Of a stretch of 64,000 bases of DNA, positions 1-64,000 are shown piece after piece. Source of the DNA: Alphaproteobacteria bacterium. Its GTDB lineage: Bacteria > Pseudomonadota > Alphaproteobacteria > Micavibrionales > Micavibrionaceae. Where the stretch lies: the NCBI GenBank assembly GCA_018000295.1, contig JAGNKE010000005.1, positions 1 through 64,000 on the forward strand. Reading direction: 5' to 3'. The notes under the pieces are model-generated. The model saw only the letters and a list, made by a program, of their open reading frames with translations. It did not search any database and was not told the origin of the DNA. Position numbers and translations under genes: made by a program. Every line of letters starts with the position of its first letter. Within the stretch, counting starts at the first letter, position 1.

Positions 1-398
1 TAATTAATACCGGCACCGACATAGGGGCTGAATTGCTTATCCGGGGTAAAGTGGTATTGGAGCATCAGGGTCGGAGGAAGAACCCATGCATCCCCCAGAT
101 CCACATTCCCCGTGTACTCAAGATCATGCTTGGAGGTCGCCGCGATCAGCTCAGCAGCAATATTCTGCGTAAAGAAGTAGGAAACGTCCACCTCGGGAGT
201 AATGGCATAATCGGCATCGACCTCGCCCCCGATATTAACACTGGAATCCACATCGGGAATGACGTCAATCGCACGGACACGAACTTGAAACCGCTCCTTG
301 GACCAAGGACCGCCAAGGTCTTTGGCAAAAGCAGGAACTGCGAACGCGGCAACCGAAACGGCGGCAGCAAGACTGAGAGCGAGAGCTTTATTAAACAT
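1..398 (-). CDS. ompW: OmpW-family outer membrane protein (3' part beyond left edge)
   Basis: The reading frame starts at 398 and runs leftwards off the window, so only the first 132 codons are present. It opens with a clear signal peptide (MFNKALALSLAAAVSVAAFA, cleavage probably after AFA at about residue 22). The mature part has OmpW-type features: an early VRVRAIDVIPD strand, TPEVDVSYFFTQNIAAEL, and LPPTLMLQYHF followed by SPYVGAGIN. OmpW proteins are eight-stranded beta-barrels of the outer membrane, roughly 210 aa long. The ATG at 398 is preferred over the one at 404 because AGGA lies 8 nt upstream of it. An FNR box with class II spacing lies about 80 nt upstream, fitting the oxygen control known for ompW in other proteobacteria. 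Confidence 0.85.
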   Translation of the reverse strand, partial: MFNKALALSLAAAVSVAAFAVPAFAKDLGGPWSKERFQVRVRAIDVIPDVDSSVNIGGEVDADYAITPEVDVSYFFTQNIAAELIAATSKHDLEYTGNVDLGDAWVLPPTLMLQYHFTPDKQFSPYVGAGIN

Positions 399-443
399 AA
401 CCATTATCCTTTTCTGATCAAAGGCTGTTTCGAACCTTGCCGG

Positions 444-486
444 AAATATGATCGAAAAGGCGTGGTAAGGAATTGATTTTCGTCAA
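444..486 (-). promoter_or_regulatory. FNR-dependent class II promoter of the OmpW gene
   Basis: Read on the minus strand, TTGACGAAAATCAA (486-473) matches the FNR/ANR consensus TTGAT-N4-ATCAA at 9 of 10 half-site positions. Exactly 22 nt further is CATATT (450-445), a plausible -10 element. This is the geometry of a box centred at -41.5, giving an inferred start of transcription near 438. The box lies only 6 nt beyond the stop codon of ccoS, so the promoter is squeezed between the two genes. The match is seen directly; the activation is inferred. Confidence 0.75.
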
Positions 487-491
487 AAAAT

Positions 492-683
492 CTATTGTTT
501 TTCAGATTTCACAGAATTTTTTTCAGGCATCTTTTGAGGCCCGCCGTCGTCCTCCATCAGGATACGGATGGCTGCACCCTCAAGATCATCATATTGCCCG
601 CTTTTGATGCTCCAGATAAACGCCCCAAGCCAGATCAGCCCCAGAAGAAGGGCAATAGGAATCAGATACATCAGAACACTCAT
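492..683 (-). CDS. ccoS: cbb3-type cytochrome oxidase assembly protein CcoS
   Basis: A 63-aa protein with one N-terminal membrane segment (about residues 5-26, rich in L, I, A, G and W) followed by SIKSGQYDDLEGAAIRIL, the conserved CcoS signature, and a charged tail. CcoS is needed for insertion of haem and copper into the cbb3 oxidase in Rhodobacter. It is the last gene of the ccoGHIS assembly block; its start overlaps the end of ccoI by 4 nt (ATGA type), so the two are translationally coupled. Confidence 0.93.
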   Translation of the reverse strand: MSVLMYLIPIALLLGLIWLGAFIWSIKSGQYDDLEGAAIRILMEDDGGPQKMPEKNSVKSEKQ

Positions 684-2932
684 ATCCGCCCCCGCAGCCT
701 GAACGAATTGGCGATGACAACGATCGAAGAACCGGACATAGCCAGCGCCGCCACCATCGGCGTCACCATCCCGGCAAACCCCAGCGGAATGGCAATCGCG
801 TTATAAATCATGGCCAGAACAAAATTTTCCTTAACGAGCTTCTGGGAAAAAGCAGCTACACGGCGAGTTTCGCAAACGGGGCCAAGATTTTGTCCCATAA
901 ACACAATATCAGCGGCGCTTTGCGCCATATCCACGGCTGTTCCTGGGGCCATGGAGACATCGGCCCCGGCAAGCACAGGCGCATCGTTCAGCCCGTCACC
1001 GACCATCAGAACCTTATGCCCTTGTTTTTTATACCCTTCCAGAATGTCAAACTTTTGCGGCGGTGTGCGCTCAGCGAAAACATCCTCGGACCCAATACCC
1101 GCTTGCCGCGCAATATCAAGGGCGACATCAGTCCGGTCCCCGGACAAGAGAACAACCCTCAGGCCATCGTCCTTTAAATTCTGGATGGTGAGCCGCGCAT
1201 CCTCCCGTAAGAGATCGCTGAAGGAAAAAAGAACGGGGGCACGCCCCTCCACGGCCAGCCACAATTCCGGACCTTTGGCCGCAGGAGCGTCCACCGGGCC
1301 GCACCATTTCCGGCTACCGATCTTCACGACCTTGCCCTCATACTGTGCCAAAAGCCCCTCCCCCGGGTGCTCCTGCACACCCGAAAATTTTAAAAGCCTT
1401 CCCTCATAAGCCTCCACCAAAGCCTGTGAGAGCGGATGACGGCTGTGAGACGCCAGAGAAGCCGCCAGCCTCATATCCTCAGGTGCAGCCCCCTTTTCCA
1501 GCTTGGGATGCCCCAGCGTTAAAGTGCCCGTCTTATCAAAAATAACCGTATCCACCTTCGCCAGCCGCTCCAGCGCATCACCGGACTTAACCATAACGTG
1601 TGCCTTCATCAAACGACTGGTCGCCAGAACTTGCACAACAGGAACGGCCAGCCCCAAAGCGCAAGGACAGGTGATAATCAAAACGGTCACCGCGATCATC
1701 AACGCTTCCTGCCAGGCAATCCCGATAACAGCCCACCACAACAGGAAAGCCGAAGCAGCCAGAATATGCACAACGGGCGTATACATCTTCGCCACCCGAT
1801 CCGCCAGACGGACATAATGCGCCTGCCCCTGCTCCGCCTTTTCCATGAGGCGGACAATATCCGAAAGCAAAGAATCCTCGGCGGCTTTAGCCACTCGCAA
1901 AGTCACCGGGCCGGAGAGATTCATCGTCCCTGCATAGACATCCCCGCCGACAGGAACAAGACGCGGCAGGGTCTCTCCGGTCACCAGCGATGTGTCAACC
2001 TCGGCTACCCCCTCAAGAACATTCCCGTCGACCGGAAATTTTTCCCCTGCGGAAACCAGAACCACCATGTCTTCCTTTAAATCCCGGATAGGCACATTGC
2101 GCGTTTGCCCGCTTTCAACCACACGCGCAAAACCCGAAAGTGTGGACATCAGATCAGTCGCCGCGCTCCGCGCATGGCGCCGGGCCCGGAAATCGAGATA
2201 ACGCCCGATGAGTAGGAAAAACAAAAGCATCACCGCAGAGTCGAAATAAACATGCTCGGCATGGCGCAAAACTTCAAAGACGCTCATCACACAAGCCAGA
2301 ATGACCCCGACCGAAATCGGCACATCCATATTGGTATGCCCGTGGGATAAGGCTTTAAAAGCAGAACGGAAGAAAGGCCGACCGGAAAAAATCACGGCGG
2401 GAATGGCAATAAGCGCCGAAACCCAATGCATAAAATCACGGGTCACCAGCCCCATCGTCTCGTTATCAGTCGTCCAGAGCGCAGAAGACAACAGCATGAT
2501 ATTACCCATCGCAAAACCGGCAACACCAAGACAGATCAGAAGAGACTTCTCCTCCTCTGTCTCCTCCAGATGGGCGCGGGCATCAAAGGGCCGAACTTCG
2601 TAACCGAGTGTGTTGACCAGCGCGACCAACTCATTCCCGCGCTGAGCAGGGCCGCGCCAGCGTATATTCAAACGCCGCGTAGAAAAATTCAGCCGCGCCC
2701 CCTCGATATCCGGCAGCGCGGAAAGCGAAGATTCGATTTTCTGGATGCATCCCGCGCAGTGAACACCGCTCACGATAACATCAAGCGAATACGAACCCTC
2801 GGGTGTCAGTCGCACCAGCGACTCATAACCGGAGAGAGGATCGCCGTTCTTCGTAGAATTTACTTCGTGACGAACCGATAGGTCGTCCGATAAGACTGCC
2901 CGTCCCATTGTGCCTCCATCTTCGCAGTCCAT
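680..2932 (-). CDS. ccoI: Copper-transporting P1B-type ATPase CcoI (FixI)
   Basis: A 750-aa P-type ATPase that supplies copper for cbb3 oxidase assembly. Visible are the N-terminal heavy-metal domain with GVHCAGC (Cys59 and Cys62), membrane segments from about residue 130, the CPC metal site in ITCPCALG (about residue 420), the phosphorylated Asp in DKTGTLT (about 465) and the hinge GDGLNDAP (about 641). Length is usual for FixI/CcoI. The two ATG candidates (2932 and 2908) both lie inside ccoH, so the genes overlap by 49-73 nt; which one is used is open. The order ccoG-H-I-S is the standard assembly block. Confidence 0.95.
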   Translation of the reverse strand: MDCEDGGTMGRAVLSDDLSVRHEVNSTKNGDPLSGYESLVRLTPEGSYSLDVIVSGVHCAGCIQKIESSLSALPDIEGARLNFSTRRLNIRWRGPAQRGNELVALVNTLGYEVRPFDARAHLEETEEEKSLLICLGVAGFAMGNIMLLSSALWTTDNETMGLVTRDFMHWVSALIAIPAVIFSGRPFFRSAFKALSHGHTNMDVPISVGVILACVMSVFEVLRHAEHVYFDSAVMLLFFLLIGRYLDFRARRHARSAATDLMSTLSGFARVVESGQTRNVPIRDLKEDMVVLVSAGEKFPVDGNVLEGVAEVDTSLVTGETLPRLVPVGGDVYAGTMNLSGPVTLRVAKAAEDSLLSDIVRLMEKAEQGQAHYVRLADRVAKMYTPVVHILAASAFLLWWAVIGIAWQEALMIAVTVLIITCPCALGLAVPVVQVLATSRLMKAHVMVKSGDALERLAKVDTVIFDKTGTLTLGHPKLEKGAAPEDMRLAASLASHSRHPLSQALVEAYEGRLLKFSGVQEHPGEGLLAQYEGKVVKIGSRKWCGPVDAPAAKGPELWLAVEGRAPVLFSFSDLLREDARLTIQNLKDDGLRVVLLSGDRTDVALDIARQAGIGSEDVFAERTPPQKFDILEGYKKQGHKVLMVGDGLNDAPVLAGADVSMAPGTAVDMAQSAADIVFMGQNLGPVCETRRVAAFSQKLVKENFVLAMIYNAIAIPLGFAGMVTPMVAALAMSGSSIVVIANSFRLRGRI

Positions 2933-3336
2933 AGGCCAGACAGGGGCACATGGAGTTCAGCAGCATACACGCCACTGTCAACAGGCGTCAAAATAAGCTC
3001 GAAATCATACCCTGCCTGCACGGGACGGATCATTTTTGCGGTCACTTTGGCCGCCTCAATGGGGTGTCCGTCCCTATCCTTTAATGAAAGTTTTAGCAAA
3101 GGCGCATCATAGGAAACCTCATGCTGAACGCCCAATTCCTTTTGCAAACGGCTTTCTTCCAACAAACTATCGTAAGCCAACCCCTTCTCATATGCCTTGT
3201 CGGTCACAACTCCGGTTTGCGAAGTGATAGCGATATAAACAAAAATGGAATCTAAAATGATGAATACCGCAAAAAACAAAACAAAATACCAGGGAATCCA
3301 TTGATCGCTCGGCCTCGGGCCAGTTGTGGGCTTCAT
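2860..3336 (-). CDS. ccoH: FixH/CcoH family cbb3 oxidase assembly protein
   Basis: About 158 aa. One membrane segment follows a short cytoplasmic N-terminus (WIPWYFVLFFAVFIILDSIF), then a periplasmic beta-rich FixH domain that includes DRDGHPIEAAKV and ends with GQSYRTTYRFV. CcoH is a membrane protein that associates with the cbb3 complex during assembly. A longer frame reaches 3384, but the ATG at 3336 has GAGG 8 nt upstream and begins just after the ccoG stop, so it is preferred. The 3' end overlaps the start of ccoI. Confidence 0.88.
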   Translation of the reverse strand: MKPTTGPRPSDQWIPWYFVLFFAVFIILDSIFVYIAITSQTGVVTDKAYEKGLAYDSLLEESRLQKELGVQHEVSYDAPLLKLSLKDRDGHPIEAAKVTAKMIRPVQAGYDFELILTPVDSGVYAAELHVPLSGLWTAKMEAQWDGQSYRTTYRFVTK

Positions 3337-3346
3337 GGAATAAACC

Positions 3347-4765
3347 TCAGGGTCTCTCGCTGATAAAGACGCTCTCATAGGCATCCTGCACTCCTGTGGC
3401 TATATCGGTCAAGGTAAACACGACCGGACGAGCTTCCCCCGGCTGGACCGGAGCACTTACAAAAAGATGATAGTCGCCGACACTATCCGCTTGAACGGGC
3501 AAAGACACCGCACTTAACGCTCCTGGACCCTTGACCTCAATTTGCGCCTGCTCCAAGCCGGAAACACTAACCTTGAAGTTCTTGTCATTGTGCGTCTTGT
3601 TAAGAATCTTCAGCGTATATCCATTACGGATCGCCCCGTCCGACAACTGAACGAATAAGGGATTGCGGTCGTGAAGAACGTGCAGTTCCAGAGGCGCCCG
3701 CATAACCAGCCCGTAAAGCATGATGCCGCCCACAACGGCCAGAATGATGGAGTAATAAATCGTGCGCGGACGGATGATCCTGAATTTCTCCTCAATCCCC
3801 TCCGCTCTTAATTTGACATGCCGTTCCGTATCGTATCGGACAAGTCCCCGGGGCAGGCCCACTTTATCCATAATGTTGTTGCAGGCATCGACGCACAACC
3901 CGCAAGCAATGCATTCCATCTGCAGCCCGTCACGGATATCGATTCCCATCGGACACACCTGAACGCACGCCGTGCAGTCCACGCAATGCCCGCGCCCGTC
4001 CCACGGATCGCCCTGCTTGTGCTTGCCCCGCTTCTCTCCACGCGCTTCGTCATAGCCAATGATCAGGGTATTATCGTCAAACATCGCCGACTGGAACCGC
4101 GCATAGGGACACATATAAATGCACACCTGCTCCCGTGCGAACCCAGCCATCAGGTAGGTGCTGAAAGTCAAACCGCCGATAAAAGCCAGAACGGTCGGAG
4201 AAACATTAAATTCAAAGAAACTCCAGACCAGTGTCGGCGCATCGTTGAAATAAAGGACGAACGACCCCGCCGTACACCATGCAATCGCCAGCCAGCACAA
4301 ATGCGTCACGGCGATCTTCCAGACCTTCTCCCAACTCCACGGACCCTCCTGCAGCTTCTTGCGCTTGTTCCGGTCGCCCTGAACGATCCGCTCCACCCAA
4401 ACAAACAAATCCGTCCAAACCGTCTGCGGACAGAAATACCCGCACCACACCCGCCCGAACAGGCTGGTTACAAAGAACAGGGCAATCGCGGCAAGGATAA
4501 GGATACCCGTCAGGAAATAGACTTCCTGTGGCCAGATTTCGATAAAAAACCAGTAGGCGCGGCCATGAGAGAGATCAATCAGTATAGCTTGGTCCGGAGC
4601 ATTCGGCCCGCGGTCCCAGCGCAGGAAGGGCGCCAGGTAATAGATCCCCAGCGTCCCGACCATCGCGACCCACTTGAGCTTTCGATACCGTCCCCAGACC
4701 CGCTTGGGGTAAATCCGTTCCTGCTTGGCAAAAAACGTGATGGGCTGTTCGTTATTCTCCGTCAT
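3347..4765 (-). CDS. ccoG: Cytochrome c oxidase accessory protein CcoG (RdxA/FixG)
   Basis: A 472-aa polytopic membrane ferredoxin-like protein. It has several membrane segments, the conserved CGYFCPQTVWTD motif, and two 4Fe-4S motifs of the form CxxCxxCxxxCP and CxxCxxCxxxC (CVDCTACVQVCP, CIACGLCVDAC). The C-terminal part is an Ig-like periplasmic domain. CcoG is a copper reductase involved in delivering copper to the cbb3 oxidase. Its start overlaps the end of ccoP by 14 nt. Confidence 0.95.
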   Translation of the reverse strand: MTENNEQPITFFAKQERIYPKRVWGRYRKLKWVAMVGTLGIYYLAPFLRWDRGPNAPDQAILIDLSHGRAYWFFIEIWPQEVYFLTGILILAAIALFFVTSLFGRVWCGYFCPQTVWTDLFVWVERIVQGDRNKRKKLQEGPWSWEKVWKIAVTHLCWLAIAWCTAGSFVLYFNDAPTLVWSFFEFNVSPTVLAFIGGLTFSTYLMAGFAREQVCIYMCPYARFQSAMFDDNTLIIGYDEARGEKRGKHKQGDPWDGRGHCVDCTACVQVCPMGIDIRDGLQMECIACGLCVDACNNIMDKVGLPRGLVRYDTERHVKLRAEGIEEKFRIIRPRTIYYSIILAVVGGIMLYGLVMRAPLELHVLHDRNPLFVQLSDGAIRNGYTLKILNKTHNDKNFKVSVSGLEQAQIEVKGPGALSAVSLPVQADSVGDYHLFVSAPVQPGEARPVVFTLTDIATGVQDAYESVFISERP

Positions 4766-5876
4766 GACCAGATGTTTCTGTGTTGTCGGCCGGAGGCAAA
4801 GTCTCCATAGCTTTCACCGGATTAACTTCGGCCCCCTCGGAAGGTGCAACCTCAGTTTCTACCGGAACGGTCGGCGGCACAAGCTCGTTTTGACCCTGCT
4901 TTTCCGGTTCGGAAACCACAGGCTCTTCTTGCGGAACAGCCTCAGGAACTTCGACAGGTGCGGCTTGTACTGTCTTTCCGGTCTCCCCACCGCCCAGCTC
5001 ATGAACATAGACGGCAAGCTGCCTGATCGTATTCTCATCAAGCCGCCCAACCCAGTTCGGCATCATTCCGGCGCGGGCATAGAAGACCGTATTGAAGACA
5101 GATTCGCGGTCTCCACCATAAAGCCAGATCGAGTCCACAAGATTCGGAGCGCCAAATTCACGCAGCCCTTTTCCATCTTCGCCATGGCAGGAAGCGCAGT
5201 TCTGTTCGAAAATCCCCTGGGCTTCTGTGAAATCCTTACCCGCCGCGTTCTGAGGATCGGAAAGGCTCAGGACATAATCAACAACTTTCTCGATCTCCTC
5301 TTTGTTGAGTAGATCTTCGATCCCGAACGCAGGCATCTGCGACACCCGCGTATCATCATGTTTTGACCGGATACCAAACTGAATGGTCTGGTAGATAGAG
5401 GCAATGTCACCGCCCCACAGCCAGTCGTCATCGTTCAGGTTGGGATACCCCTTCCCGCCCATGCCGCCGGTCCCATGACAGGTCGCGCAGTTATCCTTAA
5501 AGAAAGCCGAACCCCCGGCCATAGCAAACGCGTAAAGCTGCTCGTCCTTGAAAATTTCGTCGAAAGAAGCCTTCTCGAATTTCTCCAGATAGGCTTTCTG
5601 GCGGTCCACAATCTCCTGCTGCTCAGCAGCCAATTTCTTATACTGGGTCCAGCCGTAAGTCCCCTCGGTCGCACCGCTCAAAGTTGGCCAGGCCGGATAA
5701 ACCACCCAATACCAGATCGACCAGATCACGCAGATATAAAACACCCACAACCACCAGCGCGGCGCCGGATTATTTAACTCTTTAATTCCGTCCCAATCAT
5801 GACCCGTCGTCTCCACTCCTGAAACGCTGTCGATCTCTTTTTTGGTAGGAGTGTGCCCTTTTTTTGCGTCACTCAT
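4752..5876 (-). CDS. ccoP: cbb3 oxidase subunit III, dihaem cytochrome c (CcoP)
   Basis: A 374-aa membrane-anchored dihaem cytochrome c. An N-terminal FixP domain with the WWLWVFYICVIW membrane segment (about residues 41-60) is followed by two haem-binding sites, CATCHG (Cys130, Cys133, His134) and CASCHG (Cys227, Cys230, His231). Start: the frame reaches 5906, but the ATG at 5876 (MSDAKKGH) follows AAGGAG at 7 nt spacing. The last ~75 residues are an acidic, proline-rich tail (many E, V, P) that CcoP proteins of about 290-310 aa lack. It overlaps ccoQ by 8 nt and ccoG by 14 nt. Confidence 0.95.
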   Translation of the reverse strand: MSDAKKGHTPTKKEIDSVSGVETTGHDWDGIKELNNPAPRWWLWVFYICVIWSIWYWVVYPAWPTLSGATEGTYGWTQYKKLAAEQQEIVDRQKAYLEKFEKASFDEIFKDEQLYAFAMAGGSAFFKDNCATCHGTGGMGGKGYPNLNDDDWLWGGDIASIYQTIQFGIRSKHDDTRVSQMPAFGIEDLLNKEEIEKVVDYVLSLSDPQNAAGKDFTEAQGIFEQNCASCHGEDGKGLREFGAPNLVDSIWLYGGDRESVFNTVFYARAGMMPNWVGRLDENTIRQLAVYVHELGGGETGKTVQAAPVEVPEAVPQEEPVVSEPEKQGQNELVPPTVPVETEVAPSEGAEVNPVKAMETLPPADNTETSGHDGE

Positions 5877-6024
5877 AATCGCTCTCCTTAAGGGGAATAC
5901 CTGCATAATCTTGATAAGTTTTCTTCGAGCCGGGCCGGAAAACCCACAACGCCATCAGCACAAAGAAGCTAAAGAAAAACAAAAGTCCGATCAGTCCGGC
6001 GTTCAGTGCAAACCAATCCATCAT
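5869..6024 (-). CDS. ccoQ: cbb3 oxidase small subunit CcoQ
   Basis: A 51-aa protein in the gap between ccoO and ccoP. It begins [18 protein letters not shown], has a single membrane segment to about residue 28, then [18 protein letters not shown], which is the CcoQ pattern of a cytoplasmic stretch with conserved Tyr and Pro. CcoQ stabilises the cbb3 complex. The ATG at 6024 forms an ATGA overlap with the ccoO stop, and its own stop lies 8 nt inside ccoP, so translation of ccoO, ccoQ and ccoP is tightly coupled. An SD-like GGAGG lies in the end of ccoO. Confidence 0.92.
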
Positions 6025-6764
6025 GGCGCAGCCTCCTCAATCTCTTCGGTAGCGTTGAAATCAACCATGGTTCCGAGAACCTGCAGATAGGCCACCAGAG
6101 CGTCCATCTCGGAAATAAGGTTTGGTTGCCCGTCGAAATCCCGTGCATTGACCGTCTCGCCGTAGCGGGCTGTCAAGCCGGACGTATCCATCTTGGCCTC
6201 TCCGGTCGCTTGGGCAACGGCGTCTTTCTCGGCGTTCTCGATCATCTCGTCCGTGTAGGGAACGCCAACAATCCTGAGCGTTTTCAGATGCTGGTCCAGA
6301 TCGTCGATCTTCGCACCGGTACGGAGCAGGAAGCTGTAAGAGGGCATGATCGACTCAGGCACAACATCACGAGGACGTTTAAGATGCGCGGTATGCCAGT
6401 CATCGGAATACTTGCCGCCAACGCGGGAAAGATCAGGCCCGGTCCGCTTCGATCCCCACTGGAACGGGTGGTCGTACATGGACTCGGCCGCCAGAGAGTA
6501 ATGCCCGTAACGGGCAACCTCATCCCGCAAGGGCCGGATCTGCTGCGAATGGCAGTTATAGCACCCCTCGCGGATATAGATATTATACCCGGCCAGTTCC
6601 AGCGGCGTATAAGGCCGCACACCTTTCACCGGCTCGATCACCGTCTCCATCCGGAACAGCGGGATGATTTCCACCAACCCTCCGATCAGGACGACCACGA
6701 CCACACAGACAAGAAGCAAAATGGAATTTTTTTCTAGTTTTTCGTGTTTTTTCAAAAAGCTCAT
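6021..6764 (-). CDS. ccoO: cbb3 oxidase subunit II, monohaem cytochrome c (CcoO)
   Basis: A 247-aa protein with one N-terminal membrane anchor (about residues 14-34) and one haem-binding motif, [13 protein letters not shown] (Cys68, Cys71, His72), the hallmark of CcoO/Fix[16 protein letters not shown] and the final VAYLQVLGT are also family-typical. It passes electrons from CcoP to the catalytic subunit. It starts within 4 nt of the ccoN stop and ends at the ccoQ start. Confidence 0.96.
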
Positions 6765-8212
6765 GCGACTGCTCCTTTTAATACGCCGTCGTTTTTATAT
6801 TCTTTTTCACAGACATCGCCCTTGATCGTCCGATAGAAATTGTAGGCCATGATCAGCGCACCCACGAGATACAGTGCACCGCCAAGCGCACGGATTAGGT
6901 AGAACGGATGCATGGCCATGACAGACTCGACGAACGAGTATTCAAGGAAGCCCATGTCATTGTAGTCCCGCCACATCAGACCTTGCATGATGCCGGAAAC
7001 CCACATCGCGGCGATGTAAAGCACAATCCCGATCGTAGCGACCCACAGATGCAGGTTGACCAGCTTCATCGAGTACAGCTTCTCGCGGCCCCACAGGACG
7101 GGAACCATGTAATAAAGCGCACCGAAACTGATGAACCCGACCCAGCCCAGCGCACCGGAATGCACGTGACCGATCGTCCAGTCGGTATAGTGCGAGAGCG
7201 AATTCACCGACTTGATCGACATCAGCGGCCCTTCGAACGTGCTCATGCCGTAGAAGGCCAGGGAGATAATCATAAACCGCAGCACGGGGTCTTCGCGCAG
7301 CTTGTGCCACGCCCCCGAAAGCGTCATCACGCCGTTAATCATCCCGCCCCAGGACGGCATCCAAAGCATGATGGAAAACGTCATGCCCAAAGTCTGCGCC
7401 CAATCCGGCAAAGCCGTATAATGCAGGTGGTGTGGCCCCGCCCACATATAGATGAAAATAAGTGACCAGAAATGCAGGATCGATAGCCGGTAGGAATAAA
7501 CCGGACGCTCCGCCCTTTTCGGAACGAAGTAATACATCATGCCCAAGAATCCAGCCGTCAGGAAAAATCCGACCGCGTTATGGGCATACCACCACTGGAT
7601 CATCGCACTCTGCACTCCGGCGAAAACCGTATAGCTCTTGGCCCCGGTCCACGAAACAGGAATAGACAATCCGTTCCCGAGGTGAAGCACGGCGACAGTG
7701 ATAATGAAAGCCAAGTAGAACCAGTTCGCCACATAAAGATGCGGCTCCTTGCGCTTCATGACTGTACCCAGATAAACCAGCAGGTAAGCCACCCAGACAA
7801 TCGTCAGCCAGAGATCAACAAACCACTCCGGCTCGGCATATTCTTTGCCCTGCGTAGCCCCGAGAACATAACCAAGCGCCGCCATGACAATCACAAGCTG
7901 ATAACCCCAGAAGGTAAACATCGCCAGCCCGTCGCCCCACAACCGCACGCGGCAGGTTCTCTGCACCACAAAATAACTGGTAGCAAACAGCGCGTTCCCC
8001 CCGAAAGCAAAAATCACCCCGGAAGTATGCACGGGCCGCAAGCGCCCGAACGTGAGATAAGGCTCAAAATTAAGATCGGGAAAGGCCAGCTGCAGGGCGA
8101 TGAGAAGACCGACTAGAAAACCAACGATCCCCCAGAAGACCGTGGCCAGCGTAAACAGCCGGACGACGTGATAATTATACTCTTGATGCTCTGTGACGGC
8201 TTGTGCACTCAT
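6761..8212 (-). CDS. ccoN: cbb3 oxidase catalytic subunit I (CcoN)
   Basis: About 483 aa, twelve membrane segments. Haem-copper oxidase residues are visible: the CuB histidine region [15 protein letters not shown], the [19 protein letters not shown] stretch with the paired histidines and the cross-link tyrosine region, and the haem ligand region [17 protein letters not shown]. This is the proton-pumping, high-affinity oxygen-reducing subunit used under low oxygen. The frame extends to a TTG at 8242, but the ATG at 8212 ([10 protein letters not shown]) is the likely start, with GGGA about 10 nt upstream. It lies 19 nt after the stop of the preceding membrane-protein gene, suggesting one transcript. 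Confidence 0.96.
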
Positions 8213-8231
8213 ATCTTGCCATTCCCTTTTC

Positions 8232-8951
8232 TTAAAAAACAAAAGCCCCCGCCAGCAAAACCAGCCACAGAGCGCTAAAAACCATAAAACCCTGTTTCAC
8301 CTTGACAGTGTTCAGGAACCTGAAACTCTCTAAAAAACTGCCACCCAGTGCCACCGCGACAAGGGCAGGAACCGTGCCCAGTCCGAAAGCCGCCATCGCA
8401 GCGCCGGCCTGCAACGCGGAGGAAGCAGTAGCAGAGGCCATCAAGGCGGACACAACCAGGCCGCAGGGCATAAAACCGAGCAAAACCCCAAGAGCATAAC
8501 GGGACGCCGCATCGCGCTCACGCACCAAAGGCTGATAAAAACGCGAGATCCAGCGGAAAGGGACAGACAGCCGCACCCGCGCTACCCACGGAAAAACCTG
8601 AGCAATCGCGGGAAAAGCACTGACAAGAAACATCAGAGCCGCCAGAAGGAGCATCGGCGCCACCAGAACGGTCCGCAAGGGCTGAAAGAGGAAGGCAAGG
8701 TTAAGAACGCTGCTGAAAAGAACCGCAAGGAATACGTAAGTAGTCAGACGGCCAAAATGATAGGGAAGCAGCAAGGAATTTCGAATCCTCGATAACGCGT
8801 CGGCAGGACGCTCAATGGACCCACTTTGAGCCAAAACAAAGGGTGAGCACATCAGGGCGCAATGCGTGAATCCGCCCGCCAATCCCGCAAAAAAAAGGCT
8901 GAGGGGCAGACCGTAACCGATCACAAACTGATGGACGCACTCTCCAAACAT
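8232..8951 (-). CDS. DsbD_2/TauE-SafE-like membrane protein leading the cco operon
   Basis: A 239-aa polytopic membrane protein with about six hydrophobic segments. The conserved motif [10 protein letters not shown] (about residues 26-35) and [11 protein letters not shown], one in each half, are characteristic of the DsbD_2 (UreH-like) family, often labelled sulfite exporter TauE/SafE. Members are commonly found beside ccoGHIS and fnr/anr genes and are suspected of metal or thiol handling for cbb3 assembly; the substrate is not known. Here it is the first gene of the operon, 21 nt after the inferred FNR-dependent transcription start and 19 nt ahead of ccoN. Confidence 0.8.
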
Positions 8952-8978
8952 AGGAATCCCAAAGGTAATTTCGCGGCA

Positions 8979-9034
8979 ATTCTGGCCTCAAGACCACAGC
9001 CATGCCTTGACCTTTATCAAGTAAATCCTATAAA
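8979..9034. promoter_or_regulatory. Shared divergent FNR-box promoter region (cco operon / fnr)
   Basis: TTGACCTTTATCAA at 9007-9020 matches the FNR consensus in 9 of 10 half-site positions. Leftwards, 22 nt lie between the box and CAGAAT (8984-8979), a class II arrangement for the cco operon with a start near 8972. Rightwards, TTGACC (9007-9012) and TATAAA (9029-9034) are spaced 16 nt and form a sigma70-type promoter for the regulator, with its start near 9041, almost at the ATG. The box covers that -35 element, so the same site could activate the operon and repress the regulator. The sites are seen; the regulation is inferred. Confidence 0.75.
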
Positions 9035-9042
9035 AACACAGG

Positions 9043-9813
9043 ATGAGACAAGTTAAAGTCAAAGAGAAAGCATCAGCCGCAAATTCCGCGGATTTCCTGA
9101 AATCAATACCCTTGTTCAGCGGATGCACCGGAAAAGAGCTAGAGTTCCTCCTAGAGGGATACGTTCTTGAACACTGCAACAAAGGCCGCGTGCAGTTTGT
9201 GAACGGCGATAAAGCCGAGCGCTATTACATTATCAAAAGCGGCTGGGTTAAAATTTTCCGCGAAACGCTCGACGGCGCACAAGCCATTATTGATATTTTG
9301 ACGCAAGGACACGCATTCGGCGAAACCTCGATCTTCGAGGAAAACCGATACCCCTACAGCGCCGAAGTCGTCGAGCCATCTGAAATTCTATCGCTGTCCC
9401 TGAAAAAACTTCAGCACCTGATAGAAACGAACCCAAAATTCGCCCTCTCAATGCTCAGTTCGATGGCGCGTTACCGTCGCCAGCAGGATCAGGAAATCGA
9501 ACACCGTTCCCTGCAAAACGCGCCGCAGCGCATTGGGTGTTTTGTCTTGAGGCTGGTTCCCAACCAGAACGAACTCAAGGGTCGCCCGATCACTATTCAC
9601 CTGCCCTACGATAAAACCCTGATCGCCTCGCGCCTCGGGATGCAGCCGGAGACTTTCTCCCGTGCCCTCACAAAACTGAAGGAAGCCACGGGAATAACCA
9701 TAAAGGGCTCAACACTGGAAATGGCAAGCATCGACTCGCTGGTACAGTTCGCCTGCACAGCCTGCACGTCCGAATATCCATGCAAGGACACCGGCTGCAA
9801 CGCCTGTACCTGA
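9043..9813 (+). CDS. Crp/Fnr-family regulator with C-terminal cysteine cluster
   Basis: A 256-aa regulator with a cyclic-nucleotide-type beta-roll (about residues 20-125), dimer helix and winged helix. The recognition helix contains PETFSRALTKLK; Glu203, Ser206 and Arg207 match the ExxSR pattern that reads TTGAT in FNR. The cysteines of classical FNR near the N-terminus are absent (only Cys28 and Cys45). Instead five cysteines lie at the extreme C-terminus: Cys238, Cys241, Cys247, Cys252 and Cys255. Bacillus subtilis Fnr likewise binds its 4Fe-4S cluster through C-terminal cysteines, so oxygen sensing by this tail is plausible (inference). AGG is directly before the ATG and the inferred leader is nearly absent, so translation may be close to leaderless. 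Confidence 0.88.
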   Translation: MRQVKVKEKASAANSADFLKSIPLFSGCTGKELEFLLEGYVLEHCNKGRVQFVNGDKAERYYIIKSGWVKIFRETLDGAQAIIDILTQGHAFGETSIFEENRYPYSAEVVEPSEILSLSLKKLQHLIETNPKFALSMLSSMARYRRQQDQEIEHRSLQNAPQRIGCFVLRLVPNQNELKGRPITIHLPYDKTLIASRLGMQPETFSRALTKLKEATGITIKGSTLEMASIDSLVQFACTACTSEYPCKDTGCNACT

Positions 9814-9816
9814 CGC

Positions 9817-10194
9817 TCATTCCACCCTGCTATGAAGGCTATGAAGCCACTCCCAGTCGATCTTGGCGGGATTATTGATATACTCATAAGGATTACGGAT
9901 TACGCCTTCAAGATAGCTCTTCGTGACCTTCCATTTTTTTTGCGGGAGTGAGTTAAAGCGCTCCTCAGCCAGAACAACCCGGCAGCTTTTCTCATAAACA
10001 ATACAAAACCCCTCTGCGGGCTGGTCATCAACAATCAGAACCTGAACGGAATTACCACTCAATGCTTGCCGCCCTAAACCATCAAGGATCTGCCGAAACG
10101 GAAAGCGGTGCTTATTATTATCCAACGCCTCGTTGCAAACAGAAATATAACGCTCAAAAAGCGCACGGTTGCTGGGATCATTAAGCGAATGCAC
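9817..10194 (-). CDS. Hypothetical protein under a putative FNR promoter
   Basis: A 125-aa soluble protein with no membrane segment or signal peptide; I do not recognise the family. The start is a GTG at 10194 (MHSLNDPSNRALFERY) with AGAGGA 6 nt upstream. The middle has a hydrophobic beta-rich stretch (VQVLIVDDQPAEGFCIVY, about residues 51-68), and the end, from YLEGVIRNPYEYINNPAKID to WEWLHSLH, is aromatic-rich and looks like a conserved motif. Two cysteines (FCIVYEKSC) lie close together. An FNR box with class II spacing lies upstream, so it probably belongs to the same low-oxygen regulon as the cbb3 operon. It converges with the regulator gene, 3 nt apart. Confidence 0.72.
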   Translation of the reverse strand: MHSLNDPSNRALFERYISVCNEALDNNKHRFPFRQILDGLGRQALSGNSVQVLIVDDQPAEGFCIVYEKSCRVVLAEERFNSLPQKKWKVTKSYLEGVIRNPYEYINNPAKIDWEWLHSLHSRVE

Positions 10195-10231
10195 GGATAA
10201 TCCTCTGAAAAAATAAAGACACTATCGCTCC

Positions 10232-10273
10232 ACAATCTCACAAAACCAAAATAAGCGACTTGATTTCGGTCAA
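10232..10273 (-). promoter_or_regulatory. FNR-dependent class II promoter of the 125-aa protein gene
   Basis: On the minus strand TTGACCGAAATCAA (10273-10260) is an FNR-type box. After 22 nt comes GATTGT (10237-10232), which keeps the A at the second and the T at the last -10 positions. This predicts a start near 10225, about 30 nt before the GTG start codon. The weak -10 fits an activator-dependent promoter. It is the third box in the window with the same spacing. Confidence 0.68.
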
Positions 10274-10297
10274 AAACAGAAAAAACGGGAAACAGTC

Positions 10298-11512
10298 CTA
10301 ATGGGGAAGCAAGTCCGGAGCAGGAACCAGATGGTTTTCATCCCTGATCCGTTCAAGAGTATGCATCAGCGCCTCCTTGCGCTCCTCGCGTAACTCCCGC
10401 GCATCCCGCCCGTCAAGCGTTTCGCCGATATAGTCAAAATATGGCGAAAGTTCGCGCAGTTGCTGAGCCTCCGTCTTATCGGAAATATTGCTGGTCACAA
10501 CGTTGAAGGGGGTATTTTCAACATACCCGAGCATAATCTGGCGCGGGTTACCCATCGCATCAGGAGGTGTATTAGCCTCTCTATCGGCACCAGACCCGTA
10601 GAAAGGAACCGGAACGAAGACATGCCCGGATTGTTCCGCAAACAGCCAGCTTAAACCATGCTCGTAAGGGCTGGGTTCAGGCAGAAGCGCATGATTTCCG
10701 GTTATATGCGCCCTCCCGGCCTGAAGAAATAGAATCTGAATATCCGGGTTGCTGTCCAGAATATCCTCGGCCTCGTGAAGCATATAAAGATTCCGTGCTA
10801 GCATCCCGAACTGGTGCAGCGCATTGACAGAGGGATAGCCGATTTCGCCCGGCTTGATATGTAAGAAATAAGCCGCCTCGGCAATCGCGGCGGCGGCCTT
10901 GGGATCATCCGCAAGCAAATGCTGAGCCGTCCGGTCATCCGTGATATATTGAGACCAATCCCTCGGGGCATCCGCACAGAACACTGGAATTCCATGATTG
11001 TCGAGATATTGGTGCAAAGCCGTCCGGCTCAGCCGCGCATTGTTGCTTCGAATGGGTGTCGTATCAGCAGACAGCTTTTCCCGCAAACGCTCGTTCCCGG
11101 GAAGACGGAGAAAGGATTGTAGGCCGGCCTTATCGGTAGTCCCGACCTTCATTTCGTCGTCAATATGCAGATCGATGTTGTTCGGCGGCCACTCCACAGC
11201 AAACGCGCACGAAACGCCGTTAACCACCATCTTATGGACGACATCGTGTTCAAGCACGATATGGGCGCCATTCTCGTGCAATTCACCGAACCCCACGACA
11301 AGCTTCTGTCCGGATCGAGCCGTATCAAGGCGGGTCAAAATTTCCTGCGAAACCAGTTCGCCGTTAAGCCTTATGGAATCGATAAGATAGGGCGTCGTAT
11401 ACAACGAAGGAGTATGCTGATAACTGAAGCTGTACGATGTGAACTGCGGATTGACAGATTGCACCTGCTCAACCTGCCCGCTACCTCTGGATTTGTCCGC
11501 AGGCTCGTCCAT
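10298..11512 (-). CDS. EreA/ChaN/TraB-like protein of unknown function
   Basis: A 404-aa protein without a signal peptide. It contains GFGELHENGAH (GELHE at residues 76-80), a following acidic VEWPP (Glu107), and GRAHITGNH (GRAH at 266-269). The combination of an early GExH and a late GxxH motif is typical of the EreA/ChaN/TraB-Tiki superfamily, whose members include erythromycin esterases, haem-binding lipoproteins and proteases. The assignment is by motif only and the substrate is unknown. The start at 11512 has GAGG 7 nt upstream. Confidence 0.55.
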   Translation of the reverse strand: MDEPADKSRGSGQVEQVQSVNPQFTSYSFSYQHTPSLYTTPYLIDSIRLNGELVSQEILTRLDTARSGQKLVVGFGELHENGAHIVLEHDVVHKMVVNGVSCAFAVEWPPNNIDLHIDDEMKVGTTDKAGLQSFLRLPGNERLREKLSADTTPIRSNNARLSRTALHQYLDNHGIPVFCADAPRDWSQYITDDRTAQHLLADDPKAAAAIAEAAYFLHIKPGEIGYPSVNALHQFGMLARNLYMLHEAEDILDSNPDIQILFLQAGRAHITGNHALLPEPSPYEHGLSWLFAEQSGHVFVPVPFYGSGADREANTPPDAMGNPRQIMLGYVENTPFNVVTSNISDKTEAQQLRELSPYFDYIGETLDGRDARELREERKEALMHTLERIRDENHLVPAPDLLPH

Positions 11513-11604
11513 AACCGCCCCTCAAACTGTCCGCCTTGGTCTATGGCAAAGTGTAAGGCTTTTAGGCCCAAAAGTCTATTTTCTCGATAGCAAGACGGGA
11601 TCGG

Positions 11605-12309
11605 CTAATCTTCCTGGATATACGTAGCTTCGGGAAATCTCACGCTCTGCACGAAAGCCGAGGATGTTCCGTCATCTTTGGGTTTTGTCGTATCGAACTC
11701 GAATGCGATCCCCGAAAGCGGCGGCGGCTCGACCCCGAAGATATCCTTGAAGGTTTTCTTGAGATTCAGCCGCGTGGTCACCACCTCCCCCGGCTGGGGG
11801 TGCGCGGCGCAGATAAACCGCCCGCCCTTGTGATAAAACCGCCCCTTGAGCGGAGCCCCAATGGGGTCGTTCTCACACAGATGCAGGGCGATAAAGTACG
11901 GGCTGTCCGGCACGATGGCCGAACCGCTGTCGATCATCTCTTTGCCGAAAAAAGCATAGAACATAATCGCCTCGTTCCGCCGCCCGTTCTGATAAGACGC
12001 CCCCGCCGGAAACTTGTTCACCCCCCACACGATCTCCACATCCTGATCGCCCGTCAGCTTACCTTTCTTCAGTGCGATGATCGACTGCGCGGGCTTCAGC
12101 GCCTCAATCGTCAGCCCCTGATCGGTCAGCGAAATTTTTGTCTTCTTCCGGTTGTCAGCAGAGCGCTCCAGCATGAAATTCCGCTCCGCCAGCCACGCAT
12201 AGGCGTCCTGCCCGCTGAACTTGCGGAAATCGACCTCAGCCTTGTCGGCGAAGGCTGCAGTTACAAAACTAATAGAAAAAAAAAACAACAGGCCAAAACA
12301 GCGTTTCAT
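11605..12309 (-). CDS. DUF3047-type secreted protein
   Basis: A 234-aa protein with a signal peptide (MKRCFGLLFFFSISFVTAAFA, cleavage before DKAEVDF). The mature part has the DUF3047 pattern: an early WxxxxF region, a central VWGVNKFPAGASYQNGRRNE, and a final SGIAFEFDTTKPKDDGTS motif typical of this beta-sandwich family of periplasmic proteins. No activity is known. AAGGA lies 6 nt before the ATG. It follows the small ORF ending at 12340 on the same strand. Confidence 0.72.
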   Translation of the reverse strand: MKRCFGLLFFFSISFVTAAFADKAEVDFRKFSGQDAYAWLAERNFMLERSADNRKKTKISLTDQGLTIEALKPAQSIIALKKGKLTGDQDVEIVWGVNKFPAGASYQNGRRNEAIMFYAFFGKEMIDSGSAIVPDSPYFIALHLCENDPIGAPLKGRFYHKGGRFICAAHPQPGEVVTTRLNLKKTFKDIFGVEPPPLSGIAFEFDTTKPKDDGTSSAFVQSVRFPEATYIQED

Positions 12310-12339
12310 GATAAATCCTTCTGAAAAAGCAGACTCGAT

Positions 12340-12576
12340 CTACTCCTCCCCCTTCTTCCCCTCATAATCAGAGCGTATTGTCCCAAGTTTGCGCGAACGC
12401 GCTTGTTCCTCTTTCAGGCGCTGCTTCTCCTCCGCCCTCTCGACCGCTGCGGACCACTCGTCCTCGGAAAAATCCGGCATCCTGTCCGTCTTCTCCGGTG
12501 ATGATTCCTTCCCAGGAGCCAGGCTCCGCTTCATGGTTGACGACAATTTTTTGCCATCGTCTGAAGACTCCGTCAT
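12340..12576 (-). CDS. Small charged protein overlapping the zeta-kinase gene
   Basis: A 78-aa highly charged, probably helical and partly disordered protein (MTESSDDGKKLS..., with DFSEDEWSAAVERAEEKQRL in the middle). It lies in another frame and overlaps the last 209 nt of the zeta-kinase fusion gene. Support for translation: GAGAGG sits 9 nt before the ATG at 12576, and the composition is unlike a random frame. An in-frame extension to 12621 exists but has poorer context. It could be an antitoxin partner, an unrelated small protein, or the sign of a frameshift in the upstream gene. Function unknown. Confidence 0.5.
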   Translation of the reverse strand: MTESSDDGKKLSSTMKRSLAPGKESSPEKTDRMPDFSEDEWSAAVERAEEKQRLKEEQARSRKLGTIRSDYEGKKGEE

Positions 12577-14383
12577 AGGCATCGACCTCTCTTTCAAATG
12601 TTCCGCCCTCGGGCTGCTCAAATTTTAATGTCACAGGCGCACCGACCGTCATCACCGGCTGCCCCTGCGAATCCAAAGTATATTCAGCGGCCTTCACCAG
12701 CCGCTCCTTCGTATAGCGCGTCCATTCCTGCGCGTTGGCGGGCTTGACCCGGTGAAAAAGCATCGCATGGTCGAAAAGCCCCCGGCTCATCAGATCGTCC
12801 CAGTTCCGGGCGAAATCCTTCACCATCTGCACGGAAATAGGCGTCAGCGCCCCCAGCTGGTTGTTTTCCGTCCGGTGGCGCCGCATCGTATCCTCGTCCA
12901 GAAACAGCCCGGTCGCATAGGCCTTGTATCCCGCCTCATGGGTCTCGTTGGCAAGGCTCTCAATCCATTCCGGATCCTGAAGATGATCCTGCAAAACCAC
13001 CGAATACTTGTTCTCCACCGCCCAGTGGACCAATCTGTTAACCGCCTGATGGTAATCACCGACATGCTCCGGCAGAAGCTCGGGGTGAAAATGGCGGATT
13101 CGGTCATCGTCCGTGAAACATTCGGCGATCATATCATGCCCGATGAAGAGAGTGTTTTTCGGGAAAAACCCCTTGCGCTCCATCAGATCGACCATGGCGC
13201 TCTTCCCGACGGCCGCCCCTCCGGCGGAAATAAAAAACACGGGCGGCGCACTGGGATCGGTATTGGCGTTGCGCTCTCCGGCATGGGGCTGCGAAATCAT
13301 AATCAGCTCGGTGAACTGGTTGATCCGCATCTCGTCATAGAACTGCTCGACGGTAATCGCAGTGCGGTCGCCAAGCTCCAGACTGTCGCGCCCGTCATCC
13401 TCCATGAAGGCGGACGCCCCGAGTTCATCTTTAAGATCATTGTAAAATTTCTCAGCTTTGGGATCGGTGCGGTCCACAAACAGGCCCGCCAGAGTAATCA
13501 ACTCACGGTTGGTCAGACTGTCATAAGACATCCCCGAAAGCTCCAGCCCCTGATTGAGCTTGAGCATCATATCGGGAAGAGCTTGCGTCGTCCCCACAAT
13601 GTGCCTGTTATGCCACAACGCCCGCGAAATGACCGTCCGCACATCCGCCTTGGGCTCAAGACTTAAGGATTCAGACAAAGCCCCGAAAGCCGCAATACCG
13701 ACCACCTTAACCCCGGCGTGCTGCGCGGCATCGAGCTGGTTTTTCAGCGACGCGCCGGTCTGCACATGGTCATCAGCCAGCAGGACAAAATCTCCCGCCT
13801 TGAATCGTGAGAAATTATAGATGTTCTGGCGGCTGAACCGCTCGTAGGTAGTGGCTTCCCGCCGCGGCAGCCTTTGGTCGCTGTCCGCACGGAGCAAACG
13901 GTGCTGGTCATCAGACACGAACCGGATATTTTCGCCCCTTTGCCGCGCAAGCTCTGTCAACACCTCTGCCAGTTCCAGTGAATAGGCTGTAGCCAGTGCA
14001 TTTTTACTTGTTTTTCCCAACACCGTCGGTTCATCGGCTTTATAGTCCCGGACGATGGTGGGAACATAAACGGTCAGATCAGTTTGCCCAGAAATCCCGC
14101 CGTCCGTCATATTTCTTTTGACGCTTTCATAAACTTGCTCCGCATGAACGGAAGGCCTGCCGTCCGCCCACAAAGCCTTCGAAGCCAGTTCGAGAGCCGC
14201 TTCCGCAGCCTCCTCGGGATCGGTCACGCCCTTACCCTTGGCGATTAGACGCCGCGCATGAAAAGCCTCCGCAGCCCCCTCTTCGCTATAAACCTCGGAA
14301 AAATTCATATAAGCCGGAACGATTTCAGGAACAGACAAACTGTCTTGCCAGGGAATGCGCTGCGGAATTTTAGGACTGGTCAT
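12368..14383 (-). CDS. Phosphoribosyltransferase-like / zeta-toxin kinase fusion protein
   Basis: A 671-aa protein with two enzymatic modules. The N-terminal half contains FVLLADDHVQTGASL (residues 199-213), the PRPP-binding pattern of type I phosphoribosyltransferases, followed by AGVKVVGIAAFG. The C-terminal half contains a Walker A motif, SAGGAAVGKS (386-395), a following HDMIAE region and FLDEDTMRRHRTENN, resembling zeta toxin/PezT kinases, which phosphorylate UDP-N-acetylglucosamine. Free zeta toxins are about 250-290 aa, so this is a large fusion. No classical epsilon-type antitoxin is seen. The final ~70 residues overlap another ORF. No strong ribosome binding site precedes the ATG at 14383. 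Confidence 0.72.
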   Translation of the reverse strand: MTSPKIPQRIPWQDSLSVPEIVPAYMNFSEVYSEEGAAEAFHARRLIAKGKGVTDPEEAAEAALELASKALWADGRPSVHAEQVYESVKRNMTDGGISGQTDLTVYVPTIVRDYKADEPTVLGKTSKNALATAYSLELAEVLTELARQRGENIRFVSDDQHRLLRADSDQRLPRREATTYERFSRQNIYNFSRFKAGDFVLLADDHVQTGASLKNQLDAAQHAGVKVVGIAAFGALSESLSLEPKADVRTVISRALWHNRHIVGTTQALPDMMLKLNQGLELSGMSYDSLTNRELITLAGLFVDRTDPKAEKFYNDLKDELGASAFMEDDGRDSLELGDRTAITVEQFYDEMRINQFTELIMISQPHAGERNANTDPSAPPVFFISAGGAAVGKSAMVDLMERKGFFPKNTLFIGHDMIAECFTDDDRIRHFHPELLPEHVGDYHQAVNRLVHWAVENKYSVVLQDHLQDPEWIESLANETHEAGYKAYATGLFLDEDTMRRHRTENNQLGALTPISVQMVKDFARNWDDLMSRGLFDHAMLFHRVKPANAQEWTRYTKERLVKAAEYTLDSQGQPVMTVGAPVTLKFEQPEGGTFEREVDAYDGVFRRWQKIVVNHEAEPGSWEGIITGEDGQDAGFFRGRVVRSGREGGGEAAPERGTSAFAQTWDNTL

Positions 14384-14519
14384 CGAACGGGCTTATCACC
14401 AAATTATTATGTCTAATTTAATGATAAAAGCGTACCCGATCAGATGGTTTTCGGCAAGCTTTTCGCTCGAATCTGCCCCCTGATCACCGGCAACCGACTA
14501 AAACACCTTATGACCGCGC

Positions 14520-14918
14520 CTAGTGATTTACTGGCTCTCTGTACCACGGATTCTCTTTCTTTTTAGCCTGCTTGGCCTCATAGGCCTTCTTATCGTTGGC
14601 CAAGGCCGATTTCCGCGCACTCATGTAATCCTGATGAATCATGTTCCACAGATCAAAATCCCCATGCCGTGCGGCTTTCTTGAGCTTGGGTAGATAGTCC
14701 CGATCCACCCTCTTCGCGCTTTGCGCGTGGTTAGCCCTGTTTTCCTTTCGGACCTGATTCTCAAGATACTCCGTCCGGTCACAAAGATAACGGATATCCC
14801 GCTCGATCTGCTCCTTTTTGATCTCGGCAAGTCTCTCCTTATCGATCTTATGGGCGCTCACAGGCAGGGTAAAAACGCATAAAAAAGACAATAATACAAA
14901 AGCCATAATATGTTTCAT
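14520..14918 (-). CDS. Secreted charged helical protein, unknown
   Basis: A 132-aa protein. The frame reaches 15035, but the ATG at 14918 has GAGGA 7 nt upstream and starts a proper signal peptide (MKHIMAFVLLSFLCVFTLPVSA). The mature part is rich in K, E, R and A and likely alpha-helical, with LAEIKKEQIERDIRYLCDR, and ends in KKKENPWYREPVNH. I do not recognise the family. Confidence 0.7.
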   Translation of the reverse strand: MKHIMAFVLLSFLCVFTLPVSAHKIDKERLAEIKKEQIERDIRYLCDRTEYLENQVRKENRANHAQSAKRVDRDYLPKLKKAARHGDFDLWNMIHQDYMSARKSALANDKKAYEAKQAKKKENPWYREPVNH

Positions 14919-15178
14919 CTTAAAATCCTCATATAAATCCGCGAACATTATACGTTCCTGAAAGAAATACCATTCGCAGGAAACGAATACAAATTTGCTC
15001 TTGAGCATGAAGAAGGTATTTAAAACCCGCTCCATAGCCAGAACTCAGGCGGCAAATCACGTAACATCCCTATAAAAACTACTTTAATTTCTGCCCCTGT
15101 GTTATAGTAACGGCTAGCACCTGCCTTCGATTTTCTTTTCTTTAACACACGCTGGTTGTCGCGTGCTTTAGGTATCAT

Positions 15179-15916
15179 TTGAGCAAAAAGAAAAACACCA
15201 TCCTCGTGGTGGACTCCTGCCCGCAAACCCAGAAGATGATCGCCATCGTTTTGGATGGGGCCGATTTTACCCTGATAAATTGCCCAACGGGAAAACAGGC
15301 CGTGCGCCTAGCCGTTTCCACCAAGCCCGATATAGTGCTTTTGGACCTAGACCTTCCCGACACGCAGGGCATAGATGTGATTACCGCCTTACGCGAATGG
15401 TCTGCGGTTCCGATTATTATCCTTTCCGCCCGCGCTAACGATACAGATGTCGTGGAAGCCCTGAACATCGGCGCGAACGATTATGTGATAAAGCCTTTCA
15501 GTATCGATGTCCTGCTGGCCCGTATCAACGCCGCTCTGCGGACCTCGGCAGTCAAGGAGACGGGCGAGTCGATGTTGGTTAACGGCCTCCTGCGAATGGA
15601 TTTGGCGCGTCATGAAGTGTTTTTGAACAATAAGCTTCTCTCCTTTACACCCAAGGAATACAGCCTCCTGCGCTTTTTTATGATTCATCGCGGCAAAATG
15701 CTCTCTCACCGTGAAATTCTCAAGGAAGTCTGGGGCAACGCCCATGGTGAGGACACGCAATATCTGCGCGTCTTTGTCGGCCAGATACGCAAGAAAATTG
15801 ATAAAAAATCTTCCGATCCTTCGCTCATTGTCACCGAGGCAGGAATTGGCTACCGCATGGAAATTGCCGAAATAGTGCCGCTGTATAAACAAGGAAAAAT
15901 TAAGCTCGTCGCATGA
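15179..15916 (+). CDS. Orphan OmpR/KdpE-type response regulator
   Basis: A 245-aa two-domain response regulator. The receiver domain (residues 7-120) has the phospho-acceptor Asp56 in LLDLDLPD, the Ser of IIILSAR and the Lys of DYVIKPF, but the usual acidic pair is VDS, with only the first Asp kept. The C-terminal winged helix contains LSFTPKEYSLLRFFMIH and EVWGNAHGEDTQYLRVFVGQ, as in KdpE. The start is a TTG at 15179 (AGGT upstream). No histidine kinase gene is nearby, so the input partner is unknown. Confidence 0.88.
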   Translation: MSKKKNTILVVDSCPQTQKMIAIVLDGADFTLINCPTGKQAVRLAVSTKPDIVLLDLDLPDTQGIDVITALREWSAVPIIILSARANDTDVVEALNIGANDYVIKPFSIDVLLARINAALRTSAVKETGESMLVNGLLRMDLARHEVFLNNKLLSFTPKEYSLLRFFMIHRGKMLSHREILKEVWGNAHGEDTQYLRVFVGQIRKKIDKKSSDPSLIVTEAGIGYRMEIAEIVPLYKQGKIKLVA

Positions 15917-16041
15917 TCGCGGCGTTGATCCTTACTCAATCCTTATATTTTCAGAGACCTTGCCTATCGCATACTTATGCCGTTGGCCATAGGCTTCGTC
16001 CACACAAACGAACGATAAACCCAAAAGTTAAGGAGACAGTC

Positions 16042-16203
16042 ATGTCCAACCCAAACAACCTTTCCAAACTCAGCGATTCCGAAAAAGCCATAGCGAATAA
16101 AGTTGGCCCCGAAGAAAAAAAGGATACCGCTGTAAGCGCACCGGGCAAAACGGACGGCAAGGCGGAGAAATCCGAAACGCAGTCCGAGGGCGGAAAATCC
16201 TAG
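16042..16203 (+). CDS. Small hydrophilic protein (53 aa)
   Basis: Starts at 16042 with AAGGAG 6 nt upstream and ends with TAG at 16201-16203, directly followed by a perfect terminator hairpin. The protein is entirely hydrophilic and disordered-looking (MSNPNNLSKLSDSEKAIANK, then many K, E, G, S, T) with no membrane segment. Good signals at both ends argue that it is expressed as a separate unit. No family recognised. Confidence 0.62.
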   Translation: MSNPNNLSKLSDSEKAIANKVGPEEKKDTAVSAPGKTDGKAEKSETQSEGGKS

Positions 16204-16211
16204 TATGAATC

Positions 16212-16251
16212 CAAGAAAGCCGGAGAAATTCGGCTTTCTTGCTTTTACTTT
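16212..16251 (+). terminator. Rho-independent terminator
   Basis: An 11-bp perfect stem (16212-16222 with 16231-16241) around an 8-nt loop, followed by CTTTTACTTT. It closes the transcript of the 53-aa protein and probably of the response regulator before it. Confidence 0.85.
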
Positions 16252-16301
16252 AATCCGAAGCAACGACAAGTGTATTTTATCGATGACAGGCGGATATTCA
16301 G

Positions 16302-16781
16302 TTGAGGACCATTCAGAAACAGCCACCACATAGAGGTAAGGCTTTAAAAAAATCCTGCATCTCTATTTTATTAGCAGTCCTTTTTATCGGGGTCTTGGCT
16401 CCGGTTGCTCATGCAAAATCGAGCAAAAAACTGGAGTTTTTGCTTCGTTTCTATGACCTGAACGAAGCGGCTTTTGCTTATCACCGCCACTGTTTGAGTA
16501 CGACTGAAGGCCTCAATCACACATTCCTTAGAACCCTTGAATTTGTAACGGATGAACTCTTTTCCGAGGCCAAAAAAAATGACCCGGAAGTAAATCCTGA
16601 TTACATAAAGGCAAAAATCTTGGAGCGGCGCTACAACGAGCAATACCGACTGGATCATGCCCATATAAAAGAAGGCTGCCATTCACAAGCCGCAATAATC
16701 GCAAGACAACACTACCAGGAATTCAGCAAGCACAATGAATCAGCAATTCGCAAATTGGTTGATGAACAAACCGGCAGCTAA
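16302..16781 (+). CDS. Small secreted protein with two cysteines, unknown
   Basis: A 159-aa protein beginning with a TTG at 16302 (weak upstream CGGA). It has a basic N-terminus and a signal-type hydrophobic segment (CISILLAVLFIGVLAPVAHA, cleavage before KSSKK). The mature domain is helical, with HRHC and EGCHSQ cysteines that could pair in the periplasm. No family recognised. No better start codon lies before the hydrophobic segment. Confidence 0.6.
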   Translation: MRTIQKQPPHRGKALKKSCISILLAVLFIGVLAPVAHAKSSKKLEFLLRFYDLNEAAFAYHRHCLSTTEGLNHTFLRTLEFVTDELFSEAKKNDPEVNPDYIKAKILERRYNEQYRLDHAHIKEGCHSQAAIIARQHYQEFSKHNESAIRKLVDEQTGS

Positions 16782-16884
16782 AATGAAGAAGACCCACAAG
16801 TGAATAGTGCCGTTGGGCAGATTTGGGCACAAAACTTAAGACGGGCATAACGGTATGAAGCATCCACGCAAGTCCTATTATTAA

Positions 16885-16914
16885 TTGGAAAAAACAGGGT
16901 GGAATATGTATAAT
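16885..16914 (+). promoter_or_regulatory. Sigma70-type promoter of the interrupted cysteine protease gene
   Basis: TTGGAA (16885-16890) and a perfect TATAAT (16909-16914), spaced 18 nt, predict a start near 16921, 21 nt before the TTG start codon that follows AGAGGA. The promoter appears intact although the gene behind it carries an in-frame stop. Confidence 0.6.
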
Positions 16915-16941
16915 TGGCATGGAAAACAATAAGAGGAAGCT

Positions 16942-17841
16942 TTGTCAAACAATAACCCGACAACAGCACCCAACGATTTGGGGTTAAGCGAAGACGATGT
17001 CTCTCCCTACACGGGTGAGCCGTATACGGAGCGTACCCGGACAGAGCCTGTTACATTCGTGGCGGTGCCGCGCCAGATTGAAATCGGAAGCAAGCTTTCT
17101 GTTGAGTTGGGTGACAGGCTGAGTTGGTGGTCGAACGTAGGAAAGCTACAAATTGAGAGACACTTCCCCCTACCTGAAGAAGCGCGTGCGCTTCGCCAAT
17201 TAGAGAATCGTATAGGATCAAACACAAAACCCATAGAAGAAACAACAGGGCAAAAAGTGGGAGGCTTTCTTTGCTCAGTGCCGGGTGTGAGTTCCGTTTT
17301 TAATAGTAAGTGCAGTGAGCTTAACGATGAAATGCAAGAATAGAGGGATCTTGCTATAATTGAGAGCACAAATGGAACGGTGAACAGAAATATACGCTAC
17401 ACAGAGGATACAACTCCCGAAGACTATAACCAAAGGGCTGGGCAAACTGCCTTGGAAGGGACGGGAGATTGCGAGGATTACGCGATAGCCAAATATGTCG
17501 CTCTAAGGGACGCAGGAATTCCGGCATCCAACTTGTATATTGCATTTGTTGATGCAAAGCCGGATGCTCCGGGAGGGGGACATGCTGTATTGCTCTATAA
17601 CAGTCCAAATAATAACTGGTATGTTCTGAATAACAATGGCAAGGCCACGCCCTATTCTTCCGGAATAGAATTTCAGTTCACCAAAGCCCCTTATGTTTTA
17701 TATAACGAAACGGCCGCTTGGTATAATCCTGATCTTATGAACTTCAAATCATTTGGAGAATACATCGATACGCCGGGTCAGGCGGCCTTCCCTGCAGTAT
17801 CCAGCACAAATAGTAGCACGATGCCTAAGCCCGTCGGGTAA
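16942..17841 (+). pseudogene. Transglutaminase-like cysteine protease (BTLCP/LapG-like) interrupted by one in-frame TAG
   Basis: One frame of 300 codons from a TTG start (AGAGGA upstream) to 17841, broken only by TAG at 17341-17343. The 3' part encodes the BTLCP core: VNRNIRYTED, the catalytic Cys in GTGDCEDYAIAKYVAL and His in GGGHAVLLY. At the third catalytic position family members have VLDN, whereas this protein reads VLNN, so the Asp appears replaced by Asn. The 5' part (133 codons) ends in SELNDEMQE, where the family has the helix leading into VNxxVN. No signal peptide is visible, unlike periplasmic LapG. Simplest reading: a decaying gene. Readthrough, or separate use of the GTG at 17380, are alternatives. 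Confidence 0.72.
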
Positions 17842-17881
17842 TTTATTACCGCACACCTTGCTTACTGACTAAATCGTTCAA

Positions 17882-17956
17882 TGGTGCCGTTGGGGAGATT
17901 TGAACTCCCGGCCCACGCATTACGAATGCGTTGCTCTACCCCTGAGCTACAACGGC
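17882..17956 (-). tRNA. tRNA-Thr (anticodon CGT)
   Basis: A 75-nt cloverleaf with encoded CCA. On the minus strand the acceptor stem GCCGTTG (from 17956) pairs with CAACGGC, followed by A and CCA. The D arm is GCTC-loop-GAGC, the anticodon arm ACGCA-TTCGTAA-TGCGT with anticodon CGT, and the T arm GGGAG-TTCAAAT-CTCCC. It reads ACG threonine codons. Confidence 0.95.
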
Positions 17957-18266
17957 ACACTGTCAGAATAGCGTATGAAGTACACAAAACCGCCCCAAAC
18001 TTCAATGAAAACTTATACCCGACCTTCAAGACAAAGCGCCCCCTGATAAGAAAATTCATTAACACCACAAAGGTTCGGAATCGATATTTACGTTCCGGGC
18101 GCATCAGCTCTAATCCATTGGAAAAAGACAGTTTTTACCCCCTTTAAAGGGCAATGTTCGCGCCATCACTTACCCCATTAAGGGTTAATAAATAAAATTC
18201 GATTAAAATATTAACATAAGACGTGTTCGCCAGAACAGGAGTGTTGCCGAACAAACGGTCAAAAAA
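17957..18266. other. Intergenic region between tRNA-Thr and the adhesin gene
   Basis: No open frame with coding character, and no strong hairpin. The last 100 nt before the adhesin are AT-rich (around 18180-18215) and could hold its promoter, but no -35/-10 pair stands out. The adhesin ATG itself has no clear ribosome binding site. Confidence 0.5.
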
Positions 18267-21200
18267 ATGGAAAAGAGTAACAGCGTAAACAGCAGTGGCG
18301 TTGAAAAACCTGATACGGATGAAAAACCCCAATCAGCAGAAGAACCGATTATTGTCTCGCAGGAAACACAAGACCATCAGGATCAAGACCCTGAAGCGGA
18401 AATCCGTCTGGCCGACATCTCTCACACAATCCTTTTGGAGTCTCTGCCGGAGGAACAAATCAAGGAGATCGAAGTCGTCCTGAACGATCTCGGCACCACC
18501 CTCGGCGAAGAAGAAATCGAACACCAGAAAAAATTAAGCAAAAAGAAAATAGAAACGCAGGAACAGAACACGGATATCCAGCAGCAGGGCGATCTTACAG
18601 CCGTCAATAACGGCTCCGATGGATCGCCTTCCTCAGACCTAGACCTGAACGCCTTCGGTGCAACAGAAAAATTGGAGGCCAGCGACAAAAACCTCAGAGG
18701 CTTCTTCGGGCAAGACCTGAGCACGACAGGAACCCTTGAAAGCACGGAAATCTCAGACCAAAATACTTCGGGAACGGCACCATCGGGAACAACCGCGCTC
18801 CGCCCCATTCTATTAGAATCAGAAGAACAACCGGAACCGAAGTTCGCCCCCGTGGCCTTGGATGACTCGGCCGCCACCAATCAGGATTCAGGCACCGGAA
18901 ATATCTATGCGGCGCTTCTCGCCAACGACACGGACGCAAACGCCGGAGATACCCTGTCGGTCTTCGCAGTAGACACAACAGGAACGCTGGGATCTGTAAT
19001 CTTCGATAGCTTGACCCAATCGGTTGTCTACAGCACCGGCAACGCCTTCGATTATCTTTCTGCCGCAGCCACCGCCACAGACACCTTCACCTACGCTGTT
19101 TCCGACGACCACGGAACAACGGACACCGCAACCGTAACAGTCACGGTCACAGGAATAAACGATCCGGTCACAGGCAACGACGACACCGCAGGCACCAATC
19201 AGGACTCAAATACTGGAAACCTCTATGCCGCCCTTCTGGCCAACGATACCGACATCGACACAGCCGATACACTTTCGATTATCAGCATCGACACCATAGG
19301 AACCGTGGGTCTGGTAGTATTCGACAGCTTCACCCAATCAGTCGTTTACAGCACCGGAAACGCCTTTGATTCCCTGGCCGCAGGAGCCACGGCGGCGGAC
19401 ACCTTCGCCTACACCGTGTCTGATGGCAACGGCGCAACAGACACCGCAACCGTAACAGTCACGGTCACAGGCGTAAACGACGCCCCCGTAGCAACGGATG
19501 ACGGCCTCTACGGCGAAACCGTGGAAGGCGGAAGCACAGTCCTTATTACGGTCGCCGACCTCCTGCTCAACGATACCGATGCTGACACCGGAGACACAAA
19601 AACAATCACCTCCATGTCCTTAGGCACAGGACAGGGAGCAATCGTAAACAACGGCAACGGAACATGGACCTATACACCCCCTGCAGACAGCTTGGCGTTT
19701 TCGGGAATGGCGACAATAACCTATACGCTGCAGGACACTTTGGGACTGACCGATACGGCAACACTCAATATTCGTGTGTTCAACCAGATCAGCGGGACAA
19801 GCGGAGCGAATACCTTAACCCCGGCAGACATGAATACCCCCCATAAATTTTTAGGACTGGGCGGAAACGACACTATCACCGGCTCCAACACAAGGGACAT
19901 TCTCGATGGCGGCAACGGTAACGATACCCTGAACGCAGGAGACGGGGATGACGACTTTCTATTCTCGGGATCCTCCGGCACGGACTCCGCGAACGGCGGC
20001 AACGGTTACGACCGGATGCTCGGCTCAAGTGGCAACGACACCATCATCCTGAGCGCAGTATCAGGAATCGACTATATTGATCTCGGCACAGGCACAAACA
20101 TTATTCAAGCCAATAATTATGCCACCCTTGATTTTTCAAATTTGACCGCGGGTGTAGACCTCCTGAACGTAAGCTACTTCACGGATTACGATTATAACGA
20201 AACCATTATCGGTACGATGGGAGACGATGTCTTCCTGAGACAATCAGGCTGGTTTCAGGACACATTCAGAGGCGGCAACGGCAACGACACGTTTCTGGTC
20301 AACGGCTTTGCACCGGAGTATGACACCTTTGACGGAGGCAACGGCTACGATCAAATTTTGGGAACGGTCGGCAATGACAGCCTGCTGGTGAACATCATAA
20401 GCGTCGAATACATAGATTTGGGTACTGGCACAAACGTCATAGCGGCCGTTTTGGGGACAACACTTGACCTCTCTGCTCTTACCAACGGAATAAATCTACT
20501 GGGAGTGAGCTACATTACGGATGACGTAAACGCCGAAACACTGATCGGAACCTCCGGGGCAGATACGCTCCAGATAAGCGTCGATTGGTTCACGGATACC
20601 TTCAACGGCGGCGACGGCGACGACACGTTCACCTTCAGCGGCAATCTTCTCGGCAACGACAATATCATCGGCGGCAACGGCTACGACAGTTTGATTGGGT
20701 CGGCCGGAAACGACACTCTGGCCCCGATGGCGATGACCGGAATCGAGTATATCGACCTCGGAGCAGGCACCAACTCCTTGCAGGCCTATTATGGCACAAC
20801 GCTCAACTTGTCCGGCTTCACCAATGGCGTAAACTTGCTGGGCCTGAGCTATATTACAGACAATGGAGCCGGTGAAACACTGATCGGAACCTCCGGCGCC
20901 GATACGCTCCAGATAAGCGTCGATTGGTTCACGGATACCTTCAACGGCGGCGACGGCGACGACACGTTCACCTTCAGCGGAAACCTTCTCGGCAACGACA
21001 ATATCATCGGCGGCAACGGCTACGACAGTTTGATTGGGTCGGCCGGAAACGACACTCTGGCCCCGATGGCGATGACCGGAATCGAATTCATCGACCTCTG
21101 CGCAGGCACCAACTCCTTGCAGGCCTATTATGGCGCAACGCTTGATCTGTCCTCCTTTACCCAAAGCACTGACTTCTTGGGCGTAACCTACATTATGGAT

Positions 21201-21608
21201 AATATCAACGGCGAAACCATTTTCGGAACGGACCAGAACGACACATTCCTTCTGGGGTCAGACGTATGGGTAGATACGCTATACGGCAACAACGGATCCG
21301 ACACCTTTATGATAACCGCAACTCGCAGTGAACAAGACACACTGGCAGATTTTGACGTCCTCGAAGGCGATGTTATCGATATTTCTCAGGTTCTGAGCTA
21401 CAACTCGGCCTTGGGAGATATAATCAGCGACTTCATTCAATTCATCGACTCCGATGGAAACCCTGCGGACGGCTCAGGAACAGTAACCATAAGAGTGGAC
21501 CCGAACGGAACAGCCGGAGGAGCTAGCTTTACCAGCTACTTCACCTTCGCCGACCAGAATATGACAATGATCGATATGATAAATAATGCAAACCTGATCG
21601 TAGAGTAA
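18267..21608 (+). CDS. Large secreted RTX/Ig-like repeat adhesin
   Basis: A 1113-aa acidic protein without an N-terminal signal peptide. Residues 1-190 are charged and low in hydrophobics. Then come three cadherin/VCBS-like domains (about 194-293, 294-400, 401-504); the first two share the ALLANDTD motif and end in TATVTVTVTG. From about 505 to 1010 there are at least four ~110-aa units, each with calcium-binding GGNGNDT or GGDGDDT nonapeptides and a YIDLGTGTN strand motif. The last ~90 residues end in a hydrophobic-acidic tail (MIDMINNANLIVE), typical of type I secretion signals. Likely a cell-surface or extracellular adhesin. No type I secretion genes are in the window. Confidence 0.85.
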   Translation: MEKSNSVNSSGVEKPDTDEKPQSAEEPIIVSQETQDHQDQDPEAEIRLADISHTILLESLPEEQIKEIEVVLNDLGTTLGEEEIEHQKKLSKKKIETQEQNTDIQQQGDLTAVNNGSDGSPSSDLDLNAFGATEKLEASDKNLRGFFGQDLSTTGTLESTEISDQNTSGTAPSGTTALRPILLESEEQPEPKFAPVALDDSAATNQDSGTGNIYAALLANDTDANAGDTLSVFAVDTTGTLGSVIFDSLTQSVVYSTGNAFDYLSAAATATDTFTYAVSDDHGTTDTATVTVTVTGINDPVTGNDDTAGTNQDSNTGNLYAALLANDTDIDTADTLSIISIDTIGTVGLVVFDSFTQSVVYSTGNAFDSLAAGATAADTFAYTVSDGNGATDTATVTVTVTGVNDAPVATDDGLYGETVEGGSTVLITVADLLLNDTDADTGDTKTITSMSLGTGQGAIVNNGNGTWTYTPPADSLAFSGMATITYTLQDTLGLTDTATLNIRVFNQISGTSGANTLTPADMNTPHKFLGLGGNDTITGSNTRDILDGGNGNDTLNAGDGDDDFLFSGSSGTDSANGGNGYDRMLGSSGNDTIILSAVSGIDYIDLGTGTNIIQANNYATLDFSNLTAGVDLLNVSYFTDYDYNETIIGTMGDDVFLRQSGWFQDTFRGGNGNDTFLVNGFAPEYDTFDGGNGYDQILGTVGNDSLLVNIISVEYIDLGTGTNVIAAVLGTTLDLSALTNGINLLGVSYITDDVNAETLIGTSGADTLQISVDWFTDTFNGGDGDDTFTFSGNLLGNDNIIGGNGYDSLIGSAGNDTLAPMAMTGIEYIDLGAGTNSLQAYYGTTLNLSGFTNGVNLLGLSYITDNGAGETLIGTSGADTLQISVDWFTDTFNGGDGDDTFTFSGNLLGNDNIIGGNGYDSLIGSAGNDTLAPMAMTGIEFIDLCAGTNSLQAYYGATLDLSSFTQSTDFLGVTYIMDNINGETIFGTDQNDTFLLGSDVWVDTLYGNNGSDTFMITATRSEQDTLADFDVLEGDVIDISQVLSYNSALGDIISDFIQFIDSDGNPADGSGTVTIRVDPNGTAGGASFTSYFTFADQNMTMIDMINNANLIVE
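20535..21140 (+). repeat. Near-identical tandem 339-bp repeats inside the adhesin gene
   Basis: The segment 20535-20873 recurs from 20874 to about 21140 with offset 339 nt (113 codons) and only scattered substitutions, many silent. Each copy encodes GTSGADTLQISVDWF, GGDGDDTFTFSGN and AGTNSLQAYYG. The identity is far higher than between the other units of the gene, so this duplication is recent or kept alike by recombination. Confidence 0.9.
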
Positions 21609-21630
21609 ATCTTCTTAAAACAACGAAAAC

Positions 21631-21659
21631 TTGAAATTTTCCGCCAACACCGCTATACC
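21631..21659 (+). promoter_or_regulatory. Promoter of the 4.5S SRP RNA gene
   Basis: TTGAAA (21631-21636) and TATACC (21654-21659) with a 17-nt spacer put the transcription start at about 21666-21667, exactly where the SRP RNA terminal stem begins. Confidence 0.75.
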
Positions 21660-21666
21660 CATACGC

Positions 21667-21755
21667 GGAAGGTTGCCGGGCGGATGCTTGTGCATACCCG
21701 GTCAGGTCCGAAAGGAAGCAGCCAACGTCGAGTTTTTCGGGTCGCGCAGCCTTCC
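21667..21755 (+). ncRNA. ffs: 4.5S signal recognition particle RNA
   Basis: About 89 nt. The ends GGAAGGTTGC and GCAGCCTTCC pair to close the helix, and the apical part carries the invariant SRP core GGTCAGGTCCGAAAGGAAGC, with its GAAA-type tetraloop region and asymmetric AGCA loop. It binds Ffh and directs membrane proteins to the translocon. The position directly upstream of dnaX is usual in alphaproteobacteria. A pyrimidine-rich tract follows. Confidence 0.95.
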
Positions 21756-21838
21756 ACTTTTCCCCCTCTTCCCGGCTTATACAGCCCTAAAACCCCAAAG
21801 TTATTGCGGCAAGCCCTGAATCGCATTAAGAATCAGGA

Positions 21839-23566
21839 ATGACCTCGGAAAAACAGCAAGCCTACCGTGTTCTGGCGCGCAAGTACCGCCCGCGTAACTT
21901 CGATGAGTTGATCGGGCAGGAAGCCCTTGTCCGCACCCTCAAGAACGCCATCGGCTCCGGCCGGATTGCCCATGCCTTCATGCTCACGGGCGTCCGCGGC
22001 ATTGGCAAAACCACAACGGCCCGTATCATCGCCAAGGCACTGAACTACAAAGGCCCGGACGGCACATCCGGCCCCACCACCGGCCCGACCGACGATTGCC
22101 CCCTCTGCCGTGCCATCACAGAGGATCGCCACCCTGATGTGATCGAGATGGACGCAGCGAGTCACACGGGCGTGGACAATATGCGCGATATTCTCGATGG
22201 CGTCCGCTACGCCCCCGTGGAAGCCCGCTATAAAATATACATCATCGACGAAGTGCATATGCTCTCCGCCTCGGCCTTCAACGCCCTCCTGAAGACGCTC
22301 GAAGAACCACCGGAGCATGTGAAATTCATCTTCGCCACCACTGAAATCCGCAAGGTTCCCGTCACGGTCCTCTCCCGCTGCCAGCGTTTCGACCTGCGCC
22401 GCGTCAGCTTCGAAACCCTCTGCGCCCATTACAAGGATATCTGCGCTAAAGAAAATTTCACCGCCGAAGACACCGCCATTGAAATGATCGCCCGCGCCGC
22501 CGATGGCTCTGTGCGTGATGGCCTCAGTCTGCTCGATCAAGCGATGGCACTCTCCGGCGAAAACGTAACCGGTGAACTCGTCCAAAGCATGCTGGGCCTG
22601 ACCGACCGTCTGATCACATTGGACCTCCTCGAAAACATCCTGACCGGAAAACTGCCCGAAGCCCTGAAACTAATGGATGATATCTACCGCAAAGGTGGCG
22701 CCCCCATCGTAATTATGCAAGATCTTCTTGGATTCACCCATCTTCTGACAAAATTCCGCGCAGTGCCTGAAATGGGTAATGCATCGGAAACTCTCTCCGG
22801 CCTGATGCTCGAACGCATCAAAGACCTTGCAAACCGCCTGACCATGCCCACGCTCGGCAAGACATGGCAAATCCTGCTCAAGGGACTGAGTGAAGTCCAC
22901 GAAGCGCCAAACCCTCAAGCGTCGGCAGAGATGGTCCTGATCCGCCTGACCTACGCCGCCGACCTGCCCGACCCCGCCGATCTGATCCGCAGCCTGAAAG
23001 ACGGTCAAGCACCCGCATCAAAAACCTCGGCAGCACCACAAATACCCGAAAAAGCAACAGAACCTGTTGCAACGCACACCCTGAAGACTCAACCGCACGG
23101 CAGTCAGGACCAAACAACCTCTATCGAAACCTTGCAGGAGATGATCGCTCTTCTGGAGACCAACCGCGAAGCAAGGACAGCCGGAGAGCTTTATCAATAC
23201 GCTCATCTTGTAAAACTCGAATACAAAACAGAAGGCGAAAATCCCATCGGCCATCTTGAATTCCGCTTAAAACCCGAGGCCTCACCAAAACTGGCACAAA
23301 GTCTGGGAAAAACGCTTCAGGAAATCACCGGCCAACGGTGGTTGATCTCCCTCTCCGAAAAGCCGGGGCAACCTACTTTGGCGGAACAAAAAGAAAGAGC
23401 AGAAATAAAGGAAATCCAAGAAGCATCCAGACATCCTGTAGTCATGGATATCCTGAAAATCTTCCCCGACGCCCGAATCATCAGGGTTGAAAAAGCGCTT
23501 GAAGATCAGGATAATGCCTCGGAAAATAGCAACACCCGTCAAAGTAAGGAAAAAACAGGATCATGA
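21839..23566 (+). CDS. dnaX: DNA polymerase III subunits gamma/tau
   Basis: A 575-aa clamp-loader ATPase. Visible are the Walker A motif GVRGIGKTTTARIIAKALN (about residues 48-66), the metal-site remnant CPLC with fewer cysteines than usual, Walker B IIDEVHMLS, and the sensor region FATTEIRKVPVTVLSRCQRF. The C-terminal tau part is moderately long. It loads the beta sliding clamp and links the replicase to the helicase. Gene order ffs-dnaX-ybaB is conserved, but recR does not follow here. The ATG at 21839 has only AGGA directly before it. Confidence 0.96.
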   Translation: MTSEKQQAYRVLARKYRPRNFDELIGQEALVRTLKNAIGSGRIAHAFMLTGVRGIGKTTTARIIAKALNYKGPDGTSGPTTGPTDDCPLCRAITEDRHPDVIEMDAASHTGVDNMRDILDGVRYAPVEARYKIYIIDEVHMLSASAFNALLKTLEEPPEHVKFIFATTEIRKVPVTVLSRCQRFDLRRVSFETLCAHYKDICAKENFTAEDTAIEMIARAADGSVRDGLSLLDQAMALSGENVTGELVQSMLGLTDRLITLDLLENILTGKLPEALKLMDDIYRKGGAPIVIMQDLLGFTHLLTKFRAVPEMGNASETLSGLMLERIKDLANRLTMPTLGKTWQILLKGLSEVHEAPNPQASAEMVLIRLTYAADLPDPADLIRSLKDGQAPASKTSAAPQIPEKATEPVATHTLKTQPHGSQDQTTSIETLQEMIALLETNREARTAGELYQYAHLVKLEYKTEGENPIGHLEFRLKPEASPKLAQSLGKTLQEITGQRWLISLSEKPGQPTLAEQKERAEIKEIQEASRHPVVMDILKIFPDARIIRVEKALEDQDNASENSNTRQSKEKTGS

Positions 23567-23880
23567 ACTTCCAACAGATGATGAAACAGGCGCAGGACAT
23601 GCAGCTGAAAATCCAGCAGATGCAACAAAAACTGATGGACGTAGAGGTTCAGGGTGAGTCCGGCGGCGGTATGGTTAAAGTCATTATGACCTGCTCTGGA
23701 AAACTCAACCGCATCACGATTGACTCCTCCCTCATGAACGGGGATAAGGAGACTCTCGAAGACCTGATTGTAGCCGCCGTCAACAAGGCCACTGAAGCCA
23801 AGGACGAAAGAATAAAATCCGAAACGAAAAGCATGATGGAGAGCCTCGGTCTCCCAGGAGACATGAACATTCCGTTCTGA
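23563..23880 (+). CDS. ybaB: YbaB/EbfC nucleoid-associated protein
   Basis: A 105-aa protein starting MNFQQMMKQAQDMQLKIQQM, the standard YbaB helix, followed by VQGESGGGMVKVIMTCSGKL and a final helix of AVNKATEAKDERIKSE type. It forms DNA-binding dimers. Its ATG overlaps the dnaX stop (ATGA), so it is translationally coupled. A second, divergent YbaB paralogue lies at 25674-26015. Confidence 0.95.
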   Translation: MNFQQMMKQAQDMQLKIQQMQQKLMDVEVQGESGGGMVKVIMTCSGKLNRITIDSSLMNGDKETLEDLIVAAVNKATEAKDERIKSETKSMMESLGLPGDMNIPF

Positions 23881-23891
23881 TAGATACTCCC

Positions 23892-24680
23892 ATGCGGATC
23901 CTGACATGGAATATTAATTCGGTCCGCTTGCGGCTCCCTCTGCTTCTTCGCCTCATGCGCGAACAGCAACCTGATCTGGTCTGCCTGCAGGAAACCAAAT
24001 GCCCGGATGAATTTTTCCCCGCAGAAGACATCCGTAACGCCGGATACCCACACATCCACATTCAGGGCATGAAAAGTTATAACGGCGTGGCCATCCTTTC
24101 CCGACACCCCTTTCAAAACCCGCAAATCCATCACCGGGTCGGCAAACAGGATTGCCGCCACATCTCGGTCCAACTTGCCGATTTTGAACTGCATAATCTC
24201 TACATTCCCGCAGGCGGCGACGAACCCGACCCGGATATCAACGATAAATTCGCGCACAAGCTCGGCTTCGTCGATGAAATCGGCGCATGGTTTAAAGACC
24301 GCTATACGGACGATATTCCCCTGATCGCTGCCGGTGATTTCAACATCGCGCCAAAGGAACATGACGTCTGGTCGCACAAGCAACTCCTGAACGTCGTCTC
24401 CCACACCCCTATTGAAGTCGAGAAACTGGAAAAAATGAGAAAATCGCTGAACTGGACGGATTCAAGCCGCCACTTCATCCCCGATAACGAAAAATGTTAC
24501 ACGTGGTGGTCTTACAGGAACAAGGACTGGAAAAAATCGAACCGGGGCCGCCGCCTCGACCATCTCTGGGTCACGCCACCTCTTACGCCAAGGCTAAAAG
24601 CGCACACCATCCTGACCGAAGCCCGCGATTGGGAAAAAGCCAGCGACCATGTACCACTGATTATTGATTTGGCAGCGTAA
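23892..24680 (+). CDS. xthA: Exodeoxyribonuclease III
   Basis: A 262-aa AP endonuclease/3'-5' exonuclease of the EEP fold. It shows WNINSVR at the start, LQETK with the metal-binding Glu, the AAGDFNIAP motif, a WWSYR segment and the terminal SDHVPLI with the catalytic Asp-His. It works in base excision repair. It follows ybaB by 11 nt; its 3' end overlaps the convergent DUF1223 gene by 20 nt. Confidence 0.96.
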   Translation: MRILTWNINSVRLRLPLLLRLMREQQPDLVCLQETKCPDEFFPAEDIRNAGYPHIHIQGMKSYNGVAILSRHPFQNPQIHHRVGKQDCRHISVQLADFELHNLYIPAGGDEPDPDINDKFAHKLGFVDEIGAWFKDRYTDDIPLIAAGDFNIAPKEHDVWSHKQLLNVVSHTPIEVEKLEKMRKSLNWTDSSRHFIPDNEKCYTWWSYRNKDWKKSNRGRRLDHLWVTPPLTPRLKAHTILTEARDWEKASDHVPLIIDLAA

Positions 24681-25524
24681 CGGGAAGATTGCGATTTTGT
24701 TTATCACTATCGATAGAAGGCAAGGCACCTTGTATATATTGCGAGGACATTCCAGGCTTCAACTCGCCCACCGCCAAAACTGGACCTGAAGAGCCAGACT
24801 CATGTAACACAGCAACATAGCCAAGACTTCCCGGATCATAAATCGAATTCACCAGTCCGGACAAGGAATAAGAAAAACTTAAGGGCTCACCATTCCAGTC
24901 AGCCAGCTTAACAAGGTCTATCACTGGACGAAAAGCAACCGCAGATGACGCAGTAGCTATGTACGAATCACCGTCAATAGAACCCGAATCCACAACAGGC
25001 TGACGAACATTATGCTCGATCGGCAAGTAGGAGTATAGAAAGAGAGAACCTTTTTTTGCATCGGAAGAAACACCCTCAAGACTAATTTCAAGAGCAGAAC
25101 CTGTTCGGCGAACATCAATTTTGGCTAAACTGTCCAAAGATAACGCTGCCTTAATCGCTGTATCTACTTTTTCTGAGTTAGCCTCATAACGACCATTAAT
25201 GACGACCATAGGCATATTCAGGACCATAGTATTAAGACTACGATAATAACCAACCCTTCCTTGATTACAGAACTCCTGCCCGAAAGGCTCCACTTCTTTA
25301 ACCGTTAGAGGGTTTTTTAAACGGCAATTCAGAAAAACAGCCTCTGAATGTTGGGAGAGAATCTCTTTGATCTTTTTTTCCACTTCTTGACTGGCATCAC
25401 ACTTGTAAGAGCTTCCATACATCTCGATAAGAACAGGCTGCATCCCCTGTGCATAATTCGCGTAAAGAAACCAGGAAAAAACAAAACCTGAAACAGAAAA
25501 AAAATTCCTAAGGCCAAATTTCAT
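24661..25524 (-). CDS. DUF1223-type secreted thioredoxin-fold protein
   Basis: About 287 aa from the ATG at 25524 (a longer frame reaches 25647 but lacks a signal peptide). It starts with MKFGLRNFFSVSGFVFSWFL and an export-type segment ending near YAQG. DUF1223 features are present: VLIEMYGSSYKCDAS in place of the usual ELFTSQGCSSCP, a later QEFCNQGRVGYYRSL and NMPMVVINGRYEA. The first motif keeps only one of the two expected cysteines, so the redox site is probably altered. A periplasmic role is inferred. Confidence 0.75.
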   Translation of the reverse strand: MKFGLRNFFSVSGFVFSWFLYANYAQGMQPVLIEMYGSSYKCDASQEVEKKIKEILSQHSEAVFLNCRLKNPLTVKEVEPFGQEFCNQGRVGYYRSLNTMVLNMPMVVINGRYEANSEKVDTAIKAALSLDSLAKIDVRRTGSALEISLEGVSSDAKKGSLFLYSYLPIEHNVRQPVVDSGSIDGDSYIATASSAVAFRPVIDLVKLADWNGEPLSFSYSLSGLVNSIYDPGSLGYVAVLHESGSSGPVLAVGELKPGMSSQYIQGALPSIDSDKQNRNLPVTLPNQ

Positions 25525-25540
25525 GTCACTGCCCAAAAAA

Positions 25541-25693
25541 TCAAAAATCTGAACACCGGCCCCCGACCTCCCAATCGCCGTAGCGTGTAGGTTCGAGAAG
25601 CTTCTTATCCGCAAACCCACCAATCTCCCGCACACTCTCAGGAACATCCGGTTCGCCCGATCTAACGAGATTTTTATTCAAACTTGTCATCAT
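25541..25693 (-). CDS. DUF1674 / SDHAF4-like small protein
   Basis: A 50-aa protein beginning MMTSLNKNLV, with the DUF1674 signature REIGGFADKKLLEPTRYGDW and the ending GRCSDF. The eukaryotic relative SDHAF4 assists flavination and assembly of succinate dehydrogenase; a similar role in bacteria is inferred. It starts 20 nt inside the end of the upstream YbaB-like gene, with GAGG 5 nt before the ATG at 25693. A longer frame to 25762 lies wholly inside that gene and is unlikely. A DUF1674 gene next to rsmB is a common alphaproteobacterial arrangement. Confidence 0.82.
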   Translation of the reverse strand: MMTSLNKNLVRSGEPDVPESVREIGGFADKKLLEPTRYGDWEVGGRCSDF

Positions 25694-26015
25694 CCAAACC
25701 TCTCTCCTTAAGCATCCTCTGCGTTTCGGTCTTGATGACCTCTTCCTTCGCATCCACGGCATTATTCAAGGCCGTCAAAACCAAATTCTCGACAATCTCC
25801 CGATCCCACCCGGCCATAGAGGGATGAAGCTCAAGATTTAAAACCTTCCCCGCGCAACTCATCGTAACACGAACCAGCCCATCCCCGGAATCGGCACTGA
25901 CCTTCAGATCCTCCAGCTTGGCCTGCAACTCCATCGACATGAAATGCATCCGCTGGATGCGCTTCAACATTTTTTGCGGATCAGGCTCTATCGCGCTTGG
26001 TTTTTCTGTTTCCAT
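25674..26015 (-). CDS. Divergent YbaB/EbfC family paralogue
   Basis: A 113-aa protein aligning by pattern with YbaB: PQKMLKRIQRMHFMSMELQ, then VSADSGDGLVRVTMSCAGKV and NAVDAKEEVIKTETQRML. It has an N-terminal extension of about 14 residues and an acidic end (GLDDDKFE), unlike the basic-neutral YbaB at 23563. It is encoded about 1.8 kb from the first copy on the opposite strand and overlaps the DUF1674 gene. Probably a second nucleoid-associated protein. Confidence 0.85.
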   Translation of the reverse strand: METEKPSAIEPDPQKMLKRIQRMHFMSMELQAKLEDLKVSADSGDGLVRVTMSCAGKVLNLELHPSMAGWDREIVENLVLTALNNAVDAKEEVIKTETQRMLKERGLDDDKFE

Positions 26016-26056
26016 ACATAATACTAGAATGAAAGGTCTAACGGGTACAATTTATT

Positions 26057-27439
26057 ATGCCTACGCAAAAAAACAAAGACACTATTCAATCTCCCGGCTT
26101 TTCTGAGGAGGAAAAAAGCAACGCTGAATCCGACATTCTGGCCGCCCGCCTCTGTGCCCTTGAAATTCTTGATCTTGTCATAAACCAGCGCCAGATGCTC
26201 GATCATGCCCTTGAAAACACACAGGATTTTATAAAACTAAGCCCCAGAGATCGCGCCTTCGTGCGGATGCTGGTGGCCACCACCCTGCGCCGCATGGGCC
26301 AGATTGACGATCTTATCGCAAGGGCGCAGGAAAGGCCCGAATCCCTCAAATCCCTCCAGTTAAAAAATATCCTGCGCCTCGGCACCTGCCAGCTCTTTTT
26401 CACCGACGTCCCCGACCACGCCGCCGTGGACACTTCCGTCAACCTCGCCGAACTGATCGGCATGGACCGCCAGAAGGGCTTCGTGAACGCCCTGCTCCGC
26501 ACCCTGATCCGCAGCGGCAAGGACTGGATGGGCAAGCAGGACGCCTCCCGTCTGAACACCCCCGAATGGCTGCTCAAAATCTGGATCGCCGACTACAGCC
26601 TGAGGGAAGCCGCCGAGATCGCCGCCGCCAACATGGCCGAAGCCCCGTTGGACATTACGGTGAAGGACAACAAGGACTCCGCCTACTGGGCCGCCACGCT
26701 CAAGGCCTCCGTCCTCTCCACCGAAACGCTGCGCCGCTTGGCCGGTGGCAATATCCGCGAAATGGAGGGCTTCGATCAGGGCCAATGGTGGATCCAGGAC
26801 GCCGCCGCCGCCCTCCCCGCAAAGCTTCTCGGCCCGCTGGAGGGCGAAACGGTGCTCGACATCTGCGCCGCTCCGGGCGGGAAAACGCTCCAGCTTGCCT
26901 CCATGGGCGCACACGTCATCGCCCTCGACCGTTCCGCCCAGCGTCTCAAAAAGCTGGAGGAAAACGTCATACGCATGAACCTGCAGGACAAGGTGAAGGT
27001 CGTCGCCGCCGACGCCACCGTCTGGTCCCCGCCGAAAAATGATCCCGCGCCGCAGCGCATCCTGCTCGACGCCCCCTGCAGCGCGACCGGAACCATCCGC
27101 CGCCACCCCGACCTCCCGCACCTCAAGACGCCAAGAGATATGGAGGGGCTGATCGCTGTCCAGTCCCGTTTGCTGGCACAGGCCGGAAAAATTCTCGGCG
27201 TCGGTGGATTACTCATCTACTGCGCCTGCTCCCTGCAGAAGGACGAGGGCGAACGGCAGGTCGACTCCTTCCTCAGCCAAAACCCGAACTTTCAGCGCGT
27301 CCCCATCACGCCGGAGGAAATCGGCAATTACACTGAACTGATCGACCCCAACGGCGACCTGCGGATTCTCCCCTTCCACCTCGCGGCGCAGGGCGGCATA
27401 GATGGGTTTTATGTGGCACGACTAACGCGGGTTTCCTGA
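26057..27439 (+). CDS. rsmB: 16S rRNA m5C967 methyltransferase RsmB
   Basis: A 460-aa protein with an N-terminal NusB-like helical domain (about residues 30-160) and a C-terminal SAM-dependent methyltransferase. Visible are DICAAPGGKTLQLASMG (SAM binding), DAPCSATGTIRRHPDL with the catalytic-loop Cys and YCACSLQKDEGE with the nucleophile Cys. It methylates C967 of 16S rRNA. It is divergent from the YbaB-like gene, with 41 nt between. Confidence 0.95.
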   Translation: MPTQKNKDTIQSPGFSEEEKSNAESDILAARLCALEILDLVINQRQMLDHALENTQDFIKLSPRDRAFVRMLVATTLRRMGQIDDLIARAQERPESLKSLQLKNILRLGTCQLFFTDVPDHAAVDTSVNLAELIGMDRQKGFVNALLRTLIRSGKDWMGKQDASRLNTPEWLLKIWIADYSLREAAEIAAANMAEAPLDITVKDNKDSAYWAATLKASVLSTETLRRLAGGNIREMEGFDQGQWWIQDAAAALPAKLLGPLEGETVLDICAAPGGKTLQLASMGAHVIALDRSAQRLKKLEENVIRMNLQDKVKVVAADATVWSPPKNDPAPQRILLDAPCSATGTIRRHPDLPHLKTPRDMEGLIAVQSRLLAQAGKILGVGGLLIYCACSLQKDEGERQVDSFLSQNPNFQRVPITPEEIGNYTELIDPNGDLRILPFHLAAQGGIDGFYVARLTRVS

Positions 27440-27477
27440 AATAGACACACAGGCTGAAGATTTTGTAAGGTCTGTAA

Positions 27478-27897
27478 ATGTCTCATGAAGAAAACAATCT
27501 TTGCTCGTGTTACTGGCCGGAAAAAATCCTTCTGTTGCCGGGTAGTCCGGCTGTGATCGACAAGGAATCAGGCGAGTTCCGATGGAAAAACACCGATAAC
27601 GAGGGCTATATTGTCTTCAAATTCTGCCCCGAATGCGGATTTGAAATGCCTGTATGCACGAGGGATTTTGTAAGCCCGGGCATCCCTAAAGAAGAATATT
27701 TAAGGCTCCAGAATACTTTACTGAACATAAAGGACATAGACGCACTTATAGAGAGATACGGCGAACCCGATGGAAATGAAACCTACCTCTACTACGAGAA
27801 AAAATCGAAAGCAGCAACAATTAGAGTTCACGCGGATTGGAACAATAAAATACAAATCAACCTGTCCCAAAAACCCATAAAAGATTCCAAAAAATGA
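27478..27897 (+). CDS. Cys-rich small protein, first of a related pair
   Basis: A 139-aa protein with an N-terminal CSCYWPEK and FCPECGFEMP, together four cysteines that could bind zinc, followed by a helical region with DALIERYGEPDG. AAGG lies 7 nt before the ATG. It is related in layout to the next gene (early CxC, then FCPxCG, then an Ile/Leu-rich helix and a GxPD motif) and overlaps it by 4 nt. No known family recognised. Base composition is lower in GC than its neighbours, suggesting an accessory insertion. Confidence 0.65.
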   Translation: MSHEENNLCSCYWPEKILLLPGSPAVIDKESGEFRWKNTDNEGYIVFKFCPECGFEMPVCTRDFVSPGIPKEEYLRLQNTLLNIKDIDALIERYGEPDGNETYLYYEKKSKAATIRVHADWNNKIQINLSQKPIKDSKK

Positions 27898-28358
27898 TAA
27901 AAATGAAACTGCCTTCGGATTACTATCCATGCAACTGCCTCAAGCTTCAAGAATGCAGGGACCAAGCAAACACCTGTATCAAATTTGATGGAGAACACAC
28001 CTCATTCAGTATCACCTATTTCCATCTGCATCATGAAGTGCATAAGCATATACACTTTTGTCCTTTTTGTGGCGGTCGCCCGAGACAGGGGCGACATGAG
28101 AAACAAGCCTCAAAACCTCTTATGCGGAAAGATAAGCTGCAACTTGCAATTCTAACGCAACAGATTAAATCCCTGCAAGATGCTTATGAAATACTCGGGC
28201 AGCCTGATTGTACTTTTTATCATTGGAGATACGAAAATCCCTCAGAGAACGCCAAATTCATAGTGATAGAAAAACAAACAACCGAGAACGGAGAATCCAA
28301 AAGAGAGTTTGGTGTAATGATTTCATCAAAAAAACTTGTGCCAATACCCAAAGCCTGA
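27894..28358 (+). CDS. Cys-rich small protein, second of a related pair
   Basis: A 154-aa protein with CNCLKLQEC, a His-rich stretch (FHLHHEVHKHIHFCPFCGGR) and a helical part with DAYEILGQPDCTFYHW. It shares with the preceding protein the cysteine layout and the ILGQPD/RYGEPD motif. The start is an ATGA overlap; a second ATG lies 9 nt on. Both look like zinc-binding proteins. Function unknown. Confidence 0.65.
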   Translation: MIKMKLPSDYYPCNCLKLQECRDQANTCIKFDGEHTSFSITYFHLHHEVHKHIHFCPFCGGRPRQGRHEKQASKPLMRKDKLQLAILTQQIKSLQDAYEILGQPDCTFYHWRYENPSENAKFIVIEKQTTENGESKREFGVMISSKKLVPIPKA

Positions 28359-28431
28359 AGTAATAACTTCAATAATTTCCAAAGTGTAAAAGCCTTTTAA
28401 ATCTCATCGCTTCTATACCCCACCCCCCGAA

Positions 28432-28446
28432 AAAATGTTACGGTAA
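28432..28446 (+). repeat. 15-nt direct repeat with GTTAC-G-GTAA core, copy 1
   Basis: AAAATGTTACGGTAA, about 65 nt before the acyltransferase ATG. It recurs exactly at 29703-29717 behind that gene, and a partial copy lies at 55380-55390. It may be an operator or the trace of an insertion. Confidence 0.5.
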
Positions 28447-28508
28447 TCTGGCGCTCTCTGCCCTCGCGGACGCTGCAACCCGCAAACCACCACCTTAAGA
28501 AAACGCAA

Positions 28509-29672
28509 ATGCCTCCCCAACCCCCGCACCGTTTCACCGTTCTGGACAGCTGGCGCGGCATCTGCGCCTGCATGGTGGCGCTCTTTCATTTTCACGCCTA
28601 TAACCACTTCTACGACATCCCCTTCTTTCTCAACGCGGGCCTCTATGTCGATTTTTTCTTCGTCCTCAGTGGCTTCGTGATTTTCATCAATTATTTTGAC
28701 CGCCTGAAGGAAGGCTATAGCCTGACAACCTTCATGCGCCTGCGCTTCGGACGCCTCTATCCACTGCACCTCTTTACCCTGCTTGCCTTTGTCGCGGTCG
28801 AACTGATCCAAATTCTCATCCCCCCTCTGGCCAAGCTCAGCCAGACCCCGCCCTTAACCGGAGCGGGCGCGACCCCGGATTATATCGTCACCAACCTGTT
28901 CATGCTCCACGCCCTCGGCTTCGGCGAGCGCCTCTCCTTCAATAGCCCAAGTTGGAGCATCAGCGCAGAATTCTGGACCTACCTTATCTTCGCGCTCACT
29001 GTTCTTCTGTTTAAAGGCCGCGCCCTCTGGGGAGTCTTGGGCCTGATCGTCCTGTCTTTGGGGTTTTTGATGTTCTACGGAGAATTCATGACCACGGTGA
29101 ATTTCGGCATCATCCGCTGCATTTACGGCTTCGGAACCGGGGCGCTGTGCTGTCTGGTCTGGAGGCGCACCAAAGACCTCCTGCCCGAAAAAATAAAATC
29201 GGCAAGGATGTGGAACCTTCTGGAAACCGCAGCGGTGATATCCGTGCTGCTGTTCGTATCTCTCGCCAAGGAAACCGCCTGTGTCTATGCCGCGCCCTTT
29301 GTATTTTTCATGACCATTTACATCTTCACCCATGAAAAGGGCATAATTTCAAAACTGCTCCTGCACAGATTTTTTGTCCTTTTGGGCACACTCTCCTATT
29401 CCATCTATATGACCCATGCCTTTATTGCTGGCAAAGTCTTCATACTCGGCGGAAGGATCGTCGGAAAGATCACAGATATTGACGCCTTTATGACAATCAA
29501 TGGAAAGGAGCGTCTGGCCACGAACATTTGGATGGGGGACGCCCTCACCCTGCTTTACCTTGCCGTCGTGATTGCCATCTCTATCCTCACCTACAAATAC
29601 ATCGAGGAACCCGGCCGCAAATATTTCCGCAGGACAACTCCAGCAACAAAACCTCTTCCAGCCTCTGCATAA
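28509..29672 (+). CDS. Acyltransferase 3 family membrane protein
   Basis: A 387-aa polytopic protein with about ten membrane segments. It starts with VLDSWRGICACMVALFHFHA, the conserved R and H of the acyltransferase 3 fold, followed by DFFFVLSGFVIF, MRLRFGRLYPLH and SPSWSISAEFW. Members O-acylate sugars of the cell surface; the substrate here is unknown. The gene sits between two copies of a 15-nt direct repeat and between rsmB and rpe, which are often near each other, so it may be an insertion. Confidence 0.88.
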   Translation: MPPQPPHRFTVLDSWRGICACMVALFHFHAYNHFYDIPFFLNAGLYVDFFFVLSGFVIFINYFDRLKEGYSLTTFMRLRFGRLYPLHLFTLLAFVAVELIQILIPPLAKLSQTPPLTGAGATPDYIVTNLFMLHALGFGERLSFNSPSWSISAEFWTYLIFALTVLLFKGRALWGVLGLIVLSLGFLMFYGEFMTTVNFGIIRCIYGFGTGALCCLVWRRTKDLLPEKIKSARMWNLLETAAVISVLLFVSLAKETACVYAAPFVFFMTIYIFTHEKGIISKLLLHRFFVLLGTLSYSIYMTHAFIAGKVFILGGRIVGKITDIDAFMTINGKERLATNIWMGDALTLLYLAVVIAISILTYKYIEEPGRKYFRRTTPATKPLPASA

Positions 29673-29702
29673 CAATGGCTTAACCATGGAATTTACCCTC
29701 TG

Positions 29703-29718
29703 AAAATGTTACGGTAAC
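29703..29718 (+). repeat. 15-nt direct repeat, copy 2, with perfect palindrome GTTACGGTAAC
   Basis: Identical 15-mer to 28432-28446. Here the core extends to a perfect inverted repeat, GTTAC-G-GTAAC (29708-29718), about 95 nt before the rpe ATG. An operator for a small dimeric regulator is conceivable (inference). Confidence 0.5.
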
Positions 29719-29811
29719 TCTATGATTCGCTCCGTTCGGGGCGGTCTTGTTATATCTTGTCGAATCTGCTCTGCTACTTCCTCGTCTGTTTTAAACATAG
29801 CCGTAAAAACC

Positions 29812-30474
29812 ATGCCCGCTGCCCGCCCCGTCCGTATCGCCCCCTCCATCCTCTCCGCCGATTTTGCGAAGCTGGGCGAAGAGGTGCGAGCGATTGACAA
29901 GGCCGGAGCCGATTACATCCATATCGACGTGATGGACGGCCATTTCGTGCCCAACCTCACCTTCGGCGCACCCGTCGTCAAATGCCTCCGCCCGCACAGC
30001 AAAAAGATTTTCGACGTCCACCTCATGGTCGCCCCCGTCGATCACCTGATCGCCGATTTCGTAGCCGCGGGTGCAGACATCATCACGGTCCATCAGGAAG
30101 CCGGACCGCATCTTCACCGCACCCTCCAATCCATCAAGGCGCATAAAATCAAAGCGGGCGTATCCCTCAACCCCTCAACCCCCGCCGCATCCATCGCGCA
30201 CGTCATAGACATGGTGGACCTCGTGCTGGTCATGACCGTCAATCCCGGCTTCGGTGGCCAGAGCTTCATCCCGCTGCTCGATAAAATCCGCGACATCCGC
30301 GAAATGATTGACGCCACAAAACGCCCCATCGACCTTGAAGTCGATGGCGGCATCACGCCTAAGACCGGCAAACAGGTCATCGCCGCCGGTGCCGACGTTC
30401 TGGTCGCGGGCACCGCCGTCTTCAAGGACGGGCCGGAACACTACGCGAAAAACATCAAGGCCTTGAAAGTGTGA
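29812..30474 (+). CDS. rpe: Ribulose-phosphate 3-epimerase
   Basis: About 220 aa from the ATG at 29812 ([14 protein letters not shown]); an upstream frame to 29722 is outside the family's usual start. TIM-barrel epimerase with [17 protein letters not shown] (metal ligands), [19 protein letters not shown] and DLEVDGGIT. It interconverts ribulose 5-phosphate and xylulose 5-phosphate in the pentose phosphate pathway. It precedes the heparinase gene by 13 nt. Confidence 0.95.
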
Positions 30475-30487
30475 GGGAGGACGCGCC

Positions 30488-32116
30488 ATGCCTTTACGCA
30501 TACTGCAAAATCTGAAAAGCAAGGCGGGCCAGATGGCCTGCGGCACCATTCTTTATAACTGGAGCCTCAGCGAAAAGGCTCCCGAACGCCTACTGGTCAA
30601 GCCCGCCGACGTCTGGGAGGGCAAGCCGGAAAAAGGGCGTTATTTCCTTGAATCCTGCGGCGCGACTGAAGACAGCGGCCCCGTCTGGTACGACCACTGG
30701 TGGTACTACGAGAACGATGACCCGGCCCAATCGGAATTTCTCAACAGCTTCGAATGGCTGCGTGACCTGCGCGCACAATGCGGCTCCCTCGCCCGCAATC
30801 AGGGCCAGCAGATGATCAGCAGCTGGGCGCGGTCCTTTCCCAGCTGGCACAAGGATGCGTGGCGCGGCGATGTGACGGGCCGTCGCATCGCCATGTGGAT
30901 TTCACACCACGAATATTTCTGCGCGGGCCTGCCCGAAGACGATGAGGATTTGTTTTTTTCATCCATGATAAAACAGGCCAAGCACCTTTACAACACACTG
31001 GGAACACTCGACGAAATCCCCCTGCTGCAAGCCGCCAAGGGTCTGATCTACGCAGGCCTCGCCATAGAAGGCCGCGAACGCTGGGTCGAACACGCCTTGA
31101 CCCTTGTCGGAAAGAGCCTTGAGGAACAGATATTGCCCGACGGCGGCCACGCCTCCCGCTCACCCCAAAGACTGATGCAGAGTTTGCAGCTTATACTGGA
31201 CATAAAATCGGCCCTGACCGCTGGCGGTACCCCGGTTCCTGAAAACCTCATAGAAACCATCGCAGCCATGGGTACGGCGTTGCGTTTTTTCCGTTATGGC
31301 GACCGCCGTCTGGCCGTCTTCAACGCTTCTCTGGAAAACGAGCCAGAGGAAATAGACAAGACGCTGGCGCAAGCCGGTTTACGCGGAAAAACACCCCAAT
31401 CTCTGACGGACAGCGGCTACGAACGCATGGAGATGGGGCGCTCTTTGGTGTTATTTGACTATGGCGCCGCCCCGAAATACCCCTGCGACCGCTATACTCA
31501 CGCCGCCCCTCTGGCCTTTGAGTTCAGCTATGGCAAGGAACGCCTGTTCGTTTCCTGCGGAACCCACCTGACCTCCCCGGAATGGCAGGAAGCTCTTCGC
31601 GCCACCTCCGCGCACAACACCGCCAGCCTCGATTACCGAAACGCGCAGGAAATCCGCAAGGACGGTCACTTCGGCCGCCGCTCAAGCGCGACGAAATGCG
31701 AACGGCAGGAAACCCGCGAGGCCATCCTGCTCGACGCCGCGCATAACGGCTACGCCTCACTGAACGGCATCACCCATGCCCGCCGTCTTTACCTGACCGG
31801 GGAGGGCCATGATTTCCGGGGCGAAGACAGCTTCATCAGCAGCATCAATCTGGTGCGCCCCGTAGAAATCGCGATCCGCTTCCACCTCCACCCGCGCATC
31901 ACCGTCTCTCTGGTCAACAACGACACCGAAGCCTTGCTCCGTATGCCCGGCGGCATCGGTTGGCGGTTTAGATTCGGCGCCGGGATTCTGGTGCTTGAGG
32001 ACAGCATTTATCTCGGCGATGAATCCGAAGCCCGCAAGACAAAACAGCTCGTGATCTACGGCCACACTTCGGGCGAGTTCGCCAGCGTCCAGTGGTCCCT
32101 CAAGAAGGAAGGATAG
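30488..32116 (+). CDS. Heparinase II/III family protein
   Basis: A 542-aa protein with an N-terminal alpha/alpha toroid (WLRDLRAQCG, LYNTLGTLDEIPLLQAAKGL, ILPDGGHASRSPQ, where family members place catalytic Tyr/His) and a C-terminal beta-sandwich (ATSAHNTASLDYRNAQEI, HARRLYLTGEGHDFRGED). Such proteins are common in alphaproteobacteria next to rpe and rsmB and probably act on a cell-envelope polysaccharide, though this has not been shown for most. GAGGGAGG precedes the ATG. Confidence 0.88.
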   Translation: MPLRILQNLKSKAGQMACGTILYNWSLSEKAPERLLVKPADVWEGKPEKGRYFLESCGATEDSGPVWYDHWWYYENDDPAQSEFLNSFEWLRDLRAQCGSLARNQGQQMISSWARSFPSWHKDAWRGDVTGRRIAMWISHHEYFCAGLPEDDEDLFFSSMIKQAKHLYNTLGTLDEIPLLQAAKGLIYAGLAIEGRERWVEHALTLVGKSLEEQILPDGGHASRSPQRLMQSLQLILDIKSALTAGGTPVPENLIETIAAMGTALRFFRYGDRRLAVFNASLENEPEEIDKTLAQAGLRGKTPQSLTDSGYERMEMGRSLVLFDYGAAPKYPCDRYTHAAPLAFEFSYGKERLFVSCGTHLTSPEWQEALRATSAHNTASLDYRNAQEIRKDGHFGRRSSATKCERQETREAILLDAAHNGYASLNGITHARRLYLTGEGHDFRGEDSFISSINLVRPVEIAIRFHLHPRITVSLVNNDTEALLRMPGGIGWRFRFGAGILVLEDSIYLGDESEARKTKQLVIYGHTSGEFASVQWSLKKEG

Positions 32117-32123
32117 CCTTTGG

Positions 32124-33017
32124 ATGATGCCTGAGAGCCTCTATCCGCGCATTGAGGATTTGGCCATCAGGATCAGGAACGTCCATGCCCGCGCAGAAAC
32201 AGAAACCGAAGAAAAACAGGCTCAGTTGATGCACACCGCCCTTCGCTCCTTGTGCAAGGCGGTCGATAATCACAAACCTATTTTCGGTACCGAACCCTGG
32301 CATCCGGTCAACCTAGAGAAAAACCTCGGGACGCCCGCAGAATTTCTCCTGCGCCTGCCCGATGAAAACGGTGATCCGCTCCCTGCCTACAACGTCATCA
32401 TGGCCTACTACGACAGCGGCCTGACCGAGCCGATCGACACGCTCCTCGTCCTTTGCGCTTTGCGGCAATTCCGCCAGAGCGCCGAACGGCAGGTTTCCAT
32501 CAACATCTCCGCCCGCTCGCTGCTATCCGCCGACTTCATCAAGACCTTCCTCTCCCATCTTGAAAAGCTCCGCCTCGACAACCAGATTCGCGAAGGCGTC
32601 ATCATCGAAATCCACGAAAGCGCTCCGACTCTGGTCATGAGCAAACACGTGTTGAGCCTCTTCCACCGCTTCGGTGCCCGCTTTGCGATTGACGATGTCG
32701 AACTCAGCCTCGGCGATGCCTTCCGCTTTTCCGAATTCGATGAGATCGCAAGCTTTATAAAAATTGACCGCAAACTCGTCTGCGCCCTGCCGGAATCACC
32801 GAATTCCCTGCCCGCCGCGCTGTCCTTCGTCCGTTCCGTCCTCCCCGATGCGAAAATCGTGGCCGAAGGCGTCCAGAGCGTCGAACACGCAAGGGAGTTG
32901 CATGAATTCTATCCTGAAATCGATTATATGCAGGGCTTGCACCTCCCCGACCGCGTCACCTTCCGCGAACGGTGGAATGAAACCTCCTCGTCACCAAGAC
33001 TGGCAAGCAACAACTAA
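32124..33017 (+). CDS. Degenerate EAL-domain protein
   Basis: A 297-aa protein with an EAL phosphodiesterase fold: SINISARSLLS, EGVIIEIHESAP, FAIDDVELSLGDAF, FIKIDRKLV, AEGVQSVEHA and YMQGLHLPD. However, the EAL signature itself is missing (PAYNVIMAYYD stands near its place), and loop 6 reads VELS instead of FGTG. It keeps the DD pair, the Lys and the later Glu. It is probably a c-di-GMP-binding or protein-interaction module rather than an active enzyme (inference). It starts 7 nt after the heparinase gene; AAGGAAGG lies upstream. Confidence 0.82.
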   Translation: MMPESLYPRIEDLAIRIRNVHARAETETEEKQAQLMHTALRSLCKAVDNHKPIFGTEPWHPVNLEKNLGTPAEFLLRLPDENGDPLPAYNVIMAYYDSGLTEPIDTLLVLCALRQFRQSAERQVSINISARSLLSADFIKTFLSHLEKLRLDNQIREGVIIEIHESAPTLVMSKHVLSLFHRFGARFAIDDVELSLGDAFRFSEFDEIASFIKIDRKLVCALPESPNSLPAALSFVRSVLPDAKIVAEGVQSVEHARELHEFYPEIDYMQGLHLPDRVTFRERWNETSSSPRLASNN

Positions 33018-33123
33018 AAAAATCAACCTGTTTGATTAGAAACTACTGTACCCCAAGACATATTATGGTTATAAATTCACAGGGGTAAAAAGCCCCGAAC
33101 CTTCGAGTTTGTTGACGCACGCC

Positions 33124-35241
33124 ATGGCAGACGGCACTCTGAAAACGGTTCCCAACACTACTCTCTCCCCGGCAGATCGTCTGCTGAACAGGGAGATTTC
33201 GTGGTTGGCTTTCAACCAGCGCGTTCTCGAAGAAGCCCTCAATCCATATAACCCGCTTCTTGAGCGCGTAAGATTCTTGTCGATCGCAGCAAGCAATCAG
33301 GAGGAGTTTTTCATGGTTCGCGTAGCCGGCCTGAAAAGCCAGTCCTGCAAAAAGCGCCCGCCCTTGAGCCCGGATGGCCTGACCCCCGCGCAACAGCTAA
33401 AACTTATTCTTGAAGTAACGACACCCTTTGCGGAACAACTCCTGAAAACATGGAAAAAGATAAAAACGGAATTGAAAGAGCAGGGAATTAATATCGTCAA
33501 AACAGAAAGCCTTACGGATAGCGAAAAAAAATGGGCCAAACGCCACTTTATGGTGGAGATTTTTCCACTGATTACGCCAGTAGCCTTAGACTCCTCTCAA
33601 CCCTTCCCTTTCGTATCTAACAAATCCGTGACATTGGCTTTAGGCCTGAACAACCGCAATACGTCCGAAAATCTCAAGACCCTGATTATCCTACCGCCCA
33701 GCCTCAAAAGATTCGTTCATCTGCCCGGCAAGGAGCATCGTTTGGTCATGATGGAGGATTTTATACTTCTTCACCTGGATCTGATTTTCCCGCTTCCTCT
33801 GGTGTACGAGGAGCATGCAGTCTTCAGCATTCTGCGCGACGCGGAAATGGAGGTCGATGACAAGCACGGCAACCTCGTCGAAACGGTCGCTATGGCGATC
33901 AACCGCCGAAAGCACGGCAAAGTCATCCGCCTGACAGTCAACGAAGGTTGCTCCGACAAAATGAAAGAATTTTTGACCGCAAATCTGCAACTGGCCAACG
34001 AAGATATCCTGACCTTCGGAGACCTGATCGGCTTGGCCGATATACGCGAACTGACTTCCCTGCCTGAACCTAAACTTCTTTTTAAACCCTTCGAACCCCG
34101 TTACCCGGAAAGGATCGACGACTTTGGCGATAATTGCTTCGCGGCAATCAAGAGCAAGGATATTCTTCTGCATCATCCCTACAAAAGTTTCGAGGTTTTT
34201 GTCGATTTCCTCCAGCAGGCTGCACATGACCCGGATGTCGTTTCGATCAAGCAGACGATTTACCGAACGAACAGCCGTTCTGCGGTGGTAGAATCCCTCA
34301 TAGAAGCAGCAAGAAACGGAAAAGCCGTGACCGCTGTTGTCGAAATCAAGGCCCGATTCGATGAGGAAGCAAATCTCCGCTGGGCTGTGAATATGGAGAA
34401 AGCCGGCGTTCAAGTCGTATTCGGTATTCTGAAACTGAAGACCCATGCGAAAGTCTCTCTCGTCACCCGCCGCGAAGGCCAGAATCTCCAGCACTACGCA
34501 CATTTCGGAACGGGCAATTACAACACCGACACCGCGAAAATTTATTCAGACCTCTCCCTGTTCACATCCGACCCCGGCCTTTGCCGTGACGCTGCAGTGC
34601 TCTTTAATTACATGACGGCTTTGACTCCGCCAGTTGGCCTCAAGCATCTTACACTGGCACCCTTCAATTTAAGAGAAACCCTGATCGCCCTGATACAAGC
34701 GGAGGAACTGAACGCAAAAAAGAACCGGCCCTCGGGGATATGGCTCAAATGCAATGGCCTCGCAGATCCGGATATTATAGAGGCGCTCTATAGTGCCAGC
34801 CAAGCTGGTGTGAACATCCAACTGATAGTTAGGGGCATCTGCAAGCTCCGTCCGCAGGTTCCAGGCCTTTCCGAAAATATCACGGTCAAAAGCATCGTCG
34901 GCCGCTTTCTTGAACATGCGCGGATTTATTGCTTTGCCCACGGCCGCGCCCTACCCTCCCGCGAGGCGAAGGTTTTCATCGCTTCGGCCGACCTCATGCG
35001 CCGCAACCTGGGTTTCAGGATCGAAACGATGGTGCCGATCCTCAACGAAACTGTTCATAAACAGGTTTTGGATGAAATCATGGTTGCGAATCTCAAGGAT
35101 ACAGCGCAAAGCTGGTATATGAACGCCGATGGTACTTATACACGCAAAAAATATAAGACGGACGCGTTCAGTGCTCACAATTATTTTCTGGAGCACCCCA
35201 GCCTGTCAGGCCGTGGAAAAGCCTCAGGCAAAAAGAACTGA
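33124..35241 (+). CDS. ppk: Polyphosphate kinase 1
   Basis: About 705 aa. N-terminal domain with NREISWLAFNQRVLEEA and FFMVRVAG, then the two phospholipase-D-like domains: KTHAKVSLVTRREG, corresponding to the autophosphorylated histidine, FGTGNYN, and the second His region EHARIYCFAHGR. It makes long-chain polyphosphate from ATP at the membrane. The frame extends to a TTG at 33109; the ATG at 33124 is taken, although neither has a good ribosome binding site. Followed directly by ppx. Confidence 0.96.
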   Translation: MADGTLKTVPNTTLSPADRLLNREISWLAFNQRVLEEALNPYNPLLERVRFLSIAASNQEEFFMVRVAGLKSQSCKKRPPLSPDGLTPAQQLKLILEVTTPFAEQLLKTWKKIKTELKEQGINIVKTESLTDSEKKWAKRHFMVEIFPLITPVALDSSQPFPFVSNKSVTLALGLNNRNTSENLKTLIILPPSLKRFVHLPGKEHRLVMMEDFILLHLDLIFPLPLVYEEHAVFSILRDAEMEVDDKHGNLVETVAMAINRRKHGKVIRLTVNEGCSDKMKEFLTANLQLANEDILTFGDLIGLADIRELTSLPEPKLLFKPFEPRYPERIDDFGDNCFAAIKSKDILLHHPYKSFEVFVDFLQQAAHDPDVVSIKQTIYRTNSRSAVVESLIEAARNGKAVTAVVEIKARFDEEANLRWAVNMEKAGVQVVFGILKLKTHAKVSLVTRREGQNLQHYAHFGTGNYNTDTAKIYSDLSLFTSDPGLCRDAAVLFNYMTALTPPVGLKHLTLAPFNLRETLIALIQAEELNAKKNRPSGIWLKCNGLADPDIIEALYSASQAGVNIQLIVRGICKLRPQVPGLSENITVKSIVGRFLEHARIYCFAHGRALPSREAKVFIASADLMRRNLGFRIETMVPILNETVHKQVLDEIMVANLKDTAQSWYMNADGTYTRKKYKTDAFSAHNYFLEHPSLSGRGKASGKKN

Positions 35242-35285
35242 TACAAAAAAAGGTCGTATTGCGTAATCGGGATTAAAACGACGGT

Positions 35286-36191
35286 ATGAGTATTTTTTTT
35301 AAAGGGCAGCCGGACCTGCCCCCCATAGCAATTATAGACATCGGCTCGAACTCCGTGCGGATGGTGATCTTCAGGAGCGCCGATCCTGTTCTAATTGAAA
35401 AAGAACAATGCTTTCTAGGCCGCGACCTTCTGAAAACGGGCCTTCTCCCTCCTAAGGCCTGCAAGAAGGTCCGCAAGACGATCAAAAAATTTATTGAAAT
35501 AACGAAAGAACATAATATCAAAACAATAATCGCCATAGGAACCGCAGCTGTGAGAACGGCAACCGACGGGCCGGACTTTGTAAAGTCTCTGGAAAAGGAA
35601 TTCGGCCTTTCCATCAGCATCATCCCCGGGGATGAGGAAGCCCGACTATCGGCTCTCGGCGTAATCTCCAGAGCGCCCTCGGCACAGGGCATAGTCGCGG
35701 ACCTCGGCGGCGGCAGCATTGAACTGGCGCATGTGAAAGACGGCAAGGTCGGCAAAGCCCTGAGCCTTCCTCTGGGATCGCTGATTTTGGCCGACTACGG
35801 CAAAGATCTTCGCAAGGTTCTCAAGGAAAGTTTTTCGGGGCTGTCACCTGACTTTCGTAAAAAAGAACCGCTTTATGTGGTGGGCGGAACCTTAAGAGCA
35901 ATCGCAAAAATCAGCATTAAGATGAGCAAACAGAAATATGAATTGCACGGCTACCGGATGTCCCGTAAACAGATCGCGGAAGTCTGCGAACACATCCGCG
36001 ACCTCACTCCCTCCGCCCTCGTAAAAAAATACAAGGTTCAATCCTCCCGCGCCAAAACGCTCAAGCCCAGTACGATCTTGCTAGAGGAGCTGGTTGCAGA
36101 ACTCGAAATCCCCGAAATCATTGTCTCTCTCGGCGGCCTTCGGGATGGGGTATTGCGGGAGTATTTTGAGCGGAAATCCAAAGCGAATTAA
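35286..36191 (+). CDS. ppx: Ppx/GppA family exopolyphosphatase
   Basis: A 301-aa protein of the ASKHA (actin/hexokinase) fold: AIIDIGSNSVRMVIF (phosphate 1), ATAAVRTATDG-type segment, GDEEARLSALG and ADLGGGSIELA (phosphate 2). At about 300 aa it is the short Ppx form that lacks the C-terminal HD-type domain. It degrades polyphosphate or pppGpp. It lies 44 nt after ppk, so synthesis and breakdown genes are paired. Confidence 0.92.
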   Translation: MSIFFKGQPDLPPIAIIDIGSNSVRMVIFRSADPVLIEKEQCFLGRDLLKTGLLPPKACKKVRKTIKKFIEITKEHNIKTIIAIGTAAVRTATDGPDFVKSLEKEFGLSISIIPGDEEARLSALGVISRAPSAQGIVADLGGGSIELAHVKDGKVGKALSLPLGSLILADYGKDLRKVLKESFSGLSPDFRKKEPLYVVGGTLRAIAKISIKMSKQKYELHGYRMSRKQIAEVCEHIRDLTPSALVKKYKVQSSRAKTLKPSTILLEELVAELEIPEIIVSLGGLRDGVLREYFERKSKAN

Positions 36192-36264
36192 TATGTTAAA
36201 ACCTGCCCCTTGCCCTCCTTGCCCCATCCCCTAAAATAACGCCATAATCGGAGATTCGCCCTCT

Positions 36265-37638
36265 ATGGCCAAACCACAAAAATCATTCGTCTGCCAGTCC
36301 TGCGGCGCCGTGACCCCGCGCTGGGCAGGCCGCTGCGAATCCTGCCTCGAATGGAACACAATATCTGAGGAAACGGCGGCGGCCAGCATCCCCAAGGGAA
36401 TGAGCGCCAACAAGAAGGGCCGCGTGATCGACTTCGTGGATCTCCGCGCCGGAGCCAACGCCAGCTACCCCCGCTATATCACAAAGATCGGCGAATTCGA
36501 CCGCGTGACGGGCGGCGGCCTTGTTCCCGGCTCGGCCACGCTGATCGGCGGCGACCCCGGCATCGGCAAGTCCACACTGCTCCTGCAGGTCGTCTGCGCG
36601 CTAAGCCGCAACGGCATACCCTCCGTTTATGTCTCGGGAGAGGAAGCCGTCGAACAAATCCGTATGCGCGCCGAACGGCTTGGCCTTGCTGACTCACCCG
36701 TTCAACTCGCCGCCGCCACCAACGTCCGCGACATCATCGACTCCGTAAAGGCCGCGCAGACGCCGCCAAAAATCCTGATCATAGACTCGATCCAGACCAT
36801 GTATATCGACAATATCGACAGCGCCCCCGGCACGGTCACGCAGGTGAGAACATCCGCGCAGGAAATCATCCGTATGGCAAAAAGCCGCAACATCGCCGTG
36901 CTTTTCGTCGGCCACGTAACGAAGGACGGCCAGATCGCGGGGCCAAGAGTGCTCGAACACCTCGTCGATTGCGTTCTTTATTTCGAGGGTGACCGCGGCC
37001 ACCAGTTCCGCATCCTCCGCGCCGTTAAAAACCGCTTCGGCCCCACGAATGAAATCGGTGTCTTCGAAATGGCGCAACAGGGATTGGTGGAGGTCGAAAA
37101 CCCATCGGAACTCTTCCTCGCGCAGCGCAGTGAGGACGCTGCCGGAAGCGCCGTTCTGGCCGCGCTGGAAGGTACAAGGCCTCTGCTCGTCGAGGTGCAG
37201 GCTCTGGTGGCACGCTCCACCCTCGCCGCGCCGCGCCGCGCCGTTCTGGGGTGGGACCATAACCGCCTCGCCATGATCGTCGCCGTACTGGAAACGCGCT
37301 GCGGCATTTCTCTTTCCGGTCACGATATCTTCCTCAATATCGCAGGCGGAATCAGGATCGCCGAACCCGCCGCCGACGTCGCCGTCGCTGCCGCCCTCAT
37401 CAGCGCCCTGAAAAATGAAGCCCTGCCCGCTGATACCGTCTTCTTCGGAGAAATCGGTCTGGCCGGGGAAGTGCGTCCGGTCACACAGGCCGATATCAGA
37501 CTGAAGGAATCAGAAAAACTCGGCTTCAAAAAAGCAATCATCCCAAAGCCTGGAAAAAAAGCGGATAAGGAAAAGGATGGAAAAATCATCCTCCGCCCAC
37601 TGACCCACATCCGCGAACTTGCTGAATATCTGGGGTAG
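36265..37638 (+). CDS. radA: DNA repair protein RadA
   Basis: A 457-aa protein: zinc finger FVCQSCGAVTPRWAGRCESC, RecA-like ATPase with GGDPGIGKSTLLLQV, the RadA-specific KNRFGPTNEIGVFEM, and a Lon-type C-terminal domain (FLNIAGGIRIAEPAADVAV). It acts in recombinational branch migration. It ends 1 nt before the convergent holA stop. Confidence 0.97.
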   Translation: MAKPQKSFVCQSCGAVTPRWAGRCESCLEWNTISEETAAASIPKGMSANKKGRVIDFVDLRAGANASYPRYITKIGEFDRVTGGGLVPGSATLIGGDPGIGKSTLLLQVVCALSRNGIPSVYVSGEEAVEQIRMRAERLGLADSPVQLAAATNVRDIIDSVKAAQTPPKILIIDSIQTMYIDNIDSAPGTVTQVRTSAQEIIRMAKSRNIAVLFVGHVTKDGQIAGPRVLEHLVDCVLYFEGDRGHQFRILRAVKNRFGPTNEIGVFEMAQQGLVEVENPSELFLAQRSEDAAGSAVLAALEGTRPLLVEVQALVARSTLAAPRRAVLGWDHNRLAMIVAVLETRCGISLSGHDIFLNIAGGIRIAEPAADVAVAAALISALKNEALPADTVFFGEIGLAGEVRPVTQADIRLKESEKLGFKKAIIPKPGKKADKEKDGKIILRPLTHIRELAEYLG

Positions 37639-37639
37639 A

Positions 37640-38656
37640 TCACCGCATCCGGCTGATTCCCAAAATCGCCTGCGCGCAAAGCGTCTCCACCGGCATCGCC
37701 GTCTGCTTACACTGCGCCTCAAGCTCCAAAAGCCGCGTCAAAATCCTGTCCAGGGAAAAAACCGTCCAACTCTGCAACTGCGCTTTAAAAGAATCTTCAA
37801 CCTTGAAAAACAGCGGCGGATGGAGTTTCTTGAGAGCTTCTTCCGTCCCGCTGCCCGCCGCAACCTCTGATTTCACGCGGTGCAGCCGCCGGAAATGATT
37901 CTGCAAAGCCCGCAACACGGCAACAAAAGGCACCCCCTCTGCAGTCAAAGTCATATAGGCCTTCAACGCCGCCTCCGTATTCCGCGCGCCCACACTATAG
38001 ACCAGATCGTCGAACGACTGCGCCCCCGCCGCCCCGCACGCCGCCATCGCATCAACAACCGATATCGGCGTCTTCTCCGCGCCTTTATAAATGGAAAGCT
38101 TCTCAAGCTCACTCCGCACCTTCGCCCGGTCACCGGAAATATTCGCCGCCAGCCATTGCACCGCCTCCGGCTCGATACCATGCCCAAATTCCTGCAAGCT
38201 CTGCCGGATGATCCGCCCCAGATCGCGCACATCATCGACATAACAGGGCAGCGCGACCGCCGCTTTGCTCCGCTCGCACAAATCCCTCAACTTCGAATTC
38301 TTGCCCAACTCACCGGCAATCAGCAACACGAGCGAATGCTTCGAGGGGTTCTCCAAATAGGTCTTGATAAACGTGACGATCTTGTCTGCCGCATCCTCGA
38401 CACGGATCAGCCGATCCCCGCCCATCATGGAGAGGGCGCTGGCTTCATCCGCCAATCGCGCCGAATCGTCGATAATCTGGTCGCTGGTCAGAACGGCAAC
38501 GTTAAAGGGATCGTTGAGATCGGCCACAACGCTCTTGCCGATTGTGGCCGCCCGCTCCTTCACCAGCCCCGCATCCGGTCCGTAAATCAGGATCACCCGC
38601 GCCGCAGGGTCGGGCTTGGCCACGAAAGGCTCAATCTGTCGGAACGTAAGCTTCAT
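37640..38656 (-). CDS. holA: DNA polymerase III subunit delta
   Basis: A 338-aa clamp-loader subunit. It has the family N-terminus MKLTFRQIEPF, ILIYGPDAGLVKERA, LLIAGELGKNSKLRDL, QWLAANISGDRAKVRSELEK and the C-terminal LRALQNHFRRLH. In many alphaproteobacteria holA directly follows leuS and lptE; here a three-gene block separates it from lptE. Confidence 0.94.
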   Translation of the reverse strand: MKLTFRQIEPFVAKPDPAARVILIYGPDAGLVKERAATIGKSVVADLNDPFNVAVLTSDQIIDDSARLADEASALSMMGGDRLIRVEDAADKIVTFIKTYLENPSKHSLVLLIAGELGKNSKLRDLCERSKAAVALPCYVDDVRDLGRIIRQSLQEFGHGIEPEAVQWLAANISGDRAKVRSELEKLSIYKGAEKTPISVVDAMAACGAAGAQSFDDLVYSVGARNTEAALKAYMTLTAEGVPFVAVLRALQNHFRRLHRVKSEVAAGSGTEEALKKLHPPLFFKVEDSFKAQLQSWTVFSLDRILTRLLELEAQCKQTAMPVETLCAQAILGISRMR

Positions 38657-38688
38657 GAGTCCTTATGGTAAGCCAACCGCGGGATTCG

Positions 38689-40143
38689 TCAAGCGCAACA
38701 GGCCGCGGCAGCTGTGCTTGCGCCCATGCGCGATAGATCCTTTTCAAACAGGATTTTCCCGCAGATATTCGGATTCTCAAAGACAGAAGGATCATAAAAC
38801 TTCTGGTAATCCAGCAGATCCAAAAGCTCAGGAAATAAAATCCGGTTGACCTTCCCGTCCGTGCATCCGCTCCGGCAGATGGTCAGCAGCGGGATCATCT
38901 CCTCCTCGAACCCCAATGCATCCAGAGCGGGCTCGATAATGTCCGCGAACTTTTTGGCGAATTCCCGCATCGTTCCTGTTCCGTAAGGAATATCGAAAAA
39001 TTTCCCGTCATGGTTCCGCGCGGCATGATAAGCCTGATTCAGTAACTCCCGCGCAACCTCAGGATTCTCAGGATCAAACCCGAACGCGGCCAGCAGCCCG
39101 TCAACTGTCTGCGCCAGAACATCGTCCTTGGCCAAAGCCCCGACAACCAAAAGAGCGGTTTGATGCTGATGCAGCCCGACTCCGAACATTCGCGCCTCAT
39201 AGCGATGCCCGAAAACTTCGCCCGCAGAGTTTCTCAAAGCCGCGATCTTCACATCCGGCCACAGCACCGTCTGCGCGAAGAAATAATTGGTGGCCGTGTT
39301 CAGCCCCTTGTCCTTCAAGGCATTAAAACTCGTCCACTCCCCGGCGGGAACGCGCACGATTTTACCCTCCGCGTCGTAATAAACATAAAGCGGATTGTTC
39401 ATGACATGGTCGATATGCGCGGCGATATATTCCTCACCGCTCCGTGCCGTCAGGACATACGAGGGAACACCGCCGCGCCCTTCCTTCAGCCCGTTGTGCC
39501 GTAGATTCATGCCGCTATGCCCGCGCAAGACCTTGCCCTGCGAGAACCCGGCGCTGTTATCGGTCAGCAAAAACAAAAACGGCGCCAGCAGATAAAGCCG
39601 CCGCACATTATCCAGCAAATGATCGGGCGTCGAATAACTCACCGACACCTGATTGGATTTGCTCACCGAGAAATATTCCGCGAACCCGCGCATATCGCTG
39701 CGATAGGGTTTGAAGAACGCATGATACCGCTCGACATTGACAATGCGCGAGAGCAAATCATCCGCGCTCTGCTCCGGCAATTCCTGAAAATACGAACGCT
39801 TCACGCCGATACGCTCCGCAACATCGGCCACGACCGCCATCTTTGTCCGAAGGTCATCCATCACCGAACGCAGCGAATCCAGCGGCGCGGCCATCGAGCT
39901 GACCTCCACCGTCTCGCTCGTCGGCTCGTTATGAACCCAGACCCCGGACCCCAGCGCGTCATGCGCCATATCTTTCAGCATATTGTTCTGCGCCACGCCG
40001 ATCGGCTTCTGGCTGACGCGGTCAAAAAACGCCAGTTCGACCTCGACCCCCGCCTTGGCCTGATCGCCGACGCCCGTATAAAGCGATGAAACATCCTCCG
40101 GCCCGTAAATCAGCCGCGAATCCCCGGAATTGACATCAGACAT
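38689..40143 (-). CDS. Glutamate-cysteine ligase-like (GCS2-type) protein
   Basis: A 484-aa protein with GVEVELAFFD (about residues 32-41), the GxExE start of the carboxylate-amine ligase fold, then NQVSVSYSTPDHLL and GHRYEARMFGVGLHQHQTAL with the substrate-contact Arg-x-Glu type residues. This resembles the GCS2/plant-type glutamate-cysteine ligase superfamily; the exact amino-acid substrate is not deducible. The protein ends in GASTAAAACCA. AAGGAAG lies 7 nt before the ATG. It forms an island with the next two minus-strand genes. Confidence 0.7.
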   Translation of the reverse strand: MSDVNSGDSRLIYGPEDVSSLYTGVGDQAKAGVEVELAFFDRVSQKPIGVAQNNMLKDMAHDALGSGVWVHNEPTSETVEVSSMAAPLDSLRSVMDDLRTKMAVVADVAERIGVKRSYFQELPEQSADDLLSRIVNVERYHAFFKPYRSDMRGFAEYFSVSKSNQVSVSYSTPDHLLDNVRRLYLLAPFLFLLTDNSAGFSQGKVLRGHSGMNLRHNGLKEGRGGVPSYVLTARSGEEYIAAHIDHVMNNPLYVYYDAEGKIVRVPAGEWTSFNALKDKGLNTATNYFFAQTVLWPDVKIAALRNSAGEVFGHRYEARMFGVGLHQHQTALLVVGALAKDDVLAQTVDGLLAAFGFDPENPEVARELLNQAYHAARNHDGKFFDIPYGTGTMREFAKKFADIIEPALDALGFEEEMIPLLTICRSGCTDGKVNRILFPELLDLLDYQKFYDPSVFENPNICGKILFEKDLSRMGASTAAAACCA

Positions 40144-40322
40144 GAAAAATCTTCCTTAACGGTCAAGGGAGGAACTATAACCCTTTTGCTATTCCTTTGC
40201 CAAACCGGGAAAGTTACAGAGTAACAGGGAGAAAGTGTAGGACTATAAGGCCGTAGAATGGCAAAAAAACACCCAGTGACTCTATATTCTAGTAGGAAAT
40301 AGCCAAGCAAAATCAAATCACA

Positions 40323-40844
40323 TTAATTTTCTTGCATTGTGGCCCACGCAATTATTTCTTGCCGCTCTTTCGGCGACAATTCGGGCCACCAGTCAAGAAT
40401 ATAAAATTTACCTTCCTTAATCGCCTTCAACAAAGAAACAGAAACCGTGCCTACCTGAGAATAAGTGCCCATTCTTCTCGGCGAAATCGATTTAAATGGA
40501 TATCCAATAACACCGCATGATGATTCATCTTCCACAACACTAAGTAAATATGGAATATCTTCTTTACTTGGCCATCCGGCAAGAAAAATCCCTATATCAT
40601 CTCGCGGAACGGAATCGTTAGGCGATAGTGTGTTTGTGTAGAATACTTCCAAAATTCTGTATTGTTTGATTTTCTGAATAAAATCTTTTGCGTTTAATTT
40701 TACTAACTCCTCAGTAGTAATTTTGCTAATTTCACTCTCAGAAAAACTAGATGAAAAACCGATTGCAAACCAAAATAGGCAACAGAAGAACAGCACCGTA
40801 GAAATAATTACGGTTGTATTTATAACGATAAGTTTATTTTTCAT
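40323..40844 (-). CDS. Hypothetical membrane-anchored protein
   Basis: A 173-aa AT-rich gene. The protein has an N-terminal hydrophobic segment (IVINTTVIISTVLFFCCLFW) as an anchor or signal, then a soluble part with FYTNTLSPNDSVPRDDIGIF and WPELSPKERQEIIAWA. No family recognised. No clear ribosome binding site. Its composition differs from the GC-richer flanks. Confidence 0.6.
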   Translation of the reverse strand: MKNKLIVINTTVIISTVLFFCCLFWFAIGFSSSFSESEISKITTEELVKLNAKDFIQKIKQYRILEVFYTNTLSPNDSVPRDDIGIFLAGWPSKEDIPYLLSVVEDESSCGVIGYPFKSISPRRMGTYSQVGTVSVSLLKAIKEGKFYILDWWPELSPKERQEIIAWATMQEN

Positions 40845-40936
40845 TACGGCAACGATTTCTATTTAACGCAAGGCTATAAAAAACTTACGACATTTAAGTT
40901 CTTTAATCTTCAAAAAAAATTATAGAAACTACAACC

Positions 40937-42082
40937 CTACCCCGCGCTGACCTCCCGCACCTCGGCCTCCGCAGCATCCAGCCCCGCATGAATCTCCGGC
41001 AAAACCTCGATCGGCTCGATCTCAATATAAACCCCGTCTTTGAGATCCTGCGCCGTGATGCCCAGCTCCTCGCGCAGGGATTTGCCGATCATCGCCAATT
41101 CAAGGAACCGCGGATCGTCCTTGGCCGAGTCCGCAAAATGCCCGGATGATCCCGGCGCGATCCCGTGATGGCCGGATTTCGCATCGAACATATGTTCGCG
41201 GATTTCCGCCTCGCAGGAGTGCCCGTTAATAACCACATTCAGCCGCTTTCCGAACCATTCCGGCTTCGCATCGCTCACGGCGATGCTGAGCTTCAGATTC
41301 CCGTGCGTATCCGCCCGTGCCACCACCGGCTGCTTGCTAAGATCGGGAATACGCTTCAAATCCAGAACCAGCTCCGTGTCGATGAAGTTGAACTGCTGCA
41401 GGAACTCGCGCCGCTCCGCGACGCTGAGCCCATCCTTCCATCCTTCATGAGCCTGACTCAGGTTGTAAGTCAGCAACTCCGAATACCACGGAAAGAAATC
41501 CCGCGACCGGAACTGGCTGCCCTCGGTCTGCACATTGACCTTGTAGATTTCCAGATCGCCCTTCTCCACCAGATCGCGGAAAAACGCGAAACTGTGCGGA
41601 CTGACGCCGGAAACCACCGCCCCGTTCGGCAGCATCGCCGCATAGACATCCTCACCCTTGTTATTCCCCTCGACTCCCCGTTGCGCTAAACGTGGCGCGC
41701 AATTAATGAAAAACGTGTTCCCCGCCCCGCGCAACCGATACCGCGAAAGCTGCGCCAGATCGAACGCCCCCGCCCGCCAGTCCTGCGAGGGAATGTCGTG
41801 ATAAACCCGCTGCGGCGGCGTCTGCCCGCTCAGCGTCGTGACGATGGCATGGATATCCGCCAGATTGACCTTGATCTCGCCCGCCGCCAGATCGGGATAG
41901 CCGCCATTATCGCTGATATAGGTGGACGTCACCGGCGACCAGGCCGGAAGGTTCGCATGAACTTTAAACGCGGCGGAGAGCGCCCCGGCCTTTTTGTAAT
42001 CGCCCTGAAGCTGCTCGATCAAATCTTTCCCGATAAATTCGGGATTGGGAAGTGTGCGTCCCGCTGGAGTGTCTTGTGTCAT
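40937..42082 (-). CDS. Divergent SAM hydrolase/fluorinase (DUF62) superfamily protein
   Basis: A 381-aa protein whose order of motifs parallels the DUF62 fold: VYHDIPSQDWRAGAFDLAQL (family: DLTH...aA..L), NTFFINCAPRL (family: VVDPGVG), MLPNGAVVSGVSPHSF, GSQFRSRDFFPWYSELL (family: TFHGRDIFAPAAA) and a C-terminal barrel with ADTHGNLKLSIA (family: D.FGN). The RSRDFFP motif is kept but the usual DPGVG is absent, so the chemistry may differ from SAM hydrolysis. AAGGAG lies 8 nt before the ATG. Assignment by motif only. Confidence 0.6.
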   Translation of the reverse strand: MTQDTPAGRTLPNPEFIGKDLIEQLQGDYKKAGALSAAFKVHANLPAWSPVTSTYISDNGGYPDLAAGEIKVNLADIHAIVTTLSGQTPPQRVYHDIPSQDWRAGAFDLAQLSRYRLRGAGNTFFINCAPRLAQRGVEGNNKGEDVYAAMLPNGAVVSGVSPHSFAFFRDLVEKGDLEIYKVNVQTEGSQFRSRDFFPWYSELLTYNLSQAHEGWKDGLSVAERREFLQQFNFIDTELVLDLKRIPDLSKQPVVARADTHGNLKLSIAVSDAKPEWFGKRLNVVINGHSCEAEIREHMFDAKSGHHGIAPGSSGHFADSAKDDPRFLELAMIGKSLREELGITAQDLKDGVYIEIEPIEVLPEIHAGLDAAEAEVREVSAG

Positions 42083-42348
42083 TTGTTTTTCTCCTTACAC
42101 AAAAAATAATAAACGCGCTTTCGCGCTGGCCCGTGAAACCGGAATGTAAGGGGGGAAAAGCTTTTCGGCTCTCGTTCACGCCCCGGCTTCAAAATTTGAA
42201 GACCACAGGCGGAGGAGTCCGGTCCGTGGTCGCTTTAGCTTTGATCTCGCGGTGCAAGCTGAACCTTCAAATGCCGCGGCAGCCCAAAGGCTACGTCCAG
42301 AAAATACGCCCGAAAGCCTTTTTCTGTCAAATATTTTCTAAAAAAGGC

Positions 42349-42864
42349 TTATTTCTTGAGATAAAGCCCCACCTGCAGCTCAATCTGCCGCGCCAGGTCG
42401 TTGAGGGCGTTATCCTTCGTATTCTGCTCCGTCACGCGGTTGGCGAACTCGCTGCCCAGAATATTATAGCTTCCAATCGAAACCAGATTCCGCTTCAAAA
42501 CCGTCTCCCCGCTCGCCGTATCGACCAGCGTCATGGAGGTATTAAGTTTAAGCTGCCCTCGCGTCGCATCCGAAGACTTGGTGATATCCAGATCGGTCGT
42601 TGTTTCCCGGATCGGCTGGACCGTCAACTTGTATTTCGGCTGCACGGGCCGCCCCTGCTGATAAAATCGGTCGATCAGCGCGTTCCGCAGATACTGCCCG
42701 TCCCGATCAGGAATATTTTCAATCGCAACCTGCCCGAAATCGGACTGGATGGACGAACTCTGCGCCCCCTCGCCGGAAGACGCGCCGTACATCGGCGTAA
42801 ATCCGCATCCCGAAAGCCCCAAAGCAGAACCACACAGCAACACGGTCAAAGCAATCTGTCTCAT
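42349..42864 (-). CDS. lptE: LPS-assembly lipoprotein LptE
   Basis: A 171-aa lipoprotein: signal peptide with lipobox LSGCGFTPMYG (the GFxPxY start typical of LptE), a central strand region and the final NALNDLARQIELQVGLYL helix. It works with LptD to insert LPS into the outer membrane. The ATG overlaps the leuS stop (ATGA), so the pair is coupled. Confidence 0.92.
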   Translation of the reverse strand: MRQIALTVLLCGSALGLSGCGFTPMYGASSGEGAQSSSIQSDFGQVAIENIPDRDGQYLRNALIDRFYQQGRPVQPKYKLTVQPIRETTTDLDITKSSDATRGQLKLNTSMTLVDTASGETVLKRNLVSIGSYNILGSEFANRVTEQNTKDNALNDLARQIELQVGLYLKK

Positions 42865-45407
42865 CCGATCACCACATTCACAATGCGGCCCGGAACCACA
42901 ATCACTTTCCGAACCTGTTTTTCACCAATCGCACGCTTCACGTTTTCTTCGGCCAGCGCGATATCCTCCGCCGTCTTTTGATCGGCATTCGCAGGCAGAG
43001 TGATGGAGGCGCGCAGCTTGCCGTTCACCTGCACCCCGATCGTCACCGTATCGGCAACCAGAAGCGCCGGATCGACCTCAGGCCACGGCTCCTGCGCCAG
43101 CAAACTCTTATGCCCCATCTTCTCCCACAACTCCTCCGCCAGATGCGGCATGATCGGGTTGATGAGAATGATAAAGACCTTCGCCGCCTCGGCCAGCGCC
43201 GCCTTCTCATCCGCGGAACTCGCCGCAAAAGCCGTAAACCCGTTATAGAATTCGCGGATTTTCGCCACCGCCTTGTTCATATGAAAGGCTTCGATATCCT
43301 CGCCCACGCCTTTGATCGTCTTGTGCGTCAACCGCCGCAGATCAAGAGCCTTCGGAGAATATTCGCCTTTGAAAGTCTCGGCCCCTGACAAATCCAGATC
43401 GTGGATCGCCGAATAAACCCGGTTCACAAAACGCCACGCGCCCTCGATCCCCGCCTCCGTCCATTCCAGATCACGCTCCGGCGGCGAGTCGGACAAAATA
43501 AACAACCGCGCCGCATCCGCCCCGTAAGTCTCCAAAATATCTTCGGGATCGACAACGTTCTTTTTCGATTTCGACATCTTGATCGTCGCCCCGACCTTTA
43601 TGGGCGCTCCGGTCTGTGCGTGAACAGCCGCACCATCTTTCTTGACGATATCCGCAGGAAACACCCATTTGCCCTCAGCATCCTGATACGTCTCATGCGT
43701 CACCATCCCCTGCGTAAACAACCCGAGAAACGGTTCGTCGCAATCGACATAGCCGCAATCGCGCATAATTTTTGTAAAGAACCGGGCATAAAGAAGATGC
43801 AAAACCGCGTGCTCCACCCCGCCGATATACTGCTCCACCGGCATCCAGTATTTCGCCTTGTCCTTGGCCACGGGAATTTTCTCATTCTTGGGATCGCAAT
43901 ACCGGAACTGATACCAACTCGACTCAAAAAACGTATCGAACGTATCCGTCTCGCGCCGCGCCGCCTTCCCGCATTTCGGACAATCGACATTCTTCCATGT
44001 CGGATGATGTTCCAGCGGATTCCCCGGCTTATCGAAGCTCACATCATCAGGCAGCGTCACGGGCAACTGATCTTCGGGAACAGGAACAACCCCACAAGAC
44101 TCACAATGAATGACAGGGATCGGGCAACCCCAATACCGCTGCCGTGAAACGCCCCAATCCCGCAAGCGGAACTGCGTGGTCCCGAAACCCGTGTTGTTGA
44201 CTTCGCACCGTTTGATCACTTCCGCCTTCGCGTCCTCGACCTCCATCCCGTCCAGCCACTGCGAATGCGCCAGCTTGCCGGGTCCGTTATAGGACTCCTT
44301 CGAAAGGTCGATCCCCCCGTCGGGAATCACGACAGGCAAAATCTCAAGCTTGTATTTCGTGGCGAACTCATAATCCCTCTGGTCATGCGCCGGAACGCCG
44401 AAAATCGCTCCCGTCCCGTAATCCATCAAAATGAAGTTGGCGATATAAACCGGAACCTCCCGCCCCAATAACGGATGCGTGGCCTTAAAGCCTGTATCGA
44501 ACCCAATTTTTTCCGCCTGCTCGATAGCCGCTTCCGAAGTCCCCCCCGCCCGACATTCCTGCTGAAACTCCTCGAAGCCCTTCTTGTCTCCGGCCAGCTT
44601 CGCACTCAACGGATGATCCGGCGCCAGAGCAAGAAACGAAGCGCCGAACAACGTATCCGGCCGCGTCGTAAACACTTCGATTTTCTCTTCCCGCCCGACG
44701 ATATCCCACTGGAATTGCAGCCCCTGGGATTTCCCGATCCAGTTGGCCTGCATGATCCGCACCTTCTCCGGCCAGCGCGGCAGGTTATCAAGGCAGGATA
44801 ACAATTCCTCGGCATAATCGGTGATTTTCAAAAACCACTGGTTCAGCTTCCGCCGCTCGACGGGCGCACCCGTCCGCCAACCCTTGCCGTCAATCACCTG
44901 CTCATTCGCCAAAACCGTATTATCCACCGGATCCCAGTTGACGATGGACTCTTTGCGGTAAGCGATCCCCTTCTCAAGGAATTTCAGGAACATCGCCTGC
45001 TCATGACGGTAATAATCGGGATCACAGGTGGCTACTTCCCGTTCCCAGTCAATCGACAGTCCCATCGACTGCAACTGCGTCCGCATCGTGCGGATATTCT
45101 CATGCGTCCATTTTTTCGGATGCTCTCCGCGCTCTATGGCAGCGTTCTCAGCAGGAAGCCCGAAAGCATCCCACCCCATCGGGTGAATGACGTTAAAACC
45201 CTTAGCCGTGCGGTACCGCGCCACCACATCGCCCAGCGTGTAATTCCGCACGTGCCCCACATGAATCCGCCCCGAAGGATATGGAAACATCTCCAGCACG
45301 TAATATTTCGGTTTATCGGATTGCTCGGAAACGGCAAAAGACTGGCGCTCGTCCCAGATGCGCCGCCATTTCTTCTCGGTATCCTTGATATTGTAACGCT
45401 CACTCAT
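42861..45407 (-). CDS. leuS: Leucyl-tRNA synthetase
   Basis: An 848-aa class I synthetase: HVGHVRNYTLGDVVARY (HIGH), the zinc-like CESCGVVPVPEDQLP and CPKCG pairs, an editing domain (about residues 220-400) and KMSKSKKNVVDPEDI (KMSKS). GGAG lies 8 nt before the ATG, and a GC-only 8-bp hairpin covers part of it. Confidence 0.97.
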   Translation of the reverse strand: MSERYNIKDTEKKWRRIWDERQSFAVSEQSDKPKYYVLEMFPYPSGRIHVGHVRNYTLGDVVARYRTAKGFNVIHPMGWDAFGLPAENAAIERGEHPKKWTHENIRTMRTQLQSMGLSIDWEREVATCDPDYYRHEQAMFLKFLEKGIAYRKESIVNWDPVDNTVLANEQVIDGKGWRTGAPVERRKLNQWFLKITDYAEELLSCLDNLPRWPEKVRIMQANWIGKSQGLQFQWDIVGREEKIEVFTTRPDTLFGASFLALAPDHPLSAKLAGDKKGFEEFQQECRAGGTSEAAIEQAEKIGFDTGFKATHPLLGREVPVYIANFILMDYGTGAIFGVPAHDQRDYEFATKYKLEILPVVIPDGGIDLSKESYNGPGKLAHSQWLDGMEVEDAKAEVIKRCEVNNTGFGTTQFRLRDWGVSRQRYWGCPIPVIHCESCGVVPVPEDQLPVTLPDDVSFDKPGNPLEHHPTWKNVDCPKCGKAARRETDTFDTFFESSWYQFRYCDPKNEKIPVAKDKAKYWMPVEQYIGGVEHAVLHLLYARFFTKIMRDCGYVDCDEPFLGLFTQGMVTHETYQDAEGKWVFPADIVKKDGAAVHAQTGAPIKVGATIKMSKSKKNVVDPEDILETYGADAARLFILSDSPPERDLEWTEAGIEGAWRFVNRVYSAIHDLDLSGAETFKGEYSPKALDLRRLTHKTIKGVGEDIEAFHMNKAVAKIREFYNGFTAFAASSADEKAALAEAAKVFIILINPIMPHLAEELWEKMGHKSLLAQEPWPEVDPALLVADTVTIGVQVNGKLRASITLPANADQKTAEDIALAEENVKRAIGEKQVRKVIVVPGRIVNVVIG

Positions 45408-45417
45408 CCCAAAGACT

Positions 45418-45438
45418 CCGGGCCGTTATCCGGCCCGG
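45418..45438 (-). promoter_or_regulatory. Hairpin covering the leuS ribosome binding site
   Basis: CCGGGCCG (45438-45431) and CGGCCCGG (45425-45418) on the minus strand form a perfect 8-bp G/C stem with a 5-nt loop. Its 3' arm includes the GG of the leuS GGAG (45419-45416). No U tract follows, so it is not a standard terminator. It could limit translation of leuS or act as a processing site (inference). Confidence 0.55.
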
Positions 45439-45472
45439 TCCTGTATCAATTACAAATAAAACAGCTGTATTA

Positions 45473-46021
45473 TTAGTCGGTCTCGCCCAGATGAGCAACC
45501 CGCAACTGCCGCGCCCGGGTCAGGATCGCATCCTCAAGTTTGCGCGTCGTATCCTCAGCCACCTTGGCATCGGCCCAGCCGCTGCCGCTCTTGACTTGAC
45601 GGAAAGCCTTGACCTTAACGCCGTCAGACTTCAACTCGCGGCCCATAATAAAGACGTTCAACTTCAAGCGCTCATTCGGTGTTTCCGGCGCGGTATACCA
45701 TTCGGTCAGGATCACCCCGCCGAACGGATCGGCGCTGGCCAAAGGTATGAACGAGACAGTATCCAAAGCCGCCCGCCACAAAAACCCGTTAACGCCCACA
45801 GCGCTGGTCCCGGTATCGTCCTTCTTTTTCTTGCCCAGAAGTCCACCCTCGCCAAAAATACTATCCGGCTTCTCATAAATATTATTGTCGCCCGACAATT
45901 CGCGGTTAGTGCTGGTGGGATACTTTTCCTCACCTTTGATTACACCGCACCCGGAGAGCGAAAGTCCGGTCAAAGCGCAGACAATAATATGACAAGCAGA
46001 ACGACGCCGATTTGATTTCAT
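45473..46021 (-). CDS. DUF3576 lipoprotein
   Basis: A 182-aa lipoprotein with lipobox LSGCGVIKGEE and the DUF3576 body: VNGFLWRAALDTVSFIPLAS, DPFGGVILTEWY, then LNVFIMGRELKSDGVKV and a terminal RARQLRVAHL. It is a conserved alphaproteobacterial envelope protein usually found just upstream of leuS. AGGGA precedes the ATG. Confidence 0.9.
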   Translation of the reverse strand: MKSNRRRSACHIIVCALTGLSLSGCGVIKGEEKYPTSTNRELSGDNNIYEKPDSIFGEGGLLGKKKKDDTGTSAVGVNGFLWRAALDTVSFIPLASADPFGGVILTEWYTAPETPNERLKLNVFIMGRELKSDGVKVKAFRQVKSGSGWADAKVAEDTTRKLEDAILTRARQLRVAHLGETD

Positions 46022-46347
46022 TATGGTGTATCCCTGAAAAATTTCTCTTCATTTAGCACGCACACCCCAAGCGCTCAAGCCATGTTTTTTCGTGCTTGCG
46101 CTTGATGAACAATACGAATTAAACTGAGCTTTCCTGCGCAAGAAAATCATGTGGCAAAAATACCACGACTAAAAAGTTTTTAAAGACGTCCTCCCGCAAA
46201 GTGCGTTGACCCCCTTATCCTTTGCTGGCCTAATGGCACTGTTCACTGCTCTGGTGAGCATTTTTAATCCTTTAAGGTATCTGACGGGGTTAGTATGCAA
46301 ACTGCGGCGGTATACGCTCTAAGCAAAGTTTTAACTGGAGGAATATT
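46022..46347. other. Intergenic region with porin promoter candidate
   Basis: About 326 nt without a gene, between the divergent DUF3576 and porin genes. It holds an interrupted hairpin (46068-46080 with 46094-46104) and TTGACC (46206-46211) with CCTAAT (46229-46234) at 17 nt, a possible porin promoter that lacks the preferred A in -10. A short stem TGCTC/GAGCA (46247-46260) followed by TTTTTAAT lies in the leader. AACTGGAGG sits 6 nt before the porin ATG, a strong ribosome binding site. The leader would be about 105 nt long. Confidence 0.4.
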
Positions 46348-47406
46348 ATGAAAAAACTTCTTTTGACCAGCGTCGCGGTCAGTGGTTTGGCTCTCGCAGC
46401 CACCCCTGCACGCGCAGAGGTCGAACTCGAGCTCGGTGGTTACTTCAAGGGCTACATGGCTTGGGTTGACCAAGACGAGGTTCCTGGTAGCGAACTCAAT
46501 GACATCGACATGGTCCGCGACACCGAAGTCCATTTCGGCGGCGAAACCACCCTCGACAACGGCCTGACGGTCGGCGCACACATCGAAGCAGATGCTGATG
46601 GCGGCGATGGCTTCGGCGTTGACGAATCCTACCTTTACATGTCCGGCGACTGGGGCCGCGTTAACGTTGGTGCCGAAGACGGCGCAGCATACCTCCTGCA
46701 GGTAGCCGCTCCCTCTGCCGACAGCAACTATGACGGTCTCCGCCAGTTCGTATCTCCATTCAACTCCACCGTTGCTGGTGTTGATTTGAACACGGACTAC
46801 GCTGTTGATCCCTCTGGTAAAGCTGACAAACTGACCTACCTGTCGCCCGTATTCAACGGCTTCCAGGCGGGCGTCACCTTCTCGCCTGACACCGACTCTG
46901 CTGGCAGCTTCGGCATCGGCACTGATGACGTTGCTGGCGAAATCGGCCGCACCTATGAACTCGCCGCTCGTTACGAAGGCGAATTCAACAACATCGGCCT
47001 GATCCTCGGCGCTGGTTACTCTTACGGCGAACTGGAAGATGAAGCGACTGCTGATGACGATGACCGCCAGGTCTGGAACGTTGGTCTTGACCTCGATGTT
47101 GGTCCTGTTGGCGTCGGCGCAGCATACGTGTCCGACAACCTTGCCAATGAAGATGATGAATCCGACACGATCGTGGTTGGCGTAGATTACACGACCGGCC
47201 CTTTCAAGATCGGCGCATCTTACCTGAACGAAGATCGCGAAAACGATCAGGAGCTCGACCGTTACTCTGGCGGCGTTAACTACGAATACGGCCCTGGAAT
47301 GAGCTTCCGCGGCACGCTGACATTCGTTGACGCTGAAGAAGACGGAACTGGCGGCGACGATGCTGATGGCGTTGCTCTGCTCGTTGGAACGCAAGTCGAA
47401 TTCTAA
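46348..47406 (+). CDS. Alphaproteobacterial porin
   Basis: A 352-aa outer membrane porin. Signal peptide MKKLLLTSVAVSGLALAATP with cleavage after ARA, then EVELELGGYFKGYMAW, a typical first strand. It has alternating strands, acidic loops rich in D and E, DESYLYMSGDWGRVNVG (constriction region) and the terminal VALLVGTQVEF ending in Phe, as required by the barrel assembly machinery. Codon use suggests high expression, and it has its own strong ribosome binding site and terminator. Confidence 0.93.
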   Translation: MKKLLLTSVAVSGLALAATPARAEVELELGGYFKGYMAWVDQDEVPGSELNDIDMVRDTEVHFGGETTLDNGLTVGAHIEADADGGDGFGVDESYLYMSGDWGRVNVGAEDGAAYLLQVAAPSADSNYDGLRQFVSPFNSTVAGVDLNTDYAVDPSGKADKLTYLSPVFNGFQAGVTFSPDTDSAGSFGIGTDDVAGEIGRTYELAARYEGEFNNIGLILGAGYSYGELEDEATADDDDRQVWNVGLDLDVGPVGVGAAYVSDNLANEDDESDTIVVGVDYTTGPFKIGASYLNEDRENDQELDRYSGGVNYEYGPGMSFRGTLTFVDAEEDGTGGDDADGVALLVGTQVEF

Positions 47407-47432
47407 TCGAATTCTTCTCGTATAAAATTTCG

Positions 47433-47468
47433 AAGGGGCGCTCTCAAGCGCCCTTTCTCTTTTTTTCC
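47433..47468 (+). terminator. Rho-independent terminator after the porin gene
   Basis: GGGCGCT (47436-47442) pairs with AGCGCCC (47447-47453) around a CTCA loop, followed by a T-rich run with TTTCTCTTTTTTT. Confidence 0.88.
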
Positions 47469-47488
47469 GGTTGTTTTATCGTGCCCCT

Positions 47489-48151
47489 ATGTCCATCAGA
47501 GAAAACCTGAATCACATCCTCCAGAACATCGAAAAAGCCGCCCGGAAATGGGACAGAGCATCCCAAGAGATTCACCTCGTCGCGGTCAGCAAAACCCAGC
47601 CACCCGAAAAAATTCGCGAAGCCCTCGATGCTGGACACCGCCTGTTTGGTGAAAACCGCGTTCAGGAGGCCATCACCCACTGGAAAGACATTAAGCCCCT
47701 CTATCCCGATCTTAAACTCCACCTCATCGGACCTCTCCAAACCAACAAGGTGAAAGAGGCCGTATCGCTCTTCGACATGATCGAAACCGTAGACCGCGAA
47801 AAACTCGCCCGCGCTCTCGCGGCTGAAATGCAAAAACAGGAACGCTCGATCCCCTGCCTGATCCAGGTGAACACAGGACACGAGGAACAGAAGGCAGGCA
47901 TCCCGCCGGAAGCCCTCCCCGCATTTCTGAAACTCTGCCGCAAAGATTGCCGCCTCGATATCCGCGGCCTTATGTGCATCCCCCCGGTGGACGAACCCGC
48001 CGCACTTCACTTCGCTCTGCTCAAAAAACTCGTCGCAGAAAATAACCTCAAAGACCTGAGCATGGGCATGAGCGCCGACTACGAAAAGGCCATTCCGCTC
48101 GGCGCGACCTACATTCGCGTCGGAACCGCCCTCTTCGGCCCCCGCCTTTGA
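47489..48151 (+). CDS. yggS: YggS/PROSC family pyridoxal-phosphate homeostasis protein
   Basis: A 220-aa PLP-binding TIM-barrel protein: LVAVSKTQPPEKI with the PLP lysine, FGENRVQEA, LHLIGPLQTNK, and LSMGMSADYEKAI with GATYIRVGTALFG. It balances vitamin B6 pools. The start is the ATG at 47489; the frame opens at a TTG 18 nt earlier. Confidence 0.94.
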   Translation: MSIRENLNHILQNIEKAARKWDRASQEIHLVAVSKTQPPEKIREALDAGHRLFGENRVQEAITHWKDIKPLYPDLKLHLIGPLQTNKVKEAVSLFDMIETVDREKLARALAAEMQKQERSIPCLIQVNTGHEEQKAGIPPEALPAFLKLCRKDCRLDIRGLMCIPPVDEPAALHFALLKKLVAENNLKDLSMGMSADYEKAIPLGATYIRVGTALFGPRL

Positions 48152-48153
48152 TT

Positions 48154-48765
48154 TCAGGTATTCAGATTAAGGAAATGTGAAGCCCGCGCCTGCTCCCCCT
48201 GCGCCTTGGCATACTGATGCGCCGCCCGCCCCGCCTCACCCTTGTATCGCAGGGACGGCGCGTCTTCCCCATCCCGTCCATCGACAAGAGAAAGCGCAAA
48301 GCCCAACGGCTCCTTCCCCGTCCCATCCTCAATAACCGCACTCACCAGCCCACTCGCCGCTCCCAAAGGTCCGCCGAAAACCCCGCCCCCGATAATCTGA
48401 CTGATGGGCTTGATCTGGTCCCCGGTGATCGCCCGGTAGAAAAAGCTTAAAATCGGGATATGCTGCAACGGATTAACCATATCCAGCAGATCGAAAAACC
48501 CGAACGGCTCTTCTTCCGTATTTGAAGATGCGTTTTGCGGCTCCTTTTGCACCTCCTCCAGCGTATCCCGGAAACTATTGCCGACCGTATAGACCGAAGA
48601 CTCCCCCTCGACCAGCTCCAAATCCTGTACTTTTGGCGGTTTTTTCTCCCAGGACGGAATCGGCCCGGCCGCACGATCATTGGAAACCATACGGAAAAAC
48701 CGAGGGTTTCCGCCATTATGCGAAGAATATATGTCGGTTTGGGTGGTCGCAGAAGAATCCAACAT
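48154..48765 (-). CDS. Conserved alphaproteobacterial protein with NPLQHIP motif
   Basis: A 203-aa protein. The middle part reads FFDLLDMVNPLQHIPILSFF followed by YRAITGDQI, a pattern I associate with uncharacterised alphaproteobacterial proteins, and then a Gly-rich segment IIGGGVFGGPLGAASGL that may insert in or touch the membrane. The N-terminal part is disordered. Function unknown. It converges with yggS, 2 nt apart. Confidence 0.75.
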   Translation of the reverse strand: MLDSSATTQTDIYSSHNGGNPRFFRMVSNDRAAGPIPSWEKKPPKVQDLELVEGESSVYTVGNSFRDTLEEVQKEPQNASSNTEEEPFGFFDLLDMVNPLQHIPILSFFYRAITGDQIKPISQIIGGGVFGGPLGAASGLVSAVIEDGTGKEPLGFALSLVDGRDGEDAPSLRYKGEAGRAAHQYAKAQGEQARASHFLNLNT

Positions 48766-48845
48766 GGAAACACCGTTTACGCATTAACAAGCTGATTTCT
48801 GCAACTCCCGTTCCAAGTCGCCTCTTTTCAAGCTAAAATCAACCC

Positions 48846-49400
48846 ATGGACAAAGAACACCCTACCCGATGGACCCTGTATGCAGACCCCAGCTCATGCG
48901 TATTTCTCGCCGATTTTCTAAAAAATTCCGGGTTTCTGGAAAAGATAAAACTGGAACCCGCCACGGACACGAACGGGGTAATCCGGGCCGAAGCGGTGAA
49001 CATCCCTGCCCTGATATTCAAAACCCCGATCAGACTGGGCGAATTGCTGGACACACTAAACAAAACAAAACCAAGCAATCCCAAAAGCAGGAACATAATC
49101 GATCACAAGGCCTTTACTCTGGACAAAACGCTCGGAACTCTGAATCTGAAAAAGTTCCCAAAATCACAAGAAATAAGGCTGACGGAAAAGGAAGTTGCAG
49201 TTATTGATTATCTCTACAGCAACAGCCATCGCACCGTATCGCGCAAGGAGTTACTGACCGCAGTCTGGGACTATGCTGAAAGCGTTGAAACCCACACGCT
49301 GGAAACTCACATTTACCGTCTGCGCCAGAAAATCGAAGTCGACCCTTCGGCCCCCCGAATACTATGCACCGACGAAAACGGCTATACGCTCAAGGGATAA
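48846..49400 (+). CDS. OmpR-type winged-helix protein without receiver domain
   Basis: A 184-aa protein. Residues about 105-184 form a response-regulator effector domain: EIRLTEKEVAVIDYLY, RKELLTAVWDYAESVETHTL and HIYRLRQKIEVDP, ending DENGYTLKG. The first 90 residues do not show receiver-domain acidic residues or the conserved Lys, so phosphorylation control is unlikely. Probably a DNA-binding regulator with an unusual sensor part. No ribosome binding site is obvious before the ATG. Confidence 0.82.
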   Translation: MDKEHPTRWTLYADPSSCVFLADFLKNSGFLEKIKLEPATDTNGVIRAEAVNIPALIFKTPIRLGELLDTLNKTKPSNPKSRNIIDHKAFTLDKTLGTLNLKKFPKSQEIRLTEKEVAVIDYLYSNSHRTVSRKELLTAVWDYAESVETHTLETHIYRLRQKIEVDPSAPRILCTDENGYTLKG

Positions 49401-49403
49401 AGA

Positions 49404-49970
49404 TCAAATCGGCAGTTCCTGCTTGGCTTTGACGATAGCCGCCGCGAGACTGTCGATCAGGCTTGCCCCGCGCTCGACTTGAAGACGGTCAATGCTTTGT
49501 GCCGAAAGCAATCTTAAATCTCGGATCAAACGGGTGATTTGCTGGATGTCCTCGGAATAACTCGGGGTCTGTTCCGAAACGTCCGGCTTTTGATTTTTTC
49601 GGGCAACTTTACGCGAAACATGGGCCGCATGGGCATAGGCTTTCGCCGCCTCCGCAGCCTTTAGGCGCAAAGCCTCAACGCCTGCCGTTGGCCTTTGTGC
49701 AGAAGCCTCGGGAACGTAATCTACGGACAGACTCTCCTCAGCCGTAAGCCCATACTGCCGGATCAGAATGCTTTCAAGAAACAGTAACAGCGCCTCGGTA
49801 GAGACAGTAGCCTCATCCTCGTCAAAACGACCAGGGGAATCATCCTCCCGCCCCTCTCTCCTGTATCCGGAAAAACCAGAACCTTGCCCCAATAGCCCGT
49901 AACGCGTATCGGCGCCTTCGGCCTCACGCGGCTTGTAAGGACCAATAATCGGACCCAGCTTCGTATCCAT
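49404..49970 (-). CDS. Hypothetical soluble protein
   Basis: A 188-aa protein without signal or membrane segment. The first 60 residues are Gly/Arg/Asp-rich and probably disordered, the remainder helical (TEALLLFLESILIRQYGLTA; AAEAAKAYAHAAHVSRKVAR; final LIDSLAAAIVKAKQELPI). I do not recognise it. It converges with the winged-helix gene, 3 nt apart. Confidence 0.65.
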   Translation of the reverse strand: MDTKLGPIIGPYKPREAEGADTRYGLLGQGSGFSGYRREGREDDSPGRFDEDEATVSTEALLLFLESILIRQYGLTAEESLSVDYVPEASAQRPTAGVEALRLKAAEAAKAYAHAAHVSRKVARKNQKPDVSEQTPSYSEDIQQITRLIRDLRLLSAQSIDRLQVERGASLIDSLAAAIVKAKQELPI

Positions 49971-50057
49971 CGTGCATAAGCATTTCTATAATATATGCCC
50001 CCACAATAGCAGAAACCTCAGGAAATCTGCAAATATTTCAGCAAAACGGGCAAAACC

Positions 50058-50831
50058 TCATTTTTTGAGGTCAAAGGGATGGGGGTACTTAAGATCCTCG
50101 GGCAGATTCTTAAGCTTATACTCTTCGGCATACCACGGCGCGACAAAATCCCAGAGTTGCACCATAGAGTCGGTTTCGTTACTTTTAAACTCACATTTCA
50201 TGTAAGCAATATCGCCGATCATTATCCACTGAGACATAGTGCCAATTTTAATGGGCGCAGAATGATCAGCATTTGTTGGCCTAACATCAATAGTAATCAA
50301 GGCATCATAATTATTATTCGGTTCAGGTAGTTTTTCTTTAATGACCTCATAATGCTCCTGCTTAAGCGATATATCGGCAAAGAAGGCAAGTCGGTTAACG
50401 ATCAACGAAACCCACTCATTGTGGCCATATGGATAGGAAAAAGTTGGAATATACTCATCATCTTGCTCTGGAAACTGAAAAAAAATCCTCGCAGGCTGAT
50501 CACCAACCGGTGGCGTGTAATGAACTTGTACAATTGTCTCAATATGAAGAACATCCTTTTTTGGATCAAATTGTCCGTAACCAGAACCTAAACGGATAGT
50601 TTCATTGATAAGAAAATCTTCTTTGTCCGACTCCGGCAGCTCCTTATAACGCTGGCCAGATTTAACCCAAAAATCAAAATCAGGCGACTTCTGACCTAAA
50701 TGAAAAAAAGCAAAAACCCCCCTCTCAATCTGAGTACTGCCCCCAATAGGCAGAGCTTCGGAAAATGCACGGAGAGCAAAAAAAGTGCTAAATGCCCAGC
50801 AGAAGGAAAAAAAAACGAAACAATTTCTCAT
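50058..50831 (-). CDS. Hypothetical secreted protein
   Basis: A 257-aa protein with an N-terminal signal peptide (MRNCFVFFSFCWAFSTFFAL, cleavage probably near SEA). The mature part contains RLGSGYGQFDPKKDVLHIET, YTPPVGDQPARIFFQFPEQ, FADISLKQEHYEVI and WDFVAPWYAEEYKLKNL. It looks like a periplasmic beta-rich domain. No family assigned with confidence. The gene is AT-richer than its flanks. Confidence 0.7.
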   Translation of the reverse strand: MRNCFVFFSFCWAFSTFFALRAFSEALPIGGSTQIERGVFAFFHLGQKSPDFDFWVKSGQRYKELPESDKEDFLINETIRLGSGYGQFDPKKDVLHIETIVQVHYTPPVGDQPARIFFQFPEQDDEYIPTFSYPYGHNEWVSLIVNRLAFFADISLKQEHYEVIKEKLPEPNNNYDALITIDVRPTNADHSAPIKIGTMSQWIMIGDIAYMKCEFKSNETDSMVQLWDFVAPWYAEEYKLKNLPEDLKYPHPFDLKK

Positions 50832-50878
50832 AAAAGTGCAAGACAGGGGCTAAAGCTTTTTATGCTATTATTAATACC

Positions 50879-51475
50879 ATGACTGAGGATATTCACAAAG
50901 TGCCGTTTTACAAAAAGACAAATATAGACGAAACAAGCCTATGGCTTAAAGAAACCTTTGACGTAAAAAAATTGGAACCACCAAATTACATACAGACAAA
51001 AACTAGATCAAAAATAAAAACAAAAACATTATTAGAAAATACGGCCATCACTGTTTCATATAATCAAAAAAATGAATATTCCTCAGCACAGATAACAAAT
51101 AGCAAAGTAAAAAAAAACTATGGCAAAAAGAAAAAAAGGAAAAATCTGCCCAGAATAGACCACGAAATCGACCTGCATTATTTAAGTCAGGCCCAGTCTT
51201 ATGAAGTTATTATTGCAGGATTGCAATACGCATACGACAATAACAAGACTTGTGTTCTCATCATAACAGGGAAAGGCTCAATAAAAAGCAAGGATTCCGA
51301 TACAACTAAGGGAATACTTCGTAAGAATGTGCCAAAATGGTTGGAGAGTCATACCTTAAGCAAAATTATTTTAAAAGTATGTCCGGCAGACAACTCCCAC
51401 GGCGGAGAGGGCGCGTTATATGTACAGTTAAGAAAAAAACCCAAACTTAAAGCCAACACTGACTGGCCGTATTAA
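50879..51475 (+). CDS. Smr-domain protein
   Basis: A 198-aa protein. After a lysine-rich, low-complexity N-terminal half, the Smr domain begins: HEIDLHYLSQAQSYEVI, CVLIITGKGSIKS and the closing NSHGGEGALYVQLRK. Smr domains are nicking or RNA-cleaving nucleases related to MutS2. Alphaproteobacteria often carry such a DUF/Smr gene near hslU. The gene is very AT-rich. Divergent from the secreted protein gene, with 47 nt between. Confidence 0.85.
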   Translation: MTEDIHKVPFYKKTNIDETSLWLKETFDVKKLEPPNYIQTKTRSKIKTKTLLENTAITVSYNQKNEYSSAQITNSKVKKNYGKKKKRKNLPRIDHEIDLHYLSQAQSYEVIIAGLQYAYDNNKTCVLIITGKGSIKSKDSDTTKGILRKNVPKWLESHTLSKIILKVCPADNSHGGEGALYVQLRKKPKLKANTDWPY

Positions 51476-51584
51476 TCGGGTCTGGACCCAATAATTACCC
51501 ACATCCCTGTTGGAAATTAGGTAGGACTTGCGTAAATATTCAATACACCTATGTCAGCCCTTTAAAAAAGCCTTGGTTTTCTCC

Positions 51585-52067
51585 TTAAGGTAAGGAAACC
51601 AACCTTTTGGTGTCGCCATACTTATCTGTAAATTCTATATAGGGATCTTCTGTTGCAGCATTTAAACCGATAACCATTCTATCCTGGCCATAAGAATCTT
51701 TAAATATCAGCGTCGGAACATCTGTAAGATTATTTAAGCGTAAGAGCATCCTGAGCCTCTGCTTACGATCATGCAGTCCAATCAGAGGTTGGCCTTTTTC
51801 CTTATAACCAGAGTACGTCCCCATTTGTAGACGAACATTTTCCCTCTCATCAAAAAGGAAAAAAGTACCTTGTGAAATCTGCCCAGGCCCTAAATACGCG
51901 ATTCTATGAGACTCTGAATTATAAAGATCGACCATACTTCGAGCAGAATCGATTTTCTCCTCAGGAGCAGCGGCCAGAAGTGGGGAGGAGTTAAAAATTA
52001 TGGCCCCCGCAACCCCGCCGGTAAAACCAGTCAGCAGAGTAACAAACGTCCGTATAAATTTTTTCAT
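51585..52067 (-). CDS. Hypothetical exported protein
   Basis: A 160-aa protein with an N-terminal hydrophobic segment (FVTLLTGFTGGVAGAIIF) and a likely beta-rich mature part: RIAYLGPGQISQGTFFLFDE, LIGLHDRKQRLRMLLRL, LIFKDSYGQDRMVIGL and IEFTDKYGDTKRLV. The repeated phrase of strand-turn-strand with a D-x-G turn suggests a small repeated sheet. GAGG lies 5 nt before the ATG. No family recognised. Confidence 0.68.
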   Translation of the reverse strand: MKKFIRTFVTLLTGFTGGVAGAIIFNSSPLLAAAPEEKIDSARSMVDLYNSESHRIAYLGPGQISQGTFFLFDERENVRLQMGTYSGYKEKGQPLIGLHDRKQRLRMLLRLNNLTDVPTLIFKDSYGQDRMVIGLNAATEDPYIEFTDKYGDTKRLVSLP

Positions 52068-52097
52068 CGCAACCTCAAGAATAACAAGTACTAAGCC

Positions 52098-53447
52098 TCA
52101 AAGAATAAACTTGCTCAAATCGGCCGATTTGACAAGCTCCTCGACATTCTTGCGAACATAATCAGCAGTAATCTTAACGCTCTCTCCGCCCCGGTCGCTG
52201 GCCGTAAAACTGATCTCCTCAAGAAGTTTTTCCATAACCGTATGCAGCCGCCGGGCACCGATATTCTCGACATTTTCGTTAATTTCAAATGCCAAGCGAG
52301 CAATCTCATCGATCGCCTCTTCCTCGAATTCCAGAGTAACTTTCTCGGTCCCGATCAACGCCTTGTATTGCATGATCAAACTGGCCTCGGTTTCCTTCAG
52401 GATGCGCGTAAAATCCTCCCGAGTGAGCGCCCGCAACTCAACCCGGATCGGCAAACGCCCCTGCAGTTCAGCCAGCAAATCCGAAGGCTTGGCATAATGA
52501 AACGCCCCGCTGGCGATAAACAGGATATGATCCGTCTTCACCGGCCCGTGCTTGGTGGCAACGGTCGTCCCCTCGATCAGGGGCAGCAAATCCCTCTGCA
52601 CCCCCTCGCGGGAAACATCGCCCCCTCGCAAATCCTGCCGCGCTGCGATCTTGTCAACCTCGTCGATGAACACGATCCCGCTCTGCTGGACCATATCCAA
52701 AGCGGTGGAAACGATTTTATCCTGATCGAGAAGCTTATCCGCCTCCTCCTCGATCAAAACCTCATAGCTGTCCTCAACGCTCATTTTCTTGCGCTTCTTG
52801 CGGTCGCCGCCGAACGCCTTGCCGAAAATATCGTTCATATTGATCATACCCATGGAGGCACCAGGCATCCCGGGAATATCGAGCATTCCACCCATCGGGT
52901 TTGCGCTGTCCCGAACATCGATATCAACCTCGCGCCCGCTCAATTCGCCTTTCCTCAACTTTTCCCGGAAAGCCGCCCGCGTCCCCTCGCCCGCCGTCTG
53001 CCCGACCAAAGCATCCAGAATACGCTCCTCGGCATAAACCTCCGCCTGCGCGATGACCGATTTCCGCAGGGTGTCCTGCGTCATGCGGATAGCGACCTCA
53101 GTCAAATCACGGATGATGGACTCAACATCCTTGCCCACATAACCCACCTCGGTAAATTTCGTAGCCTCCACCTTGATAAACGGCGCTTGCGCCAGCTTAG
53201 CCAGCCGACGGGCAATCTCCGTCTTCCCCACCCCCGTCGGCCCGATCATCAGGATATTCTTGGGGTAAACCTCCTCCTGCAAAGCGGGATCAAGCTGGCT
53301 GCGCCGCCAGCGGTTCCGAAGCGCGATAGCCACCGCCCGCTTGGCCTCCTTCTGCCCGATGATAAAACGGTCAAGTTCCGAGACGATCTCGCGGGGGGAA
53401 AACGAAGCAACGGTGGTGGAAGACGGATGTTTTGATTTGTCTGTCAT
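52098..53447 (-). CDS. hslU: HslU ATPase subunit of the HslVU protease
   Basis: About 449 aa from the ATG at 53447 (frame to 53468). AAA+ unfoldase: [20 protein letters not shown], Walker [19 protein letters not shown], the inserted I domain (about residues 105-235), Walker [12 protein letters not shown] and the C-terminal sensor 2 region [18 protein letters not shown], ending in LSKFIL, the tail that docks to HslV. It is separated from hslV by an oppositely oriented terC. Confidence 0.96.
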
Positions 53448-53679
53448 ATGAACTCTGGAGGCCAGCATGCCCTAACCTAGCGTGTTTGAATACTGTTGGG
53501 AATAGCGCCATAAGCACCAAACGTCAACAGAAAGACAAAAATGGAATTGAGAATGATTTGCTTTGTAAGACCAAAAAAAAACAGGCATAATGCCACCTGA
53601 AAACTCAATACACATATATAAGATTAAATATTCCTGCCTATACTGTGAATTGAATACCATGGATAATTGAGAGAAAAAT

Positions 53680-54687
53680 ATGGAAGAAGTATCGCTGACG
53701 TTCGGCCAAGAAGCTTTTATGTGGGCCGTCTTTTTTGTGATTGTCCCTGTCGTATTATATCTCGATCTTCATGTTTTCAATAAAAAAGACCATGTGATCG
53801 GGCTGGAGGAAAGTCTGAGAATGAGCGGCGCCTACTTCGGCCTCGGCCTGCTCTTTGGCCTGTATGTCTGGTATAATATGGGCGACGACCACGCCCTGAA
53901 CTACTATACGGCCTTCGTCATCGAATATTCCCTTTCTCTCGACAATCTGTTTGTCATAACGGTAATTTTCTCGACCTTCGCCATCCCGAAGGAATACCAG
54001 CACCGTGTTTTGGTATGGGGCATCATCGGCGTGATTCTGATGCGCGGGGTGATGATCGGCGCGGGCGCAGCGATAGTTCACCAATATTCCTGGGTGTTGC
54101 TGCTGTTTGCGGCGATCCTGATAGTGACCGGAATAAAAATGCTGATGATGAAAAGCCACGATGAAGAAATTGATAGCTTCGAAGACAAGGCATATGTCAA
54201 GTTTTTGAAAAAACACATTAATTTCACCACAGAGCTTCACGGCCACGATTTCTGGGTTCAGAAAAAAATCTCCGAAACATCCGAAAAGATGGGCTGGTTT
54301 GCAACCCCCCTTCTCCTCGCCCTGGTCATTGTGGAAGTCACCGACCTGATGTTCGCCTTCGACAGCATCCCGGCAGTCTTGGCGATTACAACCGAACCCT
54401 ATGTTGTTTACGCCAGCAATATTTTCGCCATCCTGGGCTTGCGGGCCTTGTTTTTCGCCGTGGAAAATCTTCTAAGCCGCTTTATCTTGATGAAATACGC
54501 CCTTTCGATCGTCCTCATCTTTATCGGCGGCAAGGTTTTCTATAACGAATATGTCGGCCATATCAGTCCTGCGATTTCACTGGCCATCACGCTGTTCATC
54601 CTTCTGTCAGGAATGGTCTTCTCCGTCCTGATTACCAGCAGCCGGGAAAGCGCCCAAGCCAATTCTCAGGGGAATGAAAAACACTAG
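53680..54687 (+). CDS. TerC/Alx family membrane protein
   Basis: A 335-aa protein with about nine membrane segments. TerC features: EYSLSLDNLFVITVIF with the conserved Asp-Asn pair, MRGVMIGAGAA, and the second-half repeat VEVTDLMFAFDSIPAVLAIT with matching acidic residues. Family members export manganese or similar ions. The gene points opposite to hslU and hslV and lies between them. No yybP-ykoY riboswitch was recognised upstream. A small CTAG-ACG-CTAG stem with a T run follows the stop. Confidence 0.93.
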   Translation: MEEVSLTFGQEAFMWAVFFVIVPVVLYLDLHVFNKKDHVIGLEESLRMSGAYFGLGLLFGLYVWYNMGDDHALNYYTAFVIEYSLSLDNLFVITVIFSTFAIPKEYQHRVLVWGIIGVILMRGVMIGAGAAIVHQYSWVLLLFAAILIVTGIKMLMMKSHDEEIDSFEDKAYVKFLKKHINFTTELHGHDFWVQKKISETSEKMGWFATPLLLALVIVEVTDLMFAFDSIPAVLAITTEPYVVYASNIFAILGLRALFFAVENLLSRFILMKYALSIVLIFIGGKVFYNEYVGHISPAISLAITLFILLSGMVFSVLITSSRESAQANSQGNEKH

Positions 54688-54737
54688 ACGCTAGATTTTT
54701 TTAGTAAATTTTAGCTGATAGCGGCAACCGCAAAAAC

Positions 54738-55304
54738 TCAAAGAGTTTCAACGACAACATTCTGGTTGGTATAAACGCAGATATCAGCCGCGATCTTCAT
54801 CGCTTTACGGGCGATATCTTCAGCACTGAGGTCTTCACGGTCATAAAGCGCCCGCGCCGCCGCAAGCGCATAATTGCCGCCCGACCCGATACCGATCACA
54901 CCGTCCTGCGGCTCCACAACATCACCGTTGCCAGTCAAAATCAGGGAAGTCTCCTTATCCGCCACAGCCATCAGAGCTTCCAGACGTCGCAGATAACGGT
55001 CCGTCCGCCAATCCTTGGCCAACTCCACGCACGCCCGGGTTAACTGTCCCGGATGCGCCTCCAGCTTGGCCTCCAGCCGCTCGAACAAAGTAAACGCATC
55101 GGCGGTCGATCCGGCAAACCCGGCAATGATATTATTATCGCGCCCCAAGCGCCGCACCTTCCGGGCATTAGCCTTCAGGATCGTTGGCCCCATGGACACC
55201 TGCCCATCGCCGGCCACTACCACAACGCCGCTCTTGCGGACAGAAAGGATTGTTGTACCGCGCCAGTTCTGCGCCTTTGCATAGTCAAAAGAGGGATCGT
55301 TCAT
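54738..55304 (-). CDS. hslV: HslV protease subunit
   Basis: A 188-aa proteasome-like peptidase. After an N-terminal stretch, [20 protein letters not shown] includes the nucleophile threonine that becomes the mature N-terminus, implying removal of about 16 residues. [20 protein letters not shown] and [16 protein letters not shown] are conserved. In the usual alphaproteobacterial order hslV is followed by hslU; here terC separates them. Confidence 0.96.
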
Positions 55305-55379
55305 GCCCTAAGGTATTGCCCTATAAGCCTGCCAAGTCAAGTGCCGAAAATTTTTCTCGCCTGTGCCCGAAAGCCGGAA

Positions 55380-55390
55380 TATGTTACGGT
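55380..55390 (+). promoter_or_regulatory. Partial copy of the GTTACGG motif upstream of hisB
   Basis: TATGTTACGGT, sharing the ATGTTACGGT core with the 15-nt repeats at 28432 and 29703, about 40 nt before the hisB start. A common regulator or promoter element is possible, but three sites are too few to decide. Confidence 0.3.
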
Positions 55391-55426
55391 TCTTTTAAAG
55401 CTTTTGGCGTATTCAGTAGGACATGA

Positions 55427-56047
55427 GTGAGCAAAATGCCCAAAGATAAAAGCGGCAGGGCGCGGCAAGCGTCCGTAACCCGCAAAACCAAGGAAACCAG
55501 CGTATCCGTCACAGTCAACCTGGACGGGGCAGGGGTCTTTGACATAAAAACAGGAGTAGGGTTCTTCGACCATATGCTCGAACAACTCGCCAAACACGCC
55601 CTCATTGACCTGACCATAAAAGCCGAAGGCGATTTACATATCGACGCCCACCACACCGTTGAAGATACGGGCATAACGCTCGGACAAGCTATAAGACAAG
55701 CACTCAGCGATAAAACCGGAATCCGCCGCTACGGTCATTTCGACCTTGTGATGGACGAAGCGCGCTCAACCGTTGCCCTCGACCTCTCGAACAGACCCTA
55801 TCTCATTTGGGATGTCCGCTTCTCGCTCCAGCGGCTGGGCGATATGGACACCGAACTCTTTCAGGAGTTTTTCAACGCCCTCGCCCAAAGCGCAGGAATT
55901 ACCCTGCACTGCGAAAACCGCTATGGCACCAACAACCACCACATCATCGAAAGCCTGTTCAAGGCCTTTGCCCGCGCACTGCGTATAGCCATGGAAACGG
56001 ATCCTCGCAACACCGACACACTCCCAAGCACCAAAGGCGCTCTGTAA
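55427..56047 (+). CDS. hisB: Imidazoleglycerol-phosphate dehydratase
   Basis: A 206-aa enzyme of histidine synthesis. Metal-binding motifs: [30 protein letters not shown], and [17 protein letters not shown]. It dehydrates imidazole-glycerol phosphate. The GTG at 55427 is preferred, with AGGA 5 nt upstream; an ATG lies 9 nt on. It diverges from hslV, as in many relatives. Confidence 0.95.
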
Positions 56048-56053
56048 ATAAGC

Positions 56054-56530
56054 CTACCAGAAACGCTTGTCGCTCTCTTTGTTGCCGATCGTCATGATCC
56101 CCCAGGACACGGCCGCGCACAAAACGCCGCATTGCAGGCTCAGCGTATTCGCCTCAAGCGAGAGAAACCAGAAAAAGATATTATTGACCATTCCCGCCAG
56201 CACACCGAACAGCAGGTAATTGACCAACGTACCGGCCTTCCTTTTTTCAAGAAAAATCATGGCCGGCAAACCGATCATAAACATCAGGATGTAAGCCATT
56301 GTAATGCCGATAAACAGCAGCATCCCGATAGAAGCGATGCTCATAAACGAATCTTCAATATTAATGATCGGCGAAAGTAAAACAAAGAAAATGACAAGCA
56401 CTAGAATCCCGAGAGGAGGGGCGATAAAACACACATACCCCATCCGTGTCTTGACGGTGACTTCCGTAAGCCTCTGGATTTCTTTTTCAACCAAAGCCTG
56501 ATTAGGGGCATCTCTGCTCATAGCCAGCAT
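56054..56530 (-). CDS. Small membrane protein with four helices
   Basis: A 158-aa protein (frame from 56530; a second ATG at 56521 starts MSRDAPNQ). Four hydrophobic segments: about residues 33-54, 62-90 in two parts, and 105-147. The helix turn LPAMIFLEKRKAGTLVNYLL is charged at the cytoplasmic side. No family recognised. It sits between hisB and hisD, reading opposite to hisB. Confidence 0.65.
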   Translation of the reverse strand: MLAMSRDAPNQALVEKEIQRLTEVTVKTRMGYVCFIAPPLGILVLVIFFVLLSPIINIEDSFMSIASIGMLLFIGITMAYILMFMIGLPAMIFLEKRKAGTLVNYLLFGVLAGMVNNIFFWFLSLEANTLSLQCGVLCAAVSWGIMTIGNKESDKRFW

Positions 56531-56567
56531 TGTAAATGAAGCTGCAGGCGATTGTCAGTGGAAATAT

Positions 56568-57869
56568 TCAGACCTTGCGGCGTCTGAGGACTTCGCCGTG
56601 CGCGGGAAAGCCCTCATACAAGGTTAAAACTTCGACATCGTCCTTAAGCGCAAGAAACCCGGCTTTATCACAGCGGGAAATCGACGTACGCTTGAGAAAA
56701 TCCCACACCGAAGTACAGGAGTAAGTATGGGCCCACCCGCCAGTTGGCAGAACATGATTAACCCCGATCCCATAATTACCAAGGGAGGAGGGCGTATATT
56801 CACCGATCAGAATCTCCCCTGCATTCCTGATATACTCGAGCATCTCTTGGCCGTTTTTAACCTTTAAATGCAGGTGTTCCGGCGCGTACAGATTGGCAAA
56901 CTCCAGCGACTCCTTCAAACTGCCGGTCAAAACGATACCTCCGTAATCGCGTATAACATGGTGACAAATCCCTCGGTGCGGCTCCGGCAAGGACTCGACC
57001 ACTTTTGGCATATTGTCCCGCACATACACAGCAAGAGGCTCGTGATGGGTAACCAGCAAGGCCGCAGAGTCCGTCCCATGCTCCGCCTCATTCAGAATAT
57101 CAAGAATCGTATTGTCCGGATCCGCACTCTCATCCGCAAGAACAATGGACTCGGAAGGTCCGGCCGGCATCCCCGGATCAATCATATCGGACAAAAGCTT
57201 CTTAGCCGCTGCCACATACGGACTGCCCGGCCCCAGAACTTTTCGAACCCTCGGAACACTTTCAGTGCCGTAAGCCAACGCGGCAATCGCCTGCGCGCCC
57301 CCGCATTTATAGACATTCTCAACCCCGCACAAACGCGCCGTAAACAGGGTTGCCGCATCAGTAGTACCTTCCGCCGTCGGCGGACTGACGATGACAATCT
57401 CCCGAACGCCCACAATCACGGCGGGAACAGCGAGCATATAAAGCGCCGAGGGAAACGCCCCCTTGCCCCGAGGCACGTACAGCCCCACAGAGTCAATCGG
57501 CGTCACCTGCTCACCCGCCCACACGCCCGGCTCGACCTCCACCATCCACTGCCGCTCGACCCGCCGCATTTGTTCCGCATGAAACGCCTTCACGTTTTTC
57601 ACGCATCGCCGGATCGCCTGTTTCAGGCGCTCGTCCAGTTGGCGTTCAGCGGCCTCGAATTCTTCATCGGTAGCCTTAAGCGCGGATAATGAAGCCCCTT
57701 CGAACTTTTTCGCATAATCGATAAGCGCCGCATCTCCGCGCTCACGAACATCAAGAATGATCGGACGCACCTGCTCGGTCACGGCCTCAATATCCGCCTG
57801 CGCCCGCCGAAAAATGCGCAGCCGCGTGGCATCATCGGTCTCGTTCCAGCGGTAAAATGCAACAGTCAT
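56568..57869 (-). CDS. hisD: Histidinol dehydrogenase
   Basis: About 433 aa from the ATG at 57869 (MTVAFYRWNE); a longer frame to 57974 overlaps hisH and is outside the family start. Zinc enzyme: SVGLYVPRGKGAFPSALYM, VYKCGGAQAIAALAYGT, the signature MIDPGMPAGPSES, NEAEHGTDSAALLVT and YAPEHLHL. It catalyses the last two oxidations to histidine. It is divergent from hisH. Confidence 0.96.
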   Translation of the reverse strand: MTVAFYRWNETDDATRLRIFRRAQADIEAVTEQVRPIILDVRERGDAALIDYAKKFEGASLSALKATDEEFEAAERQLDERLKQAIRRCVKNVKAFHAEQMRRVERQWMVEVEPGVWAGEQVTPIDSVGLYVPRGKGAFPSALYMLAVPAVIVGVREIVIVSPPTAEGTTDAATLFTARLCGVENVYKCGGAQAIAALAYGTESVPRVRKVLGPGSPYVAAAKKLLSDMIDPGMPAGPSESIVLADESADPDNTILDILNEAEHGTDSAALLVTHHEPLAVYVRDNMPKVVESLPEPHRGICHHVIRDYGGIVLTGSLKESLEFANLYAPEHLHLKVKNGQEMLEYIRNAGEILIGEYTPSSLGNYGIGVNHVLPTGGWAHTYSCTSVWDFLKRTSISRCDKAGFLALKDDVEVLTLYEGFPAHGEVLRRRKV

Positions 57870-57948
57870 TGTGTCTTGTATCTCTTTACAGTAAAACAGG
57901 GAAAATCCCCGCCCGGACATGGGAAGGACATACAACGAAAAGCGGCCC

Positions 57949-58620
57949 ATGGCAAAAGAAACTGTTGTGATCATCGACTACGGCTCGGGCAACCTGCGCT
58001 CCGCCGCCAAGGCCTTCGAGCGGGTCGGGCGCGATGAATCCCTTGATCTCGATGTAAGAGTCTCAAAAGACCCCGATAATATTCGCAAGGCCACACGGAT
58101 TGTGCTTCCGGGGCAGGGCGCTTTCGGCGACTGTATGCATGGCCTTTCAGAAATTCCAGGCATGATAGAAACGCTCAAGGAGACCGTAAAGAAAAACGCC
58201 ACGCCTTTTCTGGGAATCTGCGTGGGGATGCAACTCATGGCCACCCGCGGTCTCGAGCATGGCGCCCATGCGGGATTGAACTGGATCGAAGGCGAAGTGG
58301 TGCCTATACAAACCGATGACCCGTCCCTAAAAATCCCTCATATGGGCTGGAATGATCTCGCGTTTCCCTCGGCATCCATCCAGCAGGACAACCGCCATTT
58401 TGTGCTCCGCAACATAAGTTCTGCAGATAATTTCTACTTTGTTCACTCTTTTGTGTTCAAATGTAAGCAGACGCATCACGTTCTGGCCCTCACAGATTAC
58501 GGCGGTTTTCAGAATGCGATCGTCGGCAGGGACAATATGATCGGTGTGCAGTTTCACCCCGAAAAAAGCCAGAAGGCAGGACTGAGGTTAATCGCAAATT
58601 TTCTGGACTGGAAACCATAA
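57949..58620 (+). CDS. hisH: Imidazole glycerol phosphate synthase glutaminase subunit
   Basis: About 223 aa (the ATG at 57949; a frame to 57919 exists). Class I glutamine amidotransferase: IIDYGSGNLRSAAKAFERVG, the nucleophile in PFLGICVGMQLMAT, FVHSF and the catalytic His-Glu of GVQFHPEKSQKAG. It feeds ammonia to HisF. It heads the hisH-GNAT-hisA-hisF-hisE run. Confidence 0.95.
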   Translation: MAKETVVIIDYGSGNLRSAAKAFERVGRDESLDLDVRVSKDPDNIRKATRIVLPGQGAFGDCMHGLSEIPGMIETLKETVKKNATPFLGICVGMQLMATRGLEHGAHAGLNWIEGEVVPIQTDDPSLKIPHMGWNDLAFPSASIQQDNRHFVLRNISSADNFYFVHSFVFKCKQTHHVLALTDYGGFQNAIVGRDNMIGVQFHPEKSQKAGLRLIANFLDWKP

Positions 58621-58672
58621 TGGCACAAACTGCGAATGATTATTTAGGAGACGATCAAGGAGTAACCCGCGG

Positions 58673-59245
58673 ATGAACGAGAAAAAGAACGTCAAGACTC
58701 TGCCACCCGTCTTGAAAGTCGAGCATCTGAATACCCTCAACCGCGGCGACTTGAACGACCTGTGCGATGCGACAAACGCAGCCATCGAAAGTGGCGGCGG
58801 TTTCGGCTGGGTCCGCCCCCCCGAACGCGATGTGCTCGAACGCTACTGGCAGGGCGTGGTCACCATGCCATCACGCATACTTTTTGTCGCACGTCTCGAT
58901 GGCGTGATTTGCGGAACCTGTCAACTCCTCAAGCCTCCCCTGAACAACGAGGCGCAGAGCTTCGCCGTTCAACTGACCACCAACTTCGTCGCGCCATGGG
59001 CGAGGGGACATGGGCTGGCAAAAATGCTCCTTGATGAAGTCGAGAAATACGCGCTTGAACAGGGATACGCCGTCATCAACCTCGACGTGCGGGAAACCAT
59101 GAGCGCAGCGATAAGCCTTTACGAAAAGCAGGGTTACACCCGAATCGGGTTTCACCCCTGTTACGCCCGCGCAGAGGGTAAAATTCTTAAGGGGTTTTAT
59201 TACTACAAGGTCATAGACGCCAAAGCCGTTCAACAAGAACCTTGA
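58673..59245 (+). CDS. GNAT-family N-acetyltransferase
   Basis: A 190-aa protein with the GNAT fold: a strand with VICGTCQLLKPP, the acetyl-CoA loop VAPWARGHGLAKMLLDEVEK (R-x-x-G-x-G/A pattern) and SAAISLYEKQGYTRIG. Its substrate is unknown. It lies between hisH and hisA on the same strand, with AAGGAG 10 nt upstream, so it is probably cotranscribed with the his genes although it has no known role in that pathway. Confidence 0.87.
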   Translation: MNEKKNVKTLPPVLKVEHLNTLNRGDLNDLCDATNAAIESGGGFGWVRPPERDVLERYWQGVVTMPSRILFVARLDGVICGTCQLLKPPLNNEAQSFAVQLTTNFVAPWARGHGLAKMLLDEVEKYALEQGYAVINLDVRETMSAAISLYEKQGYTRIGFHPCYARAEGKILKGFYYYKVIDAKAVQQEP

Positions 59246-59276
59246 GTCCCTGCCCGTTTCGTTATATCCGTAAGGC

Positions 59277-60023
59277 ATGATTATCTACCCCGCGATTGAC
59301 CTGAAGGGCGGCAAGTGTGTGCGCCTCTACAAGGGCGACATGAAGCTGGACACCGTCTATAGCGACGACCCGTCCGCGCAGGCGCTCGAATGGGCGCGTT
59401 GCGGTTTCTCATGGATTCATATCGTAGACCTCGACGGCGCGATCCAGGGAAAATCCATGAACGCGGCCTCCGTGCGCGCGATCGTCAAGTCCGTGGACAT
59501 TCCTGTTCAACTGGGCGGCGGCATTAGGAGCTTGGAACAGATCAGGCAATGGCTGGAAGAGGGTATAAACCGTGTGATTCTAGGGACAATCGCCGTTGAA
59601 GACCCGGCCCTGGTCATCGAAGCCTGCCGCTACTATCCCGGCCAGATCGCCGTGGGCATCGACGCCCGCGGAGGCAAAGTGGCCATTCAGGGCTGGGTCG
59701 AGGACTCCGAGGTCAAAGCCACCGAACTCGCCAAAAGATTCGAGGATATCGGCGTAAGCTGCATCATCTATACAGACATCGAGCGCGACGGTACCGGCAT
59801 CGGCCCGAATATCGATGCCACCATCGCCCTCGCCCGCGCCACCTCGATCCCCATTATCGCCTCGGGGGGTGTCGGTTCTCTTCAAGACCTCACCCGCCTG
59901 CGCGACGCCGAACATGAAGGTATCGATGGGGTGATCATCGGCAAGGCGCTCTATGAAAAGAAATTCACGCCCGCCGAAGCCCTGAAAACCGTAGCGCCGC
60001 TGCAGACGGAGATAATATCTTGA
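59277..60023 (+). CDS. hisA: ProFAR isomerase
   Basis: A 248-aa TIM barrel with the two catalytic aspartates: IYPAIDLKGGKCVRLYKGD, VQLGGGIRSLEQIRQWLE, GIDARGGKVAIQGW and IYTDIERDGTGIGPN. It isomerises the open-chain intermediate that HisHF uses. It follows the GNAT gene by 31 nt. Confidence 0.96.
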   Translation: MIIYPAIDLKGGKCVRLYKGDMKLDTVYSDDPSAQALEWARCGFSWIHIVDLDGAIQGKSMNAASVRAIVKSVDIPVQLGGGIRSLEQIRQWLEEGINRVILGTIAVEDPALVIEACRYYPGQIAVGIDARGGKVAIQGWVEDSEVKATELAKRFEDIGVSCIIYTDIERDGTGIGPNIDATIALARATSIPIIASGGVGSLQDLTRLRDAEHEGIDGVIIGKALYEKKFTPAEALKTVAPLQTEIIS

Positions 60024-60035
60024 TAGAGAGATTGA

Positions 60036-60797
60036 ATGCTTAAAACCCGCATCATCCCCTGTCTGGACGTCAACGAGGGCCGCGTGGTCAAGGGCGTGAA
60101 TTTCGTCGATCTCATCGACGCCGGCGATCCTGTGGAACAGGCCAAAATCTACGATCAGCAGGGAGCGGACGAGTTATGTTTCCTCGATATCACCGCCACC
60201 AGCAGTAACCGTGAAACAATTTTTGATGTCGTCCGCCACACCGCCGAGGAAGTCTTCATCCCATTGACCGTAGGCGGAGGCGTACGCACCCTCGCCGATA
60301 TCCGCAAATTACTGGAGGCGGGCGCGGATAAAATATCCATCAACTCGGCGGCGGTCAACAACCCGGAATTCGTGAAGGAGGCCGCCGAAAAATGCGGCAG
60401 CCAGTGTATCGTGGTGGCTATTGACGCCAAGGCGCGGACGGACGGAAAAGGCGGCTGGGAAATCTACACCCACGGCGGGCGCAAACCTGCGGGCATCGAT
60501 GCCGTCGAATGGGCGGTAAAAATGGCGGAATACGGGGCAGGGGAAATCCTGCTCACCTCCATGGACAGGGACGGAACCAAACAGGGCTTCGATCTGGACT
60601 TGACGCGTACAGTCGCCGATGCCGTAAAAATTCCCGTCATCGCCTCCGGAGGGGTTGGAAACCTCACCCATCTTGTAGAGGGCGTAACTAAAGGCCATGC
60701 CTCGGCAGTCCTGGCAGCCTCAATTTTCCATTTCGGCGAATATACGATCGCCCACGCCAAGAACGAAATGAAAAAGGCAGGAATTCCCGTACGATGA
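60036..60797 (+). CDS. hisF: Imidazole glycerol phosphate synthase cyclase subunit
   Basis: A 253-aa TIM barrel: [19 protein letters not shown] with the catalytic Asp, [31 protein letters not shown] with the second Asp and [13 protein letters not shown]. It forms a complex with HisH. It starts 12 nt after hisA and overlaps hisE by 4 nt. Confidence 0.96.
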
Positions 60798-61144
60798 GCA
60801 AAAATATTCTTGCAGAACTTTATGAGGTTCTTCAGCAAAGAAAAGCTTCAAGCCCCGAAGATTCATACGTTTCCAGCCTTTATTCCAAAGGCGTACGCAA
60901 GATGGCGGAAAAAATAGAGGAGGAGGCAAAAGAACTGATCGAAGAGGGGTATAACCTCGAAAAATCATCAGAAAATCAGGATGTACGCCTGCGTTTTGCA
61001 AACGAGGCCGCAGACCTTCTGTTCCATACCTTTGTTCTGATGTCTTTTTTCAACATCCCCCCACAATCAGCCTTGGACATTCTGGAAAAACGCTTCGGAA
61101 CGGGCGGACACACAGAAAAAGCCCGCAGACCTCAAAAAAAATAA
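60794..61144 (+). CDS. hisE: Phosphoribosyl-ATP pyrophosphatase
   Basis: A 116-aa all-helical protein of the MazG-like superfamily: [20 protein letters not shown] and AKELIEEGY, then [16 protein letters not shown]. The two acidic EExxE-type helices bind the metal. Coupled to hisF by an ATGA overlap. It has the free HisE form, not fused to HisI. Confidence 0.94.
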
Positions 61145-61146
61145 AA

Positions 61147-61452
61147 CTAGGGATCCCGCTCCAATCCGGGAACATGCTGCGCTTCAATCGCACCATCGTT
61201 CTTGATCTTAAACAGCACGCCGTTCAAATCACCCTCGAAAACATAGGTATTAGGGCGTTCACTCAAAGTTTTATGAAACTTTGGATCGGCATTCCAAAAC
61301 CTGTACGTACGCCCCCTGAAGTCGACATCATGGACAGGTTGTTCAAAATCGGCATATCTTTCCGAAGAACTGTAAAATATCCCCTCGCCTACAAAAACCG
61401 TAGCCCGCCGGAAATCCCCGATCAGATAAACAATATCCTTATTTTTTGCCAT
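61147..61452 (-). CDS. Hypothetical small protein
   Basis: A 101-aa protein with no membrane segment, beta-rich: VYLIGDFRRATVFVGEGIFY, VDFRGRTYRFWNADPKF and NTYVFEGDLNGVLFKIKNDG. AGGGTGA lies 7 nt before the ATG. No family recognised. Its stop lies 2 nt from the hisE stop, so the two genes converge. Confidence 0.65.
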   Translation of the reverse strand: MAKNKDIVYLIGDFRRATVFVGEGIFYSSSERYADFEQPVHDVDFRGRTYRFWNADPKFHKTLSERPNTYVFEGDLNGVLFKIKNDGAIEAQHVPGLERDP

Positions 61453-61558
61453 AACGAAATCACCCTAAGAAACTATACGCCGTGAAAAGGAATATTACAA
61501 ATTTCTTGGCATAATACAGATGACCGCACTATGATCAACAGAGAATTAGGAAAAGACA

Positions 61559-63076
61559 GTGCCAGACCCGCAAGAGCAAGCAACACCCCCTCTAGCCCCA
61601 CCTCCGGCCACACAACCGGAGCAAGGCGCATTGCGCCGCACCTTCCAGCGTGAGGCCCAGCCTTTTTTCAAAATCGATTTAGAACCTTATTTGATGGACC
61701 CAAACGAGTTATCGCTGGAAGAAATTCACACCGACCCTAGCTTGGCAATGCACTTGTTCAGCAGCCCATACATATACACCGACAGTCTCAATACGGCCCT
61801 GTTTCCTCCACAACTCCGCAGCCAGATAGAATCCTTAACCGATACAAACGGAAAATCCCTGCAGGAACACTACCTTGCGAACAGGGAGGGACTTCGCAGC
61901 TCTCTGATCGGCTCCACCGAACAATTTATGAAGAACCTAAGGGAGGCAGCACCTGAATTACACGACCTGCTTCAGCGTGACATAACACAAAATGTCGATG
62001 AAATGTTAGCTCCCGGGTCAGGCAGAGCTATACAAAACCTGACAAGGGAGGAGGTTATTGCTCTTGAACGATTGAACAGGGCAGACAGTTTTTTGAACAA
62101 CTATTTTATCGATACCTTGTATTTAAAGGAACCACAGACACAAACACCCGATGCAGACCTTGCGCCAGGAGAAGTCATACCCAACCCCTCAGTAACAAAA
62201 ACGGTGATCGCCTTTCTGCCGGGAGAAACCTTTTCTTTTGCAGAAAACAGCAAACGCCACCCATCCCTCCTGCAGGCAAATACGCCACCCCCAGGCACAA
62301 ATAAAGAATGGGCCGCCCTCGTCGCCGCCCACGAGACAGAGCATTTCATCGACGCCTCGAAAGACAGGGATCCGAAAATAATCCCCCCGGAAGTCAGGGC
62401 CGCCATGAAAACGATTGAAGGTCCGGGCGCTAAAATGCTGGCGGCTCTGGAGCCGGCGATGGCAAACTTGCGGGAAACGGAATCCGATATGTCAGCGCTT
62501 CAAGCTCTTGACGGAAAAATCGATCCGCAGATTCCCGCTTACTGGACAGCTCTAAGAATCGGGGACAGCATGATTGACACGCTTCCAAGACTGGCGCGTG
62601 ACAAGTTGACGGTTACAGAGAACAACACGATCCTTTTTTCAGCGCCTAATTTAAGCAGTCATGACACGGGGTACTTTCTCTCCGAGTACAACGAAACCGG
62701 GACCATCCCGGATTACCTCACCACAGCCGCGACCACACTAAGTTTTTATGAAAAAACAGCCGACCAGTACGCGGAACGCGTTAAAGAAGCGGGAGGCAAG
62801 GCAGGCGTTCAAAGCAACAGGCTTGCGGAGATTAAACCACTGACCCTCTCGGAAACCGTCGATCTCGTTCAGCGAACGCTGGCGCAAGACCCTCCGGTCT
62901 ACACACCTGCAGAGGCGCAGATCGCGCAGACCTTTGTCCAGAACATGACCGAACAGCTGGGAATAGAAAGAGGGGATATGGATCTCGCAATCAGGAACAA
63001 CCTCCAGTCGCTCCCGCCCGCTCCGGCAGTAACACCGCCAGCCCCTGCTCCTGAAGCACAAAGGCCCGCACTCTAA
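61559..63076 (+). CDS. Putative HExxH zincin of unknown family
   Basis: A 505-aa protein starting with GTG at 61559 (AGGA 7 nt upstream). The N-terminal 30 and C-terminal 20 residues are Pro/Ala-rich. In the middle LVAAHETEHFIDASKD holds HExxH (His258, Glu259, His262), and about 45 residues later NLRETESDMSAL (Glu306, Glu308, Asp310) could give the third zinc ligand, as in gluzincins. No signal peptide, so a cytoplasmic place is likely unless secreted by another route. The metalloprotease idea rests on these motifs only. Convergent to parB. Confidence 0.6.
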   Translation: MPDPQEQATPPLAPPPATQPEQGALRRTFQREAQPFFKIDLEPYLMDPNELSLEEIHTDPSLAMHLFSSPYIYTDSLNTALFPPQLRSQIESLTDTNGKSLQEHYLANREGLRSSLIGSTEQFMKNLREAAPELHDLLQRDITQNVDEMLAPGSGRAIQNLTREEVIALERLNRADSFLNNYFIDTLYLKEPQTQTPDADLAPGEVIPNPSVTKTVIAFLPGETFSFAENSKRHPSLLQANTPPPGTNKEWAALVAAHETEHFIDASKDRDPKIIPPEVRAAMKTIEGPGAKMLAALEPAMANLRETESDMSALQALDGKIDPQIPAYWTALRIGDSMIDTLPRLARDKLTVTENNTILFSAPNLSSHDTGYFLSEYNETGTIPDYLTTAATTLSFYEKTADQYAERVKEAGGKAGVQSNRLAEIKPLTLSETVDLVQRTLAQDPPVYTPAEAQIAQTFVQNMTEQLGIERGDMDLAIRNNLQSLPPAPAVTPPAPAPEAQRPAL

Positions 63077-63082
63077 AAACGA

Positions 63083-64000
63083 CTAACCGCTCTGGCGGCT
63101 TTTCGGATAATGCGACAGGCGCTGCAAAACCTCATCAAGCTGATCAAGGGTCTTGAACTCGATTTTAAGAACGCCGCTGACTCCGTCATCCGTATCGATC
63201 GTAAACTTCAAACCCAGCAGTTCGGACATCGTCCGCTCAAGCTCAAGCGTATCGGCATCCTTCGTGCGTACAACCGTAACACCGCGCCCCGAGCCCTTCC
63301 GGCTGCGCTCCTGTTGAACACGGCCGCTCGAAACGGCGGCCAGCTTCTCAGCCTCCCGAACACTCAAACCGTCACGGATAATCTGTTCAGCAAGACTTTC
63401 AGGGTTTTCCACGGTCACGAGCGTCCGCGCATGACCCATCGAAAGCTTGCCCTCGCTCACCCGCTCCCGTACAGCTTCCGGCAAAGCCAGCAAACGAATC
63501 ATATTGGCGATGTGCGAACGGCTCTTGCCAACGGACTTCGCAAGCTCGTCTTGTGTCTGCCCGTACGTCTCAAGCAGTTTAAAATATCCTGTCGCTTCCT
63601 CGATCGGGTCAAGATCCTCGCGCTGCAAATTTTCGATAAGCGCAATTTTAAGCGCCTCGATATCATCCAGATCAAGAACAATGACCGGAACTTCATGCAG
63701 CTGAGCAAGCTGAGCAGCGCGCCAACGGCGTTCCCCCGCAATAATTTCATAACCGCCGGAACCTTCGCGGACGAGCAGGGGCTGCAAAATTCCATGCTCA
63801 CGAATAGATAAAGCCAACTCTTCGAGAGCCTGCTGATCGAAATGCTTGCGCGGTTGCTGTGGCCCCGGCGACACTTCGGCCACACCGACGGTGATTCGCG
63901 TACGCCCCTTTGCGGCAGCAGCCGCTTCGTCATAACTTGGGTAATCATGCTCCTCATCTTCGAAAAGCGCATTCAACCCACGCCCTAAACCGCGCAGTTT
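63083..64000 (-). CDS. parB: Chromosome partitioning protein ParB (start beyond right edge)
   Basis: The frame is open to the right edge: before the TTG at 63976 it reads KLRGLGRGLNALF, the normal ParB N-terminus, so the true start lies outside the window. At least 305 residues are present. ParB/Noc domain: SPGPQQPRKHFDQQALEELA, the CTPase/parS-loading motif AGERRWRAAQLAQL and IALIENLQREDLDPIEEA, then HTH with SVGKSRSHIANMIRLLALP, and a C-terminal dimerisation domain. parA probably follows outside the window to the right. Confidence 0.96.
   Translation of the reverse strand, partial: KLRGLGRGLNALFEDEEHDYPSYDEAAAAAKGRTRITVGVAEVSPGPQQPRKHFDQQALEELALSIREHGILQPLLVREGSGGYEIIAGERRWRAAQLAQLHEVPVIVLDLDDIEALKIALIENLQREDLDPIEEATGYFKLLETYGQTQDELAKSVGKSRSHIANMIRLLALPEAVRERVSEGKLSMGHARTLVTVENPESLAEQIIRDGLSVREAEKLAAVSSGRVQQERSRKGSGRGVTVVRTKDADTLELERTMSELLGLKFTIDTDDGVSGVLKIEFKTLDQLDEVLQRLSHYPKSRQSG

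Follow-up and report, generated by a model that had tools for sequence, protein, structure and literature searches.

FNR is the model oxygen sensor, and DNR is regarded as a sensor of haem or NO. The canonical FNR proteins (FnrL, FnrP) combine an N-terminal cysteine motif with one central cysteine in the sensory domain. B. subtilis Fnr is liganded instead by C227-x2-C230-x4-C235 together with Asp141 (PMC3520743), and the cluster of Bacillus Fnr sits in the C-terminal DNA-binding domain, C-terminal clusters having been described for Gram-positive bacteria (PMC12937710). In a comparison of 50 alphaproteobacterial genomes the relatives of FnrN and FixK were of the FnrN, AadR, FixK and FixKf types only; FixK and FixKf control cco operons through boxes similar to those reported below, but lack the cysteine cluster, and FixK is FixLJ-dependent (PMC4999443). 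A literature search that took in only a minority of subscription journals found no Crp/Fnr protein with C-terminal cysteines in alphaproteobacteria.

The window (the whole stretch of DNA that was analysed, 64,000 nucleotides) comes from a bacterium related to the predatory Micavibrio and encodes a regulator (Table 1) whose Pfam matches, PF00027 (1.2e-19) and PF13545 (9.2e-9), are both over cut-off and assign it to the Crp/Fnr superfamily; no NCBIfam equivalog is matched over cut-off, and the canonical FnrL model of NCBIfam scores 19.5 bits against a cut-off of 300. Translation of 9043–9813 (+) gives cysteines at positions 28, 45, 166, 238, 241, 247, 252 and 255, the last five of which form the tail C238-x2-C241-x5-C247-x4-C252-x2-C255 within the final 19 residues (238–256), as had been reported in a sequence-only reading of this DNA. 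That reading had also described the N-terminal FNR motif as missing and the ExxSR residues as FNR-like; both descriptions stand, as Cys28 and Cys45 form no N-terminal motif and are unconserved in the alignment, and the recognition helix reads E203-T-F-S206-R207. With FnrL, FnrP and FnrN the regulator shares the Crp/Fnr fold, ExxSR, FNR boxes, linkage to cco, class-II promoter spacing and the number of conserved cysteines, four; unlike them, it has its site shifted to the C-terminus and the hinge.

Table 1. Coordinates of the regulator gene, its motifs and the neighbouring features (positions in the window).
Feature	Position	Strand	Remarks
Crp/Fnr regulator	9043..9813	+	256 aa; DNR-like core, C-terminal cysteine tail; PF00027 + PF13545
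Cys166 codon (QRIGC), start of DNA-binding domain	9538..9540	+	proposed fourth ligand; 101/101 type I
Recognition-helix motif E203-T-F-S206-R207, FNR-like	9649..9663	+	invariant in alignment except T204
Core tail motif C238-x2-C241-x5-C247	9754..9783	+	invariant or >=90% in homologues
C252 + C255, same-genus extra tail cysteines	9796..9807	+	five-cysteine tail in 3/186 sequences
FNR-type box TTGACCTTTATCAA	9007..9020		between regulator and divergent cco operon
DsbD_2/SafE-like membrane protein, first gene of divergent cco operon	8232..8951	-	PF13386 1.6e-35
ccoN, cbb3 oxidase catalytic subunit	6761..8242	-	PF00115; TIGR00780 1.3e-230
ccoO	6021..6764	-	PF02433
ccoP	4752..5906	-	PF14715, PF13442
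ccoG	3347..4765	-	TIGR02745 over cut-off
ccoH-like	2860..3384	-	by position between ccoG and ccoI; no NCBIfam model
ccoI-like copper P-type ATPase	680..2932	-	TIGR01511 over cut-off
orf125, uncharacterised, convergent with regulator	9817..10194	-	homologue in 39/80 loci
FNR-type box TTGATTTCGGTCAA	10260..10273		upstream of orf125

Three sets supplied the homologues: 58 relatives, a class-wide sample and a group of named genomes, which took in Micavibrio, Kordiimonas and further alphaproteobacterial MAGs. In a phylum-wide sample they occur at E<=1e-50 in 13 of 398 genomes, 12 of these from the same class. Cys166, Cys238, Cys241 and Cys247 are invariant across 27 aligned homologues and conserved to at least 90% in 80, so that the three tail positions among them cannot be put down to chance. 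The full five-cysteine tail is confined to 3 of 186 sequences, all of the same genus, and Cys252 and Cys255 are therefore local additions. The proposal that the tail cysteines are conserved in homologues thus holds for Cys238, Cys241 and Cys247 and fails for the last two, which are found in three genus-mates only; the weight placed earlier on five cysteines rather than three is not upheld, and the five-cysteine tail was rejected as a defining feature because two of its five residues are genus-specific. The span to which the sequence-only reading had drawn attention, 9754–9813, covers the tail only; that reading passed over Cys166, which is conserved together with the tail and brings the conserved set to four cysteines.

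The Crp/Fnr sequences were clustered to a set of 103, comprising 47 of type I (proteins with a CxxC..C tail), 12 of type II (a paralogue group with the tail LCxxC-x7-C-x7-C) and 44 tail-less relatives. In type I, columns 166, 238, 241 and 247 are each cysteine in all 47 clustered rows, with no further cysteine column at 70%, and Cys166 is likewise present in every unclustered type I sequence. The 44 tail-less relatives have no conserved cysteine column (Cys166 occurs in 6), and the 12 type II sequences never have Cys166 and instead carry four conserved cysteines in the tail. These counts give four conserved cysteines for each tailed group, which, judged from sequence, would be the trace expected of a four-ligand metal or cluster site, whether of iron or of zinc. 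The link between Cys166 and the tail may reflect one or a few ancestral events, as independent pairs on the tree are few.

The AF2 model of the regulator matches CRP/FNR folds. Its closest solved relatives, in sequence as in fold, are SPOA0323 (3fx3/3h3z) and DNR (3dkw); they differ from it in having neither Cys166 nor the tail, and none is matched across the tail, which is a low-confidence part of the model (pLDDT 54–64). For comparison with B. subtilis Fnr, a working sequence that agrees with the published D141, C227, C230 and C235 was aligned. Taking that sequence to be correct, C227, C230 and C235 align column for column with C238, C241 and C247, Asp141 with His154, and Ser153 with Cys166; the position of Asp141 would then be His in 78 of 101 tail proteins and Asp in none. 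Both proteins have a CxxC pair and a third C-terminal cysteine, but the third follows after x4 in Bacillus and after x5 (x6 in some relatives) here, and the fourth ligand, Asp141 in Bacillus, is in the regulator probably Cys166, a better candidate than His154 because it is kept in 101 of 101 sequences against 78 of 101. The regulator differs further in being alphaproteobacterial, in its DNR-like core and in its linkage to cco. Because this core is closest to tail-less DNR-like proteins an independent origin is favoured, and the tail site may have arisen independently of Bacillus Fnr, which is not among the sequences of the tree; the earlier suggestion of an independent alphaproteobacterial equivalent of Bacillus Fnr is considered probable.

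The regulator gene, usually divergent from ccoNOP-ccoG, here stands back to back with a SafE-like gene that is followed by ccoN-O-P-G-H-I; of 80 fetched homologous loci, 45 contain ccoN and 38 the SafE-like gene. Of the 58 relatives, 23 carry the main-clade regulator and 35 do not; ccoN is present in 21 of the former and 8 of the latter (Fisher p 4e-7, uncorrected for phylogeny). In the eight ccoN genomes without the main-clade regulator, a type I regulator of the CGHC clade adjoins ccoN in two and a type II regulator in two. Kordiimonas loci have neither a box on the regulator side nor ccoN as a neighbour. Canonical FNR is scarce in the same genomes: the FnrL model finds no match in 57 of the 58 relatives, and the one match (in G013) is an FNR with a real N-terminal CxxC..C that adjoins a ccoI-like gene, in a genome that has ccoN and no tail regulator. 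In the class sample an FnrL-type match is present in 153 of 385 genomes, none of which is among the 10 type I genomes, and none of the three HTH-bearing Crp/Fnr regulators of the regulator's own genome has an N-terminal FNR motif. G013 belongs to the same family, and a swap of sensor type is possible there.

The window contains three copies of the motif TTGAY-N4-RTCAA, at 473, 9007 and 10260, versus 0.28 expected. The centre of the box at 9007 is ~62 bp from the SafE-like ATG, and its end lies 22 bp before the ATG of the regulator itself, which suggests autoregulation. A box is found upstream of the regulator in 53 of 80 homologous loci versus ~0.8 expected and, as the TTGAC-N4-GTCAA type, in 42 of 45 cco-adjacent loci, and 44 of 55 regulator-upstream boxes have C as their fifth base; the earlier view that the probable sites are FNR boxes is supported. 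Homologues of orf125 have an FNR box upstream in 34 of 39 cases, and orf125 is probably a second target. On the cco side, 41 loci match TATAAT best on average at box base 37 (3.22 of 6, versus ~1.8), equivalent to -12 to -7 when the box is centred at -41.5, and the maximum for 36 orf125 promoters is likewise at base 37 (3.28). A box at -41.5 with such a -10 spacing is class-II FNR geometry, and this spacing came out of the aligned loci without being assumed beforehand. On the regulator side of the box the aligned loci show no comparably strong -10-like peak, and a sigma-70 scan of the regulator/cco intergenic region found no promoter. As far as sequence can indicate, the ExxSR residues and the predicted TTGAY-N4-RTCAA targets at class-II spacing are FNR-type features.

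Two further Crp/Fnr paralogues of the same genome, one of them type II, lie in a nitrate respiration/anaerobic island (contig C11, 5000–38000), in which a narK-like gene, narG, narH, ubiT, ubiU, ubiV and nrdD were identified by NCBIfam models and the remaining genes were assigned by position or by eye. The type II paralogue (C11:23536) and two others of its type have the tail LCxxC-x7-C-x7-C without Cys166, possibly a second C-terminal metal site; type II paralogues adjoin ccoN in genomes G048 and G051. The other island paralogue (C11:10046) and its relatives represent a third type, with two tail cysteines only (FCD...PC) and, where the regulator has Cys166, Ala or Thr.

The reading judged probable is that of an FNR-like low-oxygen switch for the cbb3 oxidase, with a [4Fe-4S] cluster on Cys166 and Cys238/Cys241/Cys247; from the patterns above we infer the metal, oxygen as the signal, the regulator as the protein that binds the boxes, and the direction of regulation. 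The protein would be an FNR-like switch, built on a DNR-like core, that controls low-oxygen respiration at the level of transcription, its single oxygen-labile cluster lying beside the DNA-reading helices. At low oxygen the intact cluster would lock the domain into the conformation that binds DNA; the dimer would then occupy the TTGAY-N4-RTCAA box centred ~41.5 bp upstream of the cco and orf125 starts, recruit RNA polymerase in the class-II FNR manner and so activate both the operon and orf125. Oxygen would break the cluster down and release the domain. The wider proposition, that the Micavibrio-like/Kordiimonas-like lineage has an FNR of independent evolutionary origin, with an all-cysteine [4Fe-4S] site in the DNA-binding domain that combines hinge Cys166 with the three tail cysteines, and a sister form whose fourth cysteine is in the tail, replacing canonical FNR at the cbb3 locus, is about evenly balanced.

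Other ligands and other uses of the cysteines have to be weighed against this reading. The cluster might be held by the tail cysteines together with His154 or Glu153 of the dimerisation helix, Cys166 serving for packing only: Glu153 is invariant in tail proteins, and His154, which presumably aligns with Asp141, the corresponding ligand in B. subtilis Fnr, is enriched in them (0.79 versus 0.05, clustered). Yet His154 is lost in 23 of 101 tail proteins and Cys166 in none, and type II, without Cys166, has a fourth tail cysteine of its own, so that such ligation is not very probable. It is unlikely that a structural zinc, bound by the four cysteines, fixes the tail to the DNA-binding domain while something else, such as haem or NO in the DNR-like sensory domain, acts as effector; four-cysteine sites are typical of zinc as well, and the core is nearest to DNR-like proteins, but the regulator sits beside cco where FnrL/FnrP would be found, canonical FNR is missing alongside it, and the arrangement of its cysteines agrees with that of the Bacillus Fnr Fe-S site (PMC3520743). 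That the tail is a metal-free thiol/disulfide redox switch is very improbable, since the third tail cysteine and Cys166, superfluous for a CxxC switch, are also invariant, even though CxxC pairs are common redox motifs and one paralogue has just two tail cysteines.

A different objection concerns the boxes, which a Crp/Fnr paralogue of the nitrate island might bind while the regulator described here has another role. All three regulators of the genome share the ETFSR recognition motif, and the C11 island holds 8 of the 26 boxes in the genome; however, every one of these eight reads TTGAT-N4-ATCAA, while TTGAC-N4-GTCAA is the form preferred upstream of the regulator, and boxes travel with the regulator and orf125 across dozens of loci, which makes this explanation quite unlikely. 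If the preferred reading, a C-terminal Fe-S switch acting on cbb3, is true, it would represent a second, apparently independent C-terminal placement of the cluster, now in proteobacteria, with two solutions for the fourth ligand; it would show how oxygen sensing can be rebuilt on one fold, and would account for oxygen control in a lineage that lacks canonical FNR.

The orf125 family is matched by no Pfam or NCBIfam model. Foldseek finds a weak resemblance between the AF2 model of orf125 (pLDDT 83) and the SCP2 domain of UbiJ (E 0.035, prob 0.93), and the protein may be a low-oxygen factor that binds quinones or lipids. At the edge of the window an ORF assigned by eye as OmpW-like (3–404, minus strand) has an FNR box upstream, at 473–486; in E. 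coli, ompW is among the targets of FNR.

What the first reader, a model, noticed from the sequence alone, without database searches (positions are those of the whole stretch)
12368..14383. Fusion of a PRPP-type phosphoribosyltransferase domain to a zeta-toxin-like kinase
One 671-aa chain holds ADDHVQTGASL (PRPP loop) and AGGAAVGKS plus downstream zeta-like motifs. Zeta toxins normally act alone beside an epsilon antitoxin, on UDP-GlcNAc. A linked phosphoribosyltransferase points to a nucleotide or sugar-nucleotide chemistry not described for zeta toxins, perhaps a defence or growth-control enzyme.
Basis: partly seen in the sequence, partly recalled or inferred. Interest (0 to 1): 0.65.

Follow-up and report, generated by a model that had tools for sequence, protein, structure and literature searches.

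The report
Phosphoribosyltransferase–kinase fusion protein
A 671-residue bacterial protein joins a sugar-phosphate-transferring enzyme domain, otherwise known from the plant-pathogen injected protein XopC, to a zeta-like kinase domain; relatives carry the same two kinds of domain in reverse order, which suggests that the pair works together on a nucleotide-like small molecule whose identity is unknown.

Summary
The gene is real: one intact 671-aa reading frame, minus strand, 12368-14383. The kinase half passes Pfam's Zeta_toxin cut-off, but FtsY proteins score almost as high, so 'zeta/PNK-like P-loop kinase' is safe and 'zeta toxin' is not. It keeps the Walker A lysine and an aspartate, lacks a lid arginine, and has no antitoxin gene beside it. 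The first half is a divergent type I phosphoribosyltransferase (PRT), homologous to the PRT domain of XopC/Rsp1239 type III effectors; two low-confidence models match mostly PRTs. Two same-genus genomes and one other alphaproteobacterial family carry 895-914 aa proteins with these domain kinds in the opposite order, with a kinase not detectably related to this one, which points to independent pairing of the same functions. Another relative has the PRT as a separate gene beside a HAD-like gene, XopC's domain partner. The gene is accessory: its site is empty in a same-genus genome. VirB4, TssC and a dedicated T3SS ATPase were not found, so an injected effector is unlikely. Best reading: a cytosolic two-step enzyme that makes and phosphorylates a ribosylated small molecule; substrate unknown.

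The parts
12368..14383 (-). 671-aa PRT-kinase fusion gene (P0001)
   Evidence: single intact ORF; only copy in the genome
13394..14278 (-). residues 36-330: XopC-type phosphoribosyltransferase region
   Evidence: NCBIfam XopC model E=5e-13 (residues 159-331); tblastn to XopC, residues 104-333, 26.7%, E=2e-6; 26% identity to P0002 C-terminal region, E=2e-20; Foldseek matches mostly PRTs
13751..13777 (-). PRPP-loop-like motif ADDHVQTGA (residues 203-211); A203, D204, H206 and Q208 invariant among the five aligned proteins
   Evidence: alignments
12689..13270 (-). residues 372-565: zeta/PNK-like P-loop kinase region
   Evidence: Pfam Zeta_toxin residues 372-490, 34.6 bits against cut-off 22.3; phmmer ranks zeta-type proteins of the order above FtsY
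13199..13222 (-). Walker A GGAAVGKS (residues 388-395)
   Evidence: translation; alignment with small zeta-type proteins
13133..13135 (-). Asp417, aligned with the putative catalytic Asp of zeta-type kinases
   Evidence: alignment
12449..12616 (-). residues 590-645: C-terminal tail predicted as four beta strands, no known family
   Evidence: low-confidence model; no Pfam match
11605..12309 (-). downstream same-strand gene with signal-peptide-like start; left border of the site that is empty in G002
   Evidence: orthologue 78-84% identical in G002 and G001
14520..15035 (-). upstream same-strand gene; right border of the site that is empty in G002
   Evidence: orthologue 62% identical in G002, about 73 bp from the other border gene

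Best explanation
A soluble cytosolic two-domain enzyme. The XopC-type type I PRT domain (about residues 40-330) transfers phosphoribose from PRPP to an acceptor (or runs the reverse). The P-loop kinase domain of the zeta/PNK class (about residues 372-565) phosphorylates the ribosylated product or its nucleotide relative, as AvrRxo1 does with NAD, so that two steps on one small molecule are coupled in one chain. The product would be a modified nucleotide used in stress response or conflict, or as a growth-limiting metabolite. Shown: one chain, homology of each half, retained key residues, the same two domain kinds paired in both orders, accessory position, no partner antitoxin, and none of the three secretion-system markers tested. 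Inferred: that both sites are active, that they share a metabolite, and the biological role.
For: PRT: XopC model E=5e-13, and 1.6e-28, 5e-26 and 7.7e-24 for the relatives. The relative's PRT domain matches XopC over 91% of its length, 29.8% identity, E about 1e-23. A profile against the PDB gives adenine PRT first (E=0.0036), 15 of 21 matches being type I PRT-fold proteins. Two models of low mean confidence both match mostly PRTs. The acidic PRPP-loop pair is kept. Kinase: Pfam Zeta_toxin 34.6 bits; Walker A and Asp417 kept. Coupling: kinase-then-PRT proteins of 895, at least 839 and 914 aa in two same-genus genomes and another alphaproteobacterial family, with a kinase not detectably related to that of P0001 by profile comparison. 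A separate PRT gene lies next to a HAD-like gene in G100, and XopC1 itself is listed as PRT plus HAD-like hydrolase (PMC3071791). Accessory: empty site in G002. No VirB4, no TssC, no T3SS ATPase over cut-off.
Against: The generic PRT model is below cut-off (15.4 against 26.3 bits), and the family departs from the textbook PRPP loop (H206, Q208; Thr209 is Ala in the relatives). The lid Arg of local zeta proteins is Ala512, and the nearest kinase relative, P0004, has lost the Walker A lysine, so this kinase line tolerates loss of catalysis. Models have mean pLDDT of only 45 and 57. This exact order (PRT then kinase) was found in one genome only.
Confidence: 0.45

Rival explanations
1. The PRT domain is a ligand sensor, not an enzyme: like PurR it binds PRPP, ppGpp or a nucleotide and switches the attached zeta-like kinase on or off, replacing an antitoxin.
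For: PRT active-site loop is atypical; PurR, including its ppGpp complex, is among the fold matches; no antitoxin-sized gene is adjacent.
Against: The acidic PRPP-loop pair is conserved in the aligned relatives; the same PRT occurs without a kinase, next to a HAD-like gene, which fits an enzyme at least as well.
Confidence: 0.2
2. It is a secreted or injected effector, used for predation or on a host, as XopC and AvrRxo1 are in plant pathogens.
For: The closest described relative of the PRT half is the type III effector XopC; zeta-fold AvrRxo1 is also an injected effector (PMC5491322); a relative is named Micavibrio, a genus of predators.
Against: No VirB4, no TssC and no T3SS ATPase over cut-off in a genome rated 100% complete; no signal peptide apparent; domain order and partner differ from XopC.
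Confidence: 0.13
3. It is a classical zeta toxin that phosphorylates UDP-GlcNAc, with an added domain.
For: Pfam Zeta_toxin above cut-off; Walker A and Asp present.
Against: Score is close to that of FtsY; a profile of local zeta-type proteins scores it at 13.8 bits, no better than FtsY at 15; lid Arg missing; no epsilon gene.
Confidence: 0.08
4. One or both domains are catalytically dead and the protein is decaying or only structural.
For: Unusual PRPP loop, missing lid Arg, sole example of its order; nearest kinase relative has no Walker A lysine.
Against: Intact 671-aa frame with normal codon composition; Lys394, Ser395, Asp417 and the acidic PRPP pair all kept.
Confidence: 0.14

Closest known systems
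XopC / Rsp1239 family type III effectors (NCBIfam NF041412)
   Same: PRT domain of about 270 residues, E about 1e-13 (P0001) to 1e-28 (relatives) by model and 26.7-29.8% identity by tblastn
   Different: XopC pairs the PRT with a HAD-like domain (PMC3071791) and is injected through a T3SS; here the partner is a P-loop kinase and no T3SS ATPase over cut-off was found. The model's cut-off (1000 bits) is far from met.
AvrRxo1 (zeta-fold NAD 3'-kinase, PMC5491322, PMC5087710)
   Same: Zeta/PNK-like P-loop kinase with Walker A and catalytic Asp; shows that such a kinase can act on a nucleotide rather than UDP-GlcNAc
   Different: No PRT domain described; has an antitoxin partner (Arc1) and is an injected effector. 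Not aligned here.
Zeta / PezT toxins (Pfam PF06414)
   Same: Walker A and catalytic Asp aligned; Pfam cut-off passed
   Different: No lid Arg at the RxTP position, no epsilon/PezA gene, fused PRT domain; score not separable from FtsY
Type I PRTs, e.g. adenine PRT, PurR (PF00156)
   Same: Acidic PRPP-loop pair, strand-loop-helix order, best fold and profile matches
   Different: Below the Pfam cut-off; own signature AD[DE]H[VI]Q; helical extensions on both sides

Membership tests
Zeta toxin (PF06414) | Pfam curated cut-off | tested here: met
   34.6 bits against 22.3, but FtsY of this genus gets 32.3 and 35.0 bits, so the test does not discriminate
Zeta toxin (PF06414) | Walker A lysine and putative catalytic aspartate | tested here: met
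   Lys394 and Asp417 in the alignment with small zeta-type proteins
Zeta toxin (PF06414) | Lid arginine in the RxTP stretch | tested here: not met
   GALTP, Ala512 at the Arg position
Zeta toxin (PF06414) | Adjacent epsilon/PezA antitoxin gene | tested here: not met
   no ORF longer than 42 aa besides the gene itself between 12310 and 14519 in the scan
Zeta toxin (PF06414) | Phosphorylates UDP-GlcNAc | not testable with these tools
   needs an assay
Type I phosphoribosyltransferase | Pfam PF00156 curated cut-off | tested here: not met
   15.4 bits against 26.3
Type I phosphoribosyltransferase | Acidic pair of the PRPP loop | tested here: met
   D204 and D205 (D then D/E in all aligned relatives)
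Type I phosphoribosyltransferase | PRT fold | tested here: inconclusive
   Foldseek matches mostly PRTs from two models, but E about 1e-2 and pLDDT 45 and 57; supported by the PDB profile search
XopC/Rsp1239 effector | Homologous PRT region | tested here: met
   E=5e-13, tblastn E=2e-6
XopC/Rsp1239 effector | Whole-family cut-off and HAD-like second half | tested here: not met
   48 bits against 1000; second half is a P-loop kinase
XopC/Rsp1239 effector | Encoded with a type III secretion system | tested here: not met
   no T3SS ATPase over cut-off; best match 480 bits against 604.75, flagellar type by inference
Known anti-phage defence system | Match to a PADLOC model | tested here: not met
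   no match at E<=1

The most novel reading that the evidence does not exclude
XopC-type PRT domains are one half of a so far undescribed bacterial nucleotide-modifying module, in which the other half is a phosphate-handling enzyme: a zeta/PNK-like kinase (recruited at least twice, in both orders) or a HAD-like phosphatase. The module makes a signalling or toxic nucleotide inside the bacterium, and plant-pathogen XopC is a version of it turned into an injected effector.
Probability: 0.25. Interest if true: 0.75.

Novelty: new variant of a known kind. Interest (0 to 1): 0.48.

Why it matters
The biochemical activity of the PRT half of XopC-type effectors is, as far as the papers consulted here show, unknown. 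Bacteria outside the plant pathogens that pair the same domain with a kinase in two different arrangements, or with a neighbouring HAD-like gene, suggest that its product is a phosphorylatable ribosyl compound, and offer non-effector proteins in which to test this. It would also add to the case, begun by AvrRxo1, that zeta-like kinases act on nucleotides other than UDP-GlcNAc.

Tried and rejected
Phage or plasmid origin: no match to phages or viral contigs; plasmid matches only to xopC, none for the kinase half of the relative. Known defence system: none. Two genes joined by error: rejected on ORF integrity and codon composition. Direct PDB match of the whole chain: none. Zeta label taken from the Pfam score alone: rejected as non-discriminating after FtsY controls. 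Common descent of the two kinase halves (P0001 type and P0002 type): not detectable, hhalign probability 0.1%, though from alignments of only 2 and 3 sequences. Full-length model: too poor to interpret for the kinase half. A mixed alignment with kinase fragments misplaced them and was discarded. The pattern scan of genome contigs with P0001 alone found nothing; with the PRT alignment it found three relatives. Literature searches for this domain pair found no relevant paper, in open-access text only.

Full report
Observation. The window carries one intact 671-aa ORF on the minus strand at 12368-14383. It is the only copy in a 2.68-Mb genome rated 100% complete. Codon-position composition is continuous across the junction and the gene has the G+C of its neighbours, so there is no sign of two genes joined by error.

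Organism. Two other same-family genomes (2,458,610 and 2,481,983 bp) have the sizes of Micavibrio aeruginosavorus genomes, from memory. The window is therefore most likely from Micavibrionales (inference).

First half. Generic PRT models see only the PRPP-loop segment (Pfam E=0.012, below cut-off). NCBIfam's XopC/Rsp1239 model matches residues 159-331 at E=5e-13, and tblastn against plasmids finds xopC genes of Xanthomonas over residues 104-333 (26.7%, E=2e-6). Same-genus relatives match the XopC model at 1.6e-28 and 5e-26, and one PRT domain alone matches xopC over 91% of its length at about 1e-23. A profile of five relatives against the PDB gives adenine PRT first (E=0.0036), with 15 of 21 listed matches being type I PRT-fold proteins. 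Two AlphaFold models on shallow alignments are weak (pLDDT 45 and 57), yet Foldseek returns mostly adenine, orotate and related PRTs, PurF, PurR and ComF. The subfamily has its own PRPP-loop signature, AD[DE]H[VI]Q. I call this a divergent type I PRT of the XopC type; the fold is likely, activity untested.

Second half. Pfam Zeta_toxin matches residues 372-490 at 34.6 bits, above cut-off. A control search of the order shows the limit of this: FtsY proteins of the same genus reach 32.3 and 35.0 bits, whereas clear zeta-type proteins of the order reach about 50-123 bits. In a direct comparison, the best zeta-type proteins rank above FtsY (phmmer E=2e-4 against 0.8), but a profile of small zeta-type proteins scores P0001 (13.8 bits) no better than FtsY (15). 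Lys394, Ser395 and Asp417 are kept, while the Arg of the RxTP lid stretch is Ala512. The closest kinase relative, P0004 in the same order, has lost the Walker A lysine. The safe name is zeta/PNK-like P-loop kinase. No antitoxin-like gene is adjacent.

Pairing. Same-genus genomes G002 and G001 lack this gene but carry 895-aa and at least 839-aa proteins (the latter cut by a contig end), with a zeta-like kinase first and the XopC-type PRT last. A third, of 914 aa, lies in another alphaproteobacterial family, there with the kinase match just below the Pfam cut-off. The kinases of the two arrangements show no detectable profile similarity, and this genome has no copy of the reverse type. In G100 the PRT is a separate 402-aa gene followed 165 bp on by a HAD-like gene, which mirrors the PRT plus HAD-like make-up reported for XopC1 (PMC3071791). 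The PRT profile was run over 142 genomes of the order, 385 of the class and 399 of the phylum (overlapping sets); only these and a few weak matches were found, so the group is rare.

Position. In G002 the two genes that flank this one are about 73 bp apart, and the next gene over in the window (10298-11512) is missing too. The gene is accessory, in a variable spot. Whether by gain here or loss there cannot be told from one site.

Function. The genome shows no VirB4, TssC or T3SS ATPase over cut-off, so injection is unlikely, although other export routes were not tested. Two arrangements of the same pair argue for functional coupling. The most likely mechanism is transfer of phosphoribose and phosphorylation on one small molecule, with a PRT acting as ligand sensor for the kinase as the main rival. 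AvrRxo1 shows that zeta-fold kinases can act on NAD (PMC5491322, PMC5087710). Substrate and role are unknown; the confidence of 0.45 reflects that.

Noticed in passing
L023:2626-4986 (G265, same class): A type I-G CRISPR protein Csb2 (786 aa, TIGR02165 E=1e-87 in two stretches) has a PRT-like segment (VMVDDFIGQGGT, about residues 250-480) inserted between its parts; assembly error not excluded.
   Followed up: partly
L068:789-3434 (G131, same order): 881-aa protein that by eye joins a trehalase-like glycosidase to a zeta-like kinase (Pfam Zeta_toxin 51.6 bits).
   Followed up: no
L016:5741-8101 (G100): Stand-alone XopC-type PRT gene followed by a HAD-like gene (328 aa, DYDGT motif).
   Followed up: partly
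L007:7501-8436 (G044): Stand-alone zeta-like protein with Gln in place of the Walker A lysine, next to a pyrB-like gene: probably an inactive kinase.
   Followed up: partly
window 10298-11512: 404-aa protein with a weak match to ChaN/Tiki (E=0.03), absent from the corresponding place in G001 and G002.
   Followed up: partly
L017:5315-6262 and L018:4861-5808: 315-aa stand-alone PRT-like protein in two genomes of the size of Micavibrio aeruginosavorus; one tested matches unnamed phage family phrog_22413 (E=3e-5).
   Followed up: no
window 18267-21608: 1113-aa protein that by eye has cadherin-like and RTX-like repeats.
   Followed up: no
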